A DNA stretch of 64,000 bases from Rhodobacterales bacterium HTCC2255 (GTDB lineage Bacteria; Pseudomonadota; Alphaproteobacteria; Rhodobacterales; Rhodobacteraceae). Where the stretch lies: contig DS022282.1 of NCBI GenBank assembly GCA_000153745.1, positions 1,780,816-1,844,815 of the forward strand, given 5' to 3'. The position numbers and the translations under genes were made by a program. Below are positions 1-64,000 of the stretch, piece by piece. Under the pieces are notes generated by a model. It made no database searches. It saw only the letters and a program-made list of their open reading frames with translations, and was not told the origin of the DNA. How positions within the stretch are numbered: the first letter of the stretch is position 1; each line of letters starts with the position of its first letter.

Positions 1-136
1 AGAGAGCTGATACACCAATTAACGCTACTATTTCAGTTGAATATATCTCTTTCAAAAACATGATGAACATAAGAGCAATGACGCCTAATGTAATCCAAGC
101 ACTGTTTGTCTGAAAAAAAAGGGTCGAATTATTCAT
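1..136 (-). CDS. N-terminal fragment of an SLC13-type permease (runs off the window)
   Basis: Only the first 45 codons are present; the gene continues past the left edge. The fragment has one hydrophobic helix (about residues 14-27) followed by FLKEIYSTEIVAL, which resembles the start of SLC13/CitT-type ion-transporter permeases (hydrophobic helix, then a short K/R-E-I-x-P-T/P-E-V-V-A-L segment). The ATG lies 8 bases after the stop of the HxlR-type regulator on the same strand, so the two are probably co-transcribed. The family call rests on a short N-terminus, so the substrate is unknown. Confidence 0.5.
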   Translation of the reverse strand, partial: MNNSTLFFQTNSAWITLGVIALMFIMFLKEIYSTEIVALIGVSAL

Positions 137-144
137 TATAATAA

Positions 145-618
145 TTATATCTTGGCAAGACTTTGAAAAATTAGATCAACTTTATCTATTGGAATTTTGC
201 GTAAATGAATTTTACGTAATCCATTCTGGAATTCTTTAATTAATTTTTTATTTCCACCCATATAGTCTTTTATGGGCTTTACATATTCAGGGCTTGGTTT
301 GTGATAAGTATTACTCCAGTGAGCCAGATCAAATATAATAGGGACAAATTCAATAGCGGCTTCTGTAAGTGAGTAGATTTTTTTTTGAGAATGCAATTTG
401 TCATTGCTGACTGTTAGCATTCCAATATCTAGAAGTCGTTTGAGACGTTTAGCTAAAGTGGCTGAAGAGATACCCTCTAAACTTTTATTATACAACCTAC
501 TGTATGTCTGGCGATTAAGTACAGCAATATCACGTAGTATAATAATCGACCATTTATCACCGATTAATTCTGCAGCAAGTCCAATCGGGCATGCCTGGTT
601 ATTGTTGAAATCAAACAT
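145..618 (-). CDS. HxlR-family winged-helix transcriptional regulator
   Basis: The 157-residue protein has the hallmark HxlR opening: a Cys-Pro pair (ACPIG) near the N-terminus, then a winged helix with LIGDKWSIIILRDI and a recognition-helix region around SATLAKRLKRLLDIGML, and the terminal LTEAAIEFVPII segment. Such proteins are dimeric DNA-binding regulators, often sensing reactive small molecules through the N-terminal Cys. I use the internal ATG at 618 because an AGAGG sits 6 bases upstream of it, whereas the ATG at 633 has no ribosome site. The C-terminal 40 residues are longer than in minimal HxlR proteins. It is divergent from the small-protein operon at 740, with a perfect palindrome between them, and probably controls that operon and itself. 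Confidence 0.88.
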   Translation of the reverse strand: MFDFNNNQACPIGLAAELIGDKWSIIILRDIAVLNRQTYSRLYNKSLEGISSATLAKRLKRLLDIGMLTVSNDKLHSQKKIYSLTEAAIEFVPIIFDLAHWSNTYHKPSPEYVKPIKDYMGGNKKLIKEFQNGLRKIHLRKIPIDKVDLIFQSLAKI

Positions 619-651
619 ATAAAACCTCTTCATAAATAAAACTGGTATTAA

Positions 652-671
652 TTTGAAAGTATACTTTCAAA
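652..671. promoter_or_regulatory. Perfect 20-bp palindrome, probable HxlR operator
   Basis: TTTGAAAGTATACTTTCAAA is identical to its reverse complement over all 20 bases. It lies in the 121-bp gap between the divergent HxlR gene and the operon starting at 740, where an autoregulatory operator is expected. An AGTATACT core is plausible for a dimeric winged-helix protein. The binding assignment is inference; the palindrome is seen directly. Confidence 0.75.
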
Positions 672-739
672 ATTTTTTAGCAATACTATTTTTTATATTT
701 TGATAATTTAGAAATAACTTTAGAGTAAGGAGACTCATT

Positions 740-1021
740 ATGATACTTAAATTAACTCAAGATCTTTCGCGTGGTTTTGTGCCATGGAAAGAAATGTATT
801 TTGAAAATATAGCTAGACTTGAAGCAATTGGTGGTAAATTGATTTTTGCTGGTTCTGAGGCCAATGATGACAATAAAATGATGGTTATTATGGAGTTTGA
901 TTCAAAAGAAGCGTTACAAGCTTTTGGAGGAGATGAAGAGCTCAAAGCGAAAAGAGCAGCTGCGGGTGCATTATTAGAAACTACAGTTATTACTCCAATG
1001 AGTGATGAATCTTTTTATTGA
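740..1021 (+). CDS. Small protein, probable dimeric alpha/beta-barrel (YciI/ABM-like) fold
   Basis: First gene of the putative HxlR-controlled operon, 93 residues, with AAGGAG 7 bases before the ATG. The pattern is strand (MILKLTQDL), long helix (residues ~17-30, ARLEAIGGK), strand (LIFAGSEA), strand (KMMVIMEFDSKEAL) and helix. This matches the ferredoxin-like fold of YciI and antibiotic-monooxygenase-like proteins, but I do not recognise a named family and no catalytic residue is obvious. No signal peptide, so cytosolic. It is followed 10 bases later by an NTF2-like gene. Such folds often bind or oxidise small aromatic or reactive compounds; here that is only an inference from context. Confidence 0.6.
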   Translation: MILKLTQDLSRGFVPWKEMYFENIARLEAIGGKLIFAGSEANDDNKMMVIMEFDSKEALQAFGGDEELKAKRAAAGALLETTVITPMSDESFY

Positions 1022-1031
1022 GGTACTTAAA

Positions 1032-1361
1032 ATGGCAATATATGATCAATTAAATGCTACAATGGCTGATCGTGATACCAAAGCTTATTTGGATTTACTC
1101 CATGAAGATTGTGTATTTGTTTTCCACAAATCTGGTAATGAATTTTCAAAATCAGAATGGGCCGAAATGGTTACTGGAATGATGGCTAATGATAAGTTCA
1201 TTCAAGAGTCATCAAGATGTGTCTATGAAAATGACGACATTTTAGTGACACATAATTTCATGTCATACCCTGATGGAACCAGAGAAGCAGTTATGGGTGT
1301 TTCAACACTAAAAGATGGCCAAATAATTCGAATGGAAACTGGAGCAACATTATTAAATTAG
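1032..1361 (+). CDS. NTF2-like (SnoaL-type) small protein, paralogue of the gene at 4616
   Basis: 109 residues. The start at 1032 follows TGAGGT and leaves 10 bases after the previous stop; the longer open frame from 1002 overlaps that gene and has no ribosome site. It begins with a helix and DRDTKAYLDLLHEDCVFVFH, the usual entry of NTF2-like/SnoaL proteins, a cone-shaped fold used by isomerases, dehydratases and carrier-like proteins. The C-terminal half shares with the protein at 4616 the pattern RC-x-YEND-x-ILV, an EA-x-M turn, and a final RMETGAT. The two copies bracket the ABC transporter, so they are likely parts of one pathway. Substrate unknown. Confidence 0.72.
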   Translation: MAIYDQLNATMADRDTKAYLDLLHEDCVFVFHKSGNEFSKSEWAEMVTGMMANDKFIQESSRCVYENDDILVTHNFMSYPDGTREAVMGVSTLKDGQIIRMETGATLLN

Positions 1362-1373
1362 GAGAACATAAGG

Positions 1374-1724
1374 ATGGCTACAATCGAAGTAAAGAATTTT
1401 GAAAAAGATGCAGATGAAGTAAGTACGCCAAACAATGCACGCGTAGAAACTGTAAATATTAGTGGGCAAAGGGTAATGAAGCTAACTATCCAGCCGGGTT
1501 GGAAATGGTCTGATGATATCAAGCCATTAGTTGGAACTGATAGCTGTAAAGCTAAGCATTTGGGTGTAATAGTTGAAGGATCAATAACCTGTCGACATGA
1601 TGATGGAACTCAAGTCACTTATTCAGCTGGTGATGCTTACGCTATAGATCCGGGGCATGATGCTTGGATCGAAGGAGATACACAAGCTGTTGCCTATGAA
1701 TTTCATGGTGCTTGGGGCGAATAA
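1374..1724 (+). CDS. Single-domain cupin protein
   Basis: 116 residues in the small-protein operon. The sequence belongs to a widespread cupin type with PGWKWSDDIKPLVGTDSC, then HLGVIVEGSI, HDDGTQVTYSAGDAYAIDPGHDAW. Candidate metal or ligand residues are His in KAKHLG and His in PGHDAW; the classical two-His first cupin motif of DMSP lyases (DddL/Q/W/K) is absent, so I do not call it a DMSP lyase. Cytosolic, one jelly-roll domain. Lies 12 bases after the NTF2-like gene, with GGAG-type ribosome sites in the gap. Enzymatic or ligand-binding role unknown. Confidence 0.8.
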   Translation: MATIEVKNFEKDADEVSTPNNARVETVNISGQRVMKLTIQPGWKWSDDIKPLVGTDSCKAKHLGVIVEGSITCRHDDGTQVTYSAGDAYAIDPGHDAWIEGDTQAVAYEFHGAWGE

Positions 1725-1754
1725 CCAAATTTATTATTAATGAGGAGGAAAAAA

Positions 1755-2024
1755 ATGTTTGCAACATTTACTGATTGGGAATTTGAAAATATGGATGGTG
1801 CTCCAGATACTGCTCGAGGCATGTGGCCTATGATGCAAGCAGCTGGTGCTACTAGTTTCAAAGCAACTCAAACAGGAGAAAATACAGTACGAACAATGCT
1901 AACATGGCCAGATTCTGAAACTGCACAAGCAGCTATTGAAAAAATGAGAGCCACTGCCTTAGAGAAAATGCCAGGTAAAGTTGTCAGCACAACTGCTGGA
2001 GCTATAATGGTAGATCTAAGTTAA
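1755..2024 (+). CDS. Small protein, probable ferredoxin-like alpha/beta fold
   Basis: 89 residues from the ATG at 1755, chosen because AGGAGGA lies 5 bases upstream; the in-frame ATG at 1740 precedes that ribosome site and would translate it. Pattern: strand (MFATFTDWEF), helix (RGMWPMMQAAGA), strand (SFKATQTGENTVRTMLTWPDSE), helix (TAQAAIEKMRATAL), strand (GKVVSTTAGAIMVDL). This fits a dimeric alpha/beta barrel, but I know no named function. It closes the first block of four small cytosolic proteins and is followed by a terminator hairpin at 2049, so the downstream ABC genes have a separate promoter or depend on read-through. Confidence 0.6.
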   Translation: MFATFTDWEFENMDGAPDTARGMWPMMQAAGATSFKATQTGENTVRTMLTWPDSETAQAAIEKMRATALEKMPGKVVSTTAGAIMVDLS

Positions 2025-2048
2025 AGTTTGATTAGCTAAGTTATATTT

Positions 2049-2083
2049 AGAATGGGTATTTTTTTAATGCCCATTCTATTTTT
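2049..2083 (+). terminator. Intrinsic terminator after the small-protein operon
   Basis: A 12-bp stem (2049-2060 with 2066-2077, one G-T pair) with a 5-base T loop is followed by a T-rich run at 2079-2083. It sits 25 bases after the last stop of the small-protein block and separates it from the ABC transporter genes. Confidence 0.75.
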
Positions 2084-2200
2084 CCATATTGACTAATGCG
2101 TTTCATATTTTGAGAAAATATATAGAATATATTCTCCTACTAGACACCTTTTTTTGAAGTGTTATTGTAAATAAACTCAACAACAAAAAAGGTTTTAAGA

Positions 2201-3016
2201 ATGTCAAAAAAAATGATAGTTTCTGCGATCGCAATGGCGCTTTTAGCCACCAATGCATTTGCAGATGGGCACTGTGCATCTGGTAAAACACTTGAAAAAG
2301 GTAAATTCACCATAGCTACAGGGAACCCAGCTTATTTTCCATGGGTGTTAGATGATGCGCCTGAAAGTGGCCAAGGTTTTGAAGCTGCTGTAGCATATGC
2401 AGTAGCTGAAGAGATGGGTTTCTCTAAACAAGATGTAATATGGGTAAGGTCTTCATTTGATGAAGCTATTCAACCAGGTGTTAAAAATTTTGACGTAAAC
2501 ATGCAGCAATATTCCATAACATCTGAGCGAGATCAGGTTGTCGATTTTTCAGTACCATATTACACCGCTCCTATGGCTGTTTTAGTTGGTGCTGGTGCAA
2601 CAAATACTTCAGCAACAATTAAAGCTTTAAAGGGTCTGAAATGGGGAGCTGTTGGGTCAACTACTGCGGTCCAGAAAATAGGTTCAAGTGTTCAGCCAGA
2701 CAATGCGCCTTTACTGTACGCTGATAACGCAGATGTAAATGCTGCTATAACTGCAAATCAAATTGATGCTGCGATGTTTGATCTTCCAACAGCTCTATTC
2801 TTGAGTGCTGTGATGATTGAAGGATCAAAAGTAATAGGCCAGTTTCCATCTTCAGAAAGTGATAATGCTGATCAATTTGGTATGCTCATGGAAGAAGGAA
2901 ACCCTCTCAAGTCGTGCGTTGACGAAGCATTAAACACCATCACTGGAAATGGGATATTAGCATCTATTGAGGCGCAATGGTTACAGGACACTACCGGTGT
3001 TCCATTAATAAAGTAA
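2201..3016 (+). CDS. ABC transporter substrate-binding protein, family 3 (amino-acid type)
   Basis: 271 residues with a Sec signal peptide (residues 1-22, ending NAFADG), so periplasmic. The mature part has the family-3 layout: KGKFTIATGNPAYFPWV, QGFEAAVAYAVAEEMG, VKNFDVNMQQYSITSERDQVVDFSVPYYTAPMAVLV, and a hinge-crossing second lobe ending near residue 260. The SITSERD and VDFSVPYY motifs are typical of polar amino-acid and opine binding proteins. There is a Cys pair (about C25 and C247) that could form a disulphide. It is followed after one base by the permease gene. Because its operon is bracketed by NTF2-like paralogues, the ligand may be an unusual amino-acid-like compound and not a common amino acid. 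Confidence 0.88.
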   Translation: MSKKMIVSAIAMALLATNAFADGHCASGKTLEKGKFTIATGNPAYFPWVLDDAPESGQGFEAAVAYAVAEEMGFSKQDVIWVRSSFDEAIQPGVKNFDVNMQQYSITSERDQVVDFSVPYYTAPMAVLVGAGATNTSATIKALKGLKWGAVGSTTAVQKIGSSVQPDNAPLLYADNADVNAAITANQIDAAMFDLPTALFLSAVMIEGSKVIGQFPSSESDNADQFGMLMEEGNPLKSCVDEALNTITGNGILASIEAQWLQDTTGVPLIK

Positions 3017-3017
3017 T

Positions 3018-3851
3018 ATGAAAAAATATAAAGCGGCGGGAATGACCCGCCGCGAACACTATGAACAAAAACAACGACGTAAGTCGTTAATTATAGCTGC
3101 AATAAGTACAATATTTGTTGTTGTTGCTGTAATTATATTTGTCCCAATGACGCCAGGTTGGGAAAAGGTTCAAAAAAGTTTTTTTAACGCAACAGTGTTG
3201 GCTAAAACTTTTCCAAAATTATTAGATGCTTTTAAATTGAATATAATGATCTTTGCATGGTCTGCACCTGCGATAGCAGTTCTAGGGTTGATGATTGCAC
3301 TAGCCAGAGATGCAAAAGCCCCTGCTTTATTTCCATTGCGTATTTTTGGTGCTGCATTTACCGATATTTTTCGTGGAGTTCCTGTGATTTTGACAGTTTA
3401 CTTGATTGGTTTTGGAATACCGGGCTTGGGTCTTCCACGACCATGGAATTCACCGTTTATATGGGGATCTCTTGCATTAATTTTAACATATTCAGCTTAT
3501 GTTGCAGAAATTTTTCGTGCTGGCATAGACAGTGTGCATCCTAGCCAAAGATCTGCTGCACTATCGCTTGGCCTTTCTGAAAGACAAGTTATGAGGGATG
3601 TTATCTTACCGCAAGCGGTTCGTAATGTTGTTCCATCTCAGATGAATATGTTAATTGCTCTTCAAAAAGATGTTTCACTATTAAGTTTCATTGGCCCAGT
3701 GGAAATTTTTCGCCAAGCGGGAGTGTATAAATCTTTATTTGCTAATTTCACTCCTTATGTGGGGGCTGCAATAATTTTCTTAATAGTAACTATACCTGCT
3801 ACCCGATATGCGGATTATTTGATGGCACGACAAATGCGTGAAAGACGATAA
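3018..3851 (+). CDS. ABC transporter permease, amino-acid (HisM/GlnP) type
   Basis: 277 residues, with a basic N-terminal tail, a first helix at about residues 22-43 and a core of about five further helices. The coupling-helix region reads [32 protein letters not shown], with the EAA-like signature and the QxEAA-type spacing of family-3 permeases, followed by [24 protein letters not shown]. Only one permease gene is present, so the membrane part is presumably a homodimer. The stop overlaps the start of the ATPase gene in TAATG, which suggests translational coupling. Confidence 0.9.
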
Positions 3852-4581
3852 TGCAAAAATTAGAATTACATAATGTTATAAAACGATTTGGTAATAATAC
3901 AGTTTGCAACGGAATTAATCTTAACGTTGAGCAAGGACAAATGGTTTGTTTGATTGGAGCATCTGGTGCCGGAAAATCAACATTGCTAAGATGTATAAAT
4001 TTACTTGACCTATTGAAGATGGTGAGATATTTTTAGATGGAAAAGATATTTCTTTACCAGGTCTGAATCCACAAAGTGTACGATCAAAGATTGGAATGGT
4101 ATTTCAAAGTTTTAATTTATTTCCACATATGACTGCATTTGAAAATGCAATATTAGCGCCCAAGCGAACAAGTGGGTTATCAAAATCTCAACTTAATTCT
4201 GAGATTGAAATGCTCTTTGAGCGTTTTGATTTAGCTGAAAGAATGCATAATTATCCTGACCAATTGTCAGGTGGGCAACAGCAAAGGGTCGCCATTGTTC
4301 GAGCTCTTGCAATGAAACCTGAAGTTATGTTGTTTGATGAGATTACTTCTGCGCTCGACCCACAGCTTGTTGGTGAAGTTTTGGATGTTTTATTACAGCT
4401 TAAAAACCAAGGAATGACTATGGTTCTTGCAACGCATGAGATGCAGTTTGCTCGACAAGCTGCAGATAAGATATGCTTTCTCAAAGATGGAAAGATTGTA
4501 GAAGAAGGTTCAGCTACGGAAATTTTTAATCGCCCTAAAAAAGCTGCAACAAAAGCATTTCTAGCACGTGCATTAAAGTAA
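3851..4581 (+). pseudogene. Amino-acid-type ABC ATPase interrupted by one frameshift
   Basis: The first frame (3851-4036) encodes the N-terminus with Walker [10 protein letters not shown]; translation then hits a stop. The second frame continues with [15 protein letters not shown], the Q-loop (MVFQSFNLFPHMT), signature LSGGQQQR, Walker B VMLFDEITSALDP and the H-loop THEM. The frames join if one C is restored at 4009-4012, turning GACCTATTGAA into Asp-Pro-Ile-Glu. The total length (731 bases, two more than a multiple of three) fits exactly one lost base; the repaired product is 243 residues, normal for GlnQ/HisP-type ATPases. Every motif is intact, so a sequencing deletion is a good alternative to a true pseudogene. 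In Walker B the usual E appears as DEITSALD, as in this subfamily. Confidence 0.85.
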
Positions 4582-4615
4582 ATTTTATAATTCAAAAAAT
4601 AATTGAGGATATATA

Positions 4616-4942
4616 ATGCAACTTTTCAATAAATGGGAACAAGTTTGGGATAATAAGGATGCTAGGGCATTTTTAGACATGCATCATGCTGAGTTTGAAT
4701 TCCATTTTCATTCAAATGGAAGAATTTTGAAAAGAGTAGATATGTCGGTTGATATGGTTGCTGGTGTTATGAGTAAAGAAACAATTAAAAATAGACGATG
4801 CATATATGAAAATGACAAAATATTGGTGATCCATCAGTTTAACGAATTTGTAAGTGGGGATAAAGAAGCTCTCATGATTACGGTATTAAAGAAAGATGGA
4901 TTGATGTGGAGAATGGAAACTGGCGCAACGGAAATCAAATAA
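4616..4942 (+). CDS. NTF2-like (SnoaL-type) small protein, paralogue of the gene at 1032
   Basis: 108 residues, with GAGGAT about 6 bases before the ATG. It shares the helix-first NTF2-like start (WEQVWDNKDARAFLDMHHAEFEFHFH) and the C-terminal pattern RRCIYENDKILVIHQF, EALMITVLKKDG and RMETGAT with the protein at 1032, but has diverged elsewhere; compared with the 1032 protein the catalytic-pocket candidates His/Asp/Glu differ in part. It is the last gene of the transporter block and converges on rapZ 15 bases later. Having a second copy at the far end of the transporter suggests two related steps or a heteromeric protein. Substrate unknown. Confidence 0.7.
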   Translation: MQLFNKWEQVWDNKDARAFLDMHHAEFEFHFHSNGRILKRVDMSVDMVAGVMSKETIKNRRCIYENDKILVIHQFNEFVSGDKEALMITVLKKDGLMWRMETGATEIK

Positions 4943-4957
4943 CTTATGGATATGAGT

Positions 4958-5815
4958 CTATTTTATATCTCGGTGAATAGCTGTAACAGAACTGAATTTA
5001 TTGGATAAAATTTTAGACAGTTCTTCTGTAATTGCAACCGATCTATGTTGTCCTCCTGTGCAACCAATTGCGATAGTTAAAGATGTCTTTCCCGCTGTTG
5101 AATGTAATGGTATCCATTGTTCCATTGAATTTGAGATGTTCTTAATAACTTCTTCAGCTTCAGCTTGAGAGAATACATAATCAGCAACATCATCATCAAG
5201 TCCATTTTTTGATCGTAATTCAGTCTTATAATATGGATTATCAAGAAAGCGCATATCAAACATAAAGTCTGCATCTAATGGCACACCATTTTTATATCCA
5301 AAACTCATTACATTTATAATTATGTCTGAACTAACATCACGGTTTAAAATTAATTTTCCTATTCGATTACGTAGTTCATTAGTTTTCATTGATGATGTAT
5401 CAAGTACATAATTAGCACGAGCTCTAATCTCTGAAAGTAATGCACGCTCTTTCGTAATGCATTCAAGTAGGCTCTCACTTTCATGTATTGGATGCCTGCG
5501 GCGCGTTTCAGAATATCGACGAACCAAAACTTCATCAGCGCAGTCTAAGAAAAGAATGGTGTTTGATGCTGTTGAGTTTTCCAAATTATCAATGGTTGAT
5601 AAGAAACCAGTAAAAAAATCATTTCCCCTAACGTCTAAAGATACAGCTAAACGCTGCTCTGGTTCTTTTGGGGTATTTGAAAGTTTAGATAGATCAGATA
5701 ATAAAGCCAAAGGTAAATTATCGACACAAAAGAAATCAAGATCTTCTAAAGCTTTCATGACTTCAGATCTTCCTGCACCTGATAATCCGGTAACAAATAT
5801 AATTGATTTATTCAA
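4958..5815 (-). CDS. rapZ: RapZ, RNase adapter / nucleotide-binding protein
   Basis: 285 residues. Walker A GLSGAGRS lies at residues 10-17 (Arg replaces the usual Lys of GxSGAGKS), FFCVDNLPLALL follows at about 28-39, and the C-terminal RapZ domain ends with IAIGCTGGQHRSVAI. RapZ binds nucleotides and, in enterobacteria, presents a small RNA to RNase E; in alphaproteobacteria it usually sits with HPr-kinase/PTS-related genes, which are not seen here. The start is TTG at 5815: AAGG is placed 8 bases upstream, and no ATG is available between the upstream gene and the Walker motif. It lies 16 bases after the HAD gene on the same strand. The Lys to Arg change in the P-loop is unusual and may weaken nucleotide binding. 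Confidence 0.92.
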   Translation of the reverse strand: MNKSIIFVTGLSGAGRSEVMKALEDLDFFCVDNLPLALLSDLSKLSNTPKEPEQRLAVSLDVRGNDFFTGFLSTIDNLENSTASNTILFLDCADEVLVRRYSETRRRHPIHESESLLECITKERALLSEIRARANYVLDTSSMKTNELRNRIGKLILNRDVSSDIIINVMSFGYKNGVPLDADFMFDMRFLDNPYYKTELRSKNGLDDDVADYVFSQAEAEEVIKNISNSMEQWIPLHSTAGKTSLTIAIGCTGGQHRSVAITEELSKILSNKFSSVTAIHRDIK

Positions 5816-5831
5816 TGTTAGAACCTTATTT

Positions 5832-6671
5832 TCATTTTACATTCTCTATTAGATATGTAGGTGGTTTGCATTTTTTTAGATTTATAATTTTTTTTAGTGT
5901 GATGGTATCATTATTTCTTATAAATTCAGGAGCGTGAATACCACATTTTACAAGTAATGTATCCCACCCTGCGCTAAACCCCCCAAGAATATCATGATCT
6001 AAACTATCTCCTACCATTAAAATACGTTTTGAATTTAGAATATCTTGTAGTTTTTTGAAAATTTCTACATGAGGTTTTCCGTAAAAAACTACCCTACCAC
6101 CACATTCGCGATAATGATGGGCTAATACTCCAGCTGCTGTAATTAGTTTACCGCCAGGGCGAGGACTTAAGAGATCAGGATTTGAACAATATAGTGGAAG
6201 GTTTAAATCAAGTGCTATTTCTAAAATATCAGTCCAGTTAATGAGATCGTCACCATCAGGTAAGCCCATCAGTAGAATTGCTTGGGCAGAATGGACTGAG
6301 TCTTCAAATGAAATATCCAGACTTCCTGCCCATAGCTTGGCATCACCTTTATCACGTTCTATTGGAAAGAACTTTTTTTCATTGATTATATTTGATGATA
6401 TATCAGTCCATAGTGCTTCACCGCTTGTCATGATGGTTTCAAAGAGTGTGCTTGAGAAACCCATCATAGAAATTCGTTCTGCGTTTGATTGTGATCGTTT
6501 ACCAGAGTTTGATAATACTGCTAATTTTACATTACTTTTCTTTAAGCCGTTTAAGCATTCAATAGCTCCTTCAAAAGAAACTTTACCATCATGAAGCACA
6601 CCCCATTGATCGAATACAATAGCATCATATTCATGAACAATTTCGGATATACTGTTTATTATTTTTGTCAT
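5832..6671 (-). CDS. HAD-superfamily class IIA hydrolase (TIGR01459-type)
   Basis: 279 residues. Motif I is FDQWGVLHDG with the nucleophile Asp at residue 21; the second Asp of the classical DxD motif is replaced by Trp, as is typical of this NagD-related subgroup. SNSGKRSQSN follows as motif II, a class IIA cap (ITAAGVLAHHYRECGG) lies in the middle, and GKPHVEIF and MVGDSLDHDILGG provide motifs III and IV. It is a cytosolic phosphatase-like enzyme of unproven substrate. It is immediately upstream of rapZ on the same strand, so both are probably in one transcript. Confidence 0.85.
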   Translation of the reverse strand: MTKIINSISEIVHEYDAIVFDQWGVLHDGKVSFEGAIECLNGLKKSNVKLAVLSNSGKRSQSNAERISMMGFSSTLFETIMTSGEALWTDISSNIINEKKFFPIERDKGDAKLWAGSLDISFEDSVHSAQAILLMGLPDGDDLINWTDILEIALDLNLPLYCSNPDLLSPRPGGKLITAAGVLAHHYRECGGRVVFYGKPHVEIFKKLQDILNSKRILMVGDSLDHDILGGFSAGWDTLLVKCGIHAPEFIRNNDTITLKKIINLKKCKPPTYLIENVK

Positions 6672-6791
6672 TTAAATATTTTTTGGAGTTAAAGAATGCA
6701 AACGTATTTATTTTTAGAATGCCAATTTATTTAGACGAACATCCTAGCCATTTAATAACATCAGATTAATTTTCTAGCAATATAGAAAGAA

Positions 6792-6805
6792 AACGAACAT
6801 TCGTT
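6792..6805. promoter_or_regulatory. Inverted repeat upstream of the ABC operon at 6877
   Basis: AACGAA-CA-TTCGTT: two perfect 6-base arms with a 2-base spacer, 72 bases before the start codon of the binding-protein gene. It could be an operator. No linked regulator gene was found, so the assignment is weak. Confidence 0.35.
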
Positions 6806-6876
6806 ATTGATGTTTGATATTTATTAGTGTTCCATAACGATACTTGAAATTTATTAAATTTAGGGAGAGTTAAATT

Positions 6877-8130
6877 ATGAAGTTAACAAAACGATATCTT
6901 TTAAAAACACTTTCAAAAGCTGCTGCAATTGTGTTGTTTTCGACAACGGCAACATTTTCTGTAGCTGATGGAATATCAGCAAAGCTTGATGCATGGTTGA
7001 TGGAGAATTCACTTGGATCTCACGCAACTGGCCAAGAAAATTGGGATGAAATTGTTGCTGCAGCTAAAGAAGAAGGTGAGGTATCTGTTTACACAGCTTC
7101 TGGAAGAATTGCAAAATTAGTTGACCATTTTGAAGCTCTTTACCCTGGAATAAAGCTAACAGTTTATGATCTTGGCTCAGTCAAAACGATTGAAAAAACG
7201 GTTCGTGAACAAGACGCAGGTATTTTTACAGCTGATGTTGTTACAACAGGCAATTCAGGTCAGGTGATGTATGAACTTTTAGGAAAAAATCGTATTTTTA
7301 ATTATGTGCCTTCGCATTATGTAGACCGAATTCCTTCGGAAAACCGTGATCCATTACTTATTAGAGTAAATGAAGCTATGGTTTTTTTCTATAATACGGA
7401 AGTTCATCCAGATGGTGCACCAATAAGCAATGTTTGGGAATTAACACAAGAAAAATATCGTGGGCGTGTGGGAATTAAAAATCCAATGTCTTCAGGATCT
7501 TCATTAATGGGTCTTGCAACATTAGTTCAAGAGCCAGAAGAAATGGCTGCTGCTTATAAGCGATTAACTGGTGAAGATATTGTGCTAAGTGATGGAGTCC
7601 CAGATGCTGGATACGAATTTGTAAAAAGAATGTTAGAAAACGATATAGTTATATATAAATCGGGATCTAAATTAGCTGATGCTGCGGGTAAAGCTGGGCA
7701 AGATGATGCATTAATTGCTATGGGAAATATGACCTATATTTCACGCAATGATTCTAAGGGAAACGTTAATGCAATCGTATCAAATTTGGATCCAGTTGCT
7801 AGGCTTGTATATCCTAACTTTATGTCAATTGGTGCTCATGCTCCAAACCCTAATGCCGCTAAAGTATTGATTGCTTATTTGCTAGGAAGTACTGACATAA
7901 ATCTTGATACAAAACTTGATAAGCCTTACATTGAGGGCGCAAGTTTTGACTTGCTTCAAGGTTTAGCTCCATATCATGATGCAGGATCAGTAAGTCCACG
8001 TAGTGACGTTCCATTACCTCAAGGTGGTGAAATTTGGGATGAAATGAAGGGCTGGAATGTATCTGCTAAATTTATGTGGGAACAAGGACCTAAATTGCGT
8101 GATTTTTGGATGATTTACTCAAGCCAATAA
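6877..8130 (+). CDS. ABC transporter substrate-binding protein, family 1 (iron/anion type)
   Basis: 417 residues. The signal peptide is long (residues 1-31, ending TFSVADG), after which comes the family-1 pattern WDEIVAAAKEEGEVSVYTASGR, KTVREQDAGIFTADVVTTG, AMVFFYNTEVHPDGAPISNVWELTQEKYRGRVGIKNP. This is the fold of AfuA/FbpA-like and ABC anion-binding proteins. The double tyrosine used by FbpA to hold Fe(III) is not evident, so iron is not assured; phosphonates, sugar phosphates or other anions are possible. A GGGAGAG ribosome site precedes the ATG. It heads a three-gene operon with an ATPase and a fused permease. Confidence 0.82.
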   Translation: MKLTKRYLLKTLSKAAAIVLFSTTATFSVADGISAKLDAWLMENSLGSHATGQENWDEIVAAAKEEGEVSVYTASGRIAKLVDHFEALYPGIKLTVYDLGSVKTIEKTVREQDAGIFTADVVTTGNSGQVMYELLGKNRIFNYVPSHYVDRIPSENRDPLLIRVNEAMVFFYNTEVHPDGAPISNVWELTQEKYRGRVGIKNPMSSGSSLMGLATLVQEPEEMAAAYKRLTGEDIVLSDGVPDAGYEFVKRMLENDIVIYKSGSKLADAAGKAGQDDALIAMGNMTYISRNDSKGNVNAIVSNLDPVARLVYPNFMSIGAHAPNPNAAKVLIAYLLGSTDINLDTKLDKPYIEGASFDLLQGLAPYHDAGSVSPRSDVPLPQGGEIWDEMKGWNVSAKFMWEQGPKLRDFWMIYSSQ

Positions 8131-8141
8131 AGGACGCTTAA

Positions 8142-9233
8142 ATGGGACAAATACTTCTCAATGGGATCGTAAAGTCCTATGGAAAAGAGGTCGTGGTTAA
8201 AAACCTCGACCTCACAGTTGAAACTGGAGAATTTTTAACAATTCTTGGACCATCAGGTTGCGGCAAAACTACGACACTTAGAATGGTGGCTGGTTTAGAA
8301 GAACCAGATCAAGGGATGATAAAGTTAGATGATAAGGTAGTTTTTTCACGAAATGATGGTGTAGTTGTTCCACCAGAGGCACGTCATCTTGGGCTGATAT
8401 TTCAGAGCTATGCTTTGTGGCCGCACATGACAGTTGCAAAAAATATTACTTTAGCTTTGAAAGAGCAAAAGATATCAAAAAGTGAAATTGCAGATAGATT
8501 AAAGAATGCTTTAGAAATGGTTCAGCTTACAGGATATGCTGAACGCTACCCTTCAGAACTTTCTGGTGGTCAACAACAAAGAGTTGCCGTTGCAAGATTG
8601 ATTGCATTAAGACCAAAAATTCTACTAATGGATGAGCCTCTTTCTAATTTGGATGCTAAATTACGAACTGAAATGCGTGCAAGCTTGAAACGTTTACATC
8701 GTGATCTTACCGCAACAACAGTTTATGTAACCCACGACCAAATAGAAGCCCTAACTTTGTCTGATCGAGTAATTATTATGAATGAAGGGCGGATCATGCA
8801 AGAAGGTTCACCATATGATATATATCATCATCCAGCTAATATTTTTGTGGCTGAGTTTATTGGTGATCCAGGCATAAATTTATTTGAAGGCAAAATTGAT
8901 AATGGGAAAATTAAGTGCAGTGATATTGAAATTCCGTTACCTGAAAATTTTGCAAAAAATAAGGGGCGTTTAATTGTAGGCGTAAGGCCAGAAAAAATTG
9001 AGGTATCCGAAACTAAAAAAAATGGATGGCAAGAAGTCGTAACAGGAATAATTCAACCCACAGGGGCTAATACAATAATAGAAGTAAAAGCTGGAGAAAC
9101 CCCCATTACGTTGCTCCAAAATGGTTTTATAACTCTACCTGAAAATTCAAAACTTTGGATTAATTTTGAGCATGATACATTAAGTTTCTTTGATCCTGAA
9201 ACGCAGGAAAACCTGCGTAATAATGTGGGTTGA
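8142..9233 (+). CDS. ABC transporter ATP-binding protein (FbpC/PotA type)
   Basis: 363 residues with Walker A GPSGCGKTT, Q-loop LIFQSYALWPHMT, signature LSGGQQQR, Walker B ILLMDEPLSNLDAK and H-loop VTHDQ. A C-terminal TOBE-like segment (about residues 275-360, GVRPEKIEVSE) is present, as expected of the CUT1/Fbp group. Begins 11 bases after the binding-protein gene and ends 4 bases before the permease start. It energises import of the ligand bound by the 6877 protein. Confidence 0.92.
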   Translation: MGQILLNGIVKSYGKEVVVKNLDLTVETGEFLTILGPSGCGKTTTLRMVAGLEEPDQGMIKLDDKVVFSRNDGVVVPPEARHLGLIFQSYALWPHMTVAKNITLALKEQKISKSEIADRLKNALEMVQLTGYAERYPSELSGGQQQRVAVARLIALRPKILLMDEPLSNLDAKLRTEMRASLKRLHRDLTATTVYVTHDQIEALTLSDRVIIMNEGRIMQEGSPYDIYHHPANIFVAEFIGDPGINLFEGKIDNGKIKCSDIEIPLPENFAKNKGRLIVGVRPEKIEVSETKKNGWQEVVTGIIQPTGANTIIEVKAGETPITLLQNGFITLPENSKLWINFEHDTLSFFDPETQENLRNNVG

Positions 9234-9237
9234 ATTT

Positions 9238-11076
9238 ATGGCTATTTCTGCAGGCAACAACAAACCTAAATTTTGGTCTATTCGTAATATTTTCTATCAA
9301 TCGTATAGACTAAAAAATAGGCCTGAACTGATCATTGGATTGGTAGCTCTTTGTTTTTTGAGTTTTGTGGTGTTAGTGCCTTTGTTGCAAATTATTAAAG
9401 ATGCCTTAACATTTCAAAGTTACGATCTTGCTTATGAGCCAGATGGTGTGGTTGGTGAATTTACTCTATTCCATTTAGATCGAGTATTTAATCAGCCTAT
9501 ATCTGCCGCGCTTTTCTACAAGCCACTTTTAAACAGTTTAAAAATGGGTTTTGCTGTAACGGTAATCGCATTATCGGTTGGGTTTTGTTTGGCTTGGCTC
9601 ATGGTAAGAACAAATGTGTATTTTAAGGGTATTTTTGGTGGAATGCTTGTAATACCTTATATGATGCCGTCTTGGGTTATGGCAATTGCTTGGCTCAGCT
9701 TATTCAAAAATGATCGTATAGGTGGCTCAGAAGGATTGCTTACATATTTAACTGGTGTCCAAGCTCCGGACTGGGTGGCATATGGGTTCTTCCCAATCGT
9801 GATAACTTTAGCATTACATTACTATGCATATGCTTATTTATTGATTTCTGGGGCCTTAGCTACTGTAGACAGTGAACTTGAAGAAGCTGGTGCCACTAGT
9901 GGTATGGGTAAATGGAAGCGGATCCGTGTAATCACTATGCCGTTGCTAATGCCAGCGATTGGGTCTGCAATTGTTTTAACATTTATTAGAATTCTTGGCA
10001 CATTTGGCACTCCTGCATTACTTGGATTACCTGTTCGTTTTTTCACATTTTCGACACAGATATATGCTTCAATAAATGCTAGAAACCAAGGCGATGCATT
10101 TGTGTTAGCATTAGTTTTGATAGTTTTGGCTATATCATTTATTTGGATTAACAGTCGTATTATTGGTGTGCGAAAGAGCTACGTAACAATGACTGGAAAA
10201 GGGTTTAGAAAGAGTGAAAGTGACCTTGGAAAGATGCGTTGGCCAGTTACAGTGTTACTTATTTTGTTCCTTTGTATAACAGTCGCTATGCCTTTGATTT
10301 TACTACTCTGGGAGTCTTTAACGCTTATCCCAGGAGATTATAGTTTATCAAATCTTACGACCTATTTCTGGAAAGGTCAGGGTGACGTAAGTCTCGCGTA
10401 TGGTGAGCCAGGAATAATTCACAATAAGGGCATACTTGGTGCATTGCTCAATTCTATTAAACTAGGATTTGCTGCTGCTATATTTAATGGAATTCTTGGA
10501 CTTTTAGTTGGTTATGCAGTTGTCCGGGGTCGAGGTGATAGATTGTCAAAATGGTTAGAATCGATTGCTTTTGCCCCATACATATTTCCATCTATAGCTC
10601 TTGGTGCGATTTATATTGGTATGTTCTCAACCAGTATAGGGCCAATACCTGCTTTATATGGAACGTTTACAATTTTGATTTTAATAACAGTTATTAAGAA
10701 TTTACCATTTACATCGAGAACAGGAATTGCAGCAATTTTGCAAATCCACCAATCACTAGAAGAGGCTGCGCGAGTTCAAGGAATTGGCTGGTTTAGACGA
10801 ATGCTGCGCATAATCATACCACTTTCAATGAGTGGCCTTGTGGCCGGTATGTTATTGACATTTATTACAGCCATGCGCGAATTATCTTTGATAATTTTGT
10901 TAATTTCGCCAGGCAATATGGTGCTAACAGGTTTAATTTTTAGTTATCAAGAACAAGACATGGCGCAACACTCAAGTGCGGTAACACTAGCCCTTGTGTT
11001 AATTATTATCACAATCAGTGTAATTGTTAGAGTAATGTCAAGAAGTGCAGGAGTAGGGCGCTTAAATGTTACTTGA
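9238..11076 (+). CDS. Fused two-domain ABC permease (FbpB/AfuB type)
   Basis: 612 residues from the ATG at 9238, just after the ATPase stop; the longer frame from 9190 would overlap that gene. There are two homologous halves of about six helices each. Each has an EAA-type loop: ELEEAGATSGMGKWKRIRVITMPLLMPAIG in the first half, and SLEEAARVQGIGWFRRMLRIIIPLSMSG in the second (split here only for description). One protein thus replaces the permease dimer. The last 15 bases overlap the tail of the convergent MFS gene. Confidence 0.9.
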   Translation: MAISAGNNKPKFWSIRNIFYQSYRLKNRPELIIGLVALCFLSFVVLVPLLQIIKDALTFQSYDLAYEPDGVVGEFTLFHLDRVFNQPISAALFYKPLLNSLKMGFAVTVIALSVGFCLAWLMVRTNVYFKGIFGGMLVIPYMMPSWVMAIAWLSLFKNDRIGGSEGLLTYLTGVQAPDWVAYGFFPIVITLALHYYAYAYLLISGALATVDSELEEAGATSGMGKWKRIRVITMPLLMPAIGSAIVLTFIRILGTFGTPALLGLPVRFFTFSTQIYASINARNQGDAFVLALVLIVLAISFIWINSRIIGVRKSYVTMTGKGFRKSESDLGKMRWPVTVLLILFLCITVAMPLILLLWESLTLIPGDYSLSNLTTYFWKGQGDVSLAYGEPGIIHNKGILGALLNSIKLGFAAAIFNGILGLLVGYAVVRGRGDRLSKWLESIAFAPYIFPSIALGAIYIGMFSTSIGPIPALYGTFTILILITVIKNLPFTSRTGIAAILQIHQSLEEAARVQGIGWFRRMLRIIIPLSMSGLVAGMLLTFITAMRELSLIILLISPGNMVLTGLIFSYQEQDMAQHSSAVTLALVLIIITISVIVRVMSRSAGVGRLNVT

Positions 11077-12357
11077 TTTCATATCGCTATTTTTTACAAA
11101 ATAGAAACTAGCTGCAGCGATAAAACAAGTTATTCCGGCAAATAAGAAAGAAGGGACATAGCTGCCGATAAAATCACGGCTAACACCTGCTCCAACAGTC
11201 ATTAATCCGGCTGCAACATGATGAGATGCAAATATCCAGCCAAAAATTGCAGGACCTATTTCTCTTCCAAATCTGCCGATGGTTAGTTTGACTGTAGGTG
11301 GAACAGTTGCAATAAAGTCTAATCCATAAATTATAGCAAATATTGTCAATGCAGCATATGAAGGGTCTGAGCTCACTAACCAAACCAAACTTACTCCACG
11401 AAATCCATAATAAATTGTAAGTAGCCATCGATTGTCATACCGATCAGCTAGCCACCCAGAGCCAGTAGTCCCTATAAGGTCAGCTACCCCTATTACAGCA
11501 AGAAGCCATGCTGCAGCTGCAAATGGTACACCTAGGTCTCCACAGAAGGGAACTATATGTGCTTGTGTTAAACCAAAACTAGATATGCCACATATCATAA
11601 ATGTGAGAGCTAAAATCCAAAATAATTTGGTCCTCATGCCAATGAAAAGTGCATTAAAAGATAAGACAACAAAATTTTCTTTGTAAGGCTCAGGTGCTAA
11701 GCCTACTTCTGTTTCACCAAGACGGGGAATGTTGATGTTTTCAGGCCTATCCCAAGCAAAAAGATAAAATAATATTATACTAATAACAGAACCAATGGTT
11801 GGAATAGCCATAGCGGCTCTCCAGCCATATAAATCACTTATTGTAGCGGCAAGGGGCATGAAAATTAAAGTTCCAGTGGCTGTAGCACCTGTCATCAACC
11901 CAATAACGAGGCCTTGCCTTTCGGAGAACCATCTTGAAGCAACTACAGAAGACAATTGCATAGCAGTCAAACCTGGGCCTATACCAAGTAAAATACCCAT
12001 ACCTAACCAAAGATGCCATTTCTCAGTTGTGAAAATTGAGATAATTAAGCCAATAATTAATACAAATCCTGACAATCCAACCATACGTCGTGGACCATAT
12101 TTTAGCATTAAGCCTCCGGCAAATGGTGCTGAGAGACCAAAGAGTGCCAACCTTAAACCTGTAGGGGCAGCTATTTCTCCAATTGACCAGCCAAGATCTT
12201 TTGACATTGGAACTATTAAAACACTAGGAACACCAACTGATGCTGTAGCAAATAGGGCAGAGAAAAAAGCCAAAGCAACCATAATCCATCCGTAATGGAT
12301 TTTATGCTTTGTGCAGAATATTAAAGCTGAGTTTCTTGTCCTCAAGCTTACATGCAT
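11062..12357 (-). CDS. MFS transporter
   Basis: 431 residues with twelve predicted helices. After HYGWIMVALAFFSALFATAS comes the first-half pattern LRLALFGLSAPFAGGLMLKYGPRRMV, typical of the oxalate/formate-antiporter-like and monocarboxylate branch. Its start overlaps the stop of the SbmA/BacA gene in TAATG, so the two are translationally coupled. Substrate unknown; the coupling to a peptide-uptake protein is the only hint. Confidence 0.87.
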   Translation of the reverse strand: MHVSLRTRNSALIFCTKHKIHYGWIMVALAFFSALFATASVGVPSVLIVPMSKDLGWSIGEIAAPTGLRLALFGLSAPFAGGLMLKYGPRRMVGLSGFVLIIGLIISIFTTEKWHLWLGMGILLGIGPGLTAMQLSSVVASRWFSERQGLVIGLMTGATATGTLIFMPLAATISDLYGWRAAMAIPTIGSVISIILFYLFAWDRPENINIPRLGETEVGLAPEPYKENFVVLSFNALFIGMRTKLFWILALTFMICGISSFGLTQAHIVPFCGDLGVPFAAAAWLLAVIGVADLIGTTGSGWLADRYDNRWLLTIYYGFRGVSLVWLVSSDPSYAALTIFAIIYGLDFIATVPPTVKLTIGRFGREIGPAIFGWIFASHHVAAGLMTVGAGVSRDFIGSYVPSFLFAGITCFIAAASFYFVKNSDMKSSNI

Positions 12358-13604
12358 TAAACTTCTTTCGACCCATCTTCGACAAAATCACGATCAATTT
12401 TTGGTAATGGCTGATCATTAATAGCTGCTTCAAAAGCTTTAAGTCGTTTGTAAATTGAAATTAGCTCTATAATGGTAGTCCATGAAGAAACTAGGAATTG
12501 AAATGAAGATGCTACCTGGCCAAAGGCTCTTAATATTTGGTTCATAATTCCAAGTGTAATTCGACCTGATACAATTGTTGGAATTAAAAATACATAAGCA
12601 ATTACATTATCTGCTTGTATGTACATGTACCTAAACAAATTAAAATATGTGTAGTGTAAATATATCCTAAAATAATTCTTTCTTACATTTGAAAATAAAT
12701 CCCTTAATGCAATTGGTTGTGCATTATCTTCATTATCTTCTCCCAACACTAATTCTTTACGAAACGCTGCTTCAACACGTTGGTTTCTAAACTCTAATCC
12801 AGGTAACTTAATACCTGCAAATAAAAGTATTAATGTTCCAAATATAGACCAAACAATTGATAGCGTTACTAACGGATATGGGATTGCACCTAAAATTGGT
12901 AGTGTTTCAACATGCACTGATAATGCTGCAAGAACTGGAAGAAATGCTATTAAAGTCATAATTGAATCCACAAAGGCAACTCCGAGTCCTTCCATTATAG
13001 CCGCAAATCTCATTGTATCTTCTTGAATACGTTGTGAAGCACCTTCAATATGTCTAACTTGTTTCCAACGAGACACGTAAAATTCGTTCATTGCTGTTCG
13101 CCAACGAAATATAAAATGAGATGTAAAAAATCTATTTGCGATTATGAATGCTATATACGGAAAAGCTATCGTGCAAAAAATTATAAAATGGCTATAAAGT
13201 TTAGAGACCGTGATCTCTCCAGTGCCGCCAAGAGCTGTTTGAATGTCATTATAAAACGGCCCATACCAAGCATTTATGATTACGGAAACTTGGACTGATG
13301 CATATGATAAATAAATTAATAATGCTGATCCTAAAATTGACCAATTTTGCCAAAAATGTGGATGATATCTTCGCCATGAATAATAAAAAATTAAAGTGCC
13401 AAAAAGATAAAATAAATCAAACCATAAAAACTCGGATGTTATAAAGTGACCCAAACCAATTACTTGCTCTTCTGTATTGAGGCTGAAGCCCAAAGAATTA
13501 CCTAGTGTTTCACCAATACTGTACCAAACAGTAATTAGGAATATTATCCATAATACTAATGAGCCAAAGAAAAGTTTCGGTTTTGGAAAAAAAGATTCAA
13601 ACAT
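12357..13604 (-). CDS. SbmA/BacA-like peptide transporter
   Basis: 415 residues, close to the roughly 410-420 of SbmA/BacA. The N-terminus (FFPKPKLFFGSLVLW), WYGPFYNDIQTAL, WRTAMNEFYVSRWKQVRHIEGASQRIQEDTMRF and the final segment are characteristic. SbmA/BacA are proton-driven inner-membrane dimers that import proline-rich peptides, microcins and B12-like compounds. There is no nucleotide-binding domain, so it is the ATPase-free SbmA form and not the fused ABC type. It is the first gene of a two-gene transcript with the MFS permease. Confidence 0.92.
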   Translation of the reverse strand: MFESFFPKPKLFFGSLVLWIIFLITVWYSIGETLGNSLGFSLNTEEQVIGLGHFITSEFLWFDLFYLFGTLIFYYSWRRYHPHFWQNWSILGSALLIYLSYASVQVSVIINAWYGPFYNDIQTALGGTGEITVSKLYSHFIIFCTIAFPYIAFIIANRFFTSHFIFRWRTAMNEFYVSRWKQVRHIEGASQRIQEDTMRFAAIMEGLGVAFVDSIMTLIAFLPVLAALSVHVETLPILGAIPYPLVTLSIVWSIFGTLILLFAGIKLPGLEFRNQRVEAAFRKELVLGEDNEDNAQPIALRDLFSNVRKNYFRIYLHYTYFNLFRYMYIQADNVIAYVFLIPTIVSGRITLGIMNQILRAFGQVASSFQFLVSSWTTIIELISIYKRLKAFEAAINDQPLPKIDRDFVEDGSKEV

Positions 13605-13713
13605 TTTGTATAGTACTCTATATGGGTGCCCGATTTGGTCGGATGAAATTGTTTTGCTTTGGATTTATGCAAAGCTATATGTTTTAATATGTTTCAATTG
13701 TGGAGTAAAATCA

Positions 13714-14133
13714 ATGTCAGAATGGTTATATCAAATTCGTATAAAAGTGACGGAAAATATATCTAATGATTTGAGAGATATGTACCAACAAAATTTATCA
13801 AAAAATTTAAAAAAAATAGCAGAATATCATAAGATGGTACTTGTCTGTACTTATGATGCATTTGAAGCATATTGTGTCGAAGCTGAGCAAAATGGTATTG
13901 ATGGATATGGATTATACCATTGGACTAAAGCAACAATTGAAGACCCATTAAAGAAGGCGAAGCATTTAAAATCATTTGCGTTTTATTTGGGTGAAGATCA
14001 AATTTACCCAAAAGAACTTGCAAGTTCTGTTCAAAATCAACTCAAAAAAATAAATAATAAAGAATTGTTGGAAATAAATCTTATAGATTCAAATCCTGCA
14101 AATAACCCACAGCCGCCAAAAATAAATTTATGA
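13714..14133 (+). CDS. Hypothetical cytosolic protein
   Basis: 139 residues; I do not recognise a family. The ATG at 13714 is 9 bases after GGAG, while the longer open frame overlaps the SbmA gene on the other strand and looks spurious. It is mostly helical, rich in Lys, Asn and Gln, starts MSEWLYQIRIKVTENISNDLR and has a Pro-rich tail (NPQPPKINL). No signal peptide or membrane segment. Convergent with the HlyD-like gene, 10 bases away. Confidence 0.55.
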   Translation: MSEWLYQIRIKVTENISNDLRDMYQQNLSKNLKKIAEYHKMVLVCTYDAFEAYCVEAEQNGIDGYGLYHWTKATIEDPLKKAKHLKSFAFYLGEDQIYPKELASSVQNQLKKINNKELLEINLIDSNPANNPQPPKINL

Positions 14134-14143
14134 TTAATTAGCT

Positions 14144-15082
14144 TTATTTAGCCTTGGGCAAAGTTTCGATTTCAACGGCTTCATTTAAGAACATTGAACG
14201 GGCACAATTGTCGTCTAAATCGATAGTTGTTTTAACATTCTGGTTTTCAAGGTTTGCTTCAGTTTCTACGCCTGAGAAAATCCCTGGACAAATTTGTCCG
14301 TTAACACGGATTACATTTACAGGGTTGTCGACAACCACGCCAACAGAGTCTGCAATAACAAGTTGATCAACGAATACAAAAGTTTCTACAATTTTAGCTT
14401 CGGGTGCATATATTTGTGCAGCTAAAGTTCCCCGAGAGACACAATCGCCCAGATTTGGATCAAAGTTAAGTAGCACTCCATCAAATGGTGCTCGCATAGT
14501 TAAATCATCAAGATCAAGCTCTTTTGATTGAACTTCAAGCTGACCGATTTCATGAGCTATAACTGCGCGCGATTTCTGTGAATTTACACGTACTAATGCC
14601 TCCTCAGCACGATCTACAGAAAATGTAGCATCTAATTTTTTGCGTTCAGCAGTTTCCAACATTGTTTCATTAACCAAGCCACGTTTAAATAATACATTGG
14701 TACGGTCAAATTCACGTTTTACAAAATCAAATTCTTCTTTTGAACGTGATAAATCTGCTTTTGCAACTGTGATAGAAAATTCACTTTCTTCAACAGCAGC
14801 TTTTAGATCTCCAGCACGCGCTTGTGCAGACTTTAGCGCAAGTAGACTTGTTCTATCGTCTAATTTGACTAAAACTTGATCTTTTTTTGCCAAACCAGAA
14901 TTCACAGCGTCTTGAGATACTTGAGTAATACAACCTTGAGCTTCGTATGATAAACCTGATTCATTTTCTGCAATGACTGTTCCTGCTAGATTTATTGATT
15001 GGAAGTTTTCCTGTGCAAACAAAGGACTTGAAAGAGCAATAAATGCTATACTTAATTTACTTACTATAAAGCGTTGGCTCAT
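14144..15082 (-). CDS. Periplasmic adaptor of HlyD/RND type, without partner
   Basis: 312 residues, with a signal peptide (about 1-23, SSPLFAQE) and GGGAGAG before the ATG. Biotin-lipoyl halves (LAGTVIAENESGLSYEAQGCI and MRAPFDGVLLN) flank a helical hairpin of about residues 75-185 rich in Glu/Lys/Ala, as in membrane-fusion proteins. No RND pump, ABC exporter or TolC gene is adjacent, so its partner is elsewhere or the protein works alone with a hypothetical companion. Similar stand-alone adaptors are seen in marine bacteria, but that is general knowledge and not visible here. Confidence 0.8.
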   Translation of the reverse strand: MSQRFIVSKLSIAFIALSSPLFAQENFQSINLAGTVIAENESGLSYEAQGCITQVSQDAVNSGLAKKDQVLVKLDDRTSLLALKSAQARAGDLKAAVEESEFSITVAKADLSRSKEEFDFVKREFDRTNVLFKRGLVNETMLETAERKKLDATFSVDRAEEALVRVNSQKSRAVIAHEIGQLEVQSKELDLDDLTMRAPFDGVLLNFDPNLGDCVSRGTLAAQIYAPEAKIVETFVFVDQLVIADSVGVVVDNPVNVIRVNGQICPGIFSGVETEANLENQNVKTTIDLDDNCARSMFLNEAVEIETLPKAK

Positions 15083-15298
15083 AAAAACTCTCCCAAAATA
15101 TATCTTATAAACTTGGTCTGAATTCGCAGAGAGTCAATAGCTGAGTTACGCTAATCATTGATCTAAAGTTCTAGGCTACTAATTTAATATTATATTTTAG
15201 CGTATGAATTGGTGTTGGGTAAATATTTTCAGAGGATAATTTTTTTCTTGATACCTATTCAATTATTCATCATTATGAATGTATTAGAAAAATTCTGG

Positions 15299-15335
15299 CT
15301 GATGCTGTGTTTTATTTTTTCTCCCACAGCATCAG
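15299..15335 (-). terminator. Probable terminator of the methanethiol-oxidase operon
   Basis: An 11-bp perfect stem (CTGATGCTGTG with CACAGCATCAG) with a 15-base loop lies 35 bases beyond the stop of the MFS gene. Read on the minus strand, the stem is followed within 5 bases by a run of five T. The first 5 loop bases are not structured. Confidence 0.6.
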
Positions 15336-15369
15336 TCATATAGACTATTCATTGTGTATTTATAAAACA

Positions 15370-16581
15370 TTACTTAAAAAGATGCACTTTAGATCGAGAA
15401 ACGCCTATCCACATGAATGCTGATGAAAAGGCAAAGAATATTGATATACCCACATATTGAATATTTAGAGAAATATCAAAATCTAATAACAATCCTGTGA
15501 TAGCAGGGCCGATTGCTGAGCCAAGTACCATTGCTGCTGCTGCAGCAGCTTTTATTGTGCCTAGGTATTTAGTGCCAAAAAATTCTGCCCAAAATGCATT
15601 GGGAAGTGTTGTATTAGCTCCTGACGTTATTCCTAAAAAGATAAACCCAATTAAAGCCATGAGCAAGGTATCGCCATATGCAAATAATAAAAAAGCAACA
15701 ATCATTGGTAACTGAAAAAATGGAATTAATTTAGCTGTTCCAAATTTATCTAATAAAACACCAGACAGTATCATCGTGGTAATTGCTACGCCCGTATAAA
15801 CTGGAAACATTGCAACTAAGTTAAAATGATCCCAACCTTTTATTTCAGAGAAATGAACCTGTAAGAAAAAGAAGGCTGTATTAAAGGCAGATTGGCCAAT
15901 AAATGCGGGCATCATAAACCAAAATAAAGGATGAATTAAAGTTTGCTTGCGGGTCCAGTGCCGATTGTTCATTCCAAAGGACTGGTCTTCAGCGTCAATA
16001 GATTGGGGACTTCGTTCCTGGCGTAAAAGCCAGATTAAAATTGGGATAGCGAATAGCGTTATTAAAGCTGCAATTATCCAAATTTCTTGCCAGGCAAAAT
16101 ATGCCAAAGCTGATACTAATAATATGGGAATTAATGCTTCACCGATTGAAAAGCCTAAGTTAGCAACAGAAAGTGCTTTTCCACGGTTGCTAACAAACCA
16201 ACGGGACATCGCAACTGCAGAAATGTGAGTGGACATTCCTTGCCCAGTTAATCTCAAGCAAAATATAACCAAAGGTAATAAAATTACTAATGGATTAAAC
16301 GCCATCAACAAACATGAGGTTGCAAGCGCAAAGAGCACTATTGGGCCAAGTTTTCGAACCCTCATTATGTCTGTAAGGCCACCTGCCCATATCATTACGA
16401 TTGCGGAAGCAAATGTACCGAACCCGTAAATTGATCCCCAATCTCCATGAGATAAATTAAAAGTATTTCGGATCTCGCCTGAAAATATTGAAATAAAATA
16501 TGTTTGTCCAAAACTTGATAAAAAAGTAAGTAATGCACCTGCAGTAAGCCATCTGAGATTATTTATTATGAAATTATACAT
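15370..16581 (-). CDS. MFS transporter of the methanethiol-oxidase operon
   Basis: 403 residues with twelve predicted helices; the N-terminal half holds LSHGDWGSIYGFGTFASAIV and MSRWFVSNRGKALSVANLGFS. These are typical of the oxalate/formate-like and small-organic-acid MFS branch. It is the last gene of the minus-strand run that starts with the SBP56-type protein at 18783, 29 bases after the CoA-binding gene, and a terminator follows. Its substrate may be a sulfur compound or a product of that pathway; this is inference from the operon. Confidence 0.82.
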   Translation of the reverse strand: MYNFIINNLRWLTAGALLTFLSSFGQTYFISIFSGEIRNTFNLSHGDWGSIYGFGTFASAIVMIWAGGLTDIMRVRKLGPIVLFALATSCLLMAFNPLVILLPLVIFCLRLTGQGMSTHISAVAMSRWFVSNRGKALSVANLGFSIGEALIPILLVSALAYFAWQEIWIIAALITLFAIPILIWLLRQERSPQSIDAEDQSFGMNNRHWTRKQTLIHPLFWFMMPAFIGQSAFNTAFFFLQVHFSEIKGWDHFNLVAMFPVYTGVAITTMILSGVLLDKFGTAKLIPFFQLPMIVAFLLFAYGDTLLMALIGFIFLGITSGANTTLPNAFWAEFFGTKYLGTIKAAAAAAMVLGSAIGPAITGLLLDFDISLNIQYVGISIFFAFSSAFMWIGVSRSKVHLFK

Positions 16582-16610
16582 GTTAACTTTTTATTAAGTG
16601 TAATTTAAAT

Positions 16611-17075
16611 TTAAATCTTTAAGTCAAGCCTTGGTTTCCAAAAAGGTCGAAACAATTCAATTTTTGGGCATCTGTTCATTACTACTTTTAAGCCAGCATC
16701 TTCAGCTAATTTTGCAGCTTGGTCATCATAAACGTTTATCTGACCCCAAAGAACTTTAGCGCCAATAGAAATAGCTTTCTCTGCAAACCCATAAAATTCT
16801 TCCTTTGGTCTGAAGACATCTACCATGTCAACTTTATGTTCAATTTCTTCAAGAGAATGATAAACCTTTATTCCACGTATTTCCTTTAGTTTTGGATTTG
16901 GATTAACAGGAAAAATTGTGTACCCAGTTTCGTGAAGAACACGTAATACGCCATAACTGAACTTAGTTTTATCAGCACTTGCGCCAACAAGAGCGATAGT
17001 TCTTACAGAACTTAATATATCAGCAAGGTATTTTGGATCATATTCGTAGATATGATTAACTTTTGCATCAGGCAT
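16611..17075 (-). CDS. CoA-binding domain protein (YccU-type)
   Basis: 154 residues. A Rossmann fold begins at RTIALVGASADKTKFSYGVLRVL, with the nucleotide loop GASA, followed by VFRPKEEF and LWGQINVYDD and NRCPKIE. This is the stand-alone CoA-binding family related to the ligand-binding half of succinyl-CoA synthetase. Function in this family is unproven. Two bases separate it from the ferredoxin stop, so it is clearly in the same transcript as the ferredoxin and the SBP56-type gene. Confidence 0.88.
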   Translation of the reverse strand: MPDAKVNHIYEYDPKYLADILSSVRTIALVGASADKTKFSYGVLRVLHETGYTIFPVNPNPKLKEIRGIKVYHSLEEIEHKVDMVDVFRPKEEFYGFAEKAISIGAKVLWGQINVYDDQAAKLAEDAGLKVVMNRCPKIELFRPFWKPRLDLKI

Positions 17076-17077
17076 TA

Positions 17078-17437
17078 CTATTCTTCCTTTAACGTAGCTA
17101 TGTCTGCTTTTAGCTCATGAGGTTTTAATGGGTCTAAAAATGGGTTTCGATATAACTGATTATGACTTTCCACGCCGATTTCAATTGTAATATCAGTTAA
17201 TGGTCTTGCAACGCACAATATAATATAGCCATTATTAATTTGCCGGTTGTTTAATGCCACCTGTCTATTTTGATCAACTTTTCCTGAAATTAATTTTGCT
17301 GCACAAGTAATACATCCTCCGTATTTACAGCCAAAGGGTAGATCTACACCTTGGTCACGTAAACTTTCTAAAATTGGACGTTTAGGGTTTACCTCAAAAG
17401 TTTTTCCATCTCGGTTTGCTAAAGTTATTGCTGTCAT
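17078..17437 (-). CDS. Plant-type 2Fe-2S ferredoxin
   Basis: 119 residues with the cluster signature CKYGGCITC (Cys, four residues, Cys, two residues, Cys) and the fourth Cys in YIILCVARP, so all four ligands are present. It has no signal peptide, hence cytosolic. The start at 17437 is ATG overlapping the stop of the SBP56-type gene in ATGA; the alternative upstream TTG would overlap more. Its position in the operon suggests it carries electrons to or from the enzyme encoded upstream or from an unlinked oxygenase. The tail (about residues 95-119) is an extra polar extension. Confidence 0.9.
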   Translation of the reverse strand: MTAITLANRDGKTFEVNPKRPILESLRDQGVDLPFGCKYGGCITCAAKLISGKVDQNRQVALNNRQINNGYIILCVARPLTDITIEIGVESHNQLYRNPFLDPLKPHELKADIATLKEE

Positions 17438-18783
17438 AGCCAAATATCACTTGTACAATCACCACCTGGATAACGAGCTTCATGACATCGACTTGGACCA
17501 TTTGGCTCTTTTCCAAAATCAACAATAAAATCTTTATTTAATGACATTCCACCGTGTATTGGATCACAATCAATCATAACCATTACGCCACCACGTTCAC
17601 GTATTTCAGGATAAAACTGATTGTCCCATGTAGAAAATAAAGATGTTGTCACATATAGTCTTTTCCCATCCAAAGAAAGTTGGAACATTTGTGGGCCACC
17701 AGCTATTTTCACTCCATTCACAATTGGCGCTTTACCAAGCAGTCCACCCATCCAAACTTGGCCAGTAAGTTTTGGATCATGTGGATCTGAAATGTCATAT
17801 TGGCGCATATCTCCATGGAGCCAATTGTTTAGATAAAGGTATTTATCATCCATTGATATTAGAATTGCTGACATTACGCCTGGAACAGGCAGTGGCCATT
17901 CTGGGTGTGGTGCATTCTCTACATCAATTATTTTTTCCCATTGCCATTTTTCATTTTTATCTTTCCACCAGTGAATAACATTAGAACTGAGCGCAGCCCC
18001 GCAAAAACCATGAGAACTATCAGGGTCATGATGAAATTTAACTTCAAGTGGCAACAATCCATCTTCACCAAGATACATGGTCTCTATGGGTTCTCGTTTT
18101 TCAAAATCCCAGAAATGAATTTCTCTTCCGTATTTCAAATGTCCCACTTCTTCCAAGTCAAACCCAGGCATGAAAGTATTAGGTGCCGCCCATTCTGAAC
18201 TGACCATAATATTGTGGCGAGGCTGATACCAAAAATCGTAACCAAACTTTATGTTGCCCATAGAATTTTCCCATCGACCTTGAATTTCAAAATCTTTGTT
18301 CAAATGTAAATATCCACCAGGTGCTTCGCCTTTGGCATCTCCGAGCATTGAAATAATAATTTCTGAACCTAAACAATGCACAGTATGTGGGCCTGATAAA
18401 TTTGTTTTTGATTTTATATCTGCCCCATTAATTACTTTGTACAAAGAGGGAGTGCGTGGATCAGTTGCCGTATCTACGATGTGAATATTATTAGAGCGTA
18501 CACCTGGTAGTAATAAATACTTTCGCGACATTGACCCGTCATCAAAACATGATGAACAAGCATTCCAACCCATATGATGTAGTTCATCTCCAATGCCAGG
18601 CATTTCTAATCTATGTATTACTTGGCTGAATGTTTCACTTTTAGGGTCGACATCAATAGTTGCCAAATAATCAGGCTTTTGAATGCCGGTACCAGTATAA
18701 ATTGATATCGTATATAATAGTTTTTCACGAGGTGCCTTAATAGCTTCTGAAGGGCTAGAATACCCTGGGCCACAACATTCCAT
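17434..18783 (-). CDS. mtoX: SBP56-family protein, probable methanethiol oxidase
   Basis: 449 residues, the usual size for SBP56/selenium-binding-protein-1 homologues. The start MECCGPGYSSP matches the family N-terminus (a Cys-Gly-Pro-Gly-Tyr segment), and the chain continues as a beta-propeller with HHMGWNACSSCFDD and DDKYLYLNNWLHGD. Bacterial members oxidise methanethiol to formaldehyde, hydrogen sulfide and hydrogen peroxide and carry copper. This copy has no signal peptide: the conserved motif begins at residue 2, which puts it in the cytosol. It is the first gene of a four-gene operon with ferredoxin, CoA-binding protein and MFS permease. Methanethiol oxidase activity is inferred from family membership, and other sulfur or selenium roles are possible. 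Confidence 0.82.
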   Translation of the reverse strand: MECCGPGYSSPSEAIKAPREKLLYTISIYTGTGIQKPDYLATIDVDPKSETFSQVIHRLEMPGIGDELHHMGWNACSSCFDDGSMSRKYLLLPGVRSNNIHIVDTATDPRTPSLYKVINGADIKSKTNLSGPHTVHCLGSEIIISMLGDAKGEAPGGYLHLNKDFEIQGRWENSMGNIKFGYDFWYQPRHNIMVSSEWAAPNTFMPGFDLEEVGHLKYGREIHFWDFEKREPIETMYLGEDGLLPLEVKFHHDPDSSHGFCGAALSSNVIHWWKDKNEKWQWEKIIDVENAPHPEWPLPVPGVMSAILISMDDKYLYLNNWLHGDMRQYDISDPHDPKLTGQVWMGGLLGKAPIVNGVKIAGGPQMFQLSLDGKRLYVTTSLFSTWDNQFYPEIRERGGVMVMIDCDPIHGGMSLNKDFIVDFGKEPNGPSRCHEARYPGGDCTSDIWL

Positions 18784-18952
18784 TCCATTATTCCCTAACT
18801 TAAAGTGTTAAAAATCTTATTACTTGAACTGATGTTTATACATTTGAATAAGTTTTTTTGGCGTGCAAGTTTTTTATTTAAAACGAATTCTTTACTTTAG
18901 GTAATTTTTGCCAATATTTTTGTAATATAAAATAAATTAAAGGAGAAAAATA

Positions 18953-19246
18953 ATGAAAAAAATGTCGATTATCAGATTTAAACCAAAAAATGGATGCATG
19001 GATGAATTTATAGAGGCTTCTTTAGAGTTTTCAAAAGATCGTGGGACTGCGGTTCCGCCAACTCATTTTTTAATGAAATCTGGAGATGAAGTAATTGCAG
19101 TCGTAATAAGAGATTCTGATATTTTGCAGGAGAGTATGAGTGGTGGTGTTGATTGGCTAGATACTCAACGACATCTTTTAGAAGAATTTAACGAAGTTGA
19201 TAGGCATACAATACCTCTTACTGGTGATTTAATTGAATACAAATAA
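18953..19246 (+). CDS. Small protein, probable dimeric alpha/beta-barrel fold
   Basis: 97 residues, AAGGAG 7 bases before the ATG. Pattern: strand (SIIRFKPKN), helix (MDEFIEASLEFSKDRG), strand (HFLMKSGDEVIAVVIRDSD), helix (LDTQRHLLEEFNEV) and a final strand. It resembles antibiotic-monooxygenase/stress-barrel proteins, but I recognise no specific family. Divergent from the SBP56-type operon (169 bp between starts), so the two may respond to the same signal. Confidence 0.55.
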   Translation: MKKMSIIRFKPKNGCMDEFIEASLEFSKDRGTAVPPTHFLMKSGDEVIAVVIRDSDILQESMSGGVDWLDTQRHLLEEFNEVDRHTIPLTGDLIEYK

Positions 19247-19261
19247 GAAATGATTTATTAT

Positions 19262-19291
19262 GGGGAGACTAGATTTTGCACTAGTCTCCTC
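19262..19291. terminator. Hairpin between convergent genes, possible bidirectional terminator
   Basis: Stem GGGGAGACTAG (19262-19272) with CTAGTCTCCTC (19281-19291), one G-T pair, loop of 8 bases. It lies between the stops at 19246 and 19305. There is no strong T run on either side, so termination is only likely, not certain. Confidence 0.45.
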
Positions 19292-19304
19292 GTTAGAATT
19301 TATT

Positions 19305-20603
19305 TTAAGCACTTAGAGCCTGATCAATATCAGCAATAATATCATCTATATGTTCAATACCCACAGATAATCTTACATAGCCAGGAGTGACACCTGCTTT
19401 AAGTTGGTCATCAGCTGATAATTGTGAGTGAGTTGTTGAAGCGGGGTGGATAGCAAGTGTACGCGCATCACCAATATTAGCCACGTGATATATTAATTTA
19501 AGATTATCAATAAAGCTTCTACCAGCATCTGCGCCACCTTTGAGCTCAATTCCTATAAGAGCGCCATTTCCTGATGAAAGATATTTATCAGCTAATGTTT
19601 TATCTGGCCCTTTAAAAAGACTTGGATAGGTAACTGATATTATATCTTTGTGACTAGTTAAATAGCCTGTAAGTTTTTCTGCATTTTCTTGATGTTTGTT
19701 GAAACGAAGTGGAAGTGTTTCCAATCCTTGTATAAGTTGAAAAGCATTAAACGGAGATAGTGCCTGTCCAAGATCACGTAATAATACAACTCGTGCTCTT
19801 ATAGCAAAAGCGATTGGTGCACCTAATGCTTCGGGAACTAATGACCCCCATATTGCTCCATGATAGCTACCGTCTGGTGTATTAAAATTTGGTTGTTGAT
19901 CTGGATTTTCCAGCCAATCAAAATTTCCTCCATCGATAATTATGCCACCAATAGAGGTACCATGACCCCCAATAAATTTTGTTAGTGAATGAACAATAAC
20001 TGCTGCACCATGATCAAAAGGTCTGCAAGTTATGGGAGCTGCAGTATTGTCAACAATAAGTGGAATACCTTTTTTTCGTCCAATGTCAGATACCTCGGCA
20101 ATCGGAAATGGCACAAGCTTAGGGTTTGGTAATGTTTCACCAAAGTATGCCCTAGTGTGATCATCACTTAATTCGGCAAAACTATCAGGATTAGACGGAT
20201 CGGCAAAGCGTACTTCAATCCCCATTTTGGGAAGAGTATTTGTAAAAAGATTGTATGTACCTCCATATAAATGAGGAGATGCAACAATATTATCGCCTGA
20301 TGAAGCAACATTTTGAATTGCTAAACTTACCGCGGACGAACCTGATGATACTGCAACAGCAGTGGCGCCACCTTCTAATGCTGTAACTCTTTCTTCAAGC
20401 ACCTGCGTGGTTGGATTTGTAATTCTTGTATAGATATTTCCTAATTCTTGTAGTGCAAATAATTTCCCTGCATGTTCTGTACTATCAAATTCATAACTCG
20501 TTGTTTGATATATGGGTACAGCTACTGAATTTGTAGATAAATCACGTCTGTGGCTTCCTGCATGAAGCATTAAGGTTTCCAAATTGAGTGTTTCTAGAGC
20601 CAT
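19305..20603 (-). CDS. metY: O-acetylhomoserine sulfhydrylase-type PLP enzyme
   Basis: 432 residues. The Cys/Met metabolism PLP fold is clear: TLMLHAGSHRRDLSTNSVAVPIYQTTSYEF, YTRITNPTTQVLEERVTALEGG, SSGSSAVSLAI, and the PLP lysine in HSLTKFIGGHGTSIGG. Size and sequence fit O-acetyl-L-homoserine aminocarboxypropyltransferase, which makes homocysteine from sulfide or methionine from methanethiol. The start at 20603 has AAGGA about 8 bases upstream; an upstream TTG is in frame but lacks a ribosome site. Its divergent neighbour is an Lrp-family regulator. Its position beside the methanethiol-oxidase operon fits assimilation of the released sulfide. Confidence 0.88.
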   Translation of the reverse strand: MALETLNLETLMLHAGSHRRDLSTNSVAVPIYQTTSYEFDSTEHAGKLFALQELGNIYTRITNPTTQVLEERVTALEGGATAVAVSSGSSAVSLAIQNVASSGDNIVASPHLYGGTYNLFTNTLPKMGIEVRFADPSNPDSFAELSDDHTRAYFGETLPNPKLVPFPIAEVSDIGRKKGIPLIVDNTAAPITCRPFDHGAAVIVHSLTKFIGGHGTSIGGIIIDGGNFDWLENPDQQPNFNTPDGSYHGAIWGSLVPEALGAPIAFAIRARVVLLRDLGQALSPFNAFQLIQGLETLPLRFNKHQENAEKLTGYLTSHKDIISVTYPSLFKGPDKTLADKYLSSGNGALIGIELKGGADAGRSFIDNLKLIYHVANIGDARTLAIHPASTTHSQLSADDQLKAGVTPGYVRLSVGIEHIDDIIADIDQALSA

Positions 20604-20679
20604 TTTCAATATCCTTTTTTAGATTAATGTTTCCATACTTAAAAAATGACCAATAGTAATAAATAAAGTATAATTTTAT

Positions 20680-20730
20680 GAACTTTGTTCTTTTTATTTT
20701 TAATTATTACTATATTTTGGAACAAAATTC
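20680..20730. promoter_or_regulatory. Two related 11-bp elements between metY and the Lrp-type regulator
   Basis: GAACTTTGTTC at 20680-20690 and GAACAAAATTC at 20720-20730. The first is an interrupted palindrome with arms GAAC/GTTC; the second has arms GAA/TTC. Both have an A/T centre of the same size. Starts are 40 bp apart, four helical turns, so two bound dimers would face the same side. They lie in the 148-bp gap between metY and the regulator gene, where an Lrp-type protein would be expected to act. Binding is inferred. Confidence 0.5.
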
Positions 20731-20751
20731 ACTTTTGAAGGATTTTTTAGA

Positions 20752-21234
20752 ATGGATGATGTCAATATAAAGTTAATAACTCAAATGCAAGAGAATGCAG
20801 ATTTGTCACTTCTTGAGCTTTCACGTCGAGTAGGAATATCTAAGACTGCGTGCTGGAACCGTTTGCAAAAAATGGAAGAACAAAATGTGATATTAGGAAA
20901 AAAAATCCTTTTTGATCGATATTCTATTGGTTTGCCAATAGTTGTTTTTCTTTCAATAAGTGTTGGGCGACATACAATCGATTGGGTAGATGAATTCTCA
21001 GAAGTTATTTCTAAATTTCCTGAAATTATTGAAGCTCATAGACTTACTGGTGAAGGTGCAGATTATCAATTAAAGATAATATGCCCGTCAATGGAAGCTT
21101 ATGATATTCTGCAACAACAACTTATTGGTGAAATTGATTTTACTGCAATGTCTACAAAAATTTCATTGAAGCAAATCAAAAATGAATATTCTTTACCTCT
21201 CTCTCATTTAGAAAAATTGAATAAATTAGATTAA
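20752..21234 (+). CDS. Lrp/AsnC-family transcriptional regulator
   Basis: 160 residues. An N-terminal helix-turn-helix (LLELSRRVGISKTACWNRLQKMEEQNVI) is followed by the RAM ligand-binding domain with FSEVISKFPEIIEAHRLTGEGADYQLKIIC. Members form octamers or dimers that respond to amino acids. It is divergent from metY and probably controls it, sensing methionine, homocysteine or a related amino acid. Ends overlapping the convergent nuclease gene by 4 bases. Confidence 0.92.
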   Translation: MDDVNIKLITQMQENADLSLLELSRRVGISKTACWNRLQKMEEQNVILGKKILFDRYSIGLPIVVFLSISVGRHTIDWVDEFSEVISKFPEIIEAHRLTGEGADYQLKIICPSMEAYDILQQQLIGEIDFTAMSTKISLKQIKNEYSLPLSHLEKLNKLD

Positions 21235-21650
21235 TATTTATTCCAGATATCGAATTTCTTCCATGGTTTGCACGAAGAGTTTTGGATCATATATTGACCA
21301 AAATCTTTTCCATTCATCGAACAATAAGCAACAAAACGGTCATAAGTTTTAGCACCCGTCAATTTGCAATCAGCAGCCTGGCCAATAAATTTCAAAGCAA
21401 TTTTTGTTGCAATCATACCTTTGGTTGTATTTTTTTCAGGACAATCTAGAGCGGCTAATCTAATGGGTATTGAGCCTACAATAATTGTATCACCATCACG
21501 CACATGGGTAATTAATCCAGATAAAATACTGATTTTTGAATATTGCTTTTTTGATGAATTTCTGATGGTTTCGTCAGCCATCACCGAGTTGGTGATTAAT
21601 GTGAAAAACATTGAAAATGTAATAGTTATTATGGAACTATGTAATCTCAT
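21231..21650 (-). CDS. Secreted staphylococcal-nuclease-like protein
   Basis: 139 residues from the ATG at 21650, which overlaps the PrdX stop in ATGA. A signal peptide is likely (residues 1-26, ending SVMADE), so periplasmic or secreted. The core GLITHVRDGDTIIVGSIPI and IRLAALDCPE keep the Arg/Asp/Glu spacing of the catalytic Arg35, Asp40 and Glu43 of staphylococcal nuclease, and YDRFVAYC provides an Arg at the Arg87 position. It is shorter than the classical enzyme after that point, but retains the active-site elements. There are four Cys in the mature part, allowing disulphides. Confidence 0.83.
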   Translation of the reverse strand: MRLHSSIITITFSMFFTLITNSVMADETIRNSSKKQYSKISILSGLITHVRDGDTIIVGSIPIRLAALDCPEKNTTKGMIATKIALKFIGQAADCKLTGAKTYDRFVAYCSMNGKDFGQYMIQNSSCKPWKKFDIWNKY

Positions 21651-22183
21651 AAGTCGGTCCACGTGTAGCTAATTCCAATCTTTGAAAAGAATTTTTCTAG
21701 ATTTTCTATTGTCATTTCTATTGTTCGGTCATTAACCAGAGGGTGAATATAAATAACAGACTTACTCTTTAGGTTTTTATCTAAAAATAGTGAAACGTCA
21801 TTTTTTACACCAGTGATCATTGAAAGTGGTGTAACAGAGCCTGGTCGTACGCCTAAATGCTGCATTAATCTTTCAGGAGACCCAAAAGATAAATTACTGA
21901 AGCCTAAGTTTTTACTCAGTTTTTTTAAATCTACAGTTTGATCTTGCTGGGCAACCAATAAGATATTCTTTTTTTTCTTATCCCTTAAATATAAATTTTT
22001 AACGTGCCCTCCACCATTTTCAGAAGATATAAAAATTCCTTGTACTTTTTTTGAGTCTTCAACAGTTCTCAGTGGAACATGCACAAATAAATTATATTTG
22101 ATATTCCATTGATCTAGCGTTTTTAGAAGTTCATCGGATGAGATTGGCAAACTATCTTGAAATTTTGATGATGCGTCTACCAT
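21647..22183 (-). CDS. PrdX-type prolyl-tRNA deacylase (YbaK/ProX family)
   Basis: 178 residues. The sequence has the YbaK/ProX trans-editing fold: YNLFVHVPLRTVEDSKKVQG, then GGGHVKNLYLRDKKKKNILLV, then FGSPERLMQHLGVRPGSVTPLSMI. These are the marks of the alanyl-tRNA(Pro)-editing PrdX/ProXp-ala branch, a cytosolic hydrolase. Its stop overlaps the following nuclease start in ATGA. No prolyl-tRNA synthetase gene is nearby. Confidence 0.88.
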   Translation of the reverse strand: MVDASSKFQDSLPISSDELLKTLDQWNIKYNLFVHVPLRTVEDSKKVQGIFISSENGGGHVKNLYLRDKKKKNILLVAQQDQTVDLKKLSKNLGFSNLSFGSPERLMQHLGVRPGSVTPLSMITGVKNDVSLFLDKNLKSKSVIYIHPLVNDRTIEMTIENLEKFFSKIGISYTWTDL

Positions 22184-22277
22184 TGTTTGATGATCCTAAA
22201 AGTGAATATTAACTGTTTTATAATTCTAAATTTATATTATAAAAAAATACTATCAATTATTAAATTTTAGGATTGTC

Positions 22278-22712
22278 ATGGTAACAGACATAAGAATTAC
22301 ACAAGATAAAAACGATTTATTATCTTGTTTGCAACTTAGGAGAACAGTTTTTATTGAAGAACAAAATGTTCCTGAGTATGAAGAGGTTGATGGAGATGAT
22401 CCTAATTGTGAACATGTCCTATTAACTATTGATGAAACTCCAGTAGGTGCAGCGAGACTAAAATATTATGATAATTTTATAAAAGTTCAAAGAGTTTGTG
22501 TACTTGAAGATTATAGAGGACAGGGTATTGGCTCTAATATCATAAATTTTATAATTAACTATGTTAAGGAGAATGATATTCGTCAGTCGGTTCGATTAGG
22601 CTCACAAACCCATGCACTAGAATTTTACAAAGGGCTTGGTTTTATTGAATTTGGTGATGAGTATTTAGATGCGGGTATTTTACATAAAGATATGGCATAC
22701 CAAATTAAATAA
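22278..22712 (+). CDS. GNAT-family N-acetyltransferase
   Basis: 144 residues. N-terminal RRTVFIEEQNVPEYEEVDGDD is shared with ElaA-like acetyltransferases; the acetyl-CoA loop RVCVLEDYRGQGIGSNIINFI and LGSQTHALEFYKGLGFIEFGDEYLDAGILHKDMAY follow. Substrate unknown. The gene stands alone, with AGGAT about 6 bases before the ATG. Confidence 0.9.
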   Translation: MVTDIRITQDKNDLLSCLQLRRTVFIEEQNVPEYEEVDGDDPNCEHVLLTIDETPVGAARLKYYDNFIKVQRVCVLEDYRGQGIGSNIINFIINYVKENDIRQSVRLGSQTHALEFYKGLGFIEFGDEYLDAGILHKDMAYQIK

Positions 22713-22732
22713 TCTCTGATTTTTATTTTAGC

Positions 22733-25168
22733 TTAACTTTTAATAATATCAAAATTTGGATCATACGGGCAGGATTCTATTATTTCTGCACTAATTTTCT
22801 CGCCAAGTATGTCTACAAATATTTCAGTACCAATCGAGGAACATTCTGATTTAATAAACGCATATGCAATATTTTTATTTATTCTATGACCCCAATCGCC
22901 AGATGTGATGGTCCCAACGACTTTATTATCAATCAACACCGTTGCCCCACCGTGAGCTGGCGCATCTTTTGTGTCGATTTCTAAAGAAACCAATTTATTT
23001 AAACATTTTTCTGATTGTCTGAATTTTAAAGCTTCTTTTCCAATAAATTCATTTTTATTCATATTAACGAACTTGTTTAAACCTGTTTCAAATGGATCGA
23101 ATTCAGTTATTATATCTGCTTTCCAATGAAGAAATCCTTTTTCTAATCTCATTGTATCGACTGCCCTTGCACCAAATAATTTTATATTAAATTCGATGCC
23201 AGCTTTTTGTATAGCTAAGTATGCGGCATAAAGAGATGCATTAGGTATATGAATTTCATAAGCAAGCTCACCAGAGAAACTCACACCCATTACTGTAGCA
23301 GGGGCTATGCCAATAAAACATTCTCGAAGGCTAAGCCAAGGAAAAGCATCTTTAGACCAATCTCCACGGGAACAAGCTGAAAGTACTTTGCGTGCATTTG
23401 GTCCAGCTAAAACAAGTATCGTTAGATCATTAGTTAGACTTTTTAATTGGACATCTTCAACTGGATTTAAATGCTGCCTTAGCCAATCCATATCATGATA
23501 TTCACTTGCAGCGGCTGAGCCATACCAAACTCTTGCAGGGCCCCGGTCACTTTCTGGAAGATTGGCAATAGTCGCTTCACCTTTTAACATGCCATGATGA
23601 TTAAGAAAGTACCCTAAGCCAACTTTACCAGTTTGTTTTTTAATATTACCGCAAAAAATTCTATCTAAAAAATTATGTCTATCTGATCCAGTTATTTCAA
23701 TGCGATTAAAGCCATTAACTTCACACAACCCAACATTTTCTTGAACATTTTTGACTTCTCTTGCGATCAGATCAAAAGCTTCATCAAATTTGAATCCTAG
23801 TGTAGTTTTGAAATCTTTTGTAGGTTTTATATATTCTACACGTTCCCACCCATTCACAACTGTAAATTCAGCACCTTGTTCAGCAAAAATTGGTGTAAGC
23901 GGTGTGGTTTTTGCATTTCGTCCTGCAGGTCTATGTTCATGTGGAAAATGAAATCGAAATTCGTTCTGGTAGTCTTCAATTGCTTTAAGTGCAGTTAATT
24001 CAACGTTTGTATGTCCAGCAAAGCGTCTAGGGTCAATGCACCAAGTATCATAACAAGCTTCACCATGAACGATTTGTTGAGCTAAAAGCCAGCCATGACC
24101 GCCTCCTTCACCTAAACCAGCACGCAGTCCTATTATACAAAAAGCATTTTGTTTGCCGGGGATTGCACCAACTAAAGGTGCGCCATCAATGGTGTAGGTT
24201 ATAGGTCCATTAACTACTGTATGTATTCCGGCTTCCATGAGAACAGGCATGCGATCAAATGCACCTTCTAATACATCCGTGACACGGTCTAAATCGTCCG
24301 GGCAAAGCGCATTCACAAAATTTGGATCAATGCCATCCATGCCCCAAGTTTTACAGTCCTGTTCATAGAAACCTAGAAGCAGACCATTTTTTTCTTGTCG
24401 GCAATAATAATCTGAAATTGGACACCTTAATAAAGGCATACGATGCCCCGCAGATTTTATTTCAGGAATGTCTTCGGTTAAAAAATATTGATGTTCCATA
24501 GAAGTTACGGGATGATGTACACCCATCATTGATCCAACTTCATTAACTCTATATCCACACGCATTTACAATAATATCACAATCTATATCACCGTGCTCGG
24601 TATGGACAGTCCATGTATCATCTGATCTTTGCGTCAATGCAGATACAGGAGTATTCCTATAGACTTCAGCGCCAGCTTTGCGAGCTCGCCTCGCTAAAGC
24701 TTGGCAAAGTTGAGCGGGATCAATATCACCGTCTGATGGGTCCCAAAGACCCCCTAGAAGATTATTTTTTGATATAAGTGGGTGGCGTTTCGCACATTCA
24801 TTAGCATCGATAACTTCAAAATTAACATCCATGCCTTTTGCCATAGATGCAAAATGACGATACCCATCCATTTGTGCTTCTGTATTCGCTAAACGAATGC
24901 CACCATCGCCATGATGATAATTAATTGGGTATTCAGGGTCGTTTGCTAATTCATTATATAAATTGATTGAGTGGCTTTTTAAACCAACCATTGTTTGGTT
25001 CATTCCAAAATTAGTAACTTGTGCTGCTGAATGCCAAGTCGTGCCACTTGTTAATTCGTTTCGTTCTACGAGAACCACATCACTCCAACCTTCTTGAGTT
25101 AAGTGATAAAGAGTTGAGCAACCCGCAATACCTCCGCCAATTACAACGACCTTAGTACGTGTTTTCAT
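22733..25168 (-). CDS. FAD-dependent demethylating dehydrogenase with GcvT domain
   Basis: 811 residues. N-terminal FAD domain with VVVIGGGIAGCSTLYHLT and ELTSGTTWHSAAQ; the His of TTWH corresponds to the covalent FAD-linkage site of dimethylglycine and sarcosine dehydrogenases. A FAO-type middle domain and a C-terminal GcvT/aminomethyltransferase domain (about residues 430-811) pass the methyl-derived one-carbon unit to tetrahydrofolate. Likely substrates are dimethylglycine, sarcosine or a related N-methyl compound. A start at 25168 is supported by AAGGG. There is no linked Sox or Bet gene to narrow the substrate; the divergent GST gene is separate. Confidence 0.85.
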   Translation of the reverse strand: MKTRTKVVVIGGGIAGCSTLYHLTQEGWSDVVLVERNELTSGTTWHSAAQVTNFGMNQTMVGLKSHSINLYNELANDPEYPINYHHGDGGIRLANTEAQMDGYRHFASMAKGMDVNFEVIDANECAKRHPLISKNNLLGGLWDPSDGDIDPAQLCQALARRARKAGAEVYRNTPVSALTQRSDDTWTVHTEHGDIDCDIIVNACGYRVNEVGSMMGVHHPVTSMEHQYFLTEDIPEIKSAGHRMPLLRCPISDYYCRQEKNGLLLGFYEQDCKTWGMDGIDPNFVNALCPDDLDRVTDVLEGAFDRMPVLMEAGIHTVVNGPITYTIDGAPLVGAIPGKQNAFCIIGLRAGLGEGGGHGWLLAQQIVHGEACYDTWCIDPRRFAGHTNVELTALKAIEDYQNEFRFHFPHEHRPAGRNAKTTPLTPIFAEQGAEFTVVNGWERVEYIKPTKDFKTTLGFKFDEAFDLIAREVKNVQENVGLCEVNGFNRIEITGSDRHNFLDRIFCGNIKKQTGKVGLGYFLNHHGMLKGEATIANLPESDRGPARVWYGSAAASEYHDMDWLRQHLNPVEDVQLKSLTNDLTILVLAGPNARKVLSACSRGDWSKDAFPWLSLRECFIGIAPATVMGVSFSGELAYEIHIPNASLYAAYLAIQKAGIEFNIKLFGARAVDTMRLEKGFLHWKADIITEFDPFETGLNKFVNMNKNEFIGKEALKFRQSEKCLNKLVSLEIDTKDAPAHGGATVLIDNKVVGTITSGDWGHRINKNIAYAFIKSECSSIGTEIFVDILGEKISAEIIESCPYDPNFDIIKS

Positions 25169-25254
25169 CTATAAAACCCTTTTTCGCACAAATTTGGAAT
25201 AGTTCCAACGTTTTCAAATTCAAATCTTTTCTGTTAGATTTATTTTTCATATAG

Positions 25255-26124
25255 TTATTTTCTTAAAACAGCTTCATTTCGTAATTCAAAATCTGAAGAG
25301 CTATGCCTTTCATGTAGCTGTGTATCTAAATCACCTGATGTACGGTTTACCATTTTGCCTCGGATTACAGCATTACGGTGATTTATTTTTTCTGCCCATG
25401 CAATAACATTTTTATAGATTGTAACGTTAAGAAATTTATCTGCATCATAAAGCTGCCCAAGTACAAGCTGCCCATACCAGGACCAAATTGCTATATCTGC
25501 AATTGTATATTTTGGCCCACTTATATAACTTTCTTTATCGAGGCGATGATCTAAAACATCTAGTTGACGTTTTGTTTCCATCGTGAAACGATCGATTGCA
25601 TATTCAATTTTTTTTGGTGCATATTTATAAAAATGTCCAAACCCACCGCCTAAATATGGAGCGCTACCCATCTGCCAAAAAAGCCACGATAAACATTCTG
25701 TTCTTCCTTCAAAAGTTGTAGGAAGTAATTCTCCAAATTTTTCAGCAAGATAAAATAAAATAGCACCAGACTCAAAAATTCTTTGAGGAGTTTTAACGCT
25801 GTGATCTATAAGAACTGGTATTTTTGAATTAGGATTTGCTTCTACAAATCCAGATGAAAATTGTTCACCTTTGTGGATTCTACAAAGCCATGCGTCGTAT
25901 TCTGCACCAGTGTGTCCTAGTGCTAATAATTCTTCTAACATAATCGAAATTTTTATGCCATTAGGGGTACCCATAGAGTATAATTGCAGGGGATGTTTTC
26001 CTACAGGAAGTGTTTCTTCATATAATGAACCTGCCGTTGGTTTATTAATATTAGCAAAAGTACCACCATTTTGGGAGGTGTGTACCCACATTTTAGGGGG
26101 CACATAATCATTTGATTGGTTCAT
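25255..26124 (-). CDS. yghU: YghU-type glutathione S-transferase
   Basis: 289 residues from the ATG at 26124 (MNQSNDYVPPKMW); the longer frame with 15 extra residues has no ribosome site. The order YVPPKMW, GGTFANINKPTAGSLYEETLPVGKHPLQLYSMGTPNG, KISIMLEELLALGHTGAEYDAW, NPNSKIPVLID and LGGGFGHFYKYAPKKIEYAIDRF is near-identical to the YghU family (split for description). YghU binds two glutathiones as a disulphide reductase. It follows the demethylase gene on the same strand after about 86 bases. Confidence 0.92.
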   Translation of the reverse strand: MNQSNDYVPPKMWVHTSQNGGTFANINKPTAGSLYEETLPVGKHPLQLYSMGTPNGIKISIMLEELLALGHTGAEYDAWLCRIHKGEQFSSGFVEANPNSKIPVLIDHSVKTPQRIFESGAILFYLAEKFGELLPTTFEGRTECLSWLFWQMGSAPYLGGGFGHFYKYAPKKIEYAIDRFTMETKRQLDVLDHRLDKESYISGPKYTIADIAIWSWYGQLVLGQLYDADKFLNVTIYKNVIAWAEKINHRNAVIRGKMVNRTSGDLDTQLHERHSSSDFELRNEAVLRK

Positions 26125-26353
26125 TTTTAAATCTTTTTCTGTAGTTTTGAATAAGGATAAATATCTCATACTTCATTTAGAATATTATAAAATAATACAA
26201 GGATTGAATTTCTTATTTTCAAGATTGGTTAGTAAGTATTGACGAATGATGTTTAAGTATATTGATATGAATATACGACTTAGTTTTTTATTATTTTATT
26301 TGAATAAATTTTTTTCTGTAATTTTAAATGTTTAATATTTTTAGGTTTTTAGT

Positions 26354-27103
26354 ATGACAATTTTTGAACTCTCTCTACTTGCGTCAGCTTCATTTATTGC
26401 TGGTATTATAAACTCTATTGCTGGTGGTGGCAGTTTTCTGACGTTCCCCGCATTGGTATTTACAGGTGTGCCAACAATTGCTGCAAATGCGACAAGCGCT
26501 GTAGCAGTATTCCCTGGATATTTAAGTGGCGCTTTGGGTTTTTCTAAAGAATTAAAAGAATACCCGAAATCTAAATTTCTATTATTAATAATACTATCAA
26601 TCATGGGAGGAATTGGAGGATCTTTATTGCTTCTCATTACTCCAGCTAGTGTTTTTTCGTATATTATTCCTTGGTTACTTGGATTTGCTACGCTTTTATT
26701 TGCATTTGGTGATTTTGTCGCCAAATGGGCAAAAAAAAACAGTAATTCAAATGGATTTTTAGGAAATTTGACCACCTTAATTGTTTGTATTTATGGGGGC
26801 TATTTTAATGGTGGGCTCGGCATAATTTTACTTGCGCTATTTTCTACACTTGGCATGCGAGATATTCATTTAATGAATGGATTAAAAAATATAATGTCAT
26901 TTGCATTATCTGCTGCTTCTGTAGTGACCTTTGCAATTGCAGGAATAGTTTTTTGGCAACAGGCAATTATCATGATGATTGCGGCAACAATAGGGGGCTA
27001 TTTTGGTGTAGTTGTTGCAAGGAAATTATCAAAAAATACCATCCGCATGATCATAGTTATTATTGGCTTGATTATGACAGTTATCTTTGGAATTAAGGCA
27101 TAA
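26354..27103 (+). CDS. TSUP/TauE-type membrane transporter
   Basis: 249 residues with about eight helices; FIAGIINSIAGGGSFLTFPAL and GVPTIAANATSAVAVFPGYLSG form the first TSUP repeat, YGGYFNGGLGIILLALFSTLG the second. The family exports sulfite, sulfoacetate or other anions. No sulfonate-degradation genes adjoin it, so the substrate is unknown; it is not necessarily linked to the methanethiol genes 8 kb away. Confidence 0.88.
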   Translation: MTIFELSLLASASFIAGIINSIAGGGSFLTFPALVFTGVPTIAANATSAVAVFPGYLSGALGFSKELKEYPKSKFLLLIILSIMGGIGGSLLLLITPASVFSYIIPWLLGFATLLFAFGDFVAKWAKKNSNSNGFLGNLTTLIVCIYGGYFNGGLGIILLALFSTLGMRDIHLMNGLKNIMSFALSAASVVTFAIAGIVFWQQAIIMMIAATIGGYFGVVVARKLSKNTIRMIIVIIGLIMTVIFGIKA

Positions 27104-27174
27104 AATGCTTTTAATTAAGAACAACATATTCATATTTAATTTATCAGCATACCACGCATTAAAAAGGTTGGAAA

Positions 27175-28059
27175 ATGAGTAGCAATTTGGAAAGCCGTGC
27201 TAAACTGGCATGTCTATTTGCAGGTGGGGTCTGGGGCTTGTTTTGGATCCCATTACGAGCTCTTGAAAGTGAAGGTATAAATGGACTCTGGGTGACTGTT
27301 ATTTACTTTCTTGTTCCAACAATATTTCTTACACCAGTAGGGATTTTGCGCCTGAAATATTTGAAATTAGGTGGTTTTAATCTGCAATTGACGGGAATGC
27401 TATCTGGTGGAGCGTTAATGTTATATGCCACCTCGATTGTATATACCGATGTTGTTCGGGCGATGTTATTGTTTTATCTGACACCCGTTTGGGGAACTAT
27501 TTTAGGAAGACTTTTTCTTAATGAAAATATAACGCCATTAAGAATATTCTCTATGATAATTGCTATTACAGGAATGTTAACCATTTTTGGATTAGGAATA
27601 AAATTCCCGATACCACAAAATATTGGAGACTGGATGGGAGTAGCATCAGGCTTGTTGTGGGCGGTTGCTTCAACGAGAATAAGATTAAATCAAAATGCAT
27701 CAACGATTGATATGACACTTGGTTTCTTTTTCTGGGCTACAGTATTCTCTATATTAATTGCAATGGCTCTAGCGCCAAATTTTTTACCCACTGCTTCGCA
27801 AGTATCGCCAGCTTTGCCAATTTTATTAATTTTTGTGATACTGTTTATTTTACCTGGAACTTTGGCCACACTTTGGGGGCCAAAGTTTTTAAATCCAGGA
27901 TTAGTAGGGCTACTATTTATGACTGAAATAGTTGTAGGATCAATTTCTGTAGCCTTGTTAGCTGGTGAAACATTTGGGTTTCGCGAAATAGTTGGAATTG
28001 TATTGATTTCTAGCGCAAGTATGATTGAACCGATAACATCTATTTTAAAGAATAAATAA
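27175..28059 (+). CDS. EamA/DMT-family transporter
   Basis: 294 residues, about ten helices in two EamA repeats, the first with LFWIPLRALESEGING and the second around VASGLLWAVASTRIRLNQNAS. AAGG lies 8 bases before the ATG. Drug/metabolite exporters of this kind commonly export amino acids or related compounds. It lies 76 bases upstream of an ABC binding-protein gene and may be co-transcribed with it. Confidence 0.87.
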   Translation: MSSNLESRAKLACLFAGGVWGLFWIPLRALESEGINGLWVTVIYFLVPTIFLTPVGILRLKYLKLGGFNLQLTGMLSGGALMLYATSIVYTDVVRAMLLFYLTPVWGTILGRLFLNENITPLRIFSMIIAITGMLTIFGLGIKFPIPQNIGDWMGVASGLLWAVASTRIRLNQNASTIDMTLGFFFWATVFSILIAMALAPNFLPTASQVSPALPILLIFVILFILPGTLATLWGPKFLNPGLVGLLFMTEIVVGSISVALLAGETFGFREIVGIVLISSASMIEPITSILKNK

Positions 28060-28135
28060 ATATAAAAGATTGCTATCTAATAAAAGTTTTCATAACCTCT
28101 CATAACAAAATGACATAAAATGGGAGGAAATTATA

Positions 28136-29158
28136 ATGAAATCATTTAAAATTATGCTTAGTGCGTCCTTAGTTGCAATCGCAAGTGTAGGCGCTGCACA
28201 AGCAGACAAACTCACGTTATATTGTAGTGCACAAGAAGATTGGTGCCAGCTAATGGCTAATAATTTTCAAGACGCTACTGGAATAAAAGTTGCAATGACG
28301 CGTAAGTCATCAGGTGAGACTTTTGCTCAAATTAAAGCTGAAAGTTCTAATCCTAAAGGTGACGTATGGTGGGGTGGTACTGGGGATCCACATCTTCAAG
28401 CTGCTGAAGAAGGATTAACTGCATCTTACGTTTCTCCGATGCGTGACCAATTACATCCTTGGGCAATTTCACAAGCAGAAAGTGCTGACAATAAAACTAT
28501 TGGAATATATTCTGGTGCTTTAGGGTATGGCTATAACACAGACTTATTAGCTGCAAATAATCTACCTGCTCCTTCATCGTGGGCAGACCTAACGAAGCCT
28601 GAATATAAAGGGCACGTCCAAATGGCTAACCCAAATTCATCAGGTACAGCTTATACAACATTAGCAACAATGATGCAGCTTTTTGGAGAAGATGGTGGAT
28701 TTGATTTTATGAAGGGTTTGCACTCAAATATAAATCAATACACTAAATCTGGATCTGCGCCAATTAAAGCTGCGGGTCGCGGTGAAACTACTATAGGTAT
28801 CGTTTTCATGCATGATGCAGTAAAGCAAGCTGTTAAAGGGTTTCCTGTAAAAGTTGTAGCACCGGCTGAAGGAACTGGTTATGAAATTGGTTCAATGTCA
28901 ATTATTGATGGTGCACGTAATATGAAAGAAGCAAAAGCTTTCTATGACTGGGCGCTTAGTGCAGATGCACAAAACCTTGCTTTAGAAGTGAATGCATTTC
29001 AGGTTCCATCAAACACAGGTGCAAAAACATCTGCAAGTGCTCCTGACATGAGTACTATTAAATTAATTGATTATGATTTTAAAACATATGGATCATCTGC
29101 TACTCGCAAAAGATTACTGAAGAAGTGGGATGATGAGGTTTCAGTTTTAGCACAATAA
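28136..29158 (+). CDS. ABC substrate-binding protein, family 1 (FbpA/AfuA-like)
   Basis: 340 residues, a signal peptide (1-23, GAAQADK) and GGGAGGA before the ATG. The mature chain opens LTLYCSAQEDWCQLMANNFQDATGIKV and contains SSWADLTKPEYKGHVQMANPNSSGTAY, typical of the FbpA/AfuA fold. The tandem Tyr of iron-binding FbpA is not seen, so other anions remain possible. It heads an operon with a fused permease and an ATPase, in a different gene order from the paralogous cluster at 6877. Confidence 0.85.
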   Translation: MKSFKIMLSASLVAIASVGAAQADKLTLYCSAQEDWCQLMANNFQDATGIKVAMTRKSSGETFAQIKAESSNPKGDVWWGGTGDPHLQAAEEGLTASYVSPMRDQLHPWAISQAESADNKTIGIYSGALGYGYNTDLLAANNLPAPSSWADLTKPEYKGHVQMANPNSSGTAYTTLATMMQLFGEDGGFDFMKGLHSNINQYTKSGSAPIKAAGRGETTIGIVFMHDAVKQAVKGFPVKVVAPAEGTGYEIGSMSIIDGARNMKEAKAFYDWALSADAQNLALEVNAFQVPSNTGAKTSASAPDMSTIKLIDYDFKTYGSSATRKRLLKKWDDEVSVLAQ

Positions 29159-29161
29159 ATT

Positions 29162-31375
29162 ATGAACACTGAAATAATCAATAAAGCGGCCAACCCTGTA
29201 TTAATCTTTTGGATGATTATGGGGTTGGCCGGATTTTTTATTCTACCTTGGTATGGGGTAGAAGACTTTTTTCTATTTGAATGGCTTACAGATGGTTATC
29301 CATTTGATACAGATTATGCACCTGCAGGGTTTCTTCTTTTGCAGAAAGAAAAAATATGGCTTGCTCCTCTTATTTTTCCATTATTTGCTCCATTTATAGT
29401 ATTTAGAAAAGCAAAAACTGAGCCTCTTTATGGTAAAGTGTTGATTTTAGCTGGTGCTATTGGATTTAGTTGGCTGATGATACAGGGTTTTTCGATTGGC
29501 ATTAGGGGCTGGAATTTTGAGTGGGCCAAATTATTATTTGGAGATCTTGAAGATAGGCAATACGGAATGGGATATGGTGCATTAATTGTTGCGTCATCTT
29601 TTTTATTTATATTTACCCAAGGAATAGCTGCACGGGGTGCAATTAATGGAGATGTATTTGTCGTAAGTTCTATTTTGGGTGTGGTTTCAATTGTTACTAT
29701 TTTCGTATTCTTTCCCATAGCCAAAATGCTTACTGCAGCATTTATTACAGAAAGTGGTAATTACTCGGCTATAGTTTTTGCATCAAAATTCTTTGATGAT
29801 CGTTTGTGGGGCCTTGGTTGTTTATGGGGAGGGCGATGTGGGGTTGCGTGGAATTCATTATTTCTTGCCGTTCTAGTTGGTCTTATCACAACAATATTAG
29901 GCCTTATCTTTGCATTAGTCGTAACGCGATCTGGATTCCGATATAAAAAGCTTCTCCGCACTTTAACTGTTTTGCCAATCATTACTCCACCATTTGTCAT
30001 TGGCTTAGCATTAATATTGCTTTTTGGATTATCTGGGTCTGTTACTACATTAATTGCTGATATCTTTGGCACACAACCGACTCGGTGGCTTTACGGTATG
30101 CCTGGAATATTAATTGCCCAGACATTGGCTTTTACCCCCATTGCTTTTCTCGTTCTTATTGGTGTGGTAGAAGGTGTATCCCCTTCAATGGAGGAAGCTG
30201 CGCAAACATTGAGAGCATCTAAATGGCAAGTTTTCAAAACTGTATCATTGCCACTTATGAGGCCTGGATTAGCAAATGCATTTTTATTAGGTTTCATTGA
30301 AAGTATGGCAGATTTCGGAAACCCATTAGTTTTAGGTGGTAATTTTGATGTGCTATCCACGGAAATTTTCTTTGCTATAGTTGGCGCCCAATATGATCAG
30401 GGCAAAGCGGCTGTGTTAGCAATGGTTCTCCTTTGTTTTACCCTTGGAGCATTTTATGCCCAAAGATTTTGGTTGGGAAAGAAAAGTTATACAACGGTGT
30501 CTGGAAAAGGAGATAGTGGTGTTCATCCACATATGCCACAATCCCTTTCAATTCCTGTACTTGTGCTTGCTATGATTTGGGCAGCATTTACAATAGTTGT
30601 ATACGCGATGATTTTATATGGGTCAGTAGTAGAGCTTTGGGGTGTAAATAATACCCTAACAATCAAACATTATATCACTGCATTTTCTTTCCGTTTTGAG
30701 GACACTGGTATTCGATGGTCGGGGGCTGCGTGGGACAGTTTTTGGACAACGCTCAAAATAGCAGGAATTGCTGCGCCATTAACCGCTATTGTTGGGCTCA
30801 TTACAGCTTATCTTCTTACTAGACAAAATTTTGTTGGAAAAAATGCTTTTGAATTTGGAACAATGCTTTCATTTGCAATACCTGGAACAGTGATTGGGGT
30901 AAGTTATATCTTAGCTTTTAATGTGCCACCTATTGAGATCACAGGTACAGGTGTAATACTGGTAGTAAGTTTTGTTTTTAGAAATATGCCGGTAGGAGTA
31001 CGTGCAGGTATTGCATCTATGTCTCAACTTGATAAATCATTAGATGAAAGTTCCTTAACTTTAGGAGCTAATTCCTGGCAAACATTTAGGCGAATTATTC
31101 TGCCTTTATTACGTCCTGCGATTTTAGCAGCATTAGTTTATAGTTTTGTAAGGGCAATGACAGCAATATCAGCAGTTATATTCTTAGTTTCAGCAGAATA
31201 TGATATGGCAACAAGTTATATAATAGGACGAGTTGAAAATAATGATTACGGTCTTGCTATAGCTTACTCTACAACCTTAATTTTTGTAATGCTTTCTGTT
31301 GTGGGACTGATGCGATTAATAGTTGGTCGCACAGAAATAGGTAGACGTACTAACCAATCTCCTAAAAATAAATAA
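29162..31375 (+). CDS. Fused ABC permease with N-terminal extension
   Basis: 737 residues, about 125 longer than the related permease at 9238. The first ~200 residues add several helices (around residues 16-32, 66-80, 95-115, 140-160) before the first permease half. The two EAA loops are SMEEAAQTLRASKWQVFKTV and SLDESSLTLGANSWQTFRRI. Its start lies 3 bases after the binding-protein stop; 9 bases separate it from the ATPase. The extension is a real part of the frame, not a second gene. Confidence 0.9.
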   Translation: MNTEIINKAANPVLIFWMIMGLAGFFILPWYGVEDFFLFEWLTDGYPFDTDYAPAGFLLLQKEKIWLAPLIFPLFAPFIVFRKAKTEPLYGKVLILAGAIGFSWLMIQGFSIGIRGWNFEWAKLLFGDLEDRQYGMGYGALIVASSFLFIFTQGIAARGAINGDVFVVSSILGVVSIVTIFVFFPIAKMLTAAFITESGNYSAIVFASKFFDDRLWGLGCLWGGRCGVAWNSLFLAVLVGLITTILGLIFALVVTRSGFRYKKLLRTLTVLPIITPPFVIGLALILLFGLSGSVTTLIADIFGTQPTRWLYGMPGILIAQTLAFTPIAFLVLIGVVEGVSPSMEEAAQTLRASKWQVFKTVSLPLMRPGLANAFLLGFIESMADFGNPLVLGGNFDVLSTEIFFAIVGAQYDQGKAAVLAMVLLCFTLGAFYAQRFWLGKKSYTTVSGKGDSGVHPHMPQSLSIPVLVLAMIWAAFTIVVYAMILYGSVVELWGVNNTLTIKHYITAFSFRFEDTGIRWSGAAWDSFWTTLKIAGIAAPLTAIVGLITAYLLTRQNFVGKNAFEFGTMLSFAIPGTVIGVSYILAFNVPPIEITGTGVILVVSFVFRNMPVGVRAGIASMSQLDKSLDESSLTLGANSWQTFRRIILPLLRPAILAALVYSFVRAMTAISAVIFLVSAEYDMATSYIIGRVENNDYGLAIAYSTTLIFVMLSVVGLMRLIVGRTEIGRRTNQSPKNK

Positions 31376-31384
31376 GGAAATAAA

Positions 31385-32449
31385 ATGAGTGTAAATTCCA
31401 AAGCTGCACCAGTAAGATTTAAAAATGTTACTAAGATATATGGGAAAGATGTTTTAGCTGTAGATAATATTGATCTTAAAATTGAAGCAGGAAAATTAGT
31501 AACATTATTGGGACCATCAGGTTGTGGGAAAACTACAACTTTAAGAATGATTGCTGGGTTGGAAATGGCATCGTCTGGGTCAATATATATTGGTGATCAA
31601 GACGTAACTTTATTGCCAGCAACGGACCGTGATGTTTCAATGGTCTTTCAATCATATGCATTATTTCCTCACATGACTGTTATTGAAAACGTTTCATATG
31701 GCCTCAATTTTTCAAATTTTGATAAAGAAGAAATTAGAGATCGAGCACACCAAGGTTTAGATTTAGTTGGTCTTAGAGATTACGGAAACCGGTTGCCATC
31801 AGAACTCTCAGGTGGGCAACAGCAAAGAGTTGCAGTTGCAAGGGCTTTGGTGCTCGAACCACAAGTTTTATTATTTGATGAGCCACTTTCAAATTTGGAT
31901 GCAAAACTTAGGCGCCAAGTGCGTGAAGAAATAAGAGAAATCCAGCAGAATCTTGGCTTAACAGTTGTTTATGTTACCCACGATCAGGAAGAAGCATTAG
32001 CCGTTTCAGATGAAATAGTAGTTATGCGAAATGCTGGCGTTGCACAGATCGGCTCTCCGCGAGATTTATACGACGCACCAGCAAATCGTTTTGTTGCTGA
32101 TTTTATTGGTGAAGCTAATATTATTCCATGCCAGATTAATTCAATTGAAGATGAAATTGCGAAAATAAATATTTCTGGATTTACCCACCATTTACCTTCT
32201 AGAGATTTACCAATAGGCCCGGCAAAATTAGCTGTCAGGCCTACGCGATTAATTTTGAACGCTAAAAATGGAATGGAAATGACTGTTAAGAAAGCCACTT
32301 ATGTTGGAAGTAGAATGGAATATACACTTCAAGCAGAGTTTGGGGAGTTATTTGCAGTTTCTGAAAATGTTGATAAGCCATTAAATATCGAGAAAAAAAT
32401 TATAGTGGGTCTAGACCCAATAGGGCCAGTGCTGCTTGCTAATGATTAG
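31385..32449 (+). CDS. ABC ATP-binding protein (FbpC type)
   Basis: 354 residues with Walker A GPSGCGKTT, Q-loop MVFQSYALFPHMT, signature LSGGQQQR, Walker B VLLFDEPLSNLDAK and H-loop VTHDQEEAL. A TOBE-like C-terminal part follows residue 240. AAGGA is placed 7 bases before the ATG. Completes the second family-1 transporter. Its stop overlaps the stop of a broken small gene on the other strand. Confidence 0.92.
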   Translation: MSVNSKAAPVRFKNVTKIYGKDVLAVDNIDLKIEAGKLVTLLGPSGCGKTTTLRMIAGLEMASSGSIYIGDQDVTLLPATDRDVSMVFQSYALFPHMTVIENVSYGLNFSNFDKEEIRDRAHQGLDLVGLRDYGNRLPSELSGGQQQRVAVARALVLEPQVLLFDEPLSNLDAKLRRQVREEIREIQQNLGLTVVYVTHDQEEALAVSDEIVVMRNAGVAQIGSPRDLYDAPANRFVADFIGEANIIPCQINSIEDEIAKINISGFTHHLPSRDLPIGPAKLAVRPTRLILNAKNGMEMTVKKATYVGSRMEYTLQAEFGELFAVSENVDKPLNIEKKIIVGLDPIGPVLLAND

Positions 32450-32618
32450 TCTTTAAATGCATCGTCAGCCAATTGAACTATTTTATTAGATATTCCTGCA
32501 CTACCCACAACAACTCGACCACTTTCATTAATCATTTTATTCGCACTTTGTCTTTCAAGTTGTCCACCAGCTTCCTTTGCATATTTTGTGCTATTTCAAA
32601 TCTTAATTCATCTGACAT
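32446..32618 (-). pseudogene. Small (about 57-residue) gene with one frameshift
   Basis: Reading from the ATG at 32618 (AAGGG upstream), the frame gives MSDELRFEIAQ, then runs into another frame and stops after 28 codons. A shift near 32584-32590 restores KYAKEAGGQLERQSANK, SGRVVVGSAGISNK and QLADDAFKD, ending at 32446. The 173-base length (two more than a multiple of three) fits one base lost from the run of four A in the coding strand. The restored product is about 57 residues, hydrophilic, with a Gly-rich middle. Its family is unknown to me. The well-formed continuation argues that the gene is or recently was functional. Confidence 0.6.
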
Positions 32619-32656
32619 TTAAGGCCCTTTGAGCTAAATAAAAATATTTTGAAATA

Positions 32657-33502
32657 TTAAATCGCAAGATAACCAACGCCCAGAAATGTAATAATACATC
32701 CAGTCCATTGCAAAATGGTCATTCTTTCTTTTAAGAAAATCCAAGCAAGCAATATTGTTATTAGTCCAAATATGGATGAAGTAACAGATGCGTATTGTGG
32801 ATTTTCAAGTGCGCCTGCTGATAATACACACCATAGTGCTAATCCATCTGCGCATCCCATTGCAATTAACCATGGAATAGCTGATTTCCCGGGCCAGTAT
32901 GTTAGGCCTGCAAAATAAATTATAACGGCACATATCAAAATACTTATTATGCGCGTCACAAGAGTAGCAGACATATGGGGGGACAATTCAGCAGCAGCTT
33001 GTCCCAAAGCAAAGGTGCATGCAAATGCAATTGCTGCGATTATTGATAATGCTATAGTTTTTCCTATTGGGGGTATTTTTTCCTCTGAATTGTCAGACAT
33101 TATAGCCACAATGCTCACACCAAGAATGATTGCTAACACTGCTAAAATTTGCAATTTGGATACAGGTGTTCCAATCCAAATTGCCCATGTGATTGAGAGA
33201 ATGGGGTAGGAAGCGATTAGGGGTGCAACCAACTTAACTGGCCCCCGTTTGAATGCATAATATAAACTAAAACTTGCAATTACAAATGATACTCCAGCTA
33301 TTGATGCATATGTGAATGCAGCTTTAGTGATTGTTGAAATTTCCTTAGATGGCATCATCAAGCAAATATGGAATATTAAACCTACCATTAGGACAATAAA
33401 TATACAGGCACTAATAGGTGTTTTTTGGCTTATAAACCGGACACAAACATCATGAAAACCCCAACACATTGCAGCCAGCAAGCCAAGTTCTAATGCGCCC
33501 AT
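32657..33502 (-). CDS. EamA/DMT-family transporter
   Basis: 281 residues in two EamA repeats of about five helices (first: FVIASFSLYYAFKRGPVKLVAP; last: ILLAWIFLKERMTILQWTG). Transcribed alone on the minus strand, after the broken small gene. Substrate unknown. Confidence 0.87.
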   Translation of the reverse strand: MGALELGLLAAMCWGFHDVCVRFISQKTPISACIFIVLMVGLIFHICLMMPSKEISTITKAAFTYASIAGVSFVIASFSLYYAFKRGPVKLVAPLIASYPILSITWAIWIGTPVSKLQILAVLAIILGVSIVAIMSDNSEEKIPPIGKTIALSIIAAIAFACTFALGQAAAELSPHMSATLVTRIISILICAVIIYFAGLTYWPGKSAIPWLIAMGCADGLALWCVLSAGALENPQYASVTSSIFGLITILLAWIFLKERMTILQWTGCIITFLGVGYLAI

Positions 33503-33904
33503 TTATTTCGTCCTATTAACTAAATATGAGAAAATATAGTATCCAATATTTGAAGAAAAACAATTATTGATTGTGATTTATCCTTAAAAACTAAACTGGC
33601 AAAGATAAGCTGGTTGTCAAGATTTTAGTTATTAGAAGAATTATAATAATAAATAGATATTCGATATCTATTACTCGGATAAGACGATTGATAGCAAATA
33701 GTTTTTTTTATTTTTGCTACTTTTTTATCTTAAATTGAACTTCTAATTTTATAAATTCAAATTGATTATATCAATTTTCTATTTGATATTCGTGTTACTA
33801 AAAAGACTAATTTTGACGCCTTTTAACCTATCCAAAAATTCAGACCTAGTTTTGTAATAAAATAAGACTACATGTTATATATATTAGATAAAGGAGAAGC
33901 TATA
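33503..33904. other. 402-bp intergenic region with an inverted repeat
   Basis: No plausible gene was seen in any frame. The region is very AT-rich and divides a minus-strand EamA gene from the CBS-protein gene, so it must hold two divergent promoters. An inverted repeat at 33759-33777 (AAATTGAT, 3-base spacer, ATCAATTT) is the only clear symmetry and could be an operator. No recognisable riboswitch or small RNA could be assigned. Confidence 0.4.
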
Positions 33905-34447
33905 ATGTCACAAAATGCAATACGTCCAGGTAGTCGTTTAATGGATCGCCCTGAATACAGATCAAAACAAATGCCGTTAACTAAATCTCCTGATACAAAT
34001 GTTTTTGACGCTGTTAACGCAATGTCGAAAAAAAACTACGGTTCAGTAGTAGTTGTAGATACAGAAAAAAAAGTAATCGGTGTTGTGACTGAAAGAGACA
34101 TCATGAACAAGGTTGTTGGAAAAGAACTTAATCCAAAAGAAACTTTACTGTCATCTATTATGACAGAAAATCCTAAGTTAGCACGTGAAACTGATGATAT
34201 GTTAGAGTGGCTTAGAATCATGTCTAATGAACGTTTCCGTCGTCTGCCAGTTGTAGATGATCAAGGTAAAATAAAAGCAGTATTTACCCAGGGTGATTTC
34301 GTATCATACACATGGCCAGATTTGATGTACCAAATGAAATCAATAGCAACTGCAACAGTTACAAAAAATTGGCCCCTTTTCTTAATTGGTGGTGGGATTG
34401 CAATTTATTCTCTAGTTCTAATACTAGTCATAAGCATGATGAATTAA
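33905..34447 (+). CDS. Twin-CBS-domain protein with C-terminal membrane anchor
   Basis: 180 residues from the ATG at 33905, preceded by AAGGAG 8 bases upstream; the longer frame from 33872 precedes that site. Two CBS motifs (TNVFDAVNAMSKKNYGSVVVVD with GVVTERDIMNKVV; the second around LEWLRIMSNERFRRLPVVDD with KAVFTQGDFVSY) form a Bateman module, which in other proteins binds adenosine nucleotides. The last helix, about residues 152-178, is a transmembrane segment. Possibly a membrane-tethered energy or nucleotide sensor; partner unknown. Confidence 0.85.
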   Translation: MSQNAIRPGSRLMDRPEYRSKQMPLTKSPDTNVFDAVNAMSKKNYGSVVVVDTEKKVIGVVTERDIMNKVVGKELNPKETLLSSIMTENPKLARETDDMLEWLRIMSNERFRRLPVVDDQGKIKAVFTQGDFVSYTWPDLMYQMKSIATATVTKNWPLFLIGGGIAIYSLVLILVISMMN

Positions 34448-34500
34448 ATCAACAGCATTATTTACTAATAATTATTGTACTAATAATATATTCTTAAATA

Positions 34501-35331
34501 ATGCGATTATATATACTCACATTTCTAGCATTATTAGCATTTGCTGCTAACTCTATTTTAAATCGCTGGGCATTATTAGATGGTGCCACTGGTCCCATAA
34601 CATTCGCTTTTGTAAGAGTGCTATCTGGCGCAATTTTTTTGTGGTTAATAGTTGCTGTAAATGATCATAAATGGCGTCCAAAATTTCACATTTTTCCATC
34701 AGTTTCTCTTTCCATATATATAATATGCTTTTCAATAGCTTATTTGAATTTAGGCATAGGTATTGGTGCAGTAGTTTTGTTTGGTGCTGTGCAATTTACA
34801 ATGTTTGGGCTTGCTGCATTAACTTCTGAAGAAATTACTTTATGGAGAATATTGGGTGCAATTATATCATTCTCTGGAGTGTGTGTTTTGTTTTTCCCAA
34901 ATGAAACTTTTGAAATAAAAATAAATGAGATGTTGATTATGATTTTAGCAGCTGCAGGATGGGGAGTTTATAGCTTTTTGGGTAAGAATGCTAAAGAGCC
35001 ATTATTAGAAACAACTCAAAACCTGATTTGGGCTATACCGTTTGTGAGTATTTTCTTCTTTATTTCCCCGGATGGTGTCGGCGTGAAGGGTCTTATATTA
35101 GCAATATTATCTGGAGCGATTACATCTGGTTTAGGTTATGTTGTTTGGTATTCAATTTTACCATTTTTGAAAACTTCATTTGCTGCCATTTTGCAACTTT
35201 CTGTTCCGCTTATGGCTGCTATTGCAGGAGTTTTGTTTTTCTCTGAAGAAATGACCATGGAGTTAGTTTTTGCTACTATACTTGTGATATTGGGTACTTT
35301 TGTTTCACTAATCAAGAGACAAGGAAAATAA
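34501..35331 (+). CDS. EamA/DMT-family transporter
   Basis: 276 residues, two EamA repeats with about ten helices; FLALLAFAANSILNRWALLDG opens the first and ILAAAGWGVYSFLGKNAKEP the second. Starts 53 bases after the CBS-protein gene and may share its transcript, but no ribosome site is strong at its ATG. Substrate unknown. Confidence 0.85.
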   Translation: MRLYILTFLALLAFAANSILNRWALLDGATGPITFAFVRVLSGAIFLWLIVAVNDHKWRPKFHIFPSVSLSIYIICFSIAYLNLGIGIGAVVLFGAVQFTMFGLAALTSEEITLWRILGAIISFSGVCVLFFPNETFEIKINEMLIMILAAAGWGVYSFLGKNAKEPLLETTQNLIWAIPFVSIFFFISPDGVGVKGLILAILSGAITSGLGYVVWYSILPFLKTSFAAILQLSVPLMAAIAGVLFFSEEMTMELVFATILVILGTFVSLIKRQGK

Positions 35332-35370
35332 TATATTTCGAATATATATGAATATTTTTTAAAATATAAC

Positions 35371-36303
35371 TTATAATAAATTTTCTTTATGATAATTTTC
35401 AACAGCTATTTTTGCCATGCTCAATATAGCATCACGTGTTTCTGCTATAGCTATAAAACGAGCATTATGGCAAAATAGTGCACCATCAATGCCTGAGGCA
35501 ACTTCAAGATCTTTGTTTGTTAATCCAGCCCAAGAGATGGGTAATTTTGCACGTTGATCAAAGGTATTTTCTGACATTTTTACTGTACTTAATGTCCATT
35601 CTGAACCACGTGGATATATAACAAATAGTACATGTTTGGCATTTGAATTTTCTAATGCTGATTGAAATGGCATTCCTGTTGGAAGCTCAAGTATTTCTGA
35701 TGATCCCAAATCATTAATTAAATCATTTACTATTTTATTTGCACGATGCTTTGATGATAAGTTTTGCATTATTGATTGAATGAAATCTTGTGCAATAGAT
35801 AAAGCTTTCATAAATGCATCATCATTTGCAGATGCAGATGGGTTATCAAATGCTGGTTTGAAATTCTCCAGCAAAGCTGGCAATGATAAATTTGCAATTG
35901 CCCCAGATAACGACAGATCAATTTCCCCATTATCTATAAGGTCTACAGGTAGCACAAATTTAGTATCAAACTCTCTATGTATATGTTCAATATCTTCATC
36001 TGATACGCTGTTTATTTTTAAAAACTTTTTACCAAAATGTTTCCAAATTAAACCAAAAGAACTGTAAGGTTGACCATCTGCCCGCAAAGGGTTTGGGCGT
36101 TGATGGTGATCAAAAATCTGATTATTTAAATCATATTCACCGCCGACATCATATATAATTTTTCTATTATTTGGAGTGATCCAATCTTTTTCACGACTTC
36201 GTATAATTTTGGCTTTTGGAAAAATAAATTTTAGAATTGCAGTTGATAATAGTTCGTCTGCATGAAAACCACCGGAATGCGTAACTAAGTATTCAATAGC
36301 CAT
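35371..36303 (-). CDS. MYG1-family protein (UPF0160)
   Basis: 310 residues. The metal-binding DHH-like pattern is clear: THSGGFHADELLSTAIL, YDVGGEYD and IFDHHQ. Eukaryotic MYG1 is a 3'-5' RNA exonuclease; the bacterial role is not established. No signal peptide, cytosolic. Alone on its strand, convergent with the EamA gene. Confidence 0.9.
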   Translation of the reverse strand: MAIEYLVTHSGGFHADELLSTAILKFIFPKAKIIRSREKDWITPNNRKIIYDVGGEYDLNNQIFDHHQRPNPLRADGQPYSSFGLIWKHFGKKFLKINSVSDEDIEHIHREFDTKFVLPVDLIDNGEIDLSLSGAIANLSLPALLENFKPAFDNPSASANDDAFMKALSIAQDFIQSIMQNLSSKHRANKIVNDLINDLGSSEILELPTGMPFQSALENSNAKHVLFVIYPRGSEWTLSTVKMSENTFDQRAKLPISWAGLTNKDLEVASGIDGALFCHNARFIAIAETRDAILSMAKIAVENYHKENLL

Positions 36304-36463
36304 TTAGGGCTCCCATAATTTATCAAGTGAATTCAATCATTATTGGATATGTTGTGTCTATGTAAAAGTAATTCAATTTTATTTACATATAAAGATTAAT
36401 ATGCTCAACAGAAACTCTCATTCAAGTTTGCCTTTTAAGCTATAAAAACACACAGGTTATGAA

Positions 36464-37342
36464 TTGAAAATTAGAAATAAGTTTAATTTAAGTAGTAACC
36501 TCTATGGTTGCATATGGATGGTAGCTGCGATGGCTTTTTTTGCCGTTGAAGATACACTCATTAAATTTGTAACGTCTTCAGTACCAATAGGGCAAATCCT
36601 AATGATGTTTGGATTAGGTGGTGCTTCAATATTTTTTCTTATAGCTCTGTATAATAATGAAAAAATTACTCTGGGTGATATGCTTTCATTACCAATGTAT
36701 ATTCGGGTTATTTTTGAAATAATTGGACGTTTATTCTATGTGCTAGCTATTTCATTAATACCTTTGTCTACAGCTACAGTAATTATTCAAGCTACTCCAA
36801 TTGTTGTGGTCGCGGGTGCTGCTATAATATTCGGAGAAAAAGTTGGTTGGCGACGATGGACTGCAATTTTATTAGGCTTATTTGGTGTAGTAGTTATTAT
36901 TCAGCCAGCAACTGAGAGTTTTTCATTTCTTTCTATACTAGCACTGATTGGTATGATTGGATTTGCAGGAAGAGATTTAGCTAGCCGCGCTGCTCCTGCA
37001 AATCTAAGTGTTTTTATACTTGGTTTACATGGTTTTATTGCATTAGCATTTTCTGGTTTAATTTATTCGCTTTGGGATAATTCAGGTTTAGTCATGTTAG
37101 ATATTAAGATTATAAGCTTCATGTTTGGAGCAGTTATATTTGGTGTGGCTGCGTACACTTGTTTAATGAAAGCAATGCGAACAGGAGAAGTGTCAGCGGT
37201 CACACCTTTTAGATATACGCGATTAATTTTTGGTGTGACCCTGGGCATTATTTTTTTTAATGAAACACTTAACTATTCAACTATTTTAGGTACAACTTTT
37301 ATAGTAATTTCTGGTTTATTTATTTTATCAAGAAATAAATAA
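36464..37342 (+). CDS. EamA/DMT-family transporter, probable TTG start
   Basis: 292 residues, two EamA repeats (WMVAAMAFFAVEDTLIKFV; ALIGMIGFAGRDLASRAAPAN). The best start is TTG at 36464 after ACAGG; the next in-frame ATG falls inside the first helix. An out-of-frame ATG at 36459 runs into a stop at once. Substrate unknown; convergent with the quinone-reductase gene, 7 bases away. Confidence 0.8.
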   Translation: MKIRNKFNLSSNLYGCIWMVAAMAFFAVEDTLIKFVTSSVPIGQILMMFGLGGASIFFLIALYNNEKITLGDMLSLPMYIRVIFEIIGRLFYVLAISLIPLSTATVIIQATPIVVVAGAAIIFGEKVGWRRWTAILLGLFGVVVIIQPATESFSFLSILALIGMIGFAGRDLASRAAPANLSVFILGLHGFIALAFSGLIYSLWDNSGLVMLDIKIISFMFGAVIFGVAAYTCLMKAMRTGEVSAVTPFRYTRLIFGVTLGIIFFNETLNYSTILGTTFIVISGLFILSRNK

Positions 37343-37349
37343 GCATAAT

Positions 37350-38324
37350 CTACATAGTTAGGATTGTTGATCCTGTAGTCATCCTTTGCTCCAAACTATC
37401 ATGGGCTAATGCTACATCAGAAAGTGGAAATTTTTGGCCAATAATAATGTCAATTTGTCCAGATGTTACTTTTGCAAATAGATTTTTTGCCATCTCCTGG
37501 CATGTATTATGATTGCCAATATGTGTAAACAACGTTGGGCGAGTTATTTTTAGCGAACCTTTAGCTCCCAATTGACCTAAATTAAAAGGTGGAATTGGGC
37601 CTGATGCGTTTCCAAATGTAATCATCATTCCAAGAGGTTTAAGGCAGTTCAATGAACCCTCAAATGTGGATTGACCCACAGAGTCCATAACAACATCTAC
37701 ACCAGCTCCAGCAGTTATTTCTTTAACCTTCTCTTCAAAATTCTCTTCATTATAATTTATACAATGAGTAGCGCCATATTTTAAAGCGAGTTTACATTTT
37801 TCATCAGAGCCAGCTGTACCAATAAGTGTAATGTTTTCAGATTTTGCCCATTGGCAAGCTATCAGCCCAACACCTCCAGCAGCTGCATGAAACAATATGG
37901 TATCCCCAGCCTTAATTGGTGTAGTTCTATTAAGGAGATATTCAACAGTCATACCTTGAAGCATCATTGCAGCTCCTTGCTCAAAGCTAATTTCATCTGG
38001 TAAAAGGCAGACTTGAGCAGCAGGCATCACTCGTTTATCACAATATGCTCCTGGAGGCATTGATGCATATGCTACCCTGTCTCCAACTTTCAAATGTGTC
38101 ACATTCTCACCAATAGCTTCAATAATTCCTGACCCTTCCATGCCTAATGCTTGGGGTAGTTTGAGTGGATAAAGTCCAGTTCTTTGATATACGTCAATGA
38201 AATTTAAACCACATGCTTTGTGGGCAATCCTAATTTCACCAACGTTTGGCTCATTGATTGGATGATCAATTATATTTAGATTTTCTGAGCCACCAAACTC
38301 ATTAATGATAACTGTTCTATTCAT
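37350..38324 (-). CDS. qor: NADPH:quinone reductase (MDR superfamily)
   Basis: 324 residues with AGGAG before the ATG. The zinc-free MDR/Qor pattern is present: HKACGLNFIDVYQRTGLYPLKLPQALGMEGSGIIEAIG, then AAAGGVGLIACQWAK (nucleotide-binding loop), then VVMDSVGQSTFEGSL (quoted in parts). No structural or catalytic zinc Cys motifs are seen, as expected of quinone reductases. Cytosolic; it reduces quinones or enones by NADPH. Confidence 0.92.
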   Translation of the reverse strand: MNRTVIINEFGGSENLNIIDHPINEPNVGEIRIAHKACGLNFIDVYQRTGLYPLKLPQALGMEGSGIIEAIGENVTHLKVGDRVAYASMPPGAYCDKRVMPAAQVCLLPDEISFEQGAAMMLQGMTVEYLLNRTTPIKAGDTILFHAAAGGVGLIACQWAKSENITLIGTAGSDEKCKLALKYGATHCINYNEENFEEKVKEITAGAGVDVVMDSVGQSTFEGSLNCLKPLGMMITFGNASGPIPPFNLGQLGAKGSLKITRPTLFTHIGNHNTCQEMAKNLFAKVTSGQIDIIIGQKFPLSDVALAHDSLEQRMTTGSTILTM

Positions 38325-38504
38325 TTTGATCTCCTAGTTTTGAGCTCACTCTAGCTAAAGTATAACTTTTAACAATGCATATAAATTCAGTAGAATAAAT
38401 AAGCTTCAGAGTTTGTAAATTATAAATATTAGAATAATTGATATTTTGTAAATCCATTCTATTTAACAATTAGAGTATTTAAAAAAACAGTTTTGGTATT
38501 ATCA

Positions 38505-39050
38505 ATGAATGTAATTAAGTATCTGAAAATGATGGCCATCTCATTGGTCATTTTTATAAATTGGATCGAGGTCTCGGTGGCTCAAAATTTGATCACTTCT
38601 GAACGTTGGGTTTATTTGGCAGATACAGTAATGGGTGGTGTGTCTGAAGGATCTGCAAGTATAATTGATACGCCTGAGGGACAAGCGATAAACTTATTTG
38701 GTAAAGTTTCAACTCAAAATAATGGTGGATTTATTCAAGTTAGGGTGAATATGCCTACAGGCGCTGCAACAGAATTTAAGGGTATAAAATTGAAAGTTAA
38801 AGGAAATGGTGATGAATATTTTGTTCACATTAGGAACTCTAGCTCGAAGTTGCCTTGGCACTACTATTCAAAAAGTTTCATTGCCAAAAATGAATGGCAA
38901 GTAATAGAGCTCCCATTTTCTGAGTTTTTAAGATCTTCCAATTTCATAAGAAAAAAAATGAAAGTTGAATCCATCAAAACAATAGGTCTTGTAGCTTATG
39001 GTAAAGATTACGATGCTGATGTTTCTATTATTAGCATGTCTTTTTATTAA
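38505..39050 (+). CDS. Secreted CIA30-like protein
   Basis: 181 residues from the ATG at 38505, with a signal peptide (about 1-26, SVAQN). The beta-sandwich carries WVYLADTVMGGVSEGSAS, FGKVSTQNNGGFIQVRV, LKVKGNGDEYFVHIR and WQVIELPFSEFL, which match the CIA30 (complex I intermediate-associated) family, a galactose-binding-like fold. The bacterial function is not settled. Alone, in an AT-rich stretch. Confidence 0.82.
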   Translation: MNVIKYLKMMAISLVIFINWIEVSVAQNLITSERWVYLADTVMGGVSEGSASIIDTPEGQAINLFGKVSTQNNGGFIQVRVNMPTGAATEFKGIKLKVKGNGDEYFVHIRNSSSKLPWHYYSKSFIAKNEWQVIELPFSEFLRSSNFIRKKMKVESIKTIGLVAYGKDYDADVSIISMSFY

Positions 39051-39058
39051 AAGAAAAT

Positions 39059-39412
39059 TTACTTTAGTTTGACATCAAAATATTTTCGGACGGCTTCCAT
39101 AATTTGCCATGTTCCTGAAAAATCATCTTCAACCACAAAAGTATCACCTGATTTAACTTCAACAGGATCGCCGCCGTCTGGCGTAATTATAATACGACCT
39201 TCAAGTAGGTGCACAAACTCATATTCCTTATATGTTGCATGATACGATCCAGGTGTAGATTCCCAATATCCTGAAATCATTGTCTCATCATTGTTTGTGT
39301 GTAATATCCAAGTCTTCATAATTGGTGAGCCTTCAGTAACTGTCCACCCTTCTAGATTATCAGTGATTGGATCAATATCTTTAATATTTTTTAGTTTAGA
39401 AATAGTTGGCAT
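39059..39412 (-). CDS. Cupin_3 (DUF861)-type protein
   Basis: 117 residues, AAGGAG before the ATG. GYWESTPGSYHATYKEYEFVHLLEGRIIITPDGGDPVEVKSGDTFVVEDDFSGTWQI (given in parts here) is the single jelly roll of the cupin_3 family, which includes EutQ- and ureidoglycolate-related proteins. His in SYHATY and the Glu pair in YEFVHLLEG are candidate ligands. Function unknown. Converges on the CIA30 gene 8 bases away. Confidence 0.85.
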   Translation of the reverse strand: MPTISKLKNIKDIDPITDNLEGWTVTEGSPIMKTWILHTNNDETMISGYWESTPGSYHATYKEYEFVHLLEGRIIITPDGGDPVEVKSGDTFVVEDDFSGTWQIMEAVRKYFDVKLK

Positions 39413-39452
39413 TTATATGCTCCTTAAAAAATCTGTATTTTTATCACAAATT

Positions 39453-39662
39453 TTATTTATAATATTCACGACGTGATCCAAAGTCTCGGACCCTTTTCCT
39501 CCACGTTTGGTAGGATCCAGTTTTTAGATTTGATTTCATTAATTTTTTGACATCTTTTTCAGCAAGACCATACTGATTTTTGATATCGTTGAATGAAACA
39601 TGATCAGACAATGCCATCTGAATGACATCACTGATCTCTGCTTCTGTTAGTTTTTGAGACAT
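39453..39662 (-). CDS. TIGR03643/DUF2805-type small protein
   Basis: 69 residues. IQMALSDHVSFNDIKNQYGL, DVKKLMKSNLKTGSYQTWRKRV and the basic tail form the helix-turn-helix-like pattern of this family. Function unknown. Its start codon shares bases with the stop of the tiny lipoprotein gene (TAATG at 39662-39664), so the two are translationally coupled. Confidence 0.85.
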   Translation of the reverse strand: MSQKLTEAEISDVIQMALSDHVSFNDIKNQYGLAEKDVKKLMKSNLKTGSYQTWRKRVRDFGSRREYYK

Positions 39663-39742
39663 TAAATTCCTGGAATTAAAGGGATATCAATTCCACACGC
39701 TGTTAAAGTTATTAATGCAATAATTGCAATTAAAATTCGCAT
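39662..39742 (-). CDS. Tiny lipoprotein (26 residues)
   Basis: Too short for usual gene finding: MRILIAIIALITLTAC followed by GIDIPLIPGI. Signal segment residues 2-14, lipobox LTAC with the acylated Cys at residue 16, leaving a mature lipopeptide of 11 residues. AGGA is placed 8 bases before the ATG, and its stop overlaps the next start in TAATG. This coupling supports it as real. Function unknown; similar tiny lipoproteins exist near LptM/YifL-type genes, but no homology is claimed. Confidence 0.65.
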   Translation of the reverse strand: MRILIAIIALITLTACGIDIPLIPGI

Positions 39743-39868
39743 AGTTTTTCCTAACTCATATGTTGGTTTATCAAATTGATACTAGCATCAATAAGTTCTA
39801 TAAAATATTTATGATTAAAAAAATACAATCTAGCAATTAAATTTTTTGTATTTCTGTAAAATAAAACT

Positions 39869-40529
39869 TCATTCTGATGTTTTACCGAAGCTTGCAACAA
39901 GTTGGTGGAATTTATCGCCTTGAACGGCAACATGGTCTCTGAGAGCACTTTCTGCCATTGAAGCATCACCGATGGTTAAAGCTTGAACAATAATTTCATG
40001 TTCTGACATTGATTGTTCAATTCGGCCTCTGAATCGCAATTGAATGCGCCTAAATGGTTGTAATCTTTTTTGAAGTTTTATTGCTTCTTTTCTAGAAATC
40101 TATTACCTGACTGATTGTAAATAATTTTATGAAATTGTTCATTTTCTAAATAATAGGAGTCAGGATTATTATTTTTGATCGACTTCTTGCATTTAGCATT
40201 TGCTTCATGAAGTTTCTTTAGAGCAGACTCGGAAATTCGTTTGCAGCTAGGCGTCCACAGATGCTTTCGAGTTCAGACATTACCTCAAACATTTCCAATA
40301 ATTCAATTGGACCTGGCTGGTGAACAAATACACCTCGATTAGGTATTTTTTCAACTATTCCTAATAGGGCAACTTTTTTTAAAGCTTCTCTTAATGGTGT
40401 CCTAGAAACACCGAATTGTTCGGCTAATCGAATCTCGTCTAACCGTTCACCATCTTTAAATGATCCTGCAAATATTTGTTCTTGGATCTCTTCTGCTATT
40501 TGGTCTGCTCTATTTAAATACATTTTCAT
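39869..40529 (-). pseudogene. matR: GntR-family (FCD) regulator, MatR-like, two frameshifts
   Basis: The first 103 codons (GERLDEIRLAEQFGVSRTPLREALKKV) are a typical GntR winged helix. A break at about 40236-40239 is repaired by one C (Asn-Arg-Ile-Ser-Glu follows), and a second at about 40088-40091 by one A in a run of four, giving the FCD ligand domain ending ALRDHVAVQGDKFHQLVASF. The 661-base length (one more than a multiple of three) fits two lost bases; the repaired protein is about 220 residues. It is divergent from a malonate TRAP operon, and with the operator at 40569 the whole resembles MatR control of malonate catabolism. Confidence 0.8.
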
Positions 40530-40568
40530 TATCTATACGGCTAAAAGATAATATGCAATACATGAGAT

Positions 40569-40580
40569 ATTGTATACAAT
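40569..40580. promoter_or_regulatory. Perfect 12-bp palindrome ATTGTATACAAT, likely MatR operator
   Basis: It lies in the 133-bp gap between the GntR gene and the TRAP operon. A TTGACA -35-like box follows at 40585-40590. The TTGTA/TACA half-sites resemble those I recall for MatR of rhizobia, but that link is from memory and should be checked. Strong case for an autoregulatory operator. Confidence 0.7.
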
Positions 40581-40662
40581 TTTATTGACAATAAAAACAA
40601 AATAAGTACTACTTTATCAACGCACTTGGAATCGCCTTGTGTGTTTGTTTTGGGAGGAACGA

Positions 40663-41645
40663 ATGAGAACAACAATACTGGCTGCGACAGCGGCCCTGTC
40701 ACTTGCTGCAAGTGGCATAGCACAAGCGGAAGAGCTTCGCTTATCTCACCAATGGTCAAATAAAGATGTACGCCACAAAGTGGCTGAGATCGTTGCAAAC
40801 GAAGTAGCAGCAGCAAACGTTGATCTAGAGATCAAGATCTTTGGATCAAAATCACTTTTCAAACCACGCGAGCAGTATAAGCCGCTAAGCCGTGGCCAAT
40901 TAGATATGACTGTTTTCCCACTAAGTTACGCGGGCGGACAACAACCAGCATTCAACTTAACGCTTATGCCTGGATTGGTTAAGAACCATGATCACGCAGC
41001 ACGCTTAAATGAATCAGAGTTCATGGGTAAACTAGAAGCTAAAATGGCAGAAGACGATGTCATGGTGCTTGTACATGGTTATCTTGCAGGTGGCTTTGTT
41101 GGTAAAGACAAATGCATCACAAACCCTGACGATGTAAAAGGCCTGCAAACACGTGCTGCTGGTAAAGCGTTTGAACAAATGCTGGTAGGCGCGGGGGCAT
41201 CTATGCTTCAATGGCGTCTTCAGAGATTTATAATGCGATGCAAACAGGCGTTCTAAACGCTGCGAACACATCATCGTCATCATTTGTGTCTTACCGTATT
41301 TATGAGCAAGTAAAATGCTACACACCAGCTGGTGATGTTGCGCTTTGGTTTATGTATCAGCCATTGTTGATGAACAAATCAAAGTTTGAAAGCTTATCTG
41401 ATGCACAACAAGCTGCTTTAAGAGCAGGGGCTGCTAAAGCAGAAGCTTACTACTTAGAAGAAGCTAAGAAGCAAGATGCTGCATCTGTTAAAGTCTTCGC
41501 AGACGCAGGCGTTGAGATTGCAAACATGTCTCCAGCTGATTTTGAAGCATGGCGCGCAATTGCGATGGAAACATCATACAAGAAGTTTGTATCAGACGTT
41601 TCTGACGGACAAGAGCTTCTCGATCTCGCTTTATCTGTAGAATAA
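40663..41645 (+). pseudogene. dctP: TRAP transporter substrate-binding protein with one frameshift (malonate)
   Basis: Signal peptide (1-23, GIAQAEE) and GGGAGGA before the ATG. The N-terminal frame contains LSRGQLDMTVFPLSYAGG and the hinge, then shifts at 41203-41207. One G restores Gly-Ala-Ser-Met-Ala-Ser-Met-Ala-Ser-Ser-Glu-Ile and the continuous DctP lobe ending FVSDVSDGQELLDLALSVE. The length of 983 bases (two more than a multiple of three) fits one lost base, giving 327 residues, normal for DctP proteins. Ligand probably malonate, from the linked decarboxylase and synthetase. The protein would otherwise be intact. Confidence 0.85.
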
Positions 41646-41652
41646 TTTTTTA

Positions 41653-41691
41653 GGGCAGCAGTGATTAACATTGCTGCCCATTTTCTTTTTT
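41653..41691 (+). terminator. Hairpin with T tract between dctP and dctQ
   Basis: Stem GGGCAGCAGTG (41653-41663) with CATTGCTGCCC (41669-41679), one G-T pair, 5-base loop, followed by ttttctttttt at 41681-41691. It lies 8 bases after the binding-protein stop, where a partial terminator would let dctP be made in excess of the membrane genes. Confidence 0.8.
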
Positions 41692-41714
41692 GATTTTTAA
41701 TTTAGGAAAACTTG

Positions 41715-42263
41715 ATGGCAAGTGTGAGCTCCACTGCGGAATCTAAAACAGGCAATAACCAGTTCCTACGCATTGTAGCAGCTATCTCCACACTTTCAGG
41801 TTGGCTGTCAGCTGGAATGATAATGCTGTCAGTTCTTATTACGTGCCAGATGATTTTTATCCGGTTTGTTTTGAACGGCTCAACTGTTTGGCAAACTGAG
41901 ATGGTTGTGTATCTTATGATCACAGCAACACTTATTGGATTGCCATATGTTCAGCGTATGCGCGGACATGTGAACGTAGATCTCATTCCCATAATGTGCC
42001 CGCCACGTTTGCGATATTACTTAAGCCTTTTTACCCTAAGCTTATCATCCGCCATCGTGGTTGTGATGCTGTATTACGGTTATGACTATTGGCACATTGC
42101 TTGGTCAAAAGGTTGGACGTCAGATACGATATGGGCTGTTCGTTTATGGATACCATATTCAGCTCTACCAATTGGTTTTTCTCTTTTGCTTTTACAACTT
42201 ATTGCTGACTTGGTTGCTGTTATTTTGAAGATAGATGCCCCTTTCGGTTTGGAGGACAAATAA
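41715..42263 (+). CDS. dctQ: TRAP transporter small permease
   Basis: 182 residues with four predicted helices (about residues 25-48, 65-85, 102-122, 145-165). FVLNGSTVWQTEMVVYLMITAT is characteristic of the DctQ family. The start at 41715 (ATG) is preferred over the overlapping TTG at 41712. Its stop overlaps the DctM start in TAATG. Confidence 0.9.
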   Translation: MASVSSTAESKTGNNQFLRIVAAISTLSGWLSAGMIMLSVLITCQMIFIRFVLNGSTVWQTEMVVYLMITATLIGLPYVQRMRGHVNVDLIPIMCPPRLRYYLSLFTLSLSSAIVVVMLYYGYDYWHIAWSKGWTSDTIWAVRLWIPYSALPIGFSLLLLQLIADLVAVILKIDAPFGLEDK

Positions 42264-43579
42264 TGGATCCGTTATTCCTTGGTGCACTCGTTGCGATTAT
42301 CACAATTGTTGTTCTGTTCTCTGGCGTCTCAGTTGCTATTGGGTTGCTGATTGTATCAGCAGGCTTCCTCATTACGTTTGATGGTTTGCGCTCACTTGAG
42401 TTGATGCCAGAAATTCTCTTTGGAAAGCTCGATAGCTTTGCGCTTCTTTCTATTCCTATGTTTATCATTATGGGCTCTTCGATTGCATCTACGCGGGCAG
42501 GGGCTGATTTGTATGAAGCTCTTGAGAGATGGCTTACGCGTGTCCCGGGTGGTTTGGTTATATCTAACCTTGGAGCCTGTGCTTTGTTTGCTGCGATGTC
42601 TGGCTCTAGCCCTGCAACCTGTGCAGCTATTGGTAAGATGGGTATTCCAGAGATGCGCAAGCGTGGATATCCTGACGGCGTTGCTGCAGGCTCTATTGCT
42701 GCGGGGGGAACGCTTGGTATTCTTATTCCACCATCCGTCACAATGATTGTTTATGGGATTGCGACAGAGACATCTATTGGACGCTTGTTCTTAGCGGGTG
42801 TGTTCCCAGGCTTGCTTCTGGTGAGCTTATTTATGGCATGGTCACTGTATTCCACATGGAAATCAGGAAACACAGAAACCTTGTCACCACGCTCATACAC
42901 TTGGCAGGAGCGTTTTGAGATCTTACCGCGTGTGATACCGTTTATACTGATCATTCTAGGCGTCTTATATGCAATGTATGGCGGTGTTGCGACGCCATCA
43001 GAAACAGCAGCTGTTGGCGCTTTACTCTGTTTATTAATCGCAATGATTATTTATAAGCTCTGGCACCCACGCCTCTTATGGCAGGTGTTACGTGACAGCA
43101 CGAAAGAAAGCGTGATGATCTTGTTTATCATCGCGGCTGCCGGTGTGTTCTCTTATATGCTTTCAAGCTTATACATCACACAATCCATTGCAGAATGGAT
43201 AGGGACGCTTGATGTAAATAGATGGGTCCTCATGATCGCCATCAACATCTTTTTACTTATTGCAGGGTTCTTCTTACCACCTGTTGCGGTGATCTTAATG
43301 GCGGCGCCTATCTTATTGCCAATCATTACAACTGCTGGCTTTGATCCTATTTGGTTTGCGGTTGTTCTCACAATTAACATGGAGATTGGTTTGATCTCAC
43401 CCCCCGTTGGATTGAACCTCTACGTGATTAACGGCATTGCCCCAGATATCCCGCTTAAGACCATCCTCTCAGGCTCACTCCCATTTGTAGCCTGTATGAT
43501 CGTTGCAATCATTCTCCTTTGCATCTTCCCAGATATCGCAACTTGGCTCCCAGACTACATGATGGGAACCGCAAGATGA
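42263..43579 (+). CDS. dctM: TRAP transporter large permease
   Basis: 438 residues, about twelve helices, with the DctM landmarks LFAAMSGSSPATCAAIGKMG, AAGGTLGILIPPSVTMIVYG, GLISPPVGLNLYVINGIA. The base composition is higher in G+C than in surrounding genes (for example 30 of 60 at 43441-43500), with many Cys/Gly/Arg codons ending in C or G. Together with dctP and dctQ it imports malonate if the neighbouring genes are a guide. Confidence 0.92.
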   Translation: MDPLFLGALVAIITIVVLFSGVSVAIGLLIVSAGFLITFDGLRSLELMPEILFGKLDSFALLSIPMFIIMGSSIASTRAGADLYEALERWLTRVPGGLVISNLGACALFAAMSGSSPATCAAIGKMGIPEMRKRGYPDGVAAGSIAAGGTLGILIPPSVTMIVYGIATETSIGRLFLAGVFPGLLLVSLFMAWSLYSTWKSGNTETLSPRSYTWQERFEILPRVIPFILIILGVLYAMYGGVATPSETAAVGALLCLLIAMIIYKLWHPRLLWQVLRDSTKESVMILFIIAAAGVFSYMLSSLYITQSIAEWIGTLDVNRWVLMIAINIFLLIAGFFLPPVAVILMAAPILLPIITTAGFDPIWFAVVLTINMEIGLISPPVGLNLYVINGIAPDIPLKTILSGSLPFVACMIVAIILLCIFPDIATWLPDYMMGTAR

Positions 43580-43670
43580 AAAATATAAGTGATTTTAACC
43601 CAACGTTAATACTTATTCTATTTAAGAAGCTGTTAAGTATTTATCAAAGATAATTGATAGGTGACGTTAG

Positions 43671-44915
43671 ATGAGTAAATTTGTAAATATACTTTCTGCT
43701 GTATTCGAAAAGCCACAAAATTGGATATGGACTAAAGAAAAAAATGAACAAAGTGTTTATGATTTAATAAATGATTTATTGGGAGCAAGTGGTGAAGTTA
43801 AAGGTGTTACTCTTGCTAGAGAAATACTTAATCATTACTTCAGTTGTTCTTCTGAAGAGAAACTATCATTTTTTAATTATCTGAGTGTTGAATTAGATAT
43901 TGTTCCTGATGATATAAGAAAAAAATTAGATACATATGAAGCTAATAAAACTAAAAAAAATTATAATGCTTATATGTCTGCCGCAGAACCAAAGCGTCAA
44001 GAACTTATAAGAAAATTAAATCAAGTTCCTGCAGCAACGCAAAAACTTGTGGAAATGCGATGTGATTTATTAAAATTAGTAAAAAAATATCCAAAACTTG
44101 CTACTGTTGATTTGGATTTCCAGCATTTATTTGCATCTTGGTTTAATAGAGGATTTTTAGTTCTACAGAAAATAAACTGGCAAAGTCCTGCGAATATTTT
44201 AGAAAAAATCATTCAATATGAAGCAGTACATGAAATAAAGAGTTGGAAGGATTTACAAGGCCGTCTGGAACCAGACAACAGACGTTGTTTTGCGTTTTTT
44301 CATCCATCAATGCCAGATGAGCCATTAATTTTTGTTGAAGTCGCATTGGCATATGGGATACCTAATTCAATTCAAGATCTTTTAGATAATGAACAGATAA
44401 TTGATAAAAAAATAGCATTAGATACAGCAGTTTTTTACTCTATTTCCAACTGCCAATCTGGATTGGCGGGTATTTCTTTTGGAAACTTTTTAATAAAACA
44501 GGTTGTTGAAGATTTAACTAATGAATTTGAAAATTTAAAAACATTTGTAACGCTCTCTCCTATTCCACTTTTGCAAGCTTGGTTTGAGAATGAAGGTGCA
44601 AAAATGAAACAGGATGAGACCAATAATCTTTCAAAGTTAGCCGCATTTTATTTATTAAATGGAAAAAGAGATGATGGTTTGCCTTTTGATCCAGTTGCTC
44701 GATTTCATTTAGGTAATGGTGCTCAAGTTCATGCAGTTCATGAAAATGCGGACACATCTGAGAAAGGGATAAAGCAATCTCAAGGTATGATGGTGAATTA
44801 TTTGTATGACCCAAGTATGATCGGAATTAATCATGAAAAATTTATATCAGAAAATATTATTCCAGCATCTGCTGAAATAATTTCTTTAAGTAAATCAGCA
44901 GTAAAAATTGATTGA
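43671..44915 (+). CDS. matA: Malonyl-CoA decarboxylase
   Basis: 414 residues, normal for bacterial MCD. Family landmarks FFHPSMPDEPLIFVEVALAYG, SISNCQSGLAGISFGNFLIK (with the catalytic-site Ser region), and near the C-terminus QSQGMMVNYLYD are present. It converts malonyl-CoA to acetyl-CoA and CO2. It lies 91 bases after dctM and 13 bases before the synthetase start. Base composition is low in G+C (11 of 60 at 43921-43980), in contrast with the TRAP genes. Confidence 0.92.
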   Translation: MSKFVNILSAVFEKPQNWIWTKEKNEQSVYDLINDLLGASGEVKGVTLAREILNHYFSCSSEEKLSFFNYLSVELDIVPDDIRKKLDTYEANKTKKNYNAYMSAAEPKRQELIRKLNQVPAATQKLVEMRCDLLKLVKKYPKLATVDLDFQHLFASWFNRGFLVLQKINWQSPANILEKIIQYEAVHEIKSWKDLQGRLEPDNRRCFAFFHPSMPDEPLIFVEVALAYGIPNSIQDLLDNEQIIDKKIALDTAVFYSISNCQSGLAGISFGNFLIKQVVEDLTNEFENLKTFVTLSPIPLLQAWFENEGAKMKQDETNNLSKLAAFYLLNGKRDDGLPFDPVARFHLGNGAQVHAVHENADTSEKGIKQSQGMMVNYLYDPSMIGINHEKFISENIIPASAEIISLSKSAVKID

Positions 44916-44928
44916 TAAGGACCAAAAC

Positions 44929-46440
44929 ATGAGTAACCCATTATATGATAATTTGTTTGGAAAATATATTGGTGCAAAAACATCATTTATTGAAACATCT
45001 GATGGTAGAATAATCACTCATGGCGGTTTTGTTGCTATGGCAGCGCGGCTTGCAAATGTATTTAAATCTATGGGATTAAAGAAAGGTGATAGATTAGCTA
45101 TTCAGGTTGAGAAGTCTGTGACAGCGCTATGTATTTATGCAGCCTGTGTACAATCAGGTATAGTTTTTCTCCCATTGAACACAGGTTATACAGCTAATGA
45201 AATAGAGTATTTCATCAAAGATAGTGGTTCTAAACTATTAGTATGTGATGATGAAAAGTTATCTGAAATAAGTTTAAAACTTCAAGATATTGAGATTGAA
45301 TTACTTACTCTTAATGAAAATGAAACAGGAAGTATCGTTGAGCTTGCAAAAGAACAAAAAAATATATTTCAAACAGTCGAAGCAAATGAAAATGATCTAG
45401 CTGCGTTTCTTTACACCTCTGGAACTACAGGAAGGTCTAAAGGTGCAATGCTTACTCAAAATAATCTATTATCCAATGCAAAAACATTGGTTGATTACTG
45501 GCAGTTTAATAACAAAGACACTCTTTTGCATGCCTTGCCGATCTTTCATACACATGGTCTTTTTGTGGCAATTAATGTTTGTTTAATTTCTGGTTCTAAA
45601 ATCATATTGGTGCCAAGGTTTAATCTTGATGAGCTAATTAATAATATTCCAAAGGCAACTGTTTTAATGGGAGTACCAACTTTTTATACGCGTCTTTTAT
45701 CTAATGACAGCTTTAACAATAAATTATGTGAGAAGATGCGGTTATTTATCTCTGGAAGTGCACCACTATTGGCTGAAACACATATAGATTTTGAAAAACG
45801 CACCGGACATAAAATTTTGGAACGGTATGGCATGACTGAAACAAATATGAGTACATCTAATCCATATGAAGCGGAAAGACGTGCTGGAACAGTTGGCTTC
45901 CCATTGCCTGGAATTGAAGTAAAAATAACTGACCCTAAAACAGAAAATGAATTACCAAGAGGTGAGATCGGTAATTTAGAAGTTAGAGGACCAAATGTTT
46001 TTGTGGGTTATTGGAATATGCCTGAAAAAACAAAAGAAGAATTACGTGAAGATGGGTTTTTCATTACAGGTGACCTTGGGCTTATGGATGAAGATGGATA
46101 TGTTCAAATTATTGGTCGTGATAAAGACCTCATAATTTCTGGTGGGTTCAATATATATCCAAAAGAACTCGAATTATTATTAGATGAACAAGAAGGTGTA
46201 ATTGAAAGTGCAGTTATTGGAGTGCCTCATCCTGACTTTGGAGAAACACCTTTAGGTATACTTGTGCGAGAAAAATCTGCAGAACCTAAAATTGATAAAA
46301 TAGAAAAAATAATTAAGAGCCAATTAGCTAGATATAAGCACCCCAAAAGATTTATTGTAATTGATGAGTTGCCTCGAAATACTATGGGAAAGGTACAAAA
46401 AAATCTTTTACGTGATCAGTATAGAGATACTTTTTTATGA
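44929..46440 (+). CDS. matB: Malonyl-CoA synthetase
   Basis: 503 residues from the ATG at 44929 (ATAAGGA upstream). The adenylate-forming motif LYTSGTTGRSKGAMLTQ, then RYGMTETNMSTSNPYEAERRAGTVG, YWNMPEKTKEELREDGFFITGD and the C-terminal Lys in RNTMGKVQK are all present. The RRAGTVG stretch and the linked decarboxylase point to malonate. Together MatB and MatA convert imported malonate to acetyl-CoA. Confidence 0.9.
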   Translation: MSNPLYDNLFGKYIGAKTSFIETSDGRIITHGGFVAMAARLANVFKSMGLKKGDRLAIQVEKSVTALCIYAACVQSGIVFLPLNTGYTANEIEYFIKDSGSKLLVCDDEKLSEISLKLQDIEIELLTLNENETGSIVELAKEQKNIFQTVEANENDLAAFLYTSGTTGRSKGAMLTQNNLLSNAKTLVDYWQFNNKDTLLHALPIFHTHGLFVAINVCLISGSKIILVPRFNLDELINNIPKATVLMGVPTFYTRLLSNDSFNNKLCEKMRLFISGSAPLLAETHIDFEKRTGHKILERYGMTETNMSTSNPYEAERRAGTVGFPLPGIEVKITDPKTENELPRGEIGNLEVRGPNVFVGYWNMPEKTKEELREDGFFITGDLGLMDEDGYVQIIGRDKDLIISGGFNIYPKELELLLDEQEGVIESAVIGVPHPDFGETPLGILVREKSAEPKIDKIEKIIKSQLARYKHPKRFIVIDELPRNTMGKVQKNLLRDQYRDTFL

Positions 46441-46530
46441 TAATCATTTTAAATCAATTCGAACTATTGATTTTATCTATAAAAACAATATTTAAATACA
46501 ATATATAAAAAATTTATTCTGGAGCTCCAC

Positions 46531-46905
46531 ATGAAAACTTTAGCAATAGCAACATTAGTATGCCTTTTTACATCTCAAAGTGCATTTGCTGGTGATATAG
46601 CAAAAGGTAAAAAAGCTTTTAAAAAATGTGCCAGCTGCCATAGCATTGACAATGGTGGAAAAAATAAAAGTGGACCAAATTTATATGATATTTTAAACCG
46701 CGGCATCGCAACAAATGAAAAGTTTAAATATAGTAAAAAGCTTGTTTCTTTTGCAAATGATAACCCGCTGTGGACACCTGAATTAATGAACCTATGGCTC
46801 GAAAATAGTCAAAAACTTGTTAAAGGGTCAAAGATGCGAGTTAAAGTAAAAAAAGAAACTGATCGGGAAAATTTGATCGCTTACTTTCAGTCTATGGGAG
46901 AATAA
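46531..46905 (+). CDS. Periplasmic class I cytochrome c
   Basis: 124 residues with a signal peptide (1-20, QSAFAGD). One heme motif CASCH is at residues 34-38, and Met in the GSKMR region is the likely distal ligand. This is a short c2-type cytochrome. GGAG precedes the ATG. It stands between the malonate genes and a convergent regulator gene, with no obvious partner. Confidence 0.9.
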   Translation: MKTLAIATLVCLFTSQSAFAGDIAKGKKAFKKCASCHSIDNGGKNKSGPNLYDILNRGIATNEKFKYSKKLVSFANDNPLWTPELMNLWLENSQKLVKGSKMRVKVKKETDRENLIAYFQSMGE

Positions 46906-46971
46906 TAATTATATTGATACAGCTCAGTTGAACAATAAACTTTATTGGGCTGTTCGAATTTAAATATATAA

Positions 46972-46994
46972 GTGGATAACCATAAATTATCCAC
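46972..46994. terminator. Short hairpin between the cytochrome c and AcoR-like genes
   Basis: Stem GTGGATAA (46972-46979) and TTATCCAC (46987-46994), 8 bp perfect, 7-base loop. It lies between the convergent stops at 46905 and 47051. No strong T run, so a terminator role is likely but not certain. Confidence 0.4.
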
Positions 46995-47050
46995 CAGAAC
47001 ATTTAATTTATTTCAAAAAAACTAATAATAATTTTTGCAAATTAAAATGA

Positions 47051-48946
47051 TCACATATTTTTTATGTGTTTATATACCGTAGTACGTGATAATCCCAATC
47101 TTCTTGCAACTAAACTTACGTTTTTACCAGTTTCTAACCATGTTTTTTTAACCAACAGACAGCTTTCTTTTCTTACAGAAGATTGAGAACAGCACTCACA
47201 AGGCATAATTTCTGAACCTGATAAGTTTTGGTCAGTTTGTATAATAGCATTTCTAATTACTTGGCCTTCCGCATTTGCAATTAGTACTCGTAATACTTTC
47301 TTTAATTGTCTTATATTTCCTGGCCACGGTCTTACCTTTAATGAATCCATTGCTGCCTTAGATAAAGAGTGAGACGGTGATAATTGTCGTAATAACTCTG
47401 TCACAATTTTATCAAAATCTGTCCTATCTTCCAACATGGGTAATTGAACTTGTGCACCAATCAAACATTCTAGGAATGCATCTGAAATATTCTCATTTAC
47501 TTGTAGGTCTTGCATCGATGCTTTGCTGGAAAAAAGAAAACCATTTATTGGTACAAATTTATTTCTAGTATCTGTCTCCTGGTGAGCTTCAATGACTTGA
47601 GCAATCTCATTTTGTACAATTTGAGGCAGTTCTTCTATATTGAGAAAACTAATTAATCTTCCACTGGCTAAACTAAACTTGCCCATTGGATGGCTTTGAG
47701 TTTCACTTTCAAAATATCCAATCTTTCCTGATGATCCAAAGAGAATACTTTCATAATTTTCTGATGTAATTTGATTACAATCAATTTCTAAACAAGTTTT
47801 ATTATTCAAAAAACGTCTTGAAAGCTCTGACATAGTTGAACGTTTTCCCGAACCACGTTTGCCTTCTATGAAGACTGGTAATCCATGAGTGAGAGCATTT
47901 TCAGCAGACAATAAGTGCCTTTTAAGTATTGGATCTTCAGCTATGAAATTTGGTTTGGTAGGTTTCTTGTTTATATTTGGGGGCTCTTGAATTTCCACTG
48001 ATTTATTTAAGCTTGGCTTTGTTAAAAGACTAACAATTTTTTTTGCTGTATTTTCTTTCATAGACATAAAAACTGCGGATCCCATTGCATCTTGAATCCG
48101 TATTATTTCACCTGAATTTAAACGATTTATTATTGCTGAAAAGGGAACTGAAAATATATCCCCAAAATGTTGTTTGTTGAATAAATTTAAACCATTAAGC
48201 ATGATTTTTGCATTTATGTTTGCACCATCAATAAACCCGTGCTCATCAACAGCTAAAAGTGCTGCACTTGTAGTCGAAAGGTACTCATGGCGTGCGTGGA
48301 ATACCAATATCAAGGAGTCACTAAACTGTTCTATGAAGAGTCTATTTTCAACGTTTTTACTTGCAAGTTTTACAAGAGCCAATGTGTGCTGTTGACGTGA
48401 TGCAGCATCAGATGTTGCATCGATTACGCCAAGGATTTCATCATTTTGACCATATATTGGAGCAGCAAAACAAGATAAATTTCCTAATTTTCTAAAGTAG
48501 TGATCTTTACCGGCGACGATTTGAGATTTGCCGCTGAAAAGGCATAACCCTAGTGCATTTGTCCCACGATTATCTTCAGTCCAAATTGATCCTGGAATTA
48601 CTGCTTTTCCAGCATCACTTCGTTTAAATTCTTCATCTAGATATGCATCTAAAACAACTCCGCTTGTATCAGCATAAGCGACCATAAAATTAGTTCCGGC
48701 AATTTGATTATAAAGTAATTGGAGTTCAGGTAATACAAATTGCCTAATTTTTTGATTTTTTTCTTGAATAATTGATAGATCTATATCCGAAGTAACTGCA
48801 TCTATAGGTTTGCCTGAAGGAGCTAAGCCCACTTCTCTACAGCGCGCCCAGCTGTTTTCTATGGCACTGACATCTGTAGTGGAGTCGTTTAATAATGTAG
48901 CCGAAGCTATTTCACCTTTTTTAGCTAATGTAGCATTATTGTTCAT
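47051..48946 (-). CDS. AcoR-like activator with degenerate AAA+ domain
   Basis: 631 residues. An N-terminal GAF-type domain (LPELQLLYNQIAGTNFMVAY to about residue 200), an AAA+ region (about 340-540) and a C-terminal Fis-type helix-turn-helix (VSLVARRLGLSRTTVYKHI) give the AcoR layout. The AAA part is unusual: Walker A reads GKRGSGKRS, the GAFTGA loop that contacts sigma-54 is absent (ILFGSSGKIGYFES stands there), and the Walker B Asp is replaced (FLNIEELP). It therefore probably does not act as a sigma-54 activator; it may work with sigma-70 as a dimer. Divergent from an alcohol dehydrogenase and polyol ABC operon, which it likely regulates. Confidence 0.85.
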   Translation of the reverse strand: MNNNATLAKKGEIASATLLNDSTTDVSAIENSWARCREVGLAPSGKPIDAVTSDIDLSIIQEKNQKIRQFVLPELQLLYNQIAGTNFMVAYADTSGVVLDAYLDEEFKRSDAGKAVIPGSIWTEDNRGTNALGLCLFSGKSQIVAGKDHYFRKLGNLSCFAAPIYGQNDEILGVIDATSDAASRQQHTLALVKLASKNVENRLFIEQFSDSLILVFHARHEYLSTTSAALLAVDEHGFIDGANINAKIMLNGLNLFNKQHFGDIFSVPFSAIINRLNSGEIIRIQDAMGSAVFMSMKENTAKKIVSLLTKPSLNKSVEIQEPPNINKKPTKPNFIAEDPILKRHLLSAENALTHGLPVFIEGKRGSGKRSTMSELSRRFLNNKTCLEIDCNQITSENYESILFGSSGKIGYFESETQSHPMGKFSLASGRLISFLNIEELPQIVQNEIAQVIEAHQETDTRNKFVPINGFLFSSKASMQDLQVNENISDAFLECLIGAQVQLPMLEDRTDFDKIVTELLRQLSPSHSLSKAAMDSLKVRPWPGNIRQLKKVLRVLIANAEGQVIRNAIIQTDQNLSGSEIMPCECCSQSSVRKESCLLVKKTWLETGKNVSLVARRLGLSRTTVYKHIKNM

Positions 48947-48984
48947 TTTCTATCACCCTACAAACCCTTGATATATAAAGTAGC

Positions 48985-49023
48985 GTTTGCAAACAAATCA
49001 GGCAAGTGTTCAGAAAGTGAACA
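48985..49023. promoter_or_regulatory. Two palindromes between the AcoR-like gene and the alcohol dehydrogenase
   Basis: GTTTGCAAAC at 48985-48994 is a perfect 10-bp palindrome. TGTTCA-gaaag-TGAACA at 49007-49023 has perfect 6-base arms and a 5-base spacer. Both lie in the 176-bp divergent gap and are candidates for the regulator's operator. No -24/-12 sigma-54 box (TGGCAC-N5-TTGC) was seen in the gap, in line with the missing GAFTGA in the regulator. Confidence 0.5.
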
Positions 49024-49122
49024 TATTTTCGCAATAAATGATCAAAAATGTACAGTTATAGAAGTTGTTCGAGTTAAAGGTTGCCTTCTAATGTGGCAAT
49101 ACAGAACAAATATAGGTGAAAT

Positions 49123-50178
49123 ATGAAAGCTCAAGTGCTGAATAAATACGATGACGACTTAACTGCGTCTTCGTGGGTCGATATGCAAGATGTACCTGAT
49201 CCTAAAATCGAGAAATCAAATGATGTAATCGTAAGAATTGGTGGTGCAGGTGTTTGTCGTACTGATCTGCATATTATTGAGGGTGTTTGGAGAGAGGCTG
49301 TTGATCCAACAGGTAATGAATTATTACCATTGATCATGGGTCATGAAAATGCTGGTTGGATAGAAGAAATTGGACCAGAGGTAGAGGGTCTTAAAAAAGG
49401 CGATCCTGTAATAGTCCATCCGCACATAACGGGTGGAACATGCTTAGCATGTCGTCGTGGACATGACATGCATGGAGAAGGTTCTGCATTCCCTGGAGTT
49501 GATTGTGATGGTGGATACGCTGAAGCGCTAAAAACAACCGCACGAAATATAGTAAAGCTACCTCAGGCATTAGTACCAAAAGAAGTTGCTGCTTATTCTG
49601 ATGCTGGTCTTACAGCATATCGAGCTGCAAAAAAAGCATCACGACATCTTTTGCCGGGTGAAAAATGCGTAATTATTGGTTCGGGTGGGCTAGGTCATAT
49701 TGCAATTCAAGTTTTAAGAGCAATGTGTGCCGCTGACATAATTGTAATCGATCCTTCAGACACGTCATTGGCATTAGCTGAAGAATGTGGTGCTGATGAA
49801 TTAGTCAAAGCTGACGGAAACGAAGTTCAGAGAGTTTTAGAGTTAACAAAAGGTTTAGGCGCTGAAGCTGTTATGGATTTTGTTGCTGAACGTGGCACAA
49901 CTGCAAAAGGTTTGGCCATGACCCGCAACATGGGAACATATTATGTAGTTGGATATGGTGAAGACATAAATGTGAGTGCTTTTGAAATGATTACAACTGA
50001 AAAGAATATCGTTGGAAACCTTGTCGGTACATGGGCAGAACTAACGGAATTAATGTCTCTGGCAGATAGAGGAAAAGTTCACTTATCTACACAGGAATAT
50101 AGTCTGGCAAATGCTAACCAAGCGTTGCAAGATTTAAATAATGGAAAAGTAAAGGGACGAGCTGTCCTAATACCATAA
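49123..50178 (+). CDS. Zinc-type alcohol dehydrogenase (MDR)
   Basis: 351 residues. The catalytic zinc ligands appear as GVCRTDLH (Cys) and GHENAG (His-Glu); the nucleotide loop is GSGGLGHIAIQVL. The structural-zinc lobe is reduced: CLACRRGHDMHGEG has two Cys, then His instead of the usual later Cys. This may be a changed zinc site or none. A primary or secondary alcohol of medium size is the expected substrate; the following polyol-type ABC transporter suggests an imported polyol. AGGTG lies 6 bases before the ATG. Confidence 0.88.
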   Translation: MKAQVLNKYDDDLTASSWVDMQDVPDPKIEKSNDVIVRIGGAGVCRTDLHIIEGVWREAVDPTGNELLPLIMGHENAGWIEEIGPEVEGLKKGDPVIVHPHITGGTCLACRRGHDMHGEGSAFPGVDCDGGYAEALKTTARNIVKLPQALVPKEVAAYSDAGLTAYRAAKKASRHLLPGEKCVIIGSGGLGHIAIQVLRAMCAADIIVIDPSDTSLALAEECGADELVKADGNEVQRVLELTKGLGAEAVMDFVAERGTTAKGLAMTRNMGTYYVVGYGEDINVSAFEMITTEKNIVGNLVGTWAELTELMSLADRGKVHLSTQEYSLANANQALQDLNNGKVKGRAVLIP

Positions 50179-50212
50179 ACGAAGAAATACTAAAATCTGG
50201 GAGGAATAAAGT

Positions 50213-51748
50213 ATGAAGAAGATGATTAAAATCAGCACACTGACTGTGACTGCAAGTTTACTTGCTGTAGCTGCTCAAGCTGACAAGTGGAGCGATCAGT
50301 TTCCACACATTAAGAACACTGGTGATATTGCTGGTGAGTGTTCTTATGAGTCGATGTCTAAGAAAGACTATTCAGGTCAAAAACTAACAATCAATACACA
50401 CGCTGTGCCTGTTATTGGTGAGCCAACTGCCTTGCATGCAGAACAATTTAGCAAACTTACTGGCGCTGAGGTGAATGTCATTCATACACCAGCTGGTGAT
50501 TTGTATTCAAAAGCAATGGTTCCATTTCAAGCAGGTCAAGCACCTTATGATATCGTATTTGGTTTCTCTAACTTTATTAGAGACTGGAAGCAGTATTTAC
50601 AGCCAGTACCAGCCAAGTATGTAAATATGCGTCAAATGCAAGACGTTACACAAAGTCATATTGATGTGAATTCATGGGATGGTGAAATGATCCAATTCCC
50701 AATCGATGGTGACCGCCATTATCTAAAATATAGAAAAGATGTAATTGATAATCCAGAGTATCAAGCAAAGTATAAAGCTGAAACTGGAAATGAATTACGT
50801 GTACCACAAACATGGAAAGAATATGGCGAAATGGCTACTTTCTTCAATGGTTGGGATTGGGATAATGACGGCGAATTAGAGTATGGTTCTGCAGAAGTTA
50901 TGAAAAAAGATGACTTAATGTTTGCAGCATTCTTTAGTCGTTCAGTTGCATATGCTAAAAACCCAAGAGTTCCAGGTGGATATTTCTTTGATCTAGAATC
51001 AATGGAACCACTAATTAATGGTCCAGGCTTTGTAGAAGCGTTAACTGACTGGGTTGAAGCTACTAAGTATGTACCACCAGGTGGAATTAACTTTGGTTTG
51101 GGTGATGAAATTAACTCTTTTGGTGGCGGACAAACATTGTTTAGCTTCTCATGGGATGATGCTTTCGTAGCTGCGATGCAAGACGATAGCCCAATCAAAA
51201 ATAAAGTTGGAGCAGCACCATTGCCTGGTTCAGATCGTGTTTGGAACCGTTCAAGCGGTGCATGGGAAAATGAATTCAACCAAGCGCCTTACATTGTATG
51301 GGGTTGGACAGCAGCTGTTGCAAAAGCAAGTAAAAATCAAGACGTAGCATTTGATTACTTATGCTTCTTTGCAAACGACGCTAACCACCAAGCAGATATA
51401 GCTATTGGTCGATTTGGTGTTAACCCATTTAAGAAGTCAGACTTTGTGCCAGAATTATATGTAGAGCGTCAAGGTTGGGATCCAGAAATTGCGAAGCAGT
51501 ATGCTGAAACACTTATGGAAATGGAAGAGGGTAGTACTAACCGTGTATTCCCACTACGTGTGCCAGGTGTTTTCCAATTTAATAGTGCAATAGCCACTGG
51601 TACTTCTAAAGCGTTAGCAGGACAATTATCTCCGCAAGAAGCACTTGACGAAGTAGCAGCTGAGTGGAAAAAAATTGTTAAGCGCATAGGTGCAGATACA
51701 GTAAGAGAAGCATATGCCATAGGTGTAGCTTTAGAAGACAATCTGTAA
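50213..51748 (+). CDS. ABC sugar/polyol substrate-binding protein
   Basis: 511 residues with signal peptide (1-23, AVAAQADK) and GGGAGGA before the ATG. Family-1 binding-protein landmarks LHAEQFSKLTGAEVNVIHTPAGDLYSKAM, GWDWDNDGELEYG, FGGGQTLFSFSWDDA and DVAFDYLCFFAND are present (quoted in part). It is large for the family. The transporter has two ATPases of the GlpS/GlpT kind, so glycerol or another polyol is the best guess. Base usage is that of a highly expressed gene, and a terminator-like hairpin follows it. Confidence 0.87.
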   Translation: MKKMIKISTLTVTASLLAVAAQADKWSDQFPHIKNTGDIAGECSYESMSKKDYSGQKLTINTHAVPVIGEPTALHAEQFSKLTGAEVNVIHTPAGDLYSKAMVPFQAGQAPYDIVFGFSNFIRDWKQYLQPVPAKYVNMRQMQDVTQSHIDVNSWDGEMIQFPIDGDRHYLKYRKDVIDNPEYQAKYKAETGNELRVPQTWKEYGEMATFFNGWDWDNDGELEYGSAEVMKKDDLMFAAFFSRSVAYAKNPRVPGGYFFDLESMEPLINGPGFVEALTDWVEATKYVPPGGINFGLGDEINSFGGGQTLFSFSWDDAFVAAMQDDSPIKNKVGAAPLPGSDRVWNRSSGAWENEFNQAPYIVWGWTAAVAKASKNQDVAFDYLCFFANDANHQADIAIGRFGVNPFKKSDFVPELYVERQGWDPEIAKQYAETLMEMEEGSTNRVFPLRVPGVFQFNSAIATGTSKALAGQLSPQEALDEVAAEWKKIVKRIGADTVREAYAIGVALEDNL

Positions 51749-51779
51749 TAGCTTTATAATTAAAGTATATTAAACTTTT

Positions 51780-51814
51780 GAACGCCCCTTAAATAATTTT
51801 GGGGCGTTCCTTTT
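51780..51814 (+). terminator. Hairpin between the binding-protein and permease genes
   Basis: GAACGCCCC (51780-51788) pairs perfectly over 9 bp with GGGGCGTTC (51801-51809), with a 12-base AT-rich loop. It is followed by ctttt at 51810-51814. It is 31 bases after the binding-protein stop and 16 before the permease start, so partial termination would give excess binding protein. Confidence 0.75.
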
Positions 51815-51830
51815 AAAACGGAAAAAAATC

Positions 51831-52694
51831 ATGAATTTTAAACACAAATATCTGTTTTTACTTCCCGGCTTCCTTGTATTGCTAGGAATTTTAATTTTCC
51901 CAATTGGGTTCACAGTTAGATTAAGTCTTTCTAGTTGGGATAGTTTTTTCCCTGGGTTAGATTTTATTGGCCTGGAAAATTACACTAGATTATTTACGGA
52001 TGACCCGAGATTTTGGGAAGCTTTTCAAAGATTGAGCTTTATGTCAGTGATTACAGTTTTTTTACAGTACACCATTGGCTTTGCTTTAGCTCATATGGTT
52101 TGGAAAGAAATTAAATTTCAAAGATTTTTCCGTGTTCTTTTTTTAATACCGATGATGACTACACCAGTAATTATGACGGTAATTTGGAAAACAGTTTTCC
52201 ATGAGTCATTAGGCCCTGTAAATGATTTTTTTAGTTTGTTTGGAGTAACACCACTTTGGTTAAGTAGTGAAGCCTTATCAAAGGTAACGGTAATTATTGT
52301 AGAAGTATGGCAATGGACACCATTTATGTTCCTGCTGTTATTAGCTGGATTGCTATCTCTTCCAAAAGAGCCGTTCTTAGCAGCTTCAATTGATGGCGCT
52401 GGCCCAATAAGAAAGTTTGTATATGTAACTTTTCCATTGATGGCGCCAATTTCAATCGGTGCAATAATTATTAGACTTATTGAGGCGTCAAAAATAATGG
52501 ATACTGTATATGTGCTCACATCCGGTGGTCCTGGCACATCATCTGAAACTTCAAGTTTCTATATTTTTATAAAAGGTTTGCGAGAATTCCAATTTGGTTA
52601 CTCAGCGGCTCTGTCATTAACATATCTAATTATAATGATCATCAGCCTAACCATTATAGCAAAAATGCTAGTTAAATTGATGATAAGGAGCTAG
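51831..52694 (+). CDS. ABC sugar/polyol permease (MalF type)
   Basis: 287 residues, six helices. The coupling loop reads PFLAASIDGAGPIRKFVYVTFPLMAPIS, with the EAA-type DGAG motif. The first helix is GFLVLLGILIFPIGFTV. It pairs with the permease at 52697. Confidence 0.92.
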   Translation: MNFKHKYLFLLPGFLVLLGILIFPIGFTVRLSLSSWDSFFPGLDFIGLENYTRLFTDDPRFWEAFQRLSFMSVITVFLQYTIGFALAHMVWKEIKFQRFFRVLFLIPMMTTPVIMTVIWKTVFHESLGPVNDFFSLFGVTPLWLSSEALSKVTVIIVEVWQWTPFMFLLLLAGLLSLPKEPFLAASIDGAGPIRKFVYVTFPLMAPISIGAIIIRLIEASKIMDTVYVLTSGGPGTSSETSSFYIFIKGLREFQFGYSAALSLTYLIIMIISLTIIAKMLVKLMIRS

Positions 52695-52696
52695 AA

Positions 52697-53545
52697 ATGG
52701 GTACTTTTTATACTACACTCAAATATACGGCAGTCACGATATGGTCGATGTTTGTAATAGCTCCATTTCTATGGGCTCTCTCAACATCTTTCAAAGATTT
52801 TAATTCTGTGACTAGTGGAGCAACCTATATTCCATGGGTTGACTTTGAGCCAACTCTTGAAGGTTGGAGGGTTTTATTAAGATCTCCAGCTCAAGGTGGT
52901 GTAAATATTGTTGAGCCATATCTTAACAGTATTTTTGTTACATGTTTAGCAAGCTTTATTAGTATTTTATTGGGAACGCTTGCCGCATATGCTTTATCTA
53001 GATACACCTTTAAAGCTGGGTTTATAAAAAATGATGACATAACCTTCTTTTTTATATCTCAAAGAATTATGCCTCCAGTAGTTTTGGCAATACCATTTTT
53101 CATTATGCTTGGAAAACTAGGTCTACTTGATACCTTGTTGGGATTGGTAATGGTTTATGTGGTTCTTTTAATGCCAATTGCTGTTTGGATCATGGTGGAT
53201 TTCTTTAACAAAGTGCCAGTTGAAATTGATGAAACTGCTTTGATTGATGGATGCAATCCAATACAAGCATTCTTCAAGGTTGTTCTTCCAAACTCTATAC
53301 CTGGAATGGTTGTAGCAGGATTGTTTTGCATGATTTTTGGATGGACAGATTTTTTCTTTGCATTCATTTTGACATTTACTGAGGTTCAACTTCTTCCAGT
53401 TGCTATTGTTTCATTAAATTCATCAATAACCCCATGGTGGAGCCTATCAGCGGCTGCATTAGTATCAGTAGCACCTTTGATTGTCGTAGCATTTATTGTT
53501 GAACGATATTTATCTAAAGGTAATTTATCAGGAGCCTTGAAATAA
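52697..53545 (+). CDS. ABC sugar/polyol permease (MalG type)
   Basis: 282 residues, six helices, GGAG before the ATG. The EAA-type loop EIDETALIDGCNPIQAFFKVVLPNSIPG lies at about residues 178-206. The gene starts 2 bases after the partner permease stop and ends 1 base before the first ATPase start. Confidence 0.92.
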   Translation: MGTFYTTLKYTAVTIWSMFVIAPFLWALSTSFKDFNSVTSGATYIPWVDFEPTLEGWRVLLRSPAQGGVNIVEPYLNSIFVTCLASFISILLGTLAAYALSRYTFKAGFIKNDDITFFFISQRIMPPVVLAIPFFIMLGKLGLLDTLLGLVMVYVVLLMPIAVWIMVDFFNKVPVEIDETALIDGCNPIQAFFKVVLPNSIPGMVVAGLFCMIFGWTDFFFAFILTFTEVQLLPVAIVSLNSSITPWWSLSAAALVSVAPLIVVAFIVERYLSKGNLSGALK

Positions 53546-53546
53546 A

Positions 53547-54626
53547 ATGACGCTGATTGCATCAAACTTAACAACAAAAGGTAAAGAAGAATTTTTTCTT
53601 AATGATATTTCTTTTGAAATGTCGCCTGGTAAGATTTATACAATAATTGGCAGAACATTATCTGGTAAAACTACACTATTAAAAACGATTGCTGGATTAA
53701 TTGCACAAGATAGTGGCACGCTTTCTTTTAATGGAAATAATTTTGATGTTATTCCCGTTTGGAAGCGCCAAGTTGCAATGGTATATCAGCAGTTTATTAA
53801 TTATCCGCACCTCAATGTTTATGATAATATTGCATTCCCATTGAAACAAAGAAAAGTTGATTTGGCGGAAATAAAAGATCGTGTGAAACAAGCTATTGAG
53901 CAAGTTGGATTGGAAGGTTTTGAAGAGCGAAAGATACAAGCTTTATCGGGGGGGCAACAACAACGGGTTGCACTTGCAAGATCTCTTGTAAAAAACGCAA
54001 ATATCTTATTACTAGATGAGCCGTTAGTTAATTTAGATTACAAGCTTCGAGAGCAACTAAGAGAAGAGTTTAAAAAGATCTTCAGTTCTAAGGCTTCAGA
54101 AGAAGCAATATTGATTTATTCAACAACGGATCCTATCGAAGCCATGCAACTAGGTGGTGAAGTCATTGTCATGGATGAGGGTAAAATACTTCAACAGGGA
54201 AGTGCTAAAGAAATATATGAAAATCCTCGATCGACAAAAGTAGCAGAAATTACAAACGATCCTGCTATGAATTTATTTGATGGTGAAATTAATGGAAAAA
54301 AAATAACTCTAAATAACGAAGTTATACTTAACATACCAAAACATTTTAAAGATTTACCAGATGGAAAGTACTCTTTTGGTATTCGGGCTTCTGGTGTTAC
54401 ACTTGATAAATCAGGATTTCCATTCCAAATTGAATTAGCTGAAATTAGTGGATCGGAAACATTTCTTCATCTTAATAATGATCAGATCCATGTGGTTGGA
54501 TTATTAGATGCTGTTAAAAATTTTAATATTGGCGAAACTGTTAAGGTTAGTTTCGATATAGAAAAACTTTATGCATTTGGATCTGACGGAATTCTAATGT
54601 CATCACCATATAGCGGGACAAAATAA
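53547..54626 (+). CDS. ABC ATPase of GlpS-like type
   Basis: 359 residues. The P-loop is GRTLSGKTT in place of the usual GPSGSGKST; this resembles GlpS-type ATPases (LGPTLAGKT). Signature LSGGQQQR, Walker B ILLLDEPLVNLDY and a D-loop are intact. The H-loop is STTDPIEAM, with Thr-Asp-Pro and no His, so this subunit may not complete catalysis by itself. C-terminal TOBE-like domain after residue 235. Overlaps the next start in TAATG. Confidence 0.88.
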   Translation: MTLIASNLTTKGKEEFFLNDISFEMSPGKIYTIIGRTLSGKTTLLKTIAGLIAQDSGTLSFNGNNFDVIPVWKRQVAMVYQQFINYPHLNVYDNIAFPLKQRKVDLAEIKDRVKQAIEQVGLEGFEERKIQALSGGQQQRVALARSLVKNANILLLDEPLVNLDYKLREQLREEFKKIFSSKASEEAILIYSTTDPIEAMQLGGEVIVMDEGKILQQGSAKEIYENPRSTKVAEITNDPAMNLFDGEINGKKITLNNEVILNIPKHFKDLPDGKYSFGIRASGVTLDKSGFPFQIELAEISGSETFLHLNNDQIHVVGLLDAVKNFNIGETVKVSFDIEKLYAFGSDGILMSSPYSGTK

Positions 54627-55702
54627 TGGCACAAATAAAACTTCAAAATATTGCACATTCTTATAACCCAAATTCTGTTGATAGTAAGTATGCTTTAAAG
54701 CCGTTTGACATGACATGGGTTGATGGTGGGCGCTATGCAATTCTTGGACCATCAGGGTGTGGAAAATCAACTATGCTTAATATTATGTCAGGCATTGTTA
54801 AGCCTTCAGAAGGGCGCTTACTTTTTGATGGTGTCGATGTAACAGATGAAACGACATCAGATCGTAATATTGCACAAGTTTTTCAATTTCCTGTGATTTA
54901 TGGAACAATGACTGTGCATGACAACTTGGCATTTCCTTTGGTTTGTAGGGGATATGATAAATCGTTTATAGAATCCAAAGTTAACGAAGTAGCTGAAGCT
55001 CTGAGCCTTGAAGGGCTATTATCACAATCTGCAAGAAAACTAACTGCTGACCAGAAACAATTAATATCTCTTGGTCGAGGGTTGGTTCGGGATAATGTTG
55101 CTGCTATTTTAATGGATGAACCTCTAACAGTTATAGACCCTGACTTGAAATTTAGACTTAGACGTAAATTAAAAGAAATAAACCAAAAATATCAATCAAC
55201 ACTGATTTACGTGACGCATGACCAAAATGAAGCAATGACATTTGCAGAAAATATTATTGTTATGGATGATGGTGAGATTGTACAAGTGGGATCTCCTGCA
55301 GAACTTTTTGATCGTCCAAGAACAACATTTGTTGGGTATTTTATCGGTGCACCTGCAATGAATTTGTTTGAGTGTGATGTGGTTGATTCAAATTCAATAA
55401 AGTTTGGTAGTGAAAAAATAAGTACAGAAACTGATTTGAAATCAGTTAATGGTGAAAATATTAAGTTAGGAATTCGTGCTGAATATGTACAGTTAATGAA
55501 GTCATCAGCTAAGAACACAGTTCAAGCAAAGGTCGAAAGTGTTGATGATTGGGGAAACCATAAATTAATATCAGCCAACTTTGAGGGCAATATTATAAAA
55601 GTAAAAGTAAAACGTGAAGTTGAAGTTCCTGCAGAAAATGTTTATCTTAGATTTCCTACTAATAACTGCTGTATTTATGAAAATGAAATACTAGTTCCTT
55701 AA
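54626..55702 (+). CDS. ABC ATPase of GlpT-like type with degenerate signature
   Basis: 358 residues. Walker A GPSGCGKST, Walker B AILMDEPLTVIDPD and the H-loop VTHDQNEAM are intact, but the LSGGQ signature is replaced by LTADQKQLISLGRGL. It is the reverse of the partner at 53547, which has a good signature but a changed H-loop. This asymmetric pair matches the GlpS/GlpT layout, in which one composite site is active. A TOBE-like C-terminal domain is present. Confidence 0.88.
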   Translation: MAQIKLQNIAHSYNPNSVDSKYALKPFDMTWVDGGRYAILGPSGCGKSTMLNIMSGIVKPSEGRLLFDGVDVTDETTSDRNIAQVFQFPVIYGTMTVHDNLAFPLVCRGYDKSFIESKVNEVAEALSLEGLLSQSARKLTADQKQLISLGRGLVRDNVAAILMDEPLTVIDPDLKFRLRRKLKEINQKYQSTLIYVTHDQNEAMTFAENIIVMDDGEIVQVGSPAELFDRPRTTFVGYFIGAPAMNLFECDVVDSNSIKFGSEKISTETDLKSVNGENIKLGIRAEYVQLMKSSAKNTVQAKVESVDDWGNHKLISANFEGNIIKVKVKREVEVPAENVYLRFPTNNCCIYENEILVP

Positions 55703-55747
55703 TTTATGTTTACGTAGGGTTATAAATAAATGTGAATTGCTATTGCA

Positions 55748-56401
55748 ATGGGAGTTGTTATACCATCATTAAAATCATTGGATATAACTATGCTTTATAA
55801 TCTTGATATCAAAGAACACTTTTATAAAACCTTAATTGTTAGCTTTGTATCGTGCATAATGATGCTTTTTGTAACAGAGCTTGTTGTCCCAATTCAATCT
55901 TACTTTTTGCCTGAGATAACTCTTTATGCAGCTTTGATATTCCCTGTTCATGGGATTAGAGTATTGTCTGCTTGGTTATTTGGTTGGGCTTCTGTCTTTT
56001 ATTTATTTGTTTCAAATATTTTTATCTTTTTTTTATTGAGTAGGCATGAAGAAAATATATATGCACTTCTCTCTACCCAAAGTGTTATTGCTTGGGTTCT
56101 TGTTAGTGTCATCTCTATTTTTACTTTTGATCTACTAAGGGTAAGTGGTGTAGATATTAAAAAAACAGTTGGAAGATTTAATAAAGATGCTTGGAAATTA
56201 ATAATTCTTGTTGGCTTTATATCATCTGTATTTAATTCATTAGGCCATAATTTGATTTTTACATCAACAATTCTGCCTGAAGATTCATTGAGGGTGATTT
56301 TAGCATTTTTATTTGGTGATACGACTGGAACAGTTGCTTGCCTATTTATACTTATATATGTGTTTAAGTTCCTTAAACGTTTTCCAGCGCTTAATTTATA
56401 A
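55748..56401 (+). CDS. Integral membrane protein, function unknown
   Basis: 217 residues with about five helices; the first around LIVSFVSCIMMLFVTELVV. ALIFPVHGIRVLSAWLFGWASV slightly resembles the MASE1 sensor membrane domain, but no signalling domain follows, so no function is claimed. The start may be the ATG at 55790 (MLYNLDIKEHF), since neither start has a clear ribosome site. It comes 45 bases after the second ATPase and may be part of the same operon. Confidence 0.6.
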   Translation: MGVVIPSLKSLDITMLYNLDIKEHFYKTLIVSFVSCIMMLFVTELVVPIQSYFLPEITLYAALIFPVHGIRVLSAWLFGWASVFYLFVSNIFIFFLLSRHEENIYALLSTQSVIAWVLVSVISIFTFDLLRVSGVDIKKTVGRFNKDAWKLIILVGFISSVFNSLGHNLIFTSTILPEDSLRVILAFLFGDTTGTVACLFILIYVFKFLKRFPALNL

Positions 56402-56770
56402 TTAATATTGTTTATTATATTTATTAGATATCAGTCCACATGAATATCCAATGCATACGCCTATTACATCCGCTCTGAAATCCATTATGTCGCCAAACCG
56501 GTTTACATAAGGTTGAATTATTTCGATTGAAGCACCAAGGCATATACCAAATATGAATACTGCTATGCCTAAACGTTTGTGTGATGCAGCTAAAGGATAT
56601 GTTAATAAAGCAAATGCAATGAAGTGGTGCCATTTGTCTGACCCGGGGGCATCAATTTTTTGTGGAAGTGGTGTTAGTGTCCCAATTAAAATTAAGATAG
56701 TGAATATAAATGTTATTAGAAGTGCTTGATATAAGCTTGGGAAAACTAATTTTTTGATAATTTTAAACAT
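56402..56770 (-). CDS. VanZ-like membrane protein
   Basis: 122 residues, four helices. The VanZ landmarks PGSDKWHHFIAFALLTYPLA and GASIEIIQPYVNRFGDIMDF are clear. It is convergent with the membrane protein at 55748, with adjacent stops. Role unknown; VanZ proteins can give mild resistance to glycopeptides, but most bacterial copies are not characterised. Confidence 0.85.
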   Translation of the reverse strand: MFKIIKKLVFPSLYQALLITFIFTILILIGTLTPLPQKIDAPGSDKWHHFIAFALLTYPLAASHKRLGIAVFIFGICLGASIEIIQPYVNRFGDIMDFRADVIGVCIGYSCGLISNKYNKQY

Positions 56771-56863
56771 ATTCTACATATGCTTAAAATTAAAAATAAA
56801 TGAAAGCTAATAGTTTAATTGCCGCTAATATTAAAACTCATATAAGCAGCAATTAATTTATAA

Positions 56864-57313
56864 TTATGGCCGGACCACAAAAAAACCTTGATTATCAAGT
56901 GTCATCAAGCGTCCAACTCCACCAGGTACAACACGTGCATATTCAGAAATAAGAGGCGCTTTGCCCTCTTTCCTAGTTATGCCCTTAATTGTGTTGTTAC
57001 ATGCGCTAAACGTTAAATCTGGAATGCTTTCAGACATACTTTTTATGCGGTCATTCACTGGTGATTTATCAGTTCTTAATATATTAATGCCAGCGTTGAA
57101 TGCCACAATTTCTATTTCAAAGATTTCACCTTTATTGCTCATCCCTCTTGCAAAATTTGCAGCGACGTTAAGGGCTTTTGTAAATGTAGCTGTTTCTCCG
57201 TCACTTATTTGTATCGCAAGACGTTTTATACCGTCATCACTTTGGCCTGCATTTAGCTTTGTAGATGCTAGAGACAGAAACAAAGAACCTAAGATTAATT
57301 CCCTTCGTTTCAT
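56864..57313 (-). CDS. Secreted DsrE-like protein
   Basis: 149 residues from the ATG at 57313 with GGGAGGA 7 bases upstream. A signal peptide is likely (residues 1-23, ELILGSLFLSLAST), so the protein is periplasmic. RLAIQISDGETATFTKALNVAANFAR and FSACNNTIKGI (Cys in the position often used for sulfur transfer) match the DsrE/DsrF-like fold. Being secreted, it is unlike the cytosolic sulfur-relay DsrEFH. Function unknown. Confidence 0.78.
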   Translation of the reverse strand: MKRRELILGSLFLSLASTKLNAGQSDDGIKRLAIQISDGETATFTKALNVAANFARGMSNKGEIFEIEIVAFNAGINILRTDKSPVNDRIKSMSESIPDLTFSACNNTIKGITRKEGKAPLISEYARVVPGGVGRLMTLDNQGFFVVRP

Positions 57314-57431
57314 ATTATATCCTCCCATTTTAATTATTGAATATCATATTCAATAATTTAGATATAATATTTATTACTTATTAATAAAAATCAATACCTT
57401 TAGAAAAGATGAAAAATATTGTTTATTAGTG

Positions 57432-58799
57432 CTAGTCTGAAGCTCTAAGTAATCCACCTATCTCTTTTTTAGCAACTTTATTTGCTATCATGAATGAAAG
57501 TATCCAACCGCTTGATACTGCAGTCGCAATACCTAGCCATACACCCTGAACATCAAAATTAAATATACTAATGAAAAGCCAAACAAAGAATGCCACGCCA
57601 AAACCTTGTCTGTAAATGCTTATATATAGTGTCCAAATTGCTTTTTTGAATGCTTGAAGAATTGAATTAATTGAAAAGAGCATCATGTAAATTGGAAATA
57701 AGAATGCATCCACTCGTAAGTAGCTGCTTCCAGCGCGGATAACATCTGGATCATTTGTAAAAAGTGACATTGCAAAACTAGCTCCAAAGAGTAACGCAGG
57801 AACGGCAACAATCGACATAACGAAACCTGCTTTCCAGCAATATTTAAGAGCTGACCTAACACGTTCAAATTCTTTTGCGCCAAAGTTTTGCCCGGCAATT
57901 GGCAGCAAAGCACCGGTCATACCTAATACAGGAAGCAAAAGAATTTGTTCAATTCTTAGCGCAACTCCATAAGCTGCGACTGCATGCCCACCGAATTGTT
58001 TTAAAGCAAATTGAACAACAAACCCTGATATGAACATTACCATCAATGCTGTACTAGCTGGTAATAGCTGTGAGAATATTTGTTTAAAAATATCTTTGGA
58101 GGGTAGAAACTCTGATAGTTTTAGTGATTGCATTGCCTCTAATTGAAATATCCGAAACAATATAAATAACATCACGCAAGTCTGACTAATAATTGTTGCT
58201 GCGGCGATTCCATTGAATCCCATTCCTGTTAAATAACCAGGCACACCAAACATAAATAATGGGTTCAGAATAATGTTAGCTACAAATGCTAACATAAGTG
58301 CTCTTTGCATACTCAATGTATCGCCATGAGCTTGAAGTATTCCATTCCCGCCATAAGCAATTAAAAAACCTGGCAGTGCAAAAATTAGCCATCCAAAATA
58401 TCCTAGCCCAGCATTTCTATAGGCGCCAGGTTCTGAGACTATTCCAATAAGTGTTGGGCCAATAAACCAACCAACTATCATAGATAACAGTGTTAGAATT
58501 ATTGCAAATGTAAGGCCTTGTGAAATGTATTGTCGAACTTGTGAAGTTTCACCACTACCTTTTGCATTGCTAACTAAGGCACTCAAAGCTGAACTCAGCC
58601 CAAACCCTAGAGCCATAAGAATAAAAAATGCTTGATAGCCGATTGCTAGACCAGCTTGTGCATCAGTAGACAACTTTCCGGCATAATAAACATCAACAAC
58701 ATTATACAAAGTTGCAAAAAGCATTCCTAAAGCTGCTGGAATTGCAAGCCTACGAAAGTGAAGTGCCATAGGCCCTACAGTTAAGTCATCTTTTTCCAA
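57432..58799 (-). CDS. MATE efflux transporter, probable TTG start
   Basis: 455 residues, twelve helices. The opening LTVGPMALHFRRLAIPAALGML is the MATE start; the second half begins QLLPASTALMVMFISGFVVQ. The best start is TTG at 58799 since the next ATG (58766) would cut into the conserved opening. Sodium or proton-driven multidrug export is expected. Confidence 0.88.
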   Translation of the reverse strand: MEKDDLTVGPMALHFRRLAIPAALGMLFATLYNVVDVYYAGKLSTDAQAGLAIGYQAFFILMALGFGLSSALSALVSNAKGSGETSQVRQYISQGLTFAIILTLLSMIVGWFIGPTLIGIVSEPGAYRNAGLGYFGWLIFALPGFLIAYGGNGILQAHGDTLSMQRALMLAFVANIILNPLFMFGVPGYLTGMGFNGIAAATIISQTCVMLFILFRIFQLEAMQSLKLSEFLPSKDIFKQIFSQLLPASTALMVMFISGFVVQFALKQFGGHAVAAYGVALRIEQILLLPVLGMTGALLPIAGQNFGAKEFERVRSALKYCWKAGFVMSIVAVPALLFGASFAMSLFTNDPDVIRAGSSYLRVDAFLFPIYMMLFSINSILQAFKKAIWTLYISIYRQGFGVAFFVWLFISIFNFDVQGVWLGIATAVSSGWILSFMIANKVAKKEIGGLLRASD

Positions 58800-58930
58800 A
58801 ATTTGGAGTATCTTTCTTAATCACTAATTACAGATAGTTAGAATTTTTACATATCCATAATGCATCATTACATAAATGTAAAAAGAGGTAAAATATTTTT
58901 CCTCTTTTTGTAAATTTTAATTAATAGTTA

Positions 58931-59812
58931 CTAATTAGCAGTAACAATGAAATTCATTCCTAGCCAACCAACATCAACTACACAGTAGTTGCCGCCAGCT
59001 GCGCCACAACTCTCTGAACCTCCATCCATATTAGCACCTCCCCCTAAGAAATTGAGGGCGATACCATCTGTAACTGAGAATGCAATATTTAAGCTTGTGG
59101 TATTTGGACTAATTTTTACATTGGCAATTTTCTGACTTGCCAATACGCCAGTATCACTGGCCCAAGCAGCTCCTGCAACTGCTGGTGAAATTGTTTTTAA
59201 TGTATATAATTTTGTATAGCCGACAGAAGTTGCACCTCCACTAAGAGGATCTACTATATCCGAGTTTGAATAATTACCTGAACCGTCATCAAATTTTATT
59301 GTTTCTTTATTTTCTGCACTAAGATCTGAATCCCCACATGTAACAACTATATTTGTTAAATTAAATGAAGCATCTTCAGTTCTATCAGTGCCATTTGAAT
59401 AACAGAATTTTCCTGTATTACCTGCTAAATCTTCGCGATCTGTGGAGAATTCATGGTAAGATTTTAAATAGGTATTGTTATTCACGACTATATAAGCGTG
59501 AGTGTATGTTCCCTCCGAAAGGCTTGTATTGCCACCTAAAGGCAGTGACGCAGTTTTAGATAATGTTAAATCATAACCATTTGCATTGGAGTAAAGTGTT
59601 GAACACATTGATCGGTCTGCAACAGTTGCAAAATCTGTGCAAAGAGAAAACTCATAAACTTTTAGCTTGAATGATTTAACGTCCATGAGACACTCTTGAC
59701 CAGATGATGATCCAGATGTTGCGGTGCATGCACTTTGGGCTAAAGTAAAATTACAATTAACAGAAAAAAATACTGCAATTAATACTGTTTTAAGAATGTT
59801 TAGATTTTTCAT
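58931..59812 (-). CDS. Secreted Cys-containing protein, partner of the barrel gene
   Basis: 293 residues with a signal peptide (1-25, FTLAQSA). The mature protein is rich in Ser, Thr, Asn and Gly and has about ten Cys (pairs in SGQECLMD, CTDF..MCST, KFCYS, VTCGDS, SCGAAGGNYC), suggesting a disulphide-braced beta-rich domain. I recognise no family. Its start lies 3 bases after the stop of the inverse-autotransporter barrel gene, so both come from one transcript. It may be exported or displayed with the barrel. Confidence 0.6.
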   Translation of the reverse strand: MKNLNILKTVLIAVFFSVNCNFTLAQSACTATSGSSSGQECLMDVKSFKLKVYEFSLCTDFATVADRSMCSTLYSNANGYDLTLSKTASLPLGGNTSLSEGTYTHAYIVVNNNTYLKSYHEFSTDREDLAGNTGKFCYSNGTDRTEDASFNLTNIVVTCGDSDLSAENKETIKFDDGSGNYSNSDIVDPLSGGATSVGYTKLYTLKTISPAVAGAAWASDTGVLASQKIANVKISPNTTSLNIAFSVTDGIALNFLGGGANMDGGSESCGAAGGNYCVVDVGWLGMNFIVTAN

Positions 59813-59815
59813 GAT

Positions 59816-60799
59816 TTAGTACCCACTCACAGTAACGCCAAGCTTGATGGCTTTTTTCATAATACGGTTTTCACGCTGTACAGGTCTGTAGAGCTTTTCT
59901 CTGATGGGTTCAAACTTGGTTGACCAGTCTCCATCTTGTTTGACTTTGGCGGGCTGGTTTGCTCCACCTAGTGGGACTGAGTAATTTATTGATGCAACTG
60001 CTTCTGTGTTATTGGAGTTTTTCTTATGCTGCGCTGCAACACGAAGAGTTAGATTAGGCGCTATCTCCGCATTGATACCCGCTTCATAGTGCTCAGTCTC
60101 GTAACTCGCTGCGTCTTTCCAGTTACTCAGCTTTCCGTAAAGGTTGGACGAGTAGAAGTAAGGGAGGTTTGCTGTAAGCTTAGCATCATATCCATCAAGA
60201 GCAGTCTCTTGAATACCATTATACGTTAATGTCTTTGATACAGCCTGATATGCATTTGCTCTAAATTCAAAGATTGATGACAGAAGTTCTAAACCGGCAC
60301 CTACACGTTCATGCTTTGACTGAAGCTCATAATCATAAAAAATGTTATATCCAGTAATCACTGTATTAGCGTCATTGATATGACGTGCTCCAAAGCCAGT
60401 GTTAATTGTTGTGCGGTTGTTAAAGTTTACGGCTGATGTCTGGTTGAACAAGAACCAGTTCCCAGTTTCCTTTAGTCGGTACACTGTCATGGCTTCTGTT
60501 TTAGTATCAGATTTGTTCTTATCTAATCCCATTGTGTCAGATCCAACAGAAAGCTCAAAGTGAGTGAAGTTTGATGTTGAGAGAACTTTGTCTTCAACTT
60601 GATCAAGCCCTGCGTTTGCAGCGTCTACTGCGAGTGTATTCACTTCGCTCTCAACGGCCTCTTCTCCTTGGCCAATGTTAAGCGCATTGCCTATATTCTT
60701 TACTATTGTGGCGAATTTACCTGATTTAGCCACTTCTTGTGCACTCAAAGGAAGGGCGCTTAGGGCTATTATCGTACTCGTAAGCAGAAGCTGTTTCAT
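59816..60799 (-). CDS. Inverse-autotransporter beta-barrel without passenger
   Basis: 327 residues. Signal peptide (1-20, LPLSAQE), then an N-terminal helix region (about 28-75) and a beta-barrel with NTGFGARHINDANTVITGYN, FYDYELQSKHERVGAGLELL, TLTYNGIQETALDGYDAKLT and NYSVPLGG, typical of intimin/invasin barrels. The plug-like tail (REKLYRPVQRENRI) ends the chain at residue 327. No Ig-like or other passenger is fused. Base composition is higher than in the neighbour (31 of 60 G+C at 60061-60120 against 20 of 60 at 59281-59340). Confidence 0.82.
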   Translation of the reverse strand: MKQLLLTSTIIALSALPLSAQEVAKSGKFATIVKNIGNALNIGQGEEAVESEVNTLAVDAANAGLDQVEDKVLSTSNFTHFELSVGSDTMGLDKNKSDTKTEAMTVYRLKETGNWFLFNQTSAVNFNNRTTINTGFGARHINDANTVITGYNIFYDYELQSKHERVGAGLELLSSIFEFRANAYQAVSKTLTYNGIQETALDGYDAKLTANLPYFYSSNLYGKLSNWKDAASYETEHYEAGINAEIAPNLTLRVAAQHKKNSNNTEAVASINYSVPLGGANQPAKVKQDGDWSTKFEPIREKLYRPVQRENRIMKKAIKLGVTVSGY

Positions 60800-60919
60800 T
60801 GGGAATGATACCTAAATCTTATGTATGAAATAATTACAAGAATTTTAGGCATACTTTTGTATAAGTCAAGAAGAGTACATATCTATATAATTGAAGTTAA
60901 TGGGTATTTGCTAGTATAC

Positions 60920-61471
60920 TTACTTAAGTGAAGCCTTTACTGCCGATATGATTTTTGCTGATATTGGGTTTGTTGTAGATCCCCAAGTCGCTGCAAGGTT
61001 ACCATTTGAGTCAATAAGTACCTTATTAAAATTCCAGGATGGAACAAATCCAGTTTCATTTTTTAAAGCCTTATAGAATGGGTGTGCATTATTACCTTTG
61101 ACGTTTGTAGTGGTACTCATTGGCATATCAATACCATAAGTTAATTCACAAAATGCTTTTACAGCTTCATCAGTATCTAGTTCTTGGTTGAAATCATCAG
61201 ACGGAACAGCAATCATTTGAAGTCCTTGTTCATGGAAGCGATCATAAAGTTTCTGTAACGGAGCATATTGGCGTGTAAAACCACACTTTGATGCTGTATT
61301 CACTATTAAATATGGTTTCCCAATCCAATCATTGGTATCAATGATACCTCCATCAATTGAATTAAATGTGGTGTAAGGAATATCTGCTGCAGCCTCTCTA
61401 GCGGATAAGACTGGTGCAAATGACAATCCAAACATAATTATATATCTCAAGTTATTTTTAATTGATTTCAT
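60920..61471 (-). CDS. Periplasmic glutathione-peroxidase-like protein
   Basis: 183 residues with a signal peptide (about 1-29, REAAADI). NTASKCGFTRQYAPLQKLYDR contains the catalytic Cys. The usual FPCNQF Gln region is changed to VPSDDFNQE, and PSWNFNKVLID supplies the Trp and Asn. It is probably a thioredoxin- or other thiol-driven peroxidase. Secretion to the periplasm fits peroxide defence there. Confidence 0.88.
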   Translation of the reverse strand: MKSIKNNLRYIIMFGLSFAPVLSAREAAADIPYTTFNSIDGGIIDTNDWIGKPYLIVNTASKCGFTRQYAPLQKLYDRFHEQGLQMIAVPSDDFNQELDTDEAVKAFCELTYGIDMPMSTTTNVKGNNAHPFYKALKNETGFVPSWNFNKVLIDSNGNLAATWGSTTNPISAKIISAVKASLK

Positions 61472-61630
61472 ATAATCTTTACGTACTGGAGAAGTATTTA
61501 GATCATAAATTACTAATAATAAAAATTTACCATTTGATAAAATTTTATTATTAACGTATGATTTTATTTCAGATAATTGATATAATGATTAAAATAATAA
61601 AATATACATAGAATTTGTTAAAGGTGGTTA

Positions 61631-62506
61631 ATGATACTTAATTTTGGATCTATTAATATTGATAACGTTTATCAGGTGGATCGTTTTCCTCTTGATGGTG
61701 AAACCATCTCTTCGAAATCTTATGATAAGATTTTAGGTGGGAAGGGTATAAACCAATCCGTTGCGATTCACCGTGCTGGTGGTGATGTAAAGCATGTTGG
61801 CTATATCGGTGATGATACTTGGATTCTCGATCAAATTTTAAAAATAGGCATAAAAACAGATTTTATTTCCAAATGTTATGGTCCAACTGGCCACGCAATT
61901 ATTTTTGTAGATGCCGCTGGTGAAAATGAAATTGTCATACACGCTGGGGCTAATGATCAATTTAGCAAATCACAATGTTTTAAGATTCTAGAAAGCTTTG
62001 GTTCAAAAGATTCTTGGGTGGTTCTACAAAACGAAATTAATTTATCTATTGAGATCGCTAAAAAGGCTAAAGAGTTAGGATTTAGAATTTGCTATAGTGC
62101 TGCACCTTTTGATGCATCGCATGCCAAAGAAATGTTACCGTACGTTGATTTATTAGTAATGAATGAAACAGAATTGAAAGAGTTGCAAAATTCAATTGAA
62201 AAGAATGTCTTTGACTTAGATGTTGATATGATTTTGGTCACGTTGGGATCACGTGGTGCAGAATTACATATGAAAAATAATACTTACAAGCAATCTAGCT
62301 TTATTGCAGAGCCAGTAGATACTACTGGCGCCGGGGATACTTTTTTGGGGTCGTTTATGGCATGTTATGACAATGGATACGAAATTAAGAAAGCGTTAGA
62401 ATATGCTGCAGCTTCGTCATCAATTCAAATAACTCGGATTGGGGCGGCTAAAGCAATTCCAACATTTGATGAAGTTGAAGAATTTTTAAGTGAGCAAAAA
62501 AAATGA
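61631..62506 (+). CDS. rbsK: Ribokinase-type (PfkB) sugar kinase
   Basis: 291 residues, AAAGGTGG before the ATG. GGKGINQSVAIHRAG and the second PfkB signature DTTGAGDTFLGSF, with its catalytic Asp, are intact. It likely phosphorylates ribose (or deoxyribose) released by the nucleoside hydrolase encoded next. The stop overlaps the next start in ATGA. Confidence 0.9.
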   Translation: MILNFGSINIDNVYQVDRFPLDGETISSKSYDKILGGKGINQSVAIHRAGGDVKHVGYIGDDTWILDQILKIGIKTDFISKCYGPTGHAIIFVDAAGENEIVIHAGANDQFSKSQCFKILESFGSKDSWVVLQNEINLSIEIAKKAKELGFRICYSAAPFDASHAKEMLPYVDLLVMNETELKELQNSIEKNVFDLDVDMILVTLGSRGAELHMKNNTYKQSSFIAEPVDTTGAGDTFLGSFMACYDNGYEIKKALEYAAASSSIQITRIGAAKAIPTFDEVEEFLSEQKK

Positions 62507-63429
62507 AGTGTCAAAAGATAATCATAGATACTGATCCTGGTATTGATGACGCAATGGCAATATTTTTTGCAGGATTGTCTGACAAATTAGATTTAGTTGC
62601 TATGACAAGTGTTTTTGGAAATGTTACTTTGGATATTGCCACACGTAATGCTATGGTTTTAGCTGAAATTTTGAAGCAGAAAATACCGGTATCAAGAGGA
62701 TTTTCAAAACCATTAGTGCAGATACCAAACCCAGTTTCAGATTACGTTCATGGAGAAGAAGGATTTGGAGATATTCCAGCACGTGAGCCTAAATCAAAAG
62801 AGTTAAGTATACCCGCACATGAATATATTTGTGATTTGATAAATGCCAATGTTGGAGAAATAATATTATGTCCTGTGGGACCTCTCACAAATATCGCCAT
62901 GGCTTTACGCCATGATCCCACAATTGCGGCAAAAGTAAAATCTATTGTAATTATGGGGGGTGGAGTATTTTCAGGTGGTAATGTCACTGAATATGCTGAA
63001 GCTAACATATGGAATGATCCACACGCAGCTGATGAGGTATTCGCAGCTGATTGGGAAGTTACTGTCATAGGTCTCGATGTAACGCAAAAGGTGATTTGTT
63101 CTCATTCTGAGTTCTCGGAGTTATCACGAAATGTGCCTATAATTGGTAGTTTTTTGGAGCAAGCAACAGAGTTCTATATCAGATTTTATAAAGAAGCTGT
63201 TGGGATTGATGGTTGCCAAATGCATGACCCAATAACTGTCATAGCAACAATATATCCTGACTTATTTACATATGAATATCATCCAATTGAAGTTTGTTTG
63301 GAGTCGCCTCGGATAGGTGAGACAATAATTTGTAAGAATAAAAAACGCCGCCCAGCAAAAGTTGCTGTTGATGTAGATATTGACGCGGTGAAGAAAATAT
63401 TTTTTGATACTATTAAAACTGGATTTTAG
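62503..63429 (+). CDS. Inosine-uridine-preferring nucleoside hydrolase
   Basis: 308 residues. The calcium-binding N-terminal motif IIDTDPGIDDAMAIFF and the following GNVTLDIATRNA, and late MHDPITV with the catalytic-region His, match the IUNH family. The enzyme splits nucleosides to base and ribose, feeding the ribokinase upstream. It overlaps that gene by 4 bases and precedes the oxygenase gene by 11. Confidence 0.92.
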   Translation: MKCQKIIIDTDPGIDDAMAIFFAGLSDKLDLVAMTSVFGNVTLDIATRNAMVLAEILKQKIPVSRGFSKPLVQIPNPVSDYVHGEEGFGDIPAREPKSKELSIPAHEYICDLINANVGEIILCPVGPLTNIAMALRHDPTIAAKVKSIVIMGGGVFSGGNVTEYAEANIWNDPHAADEVFAADWEVTVIGLDVTQKVICSHSEFSELSRNVPIIGSFLEQATEFYIRFYKEAVGIDGCQMHDPITVIATIYPDLFTYEYHPIEVCLESPRIGETIICKNKKRRPAKVAVDVDIDAVKKIFFDTIKTGF

Positions 63430-63440
63430 GAGCTTACTAA

Positions 63441-64000
63441 ATGGCTGAATTTGAAATATTAGCAATTGGATTAGATGAAGCTGATGCACCAGCTAAATTT
63501 GCAAAATCTTTTCGAGAAACAGGATTTGCAATAATTAAAGACCATAACATCAGTTCGGATGAAATAGACCGAATGTACGGAGTCTGGACAGATTTCTTTG
63601 CAAGTGATGAAGGCCCAAGTTTCGCAGTAAAGCCTGGAGAGTCAGCGGGATATTTTGGGTATAAATCAGAAAATGCTAAAGGAAGTGCAAATAAAGATTT
63701 GAAAGAATTTTTTCACGCTTACCAAAATAAAGAACTTCCAAAAGTAACAGAAAAAGAAACACGTGACTTCCAAGATAAGCTTATCAATATGGGTTCAACT
63801 TTATTAGGTTGGCTGGATCAAGAATCTGTAGATAATGTGAGTTTCTCAGAGCCTTTAGAAAATATGATTAATGGAAGTGATATGAATTTACTTCGCATTA
63901 TCCACTATCCACCATTGCCAGATGATGTTGAGCCAGGAGAAGTTCGTGCAGCCGCCCATGAAGATATAAATCTCATTACATTATTAGTAACGGGGACTGA
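63441..64000 (+). CDS. 2-oxoglutarate/Fe(II) oxygenase (isopenicillin-N-synthase-like), 3' end missing
   Basis: 186 codons are in the window, TTAGGAGC before the ATG; the gene runs off the right edge. The N-terminal domain (FAKSFRETGFAIIKDHNI) and the HxD start of the metal triad (AAHEDINLIT, His and Asp) identify the family; the second His and the 2-oxoglutarate Arg would lie beyond the window. The operon with a nucleoside hydrolase and ribokinase suggests a modified nucleoside or base as substrate. That is inference. Confidence 0.85.
   Translation, partial: MAEFEILAIGLDEADAPAKFAKSFRETGFAIIKDHNISSDEIDRMYGVWTDFFASDEGPSFAVKPGESAGYFGYKSENAKGSANKDLKEFFHAYQNKELPKVTEKETRDFQDKLINMGSTLLGWLDQESVDNVSFSEPLENMINGSDMNLLRIIHYPPLPDDVEPGEVRAAAHEDINLITLLVTGT

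Follow-up and report, generated by a model that had tools for sequence, protein, structure and literature searches.

A recurrent HxlR-linked cassette of small proteins beside a probably separate ABC transporter unit in Rhodobacterales bacterium HTCC2255

The locus lies at the start of the window, the 64,000-nucleotide stretch of Rhodobacterales bacterium HTCC2255 DNA that was analysed as a whole. On the reverse strand an HxlR-family regulator (positions 145–633) diverges from gene A (740–1021), which is followed on the forward strand by B (1032–1361), C (1374–1724) and D (1755–2024), all encoding small proteins. Further genes on this strand encode a family-3 substrate-binding protein (E, 2201–3016; PF00497, E 2.9e-19), a polar-amino-acid-type permease (F, 3018–3851; PF00528, E 2.8e-16, with TIGR01726 also above its cut-off), an ABC ATPase in two frames (G, 3851–4581) and a second NTF2-like protein (H, 4616–4942), 34 bp 3′ of the ATPase. 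The places and order of the open reading frames given in the earlier note were borne out by the ORF list of the window, and its gene-by-gene description was nearly right, the exceptions being the starts of B and D and the ATPase taken as one ORF. Ribosome-binding sequences, read by eye, point to 1032 and 1755 as the most likely starts of B and D, respectively. Comparison with two related genomes, Rhodobacteraceae Water_Bin34 (L065) and an Amylibacter MAG (L066), gave dN/dS values of 0 to 0.164 in 14 comparisons covering the nine genes, for example 0.03 for A against L065 and 0.07 for H against L066. All genes are thus under purifying selection, real and constrained rather than chance ORFs.

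The regulator passed PF01638 (42.3 bits for a cut-off of 20.8; E 7e-11) and was the single HxlR match in its genome at E ≤ 0.001. Cysteines close to the N-terminus are common among HxlR proteins generally; here Cys15 sits in an N-terminal CP motif, and each of the 10 HxlR proteins aligned has such a cysteine. Between the regulator and A we found a perfect 20-bp palindrome, TTTGAAAGTATACTTTCAAA (652–671), which is probably the HxlR operator. When up to three mismatches were allowed it was the one match in the window, with 0.01 expected, and its 14-bp core has an exact copy in the genome at this site only. The palindrome is kept with one mismatch (19 of 20 bases) in L065; no comparable palindrome or shared HxlR operator was found at nine other HxlR loci. 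By eye, a second near-palindrome of the genome seems to lie beside a 16S rRNA end.

The four small proteins had been described as two probable dimeric alpha/beta barrels, an NTF2-like protein and a cupin. The last two assignments were upheld by predicted fold, since the structure models, which the earlier note had proposed as a check, gave an NTF2/ketosteroid-isomerase fold for B and a cupin fold for C. At the sequence level, B passed DUF4440 (33.2 bits for a cut-off of 25.2), and the Pfam matches of C and H stayed below the cut-offs. H is indeed paralogous to B, as had been claimed, with 36% identity over 107 aa. For A, matches to DUF3764, DUF1330 and Dabb were all below cut-off, the best being DUF3764 with an E of 0.0026; the best Pfam match of D was DUF1428, with an E of 0.13. 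With these scores a dimeric alpha/beta barrel is probable for A, and a barrel is possible for D, which has no usable Pfam match. An A-like protein, recognised by eye at another locus (L200), passed DUF3764 (34.3 for a cut-off of 24), a family mentioned in a published text (PMC10434023) for a Prochlorococcus-like plasmid contig. PDB sequence searches with the cupin, the NTF2-like protein and A returned nothing convincing.

The classical cupin motif is G(X)5HXH(X)3,4E(X)6G / G(X)5PXG(X)2H. In an alignment of 18 cupin sequences, C58, H62, H95 and D96 were retained, and the metal motif with its HXH pair was, by eye, not kept. Hence C shares the fold of TM1459-type and DddK cupins by model, but at 12–22% identity and without their metal motif; identity with the DMSP lyase DddK was rejected, the fold match being all that spoke for it. 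Likewise, B shares the NTF2 fold of SnoaL and ketosteroid isomerase by model, but at 10–15% identity and with invariant residues of its own (His, Glu and Arg in the family alignment). The small proteins might be binding buffers or sensors for a ligand such as haem, flavin or quinone rather than enzymes. We regard this as unlikely, as the invariant NTF2 residues and the four retained cupin residues look catalytic or metal-binding.

We then turned to other genomes. The cupin C is the signature protein of the cassette. A search of genome contigs with its alignment yielded 130 confirmed relatives, and the best 80 of these 130 make up the set of loci studied. By title, 66 of these 80 belong to Pelagibacterales (SAR11), the rest to Rhodobacterales, SAR116, other alphaproteobacterial MAGs and one Pseudomonadales MAG. 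In 73 of these best 80 of 130, no more than 2.5 kb separates the cupin from a gene for an NTF2-like protein, the median gap being 19 bp (65 of the 66 SAR11 loci and 8 of the 14 others); six of the seven loci lacking it were among the 14 non-SAR11 ones. A-type proteins occurred in 20 and D-type proteins in 4 of these best 80 loci, and relatives of D were seen in L046, L065, L066, L071 and L072. An HxlR relative was found in none of the 66 SAR11 loci among these best 80 of 130, so that HxlR is not the universal regulator of the cassette.

In a class sample of 385 genomes the cupin was present in 16 and the NTF2 family in 11. Both occurred together in six, with 0.46 expected (hypergeometric P 8e-7, kinship ignored); they are neighbours in three of the six (G000, G224 and G451) and lie on different contigs in the other three. 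Ten of the 11 genomes with stronger cupin matches (E < 1e-28) are under 3 Mb, a raw count without background for genome size. The 2.3 Mb genome of the window carries three strong NTF2 members within 7.8 kb (P 4e-5 for random placement) and one weak match elsewhere (E 0.005); local duplication could be an alternative cause of this clustering. HxlR and GYD genes were examined in 12 genomes picked for having cupin or NTF2 matches. Six of 14 HxlR genes, in six of the 12 genomes, had a cupin gene no more than 4 kb away, where 0.05 would be expected (P 1e-11), these six pairs coming from two families and the limit of 4 kb having been set after seeing the data. Four of the remaining genomes had no HxlR and two had it only elsewhere. 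Of eight GYD genes in the same 12 genomes, four lay within 2.5 kb of the cupin or NTF2 gene, this limit too being set afterwards. Small neighbours of the same kinds also appeared at 6 of 11 strong NTF2 loci with no known cupin next to them (L197, L200, L202, L203, L205 and L207); L201 had a recurrent 128-aa neighbour, and L198, L199, L204 and L206 had none. These calls were made mostly by eye, with Pfam backing for L200 and L205.

The co-occurrence that the earlier note had asked for was seen in other genomes: the cupin recurs with the NTF2-like protein, with several small families and with HxlR. Of the best 80 of 130 cupin loci, only L065 and L066 have the transporter as well. By gene content, HxlR and the small proteins are a real, recurrent set. 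A literature search found no published description of it, in agreement with the earlier statement that no pathway with such a set had been described, and it is probably undescribed so far.

The boundary between D and E was examined for signals of transcription. A predicted intrinsic terminator on the forward strand (2048–2078), with a 13-pair stem and a T-rich tail, lies 3′ of D; folded alone, it gave a z of −6.84 against shuffles. Hairpins of other sequence occupy the same position in L065 (z −5.84) and L066 (z −3.18). Downstream, a promoter-like site, TAGACA-16-TATTGT (2141–2168, forward strand), precedes the transporter genes and is identical in L065 and L066. The scans for such sites were at chance level (3 terminator-like sites for 3.2 expected; 17 promoter-like sites for 19.8 expected), and the top-scoring promoter-like site falls within D (1981–2008), so that the argument rests on conservation in the three related genomes. 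Taken together, the hairpin and the promoter-like site suggest that A–D and E–H are two transcription units, H probably belonging to the transporter operon.

E, F and G form, by their adjoining SBP_bac_3, BPD_transp_1 and ABC_tran domains, a transporter of the polar amino acid ABC family (PAAT, LAO/EhuD-like). The roles named in the earlier note stand for the binding protein, which passes SBP_bac_3, and the permease, which passes BPD_transp_1, whereas the ATPase is not one intact ORF. It is read in two pieces (3851–4036 and 4096–4581), with a frameshift between 4003 and 4096 that the alignment traces to a one-base difference from two relatives. The gene is whole and intact in L066 and in frame in L065 up to the contig end inside it; the frameshift of the window is thus either a recent lesion or an artefact of the assembly. 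The family is matched, but none of the substrate-specific NCBIfam models listed for E, F and both ATPase pieces reached its cut-off. Proteins 59–77% identical to E were found in 35 other genomes of the 196 of the order that were searched. We inspected 14 transporter loci, 13 from these 35 genomes and one with a 40% relative (in L056 and L063, which begin near a contig end, one side is unseen). By tblastn of the surrounding DNA, relatives of A–D, H and HxlR were found at none of the 14. The neighbours of the transporter vary among the nine loci read gene by gene and gave no common hint of a substrate. In G140 the cassette and the transporter are both present on separate contigs, that of the transporter beginning inside the binding-protein gene.

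The earlier note had joined all these genes in one HxlR-controlled block, in which an amino-acid-like compound would be imported by E–F–G and converted by A–D and H. Such a block would explain why the cupin group adjoins E–G in L065 and L066 as well, with H also kept in L066 (L065 ends within the ATPase and L066 begins at B), and why a paralog of B sits within the transporter unit. No genome other than that of the window and these two showed this adjacency. Against the block stand the predicted terminator and promoter-like site that separate D from E in three genomes, the 14 transporter loci elsewhere, all without A–D, and the cupin loci, 78 of which (among the best 80 of 130) have no relative of the binding protein or permease, 17 of the 80 having less than 4 kb on one side. 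We consider the single block very unlikely, and a single operon of A–D with the transporter was rejected on the hairpin, the promoter-like site and the absent co-occurrence. Import and conversion of an amino-acid-like compound is likewise not supported. The transporter looks like an evolutionary unit separate from the A–D cassette, and by counting it as a partner the earlier note had drawn the boundary of the set wrongly.

Which proteins do accompany the cupin was addressed by clustering all ORFs within 5 kb at 82 loci and the window. Small SAR11 families of 94, 103 and 96 aa were found in 52, 32 and 25 loci, a DsbA-domain family in 39 SAR11 loci and an SMR-type family, identified from one checked member, in 62 loci; as SAR11 loci share general synteny, such counts reflect few events and are not independent. 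A GYD-like family occurred in 29 loci (one member with a Pfam E of 3e-6, below cut-off) and DUF1330 in 10 (one member with an E of 5.7e-31). Some of these SAR11 small families may be barrel-type. Composition varied elsewhere. L045 combines a double DUF6854 protein, MAPEG, cupin, NTF2 and a divergent HxlR, and L046 encodes an SCO4226-like protein together with one of cytochrome c type, in which two stretches are matched. L169 carries HxlR, DUF3303, GYD, an ABM-like protein (below cut-off), DUF1330 and a cupin with an in-frame stop; L173 carries DUF6854, two cupins, a 111-aa protein that matches no Pfam family and a protein weakly resembling SCO4226. Proteins resembling maiA/GST were seen in L167 and L172 and a PIG3-type quinone oxidoreductase in L073, all below cut-off. 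A, cupin, NTF2 and HxlR are found together in Rhodobacterales LSUCC0387 (L144), where a DUF6854-like protein was recognised by eye and the 16 kb examined contained no relative of the transporter; the periplasmic proteins of L046 and L144 had no Pfam family. Neither glutathione-type nor SMR genes lie beside the cassette of the window, and elsewhere such neighbours vary from lineage to lineage; differing compositions could mean differing substrates. By eye, transposase- or integrase-like genes lie near the cassettes of L046, L164, L169 and L200. No cupin relative turned up in one scan of viral contigs and a phage origin was rejected, though the cassette may still be mobile.

The L107 member of the DsbA-domain family matched 2-hydroxychromene-2-carboxylate isomerase (2imd, E 4.7e-13), a GST-kappa-like enzyme that acts in naphthalene degradation and is absent from the cassette of the window. 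This match bears on a catabolic or tailoring role, as opposed to detoxification, in which cyclase- or isomerase-type folds would act on a phytoplankton-derived ring compound, aromatic or polyketide-like. The NTF2 model, which resembles SnoaL-like, ketosteroid isomerase and epoxide hydrolase chains, would fit such a role, as would a Rieske-oxygenase-like gene directly upstream of the cupin in L067 (all models below cut-off). However, in the clusters and the loci read, the cupin has no ring-cleaving or other large core enzyme as a repeated neighbour across lineages, and we hold this role to be rather unlikely. Other naphthalene-pathway genes were not recognised by eye in three SAR11 loci read.

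Neighbours at other loci (the isomerase-like, GST-like, MAPEG, quinone-oxidoreductase-like and SMR proteins), several of whose labels rest below curated cut-offs, favour the handling of reactive compounds over amino-acid catabolism, and we infer that this is the most likely function of the small-protein cassette. DUF24 and HxlR are one family, in which YodB of Bacillus subtilis controls azo- and nitroreductases. The locus resembles thiol-sensor regulons of the YodB type in the N-terminal cysteine, the divergent putative target genes and a candidate palindromic site. The targets differ: here they would be cupin, NTF2-like and small barrel-type proteins. According to one report (PMC8063818), quinones alkylate YodB (MarR/DUF24 family) at Cys6, which lies at the N-terminal end of a helix, and the protein comes off the DNA.

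As the best explanation of the whole we tentatively propose that A–D are an operon of their own, divergent from HxlR and probably repressed by it at 652–671, and belong to a family of modular cassettes that handle reactive organic compounds. These cassettes, made of a cupin, an NTF2-like protein and various small, partly barrel-type proteins, would be spread across marine, mostly small-genome alphaproteobacteria. A reactive organic compound (of quinone, enal or epoxide type) would be sensed by the N-terminal cysteine of HxlR, and the regulator would leave the operator. The small proteins, each with one pocket and a few acid/base residues, would bind the compound and isomerise, hydrate or scavenge it; where other genomes encode glutathione-type enzymes and efflux proteins within the cassette or next to it, these may act jointly with the small proteins. 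The transporter and H would form an adjoining, separately transcribed unit. Repression by HxlR, sensing by cysteine, the enzymatic role and the class of substrate are what we infer from the genes and their neighbours.

The cassette reaches beyond one genome, and its interest lies in the set of small proteins rather than in the transporter. It is a compact set open to experiment, one version being carried by LSUCC0387, presumably a cultured strain, going by its name. Few ocean bacteria are as numerous as SAR11 and its neighbours, which keep very few dispensable genes. It is conceivable, though doubtful at present, that the cassette represents a widespread marine module made almost wholly of single-pocket proteins of 90–120 residues (cupin, NTF2 and barrel-type), which would jointly process one class of reactive or ring compounds commonly met in the ocean, be kept even in genomes of the SAR11 kind of 1.3–1.4 Mb and be controlled by HxlR elsewhere. 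The recurrence of small pocket proteins in SAR11 hints at a common compound or stress of sea water.

The genome of HTCC2255 carries a further NTF2-like protein and a further cupin. Some 2 kb upstream of the window (locus L145, 7999-8772), a third gene for an NTF2-like protein was observed, and after it one for a 137-aa membrane-type protein; by eye, an SLC13-like permease lies past the HxlR gene. ORF clustering showed that relatives of the 137-aa protein lie close to the cupin at loci of SAR11 and SAR116 as well. A second cupin of this genome, from a longer-tailed subfamily (L047, 7659-8030), adjoins a polA-like gene and is without barrels; in other genomes this subfamily is accompanied by small barrel-type proteins (L167, L169, L170 and L173). 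As for the transporter, the ABC ATPase carries a frameshift in this assembly (window 4003-4096) while the copy of an Amylibacter MAG (L066) is intact.

Elsewhere, three arrangements place cysK-like genes beside cupins: in SAR11 they lie upstream, and in L049 and L175 each directly follows a distant cupin. The L049 gene, the sole one checked, exceeded the NCBIfam cut-off for cysK. A thiol link is possible. Other distant cupins (32-34% identity; L048 and L050) are flanked by an HxlR relative and also by a truncated-globin-like gene, recognized by eye; that of L048 had no NCBIfam match.

Cassette proteins of secreted look were observed in L046 (9383-9856), in strain LSUCC0387 (L144, 7071-7544) and as a 158-aa family in SAR11. 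By eye, their glycine motifs resemble those of dirigent/allene oxide cyclase proteins; a Pfam search gave no supporting match for this likeness. In one relative (L053), the transporter is preceded by what look by eye like an MttB-like methyltransferase and an FAD oxidase, possibly a hint at its substrate, and one absent at the other eight transporter loci read.

A short word, ACTGGT/ACCAGT, recurs by eye in divergent promoter regions, at about 642-647 in the window and in the HxlR promoters of L071, L072, L169 and L170; it may belong to an operator or have arisen by chance. Finally, transposase- or integrase-like genes were noticed by eye near the cassettes of L046, L164, L169 and L200, and horizontal movement of cassettes is therefore plausible.
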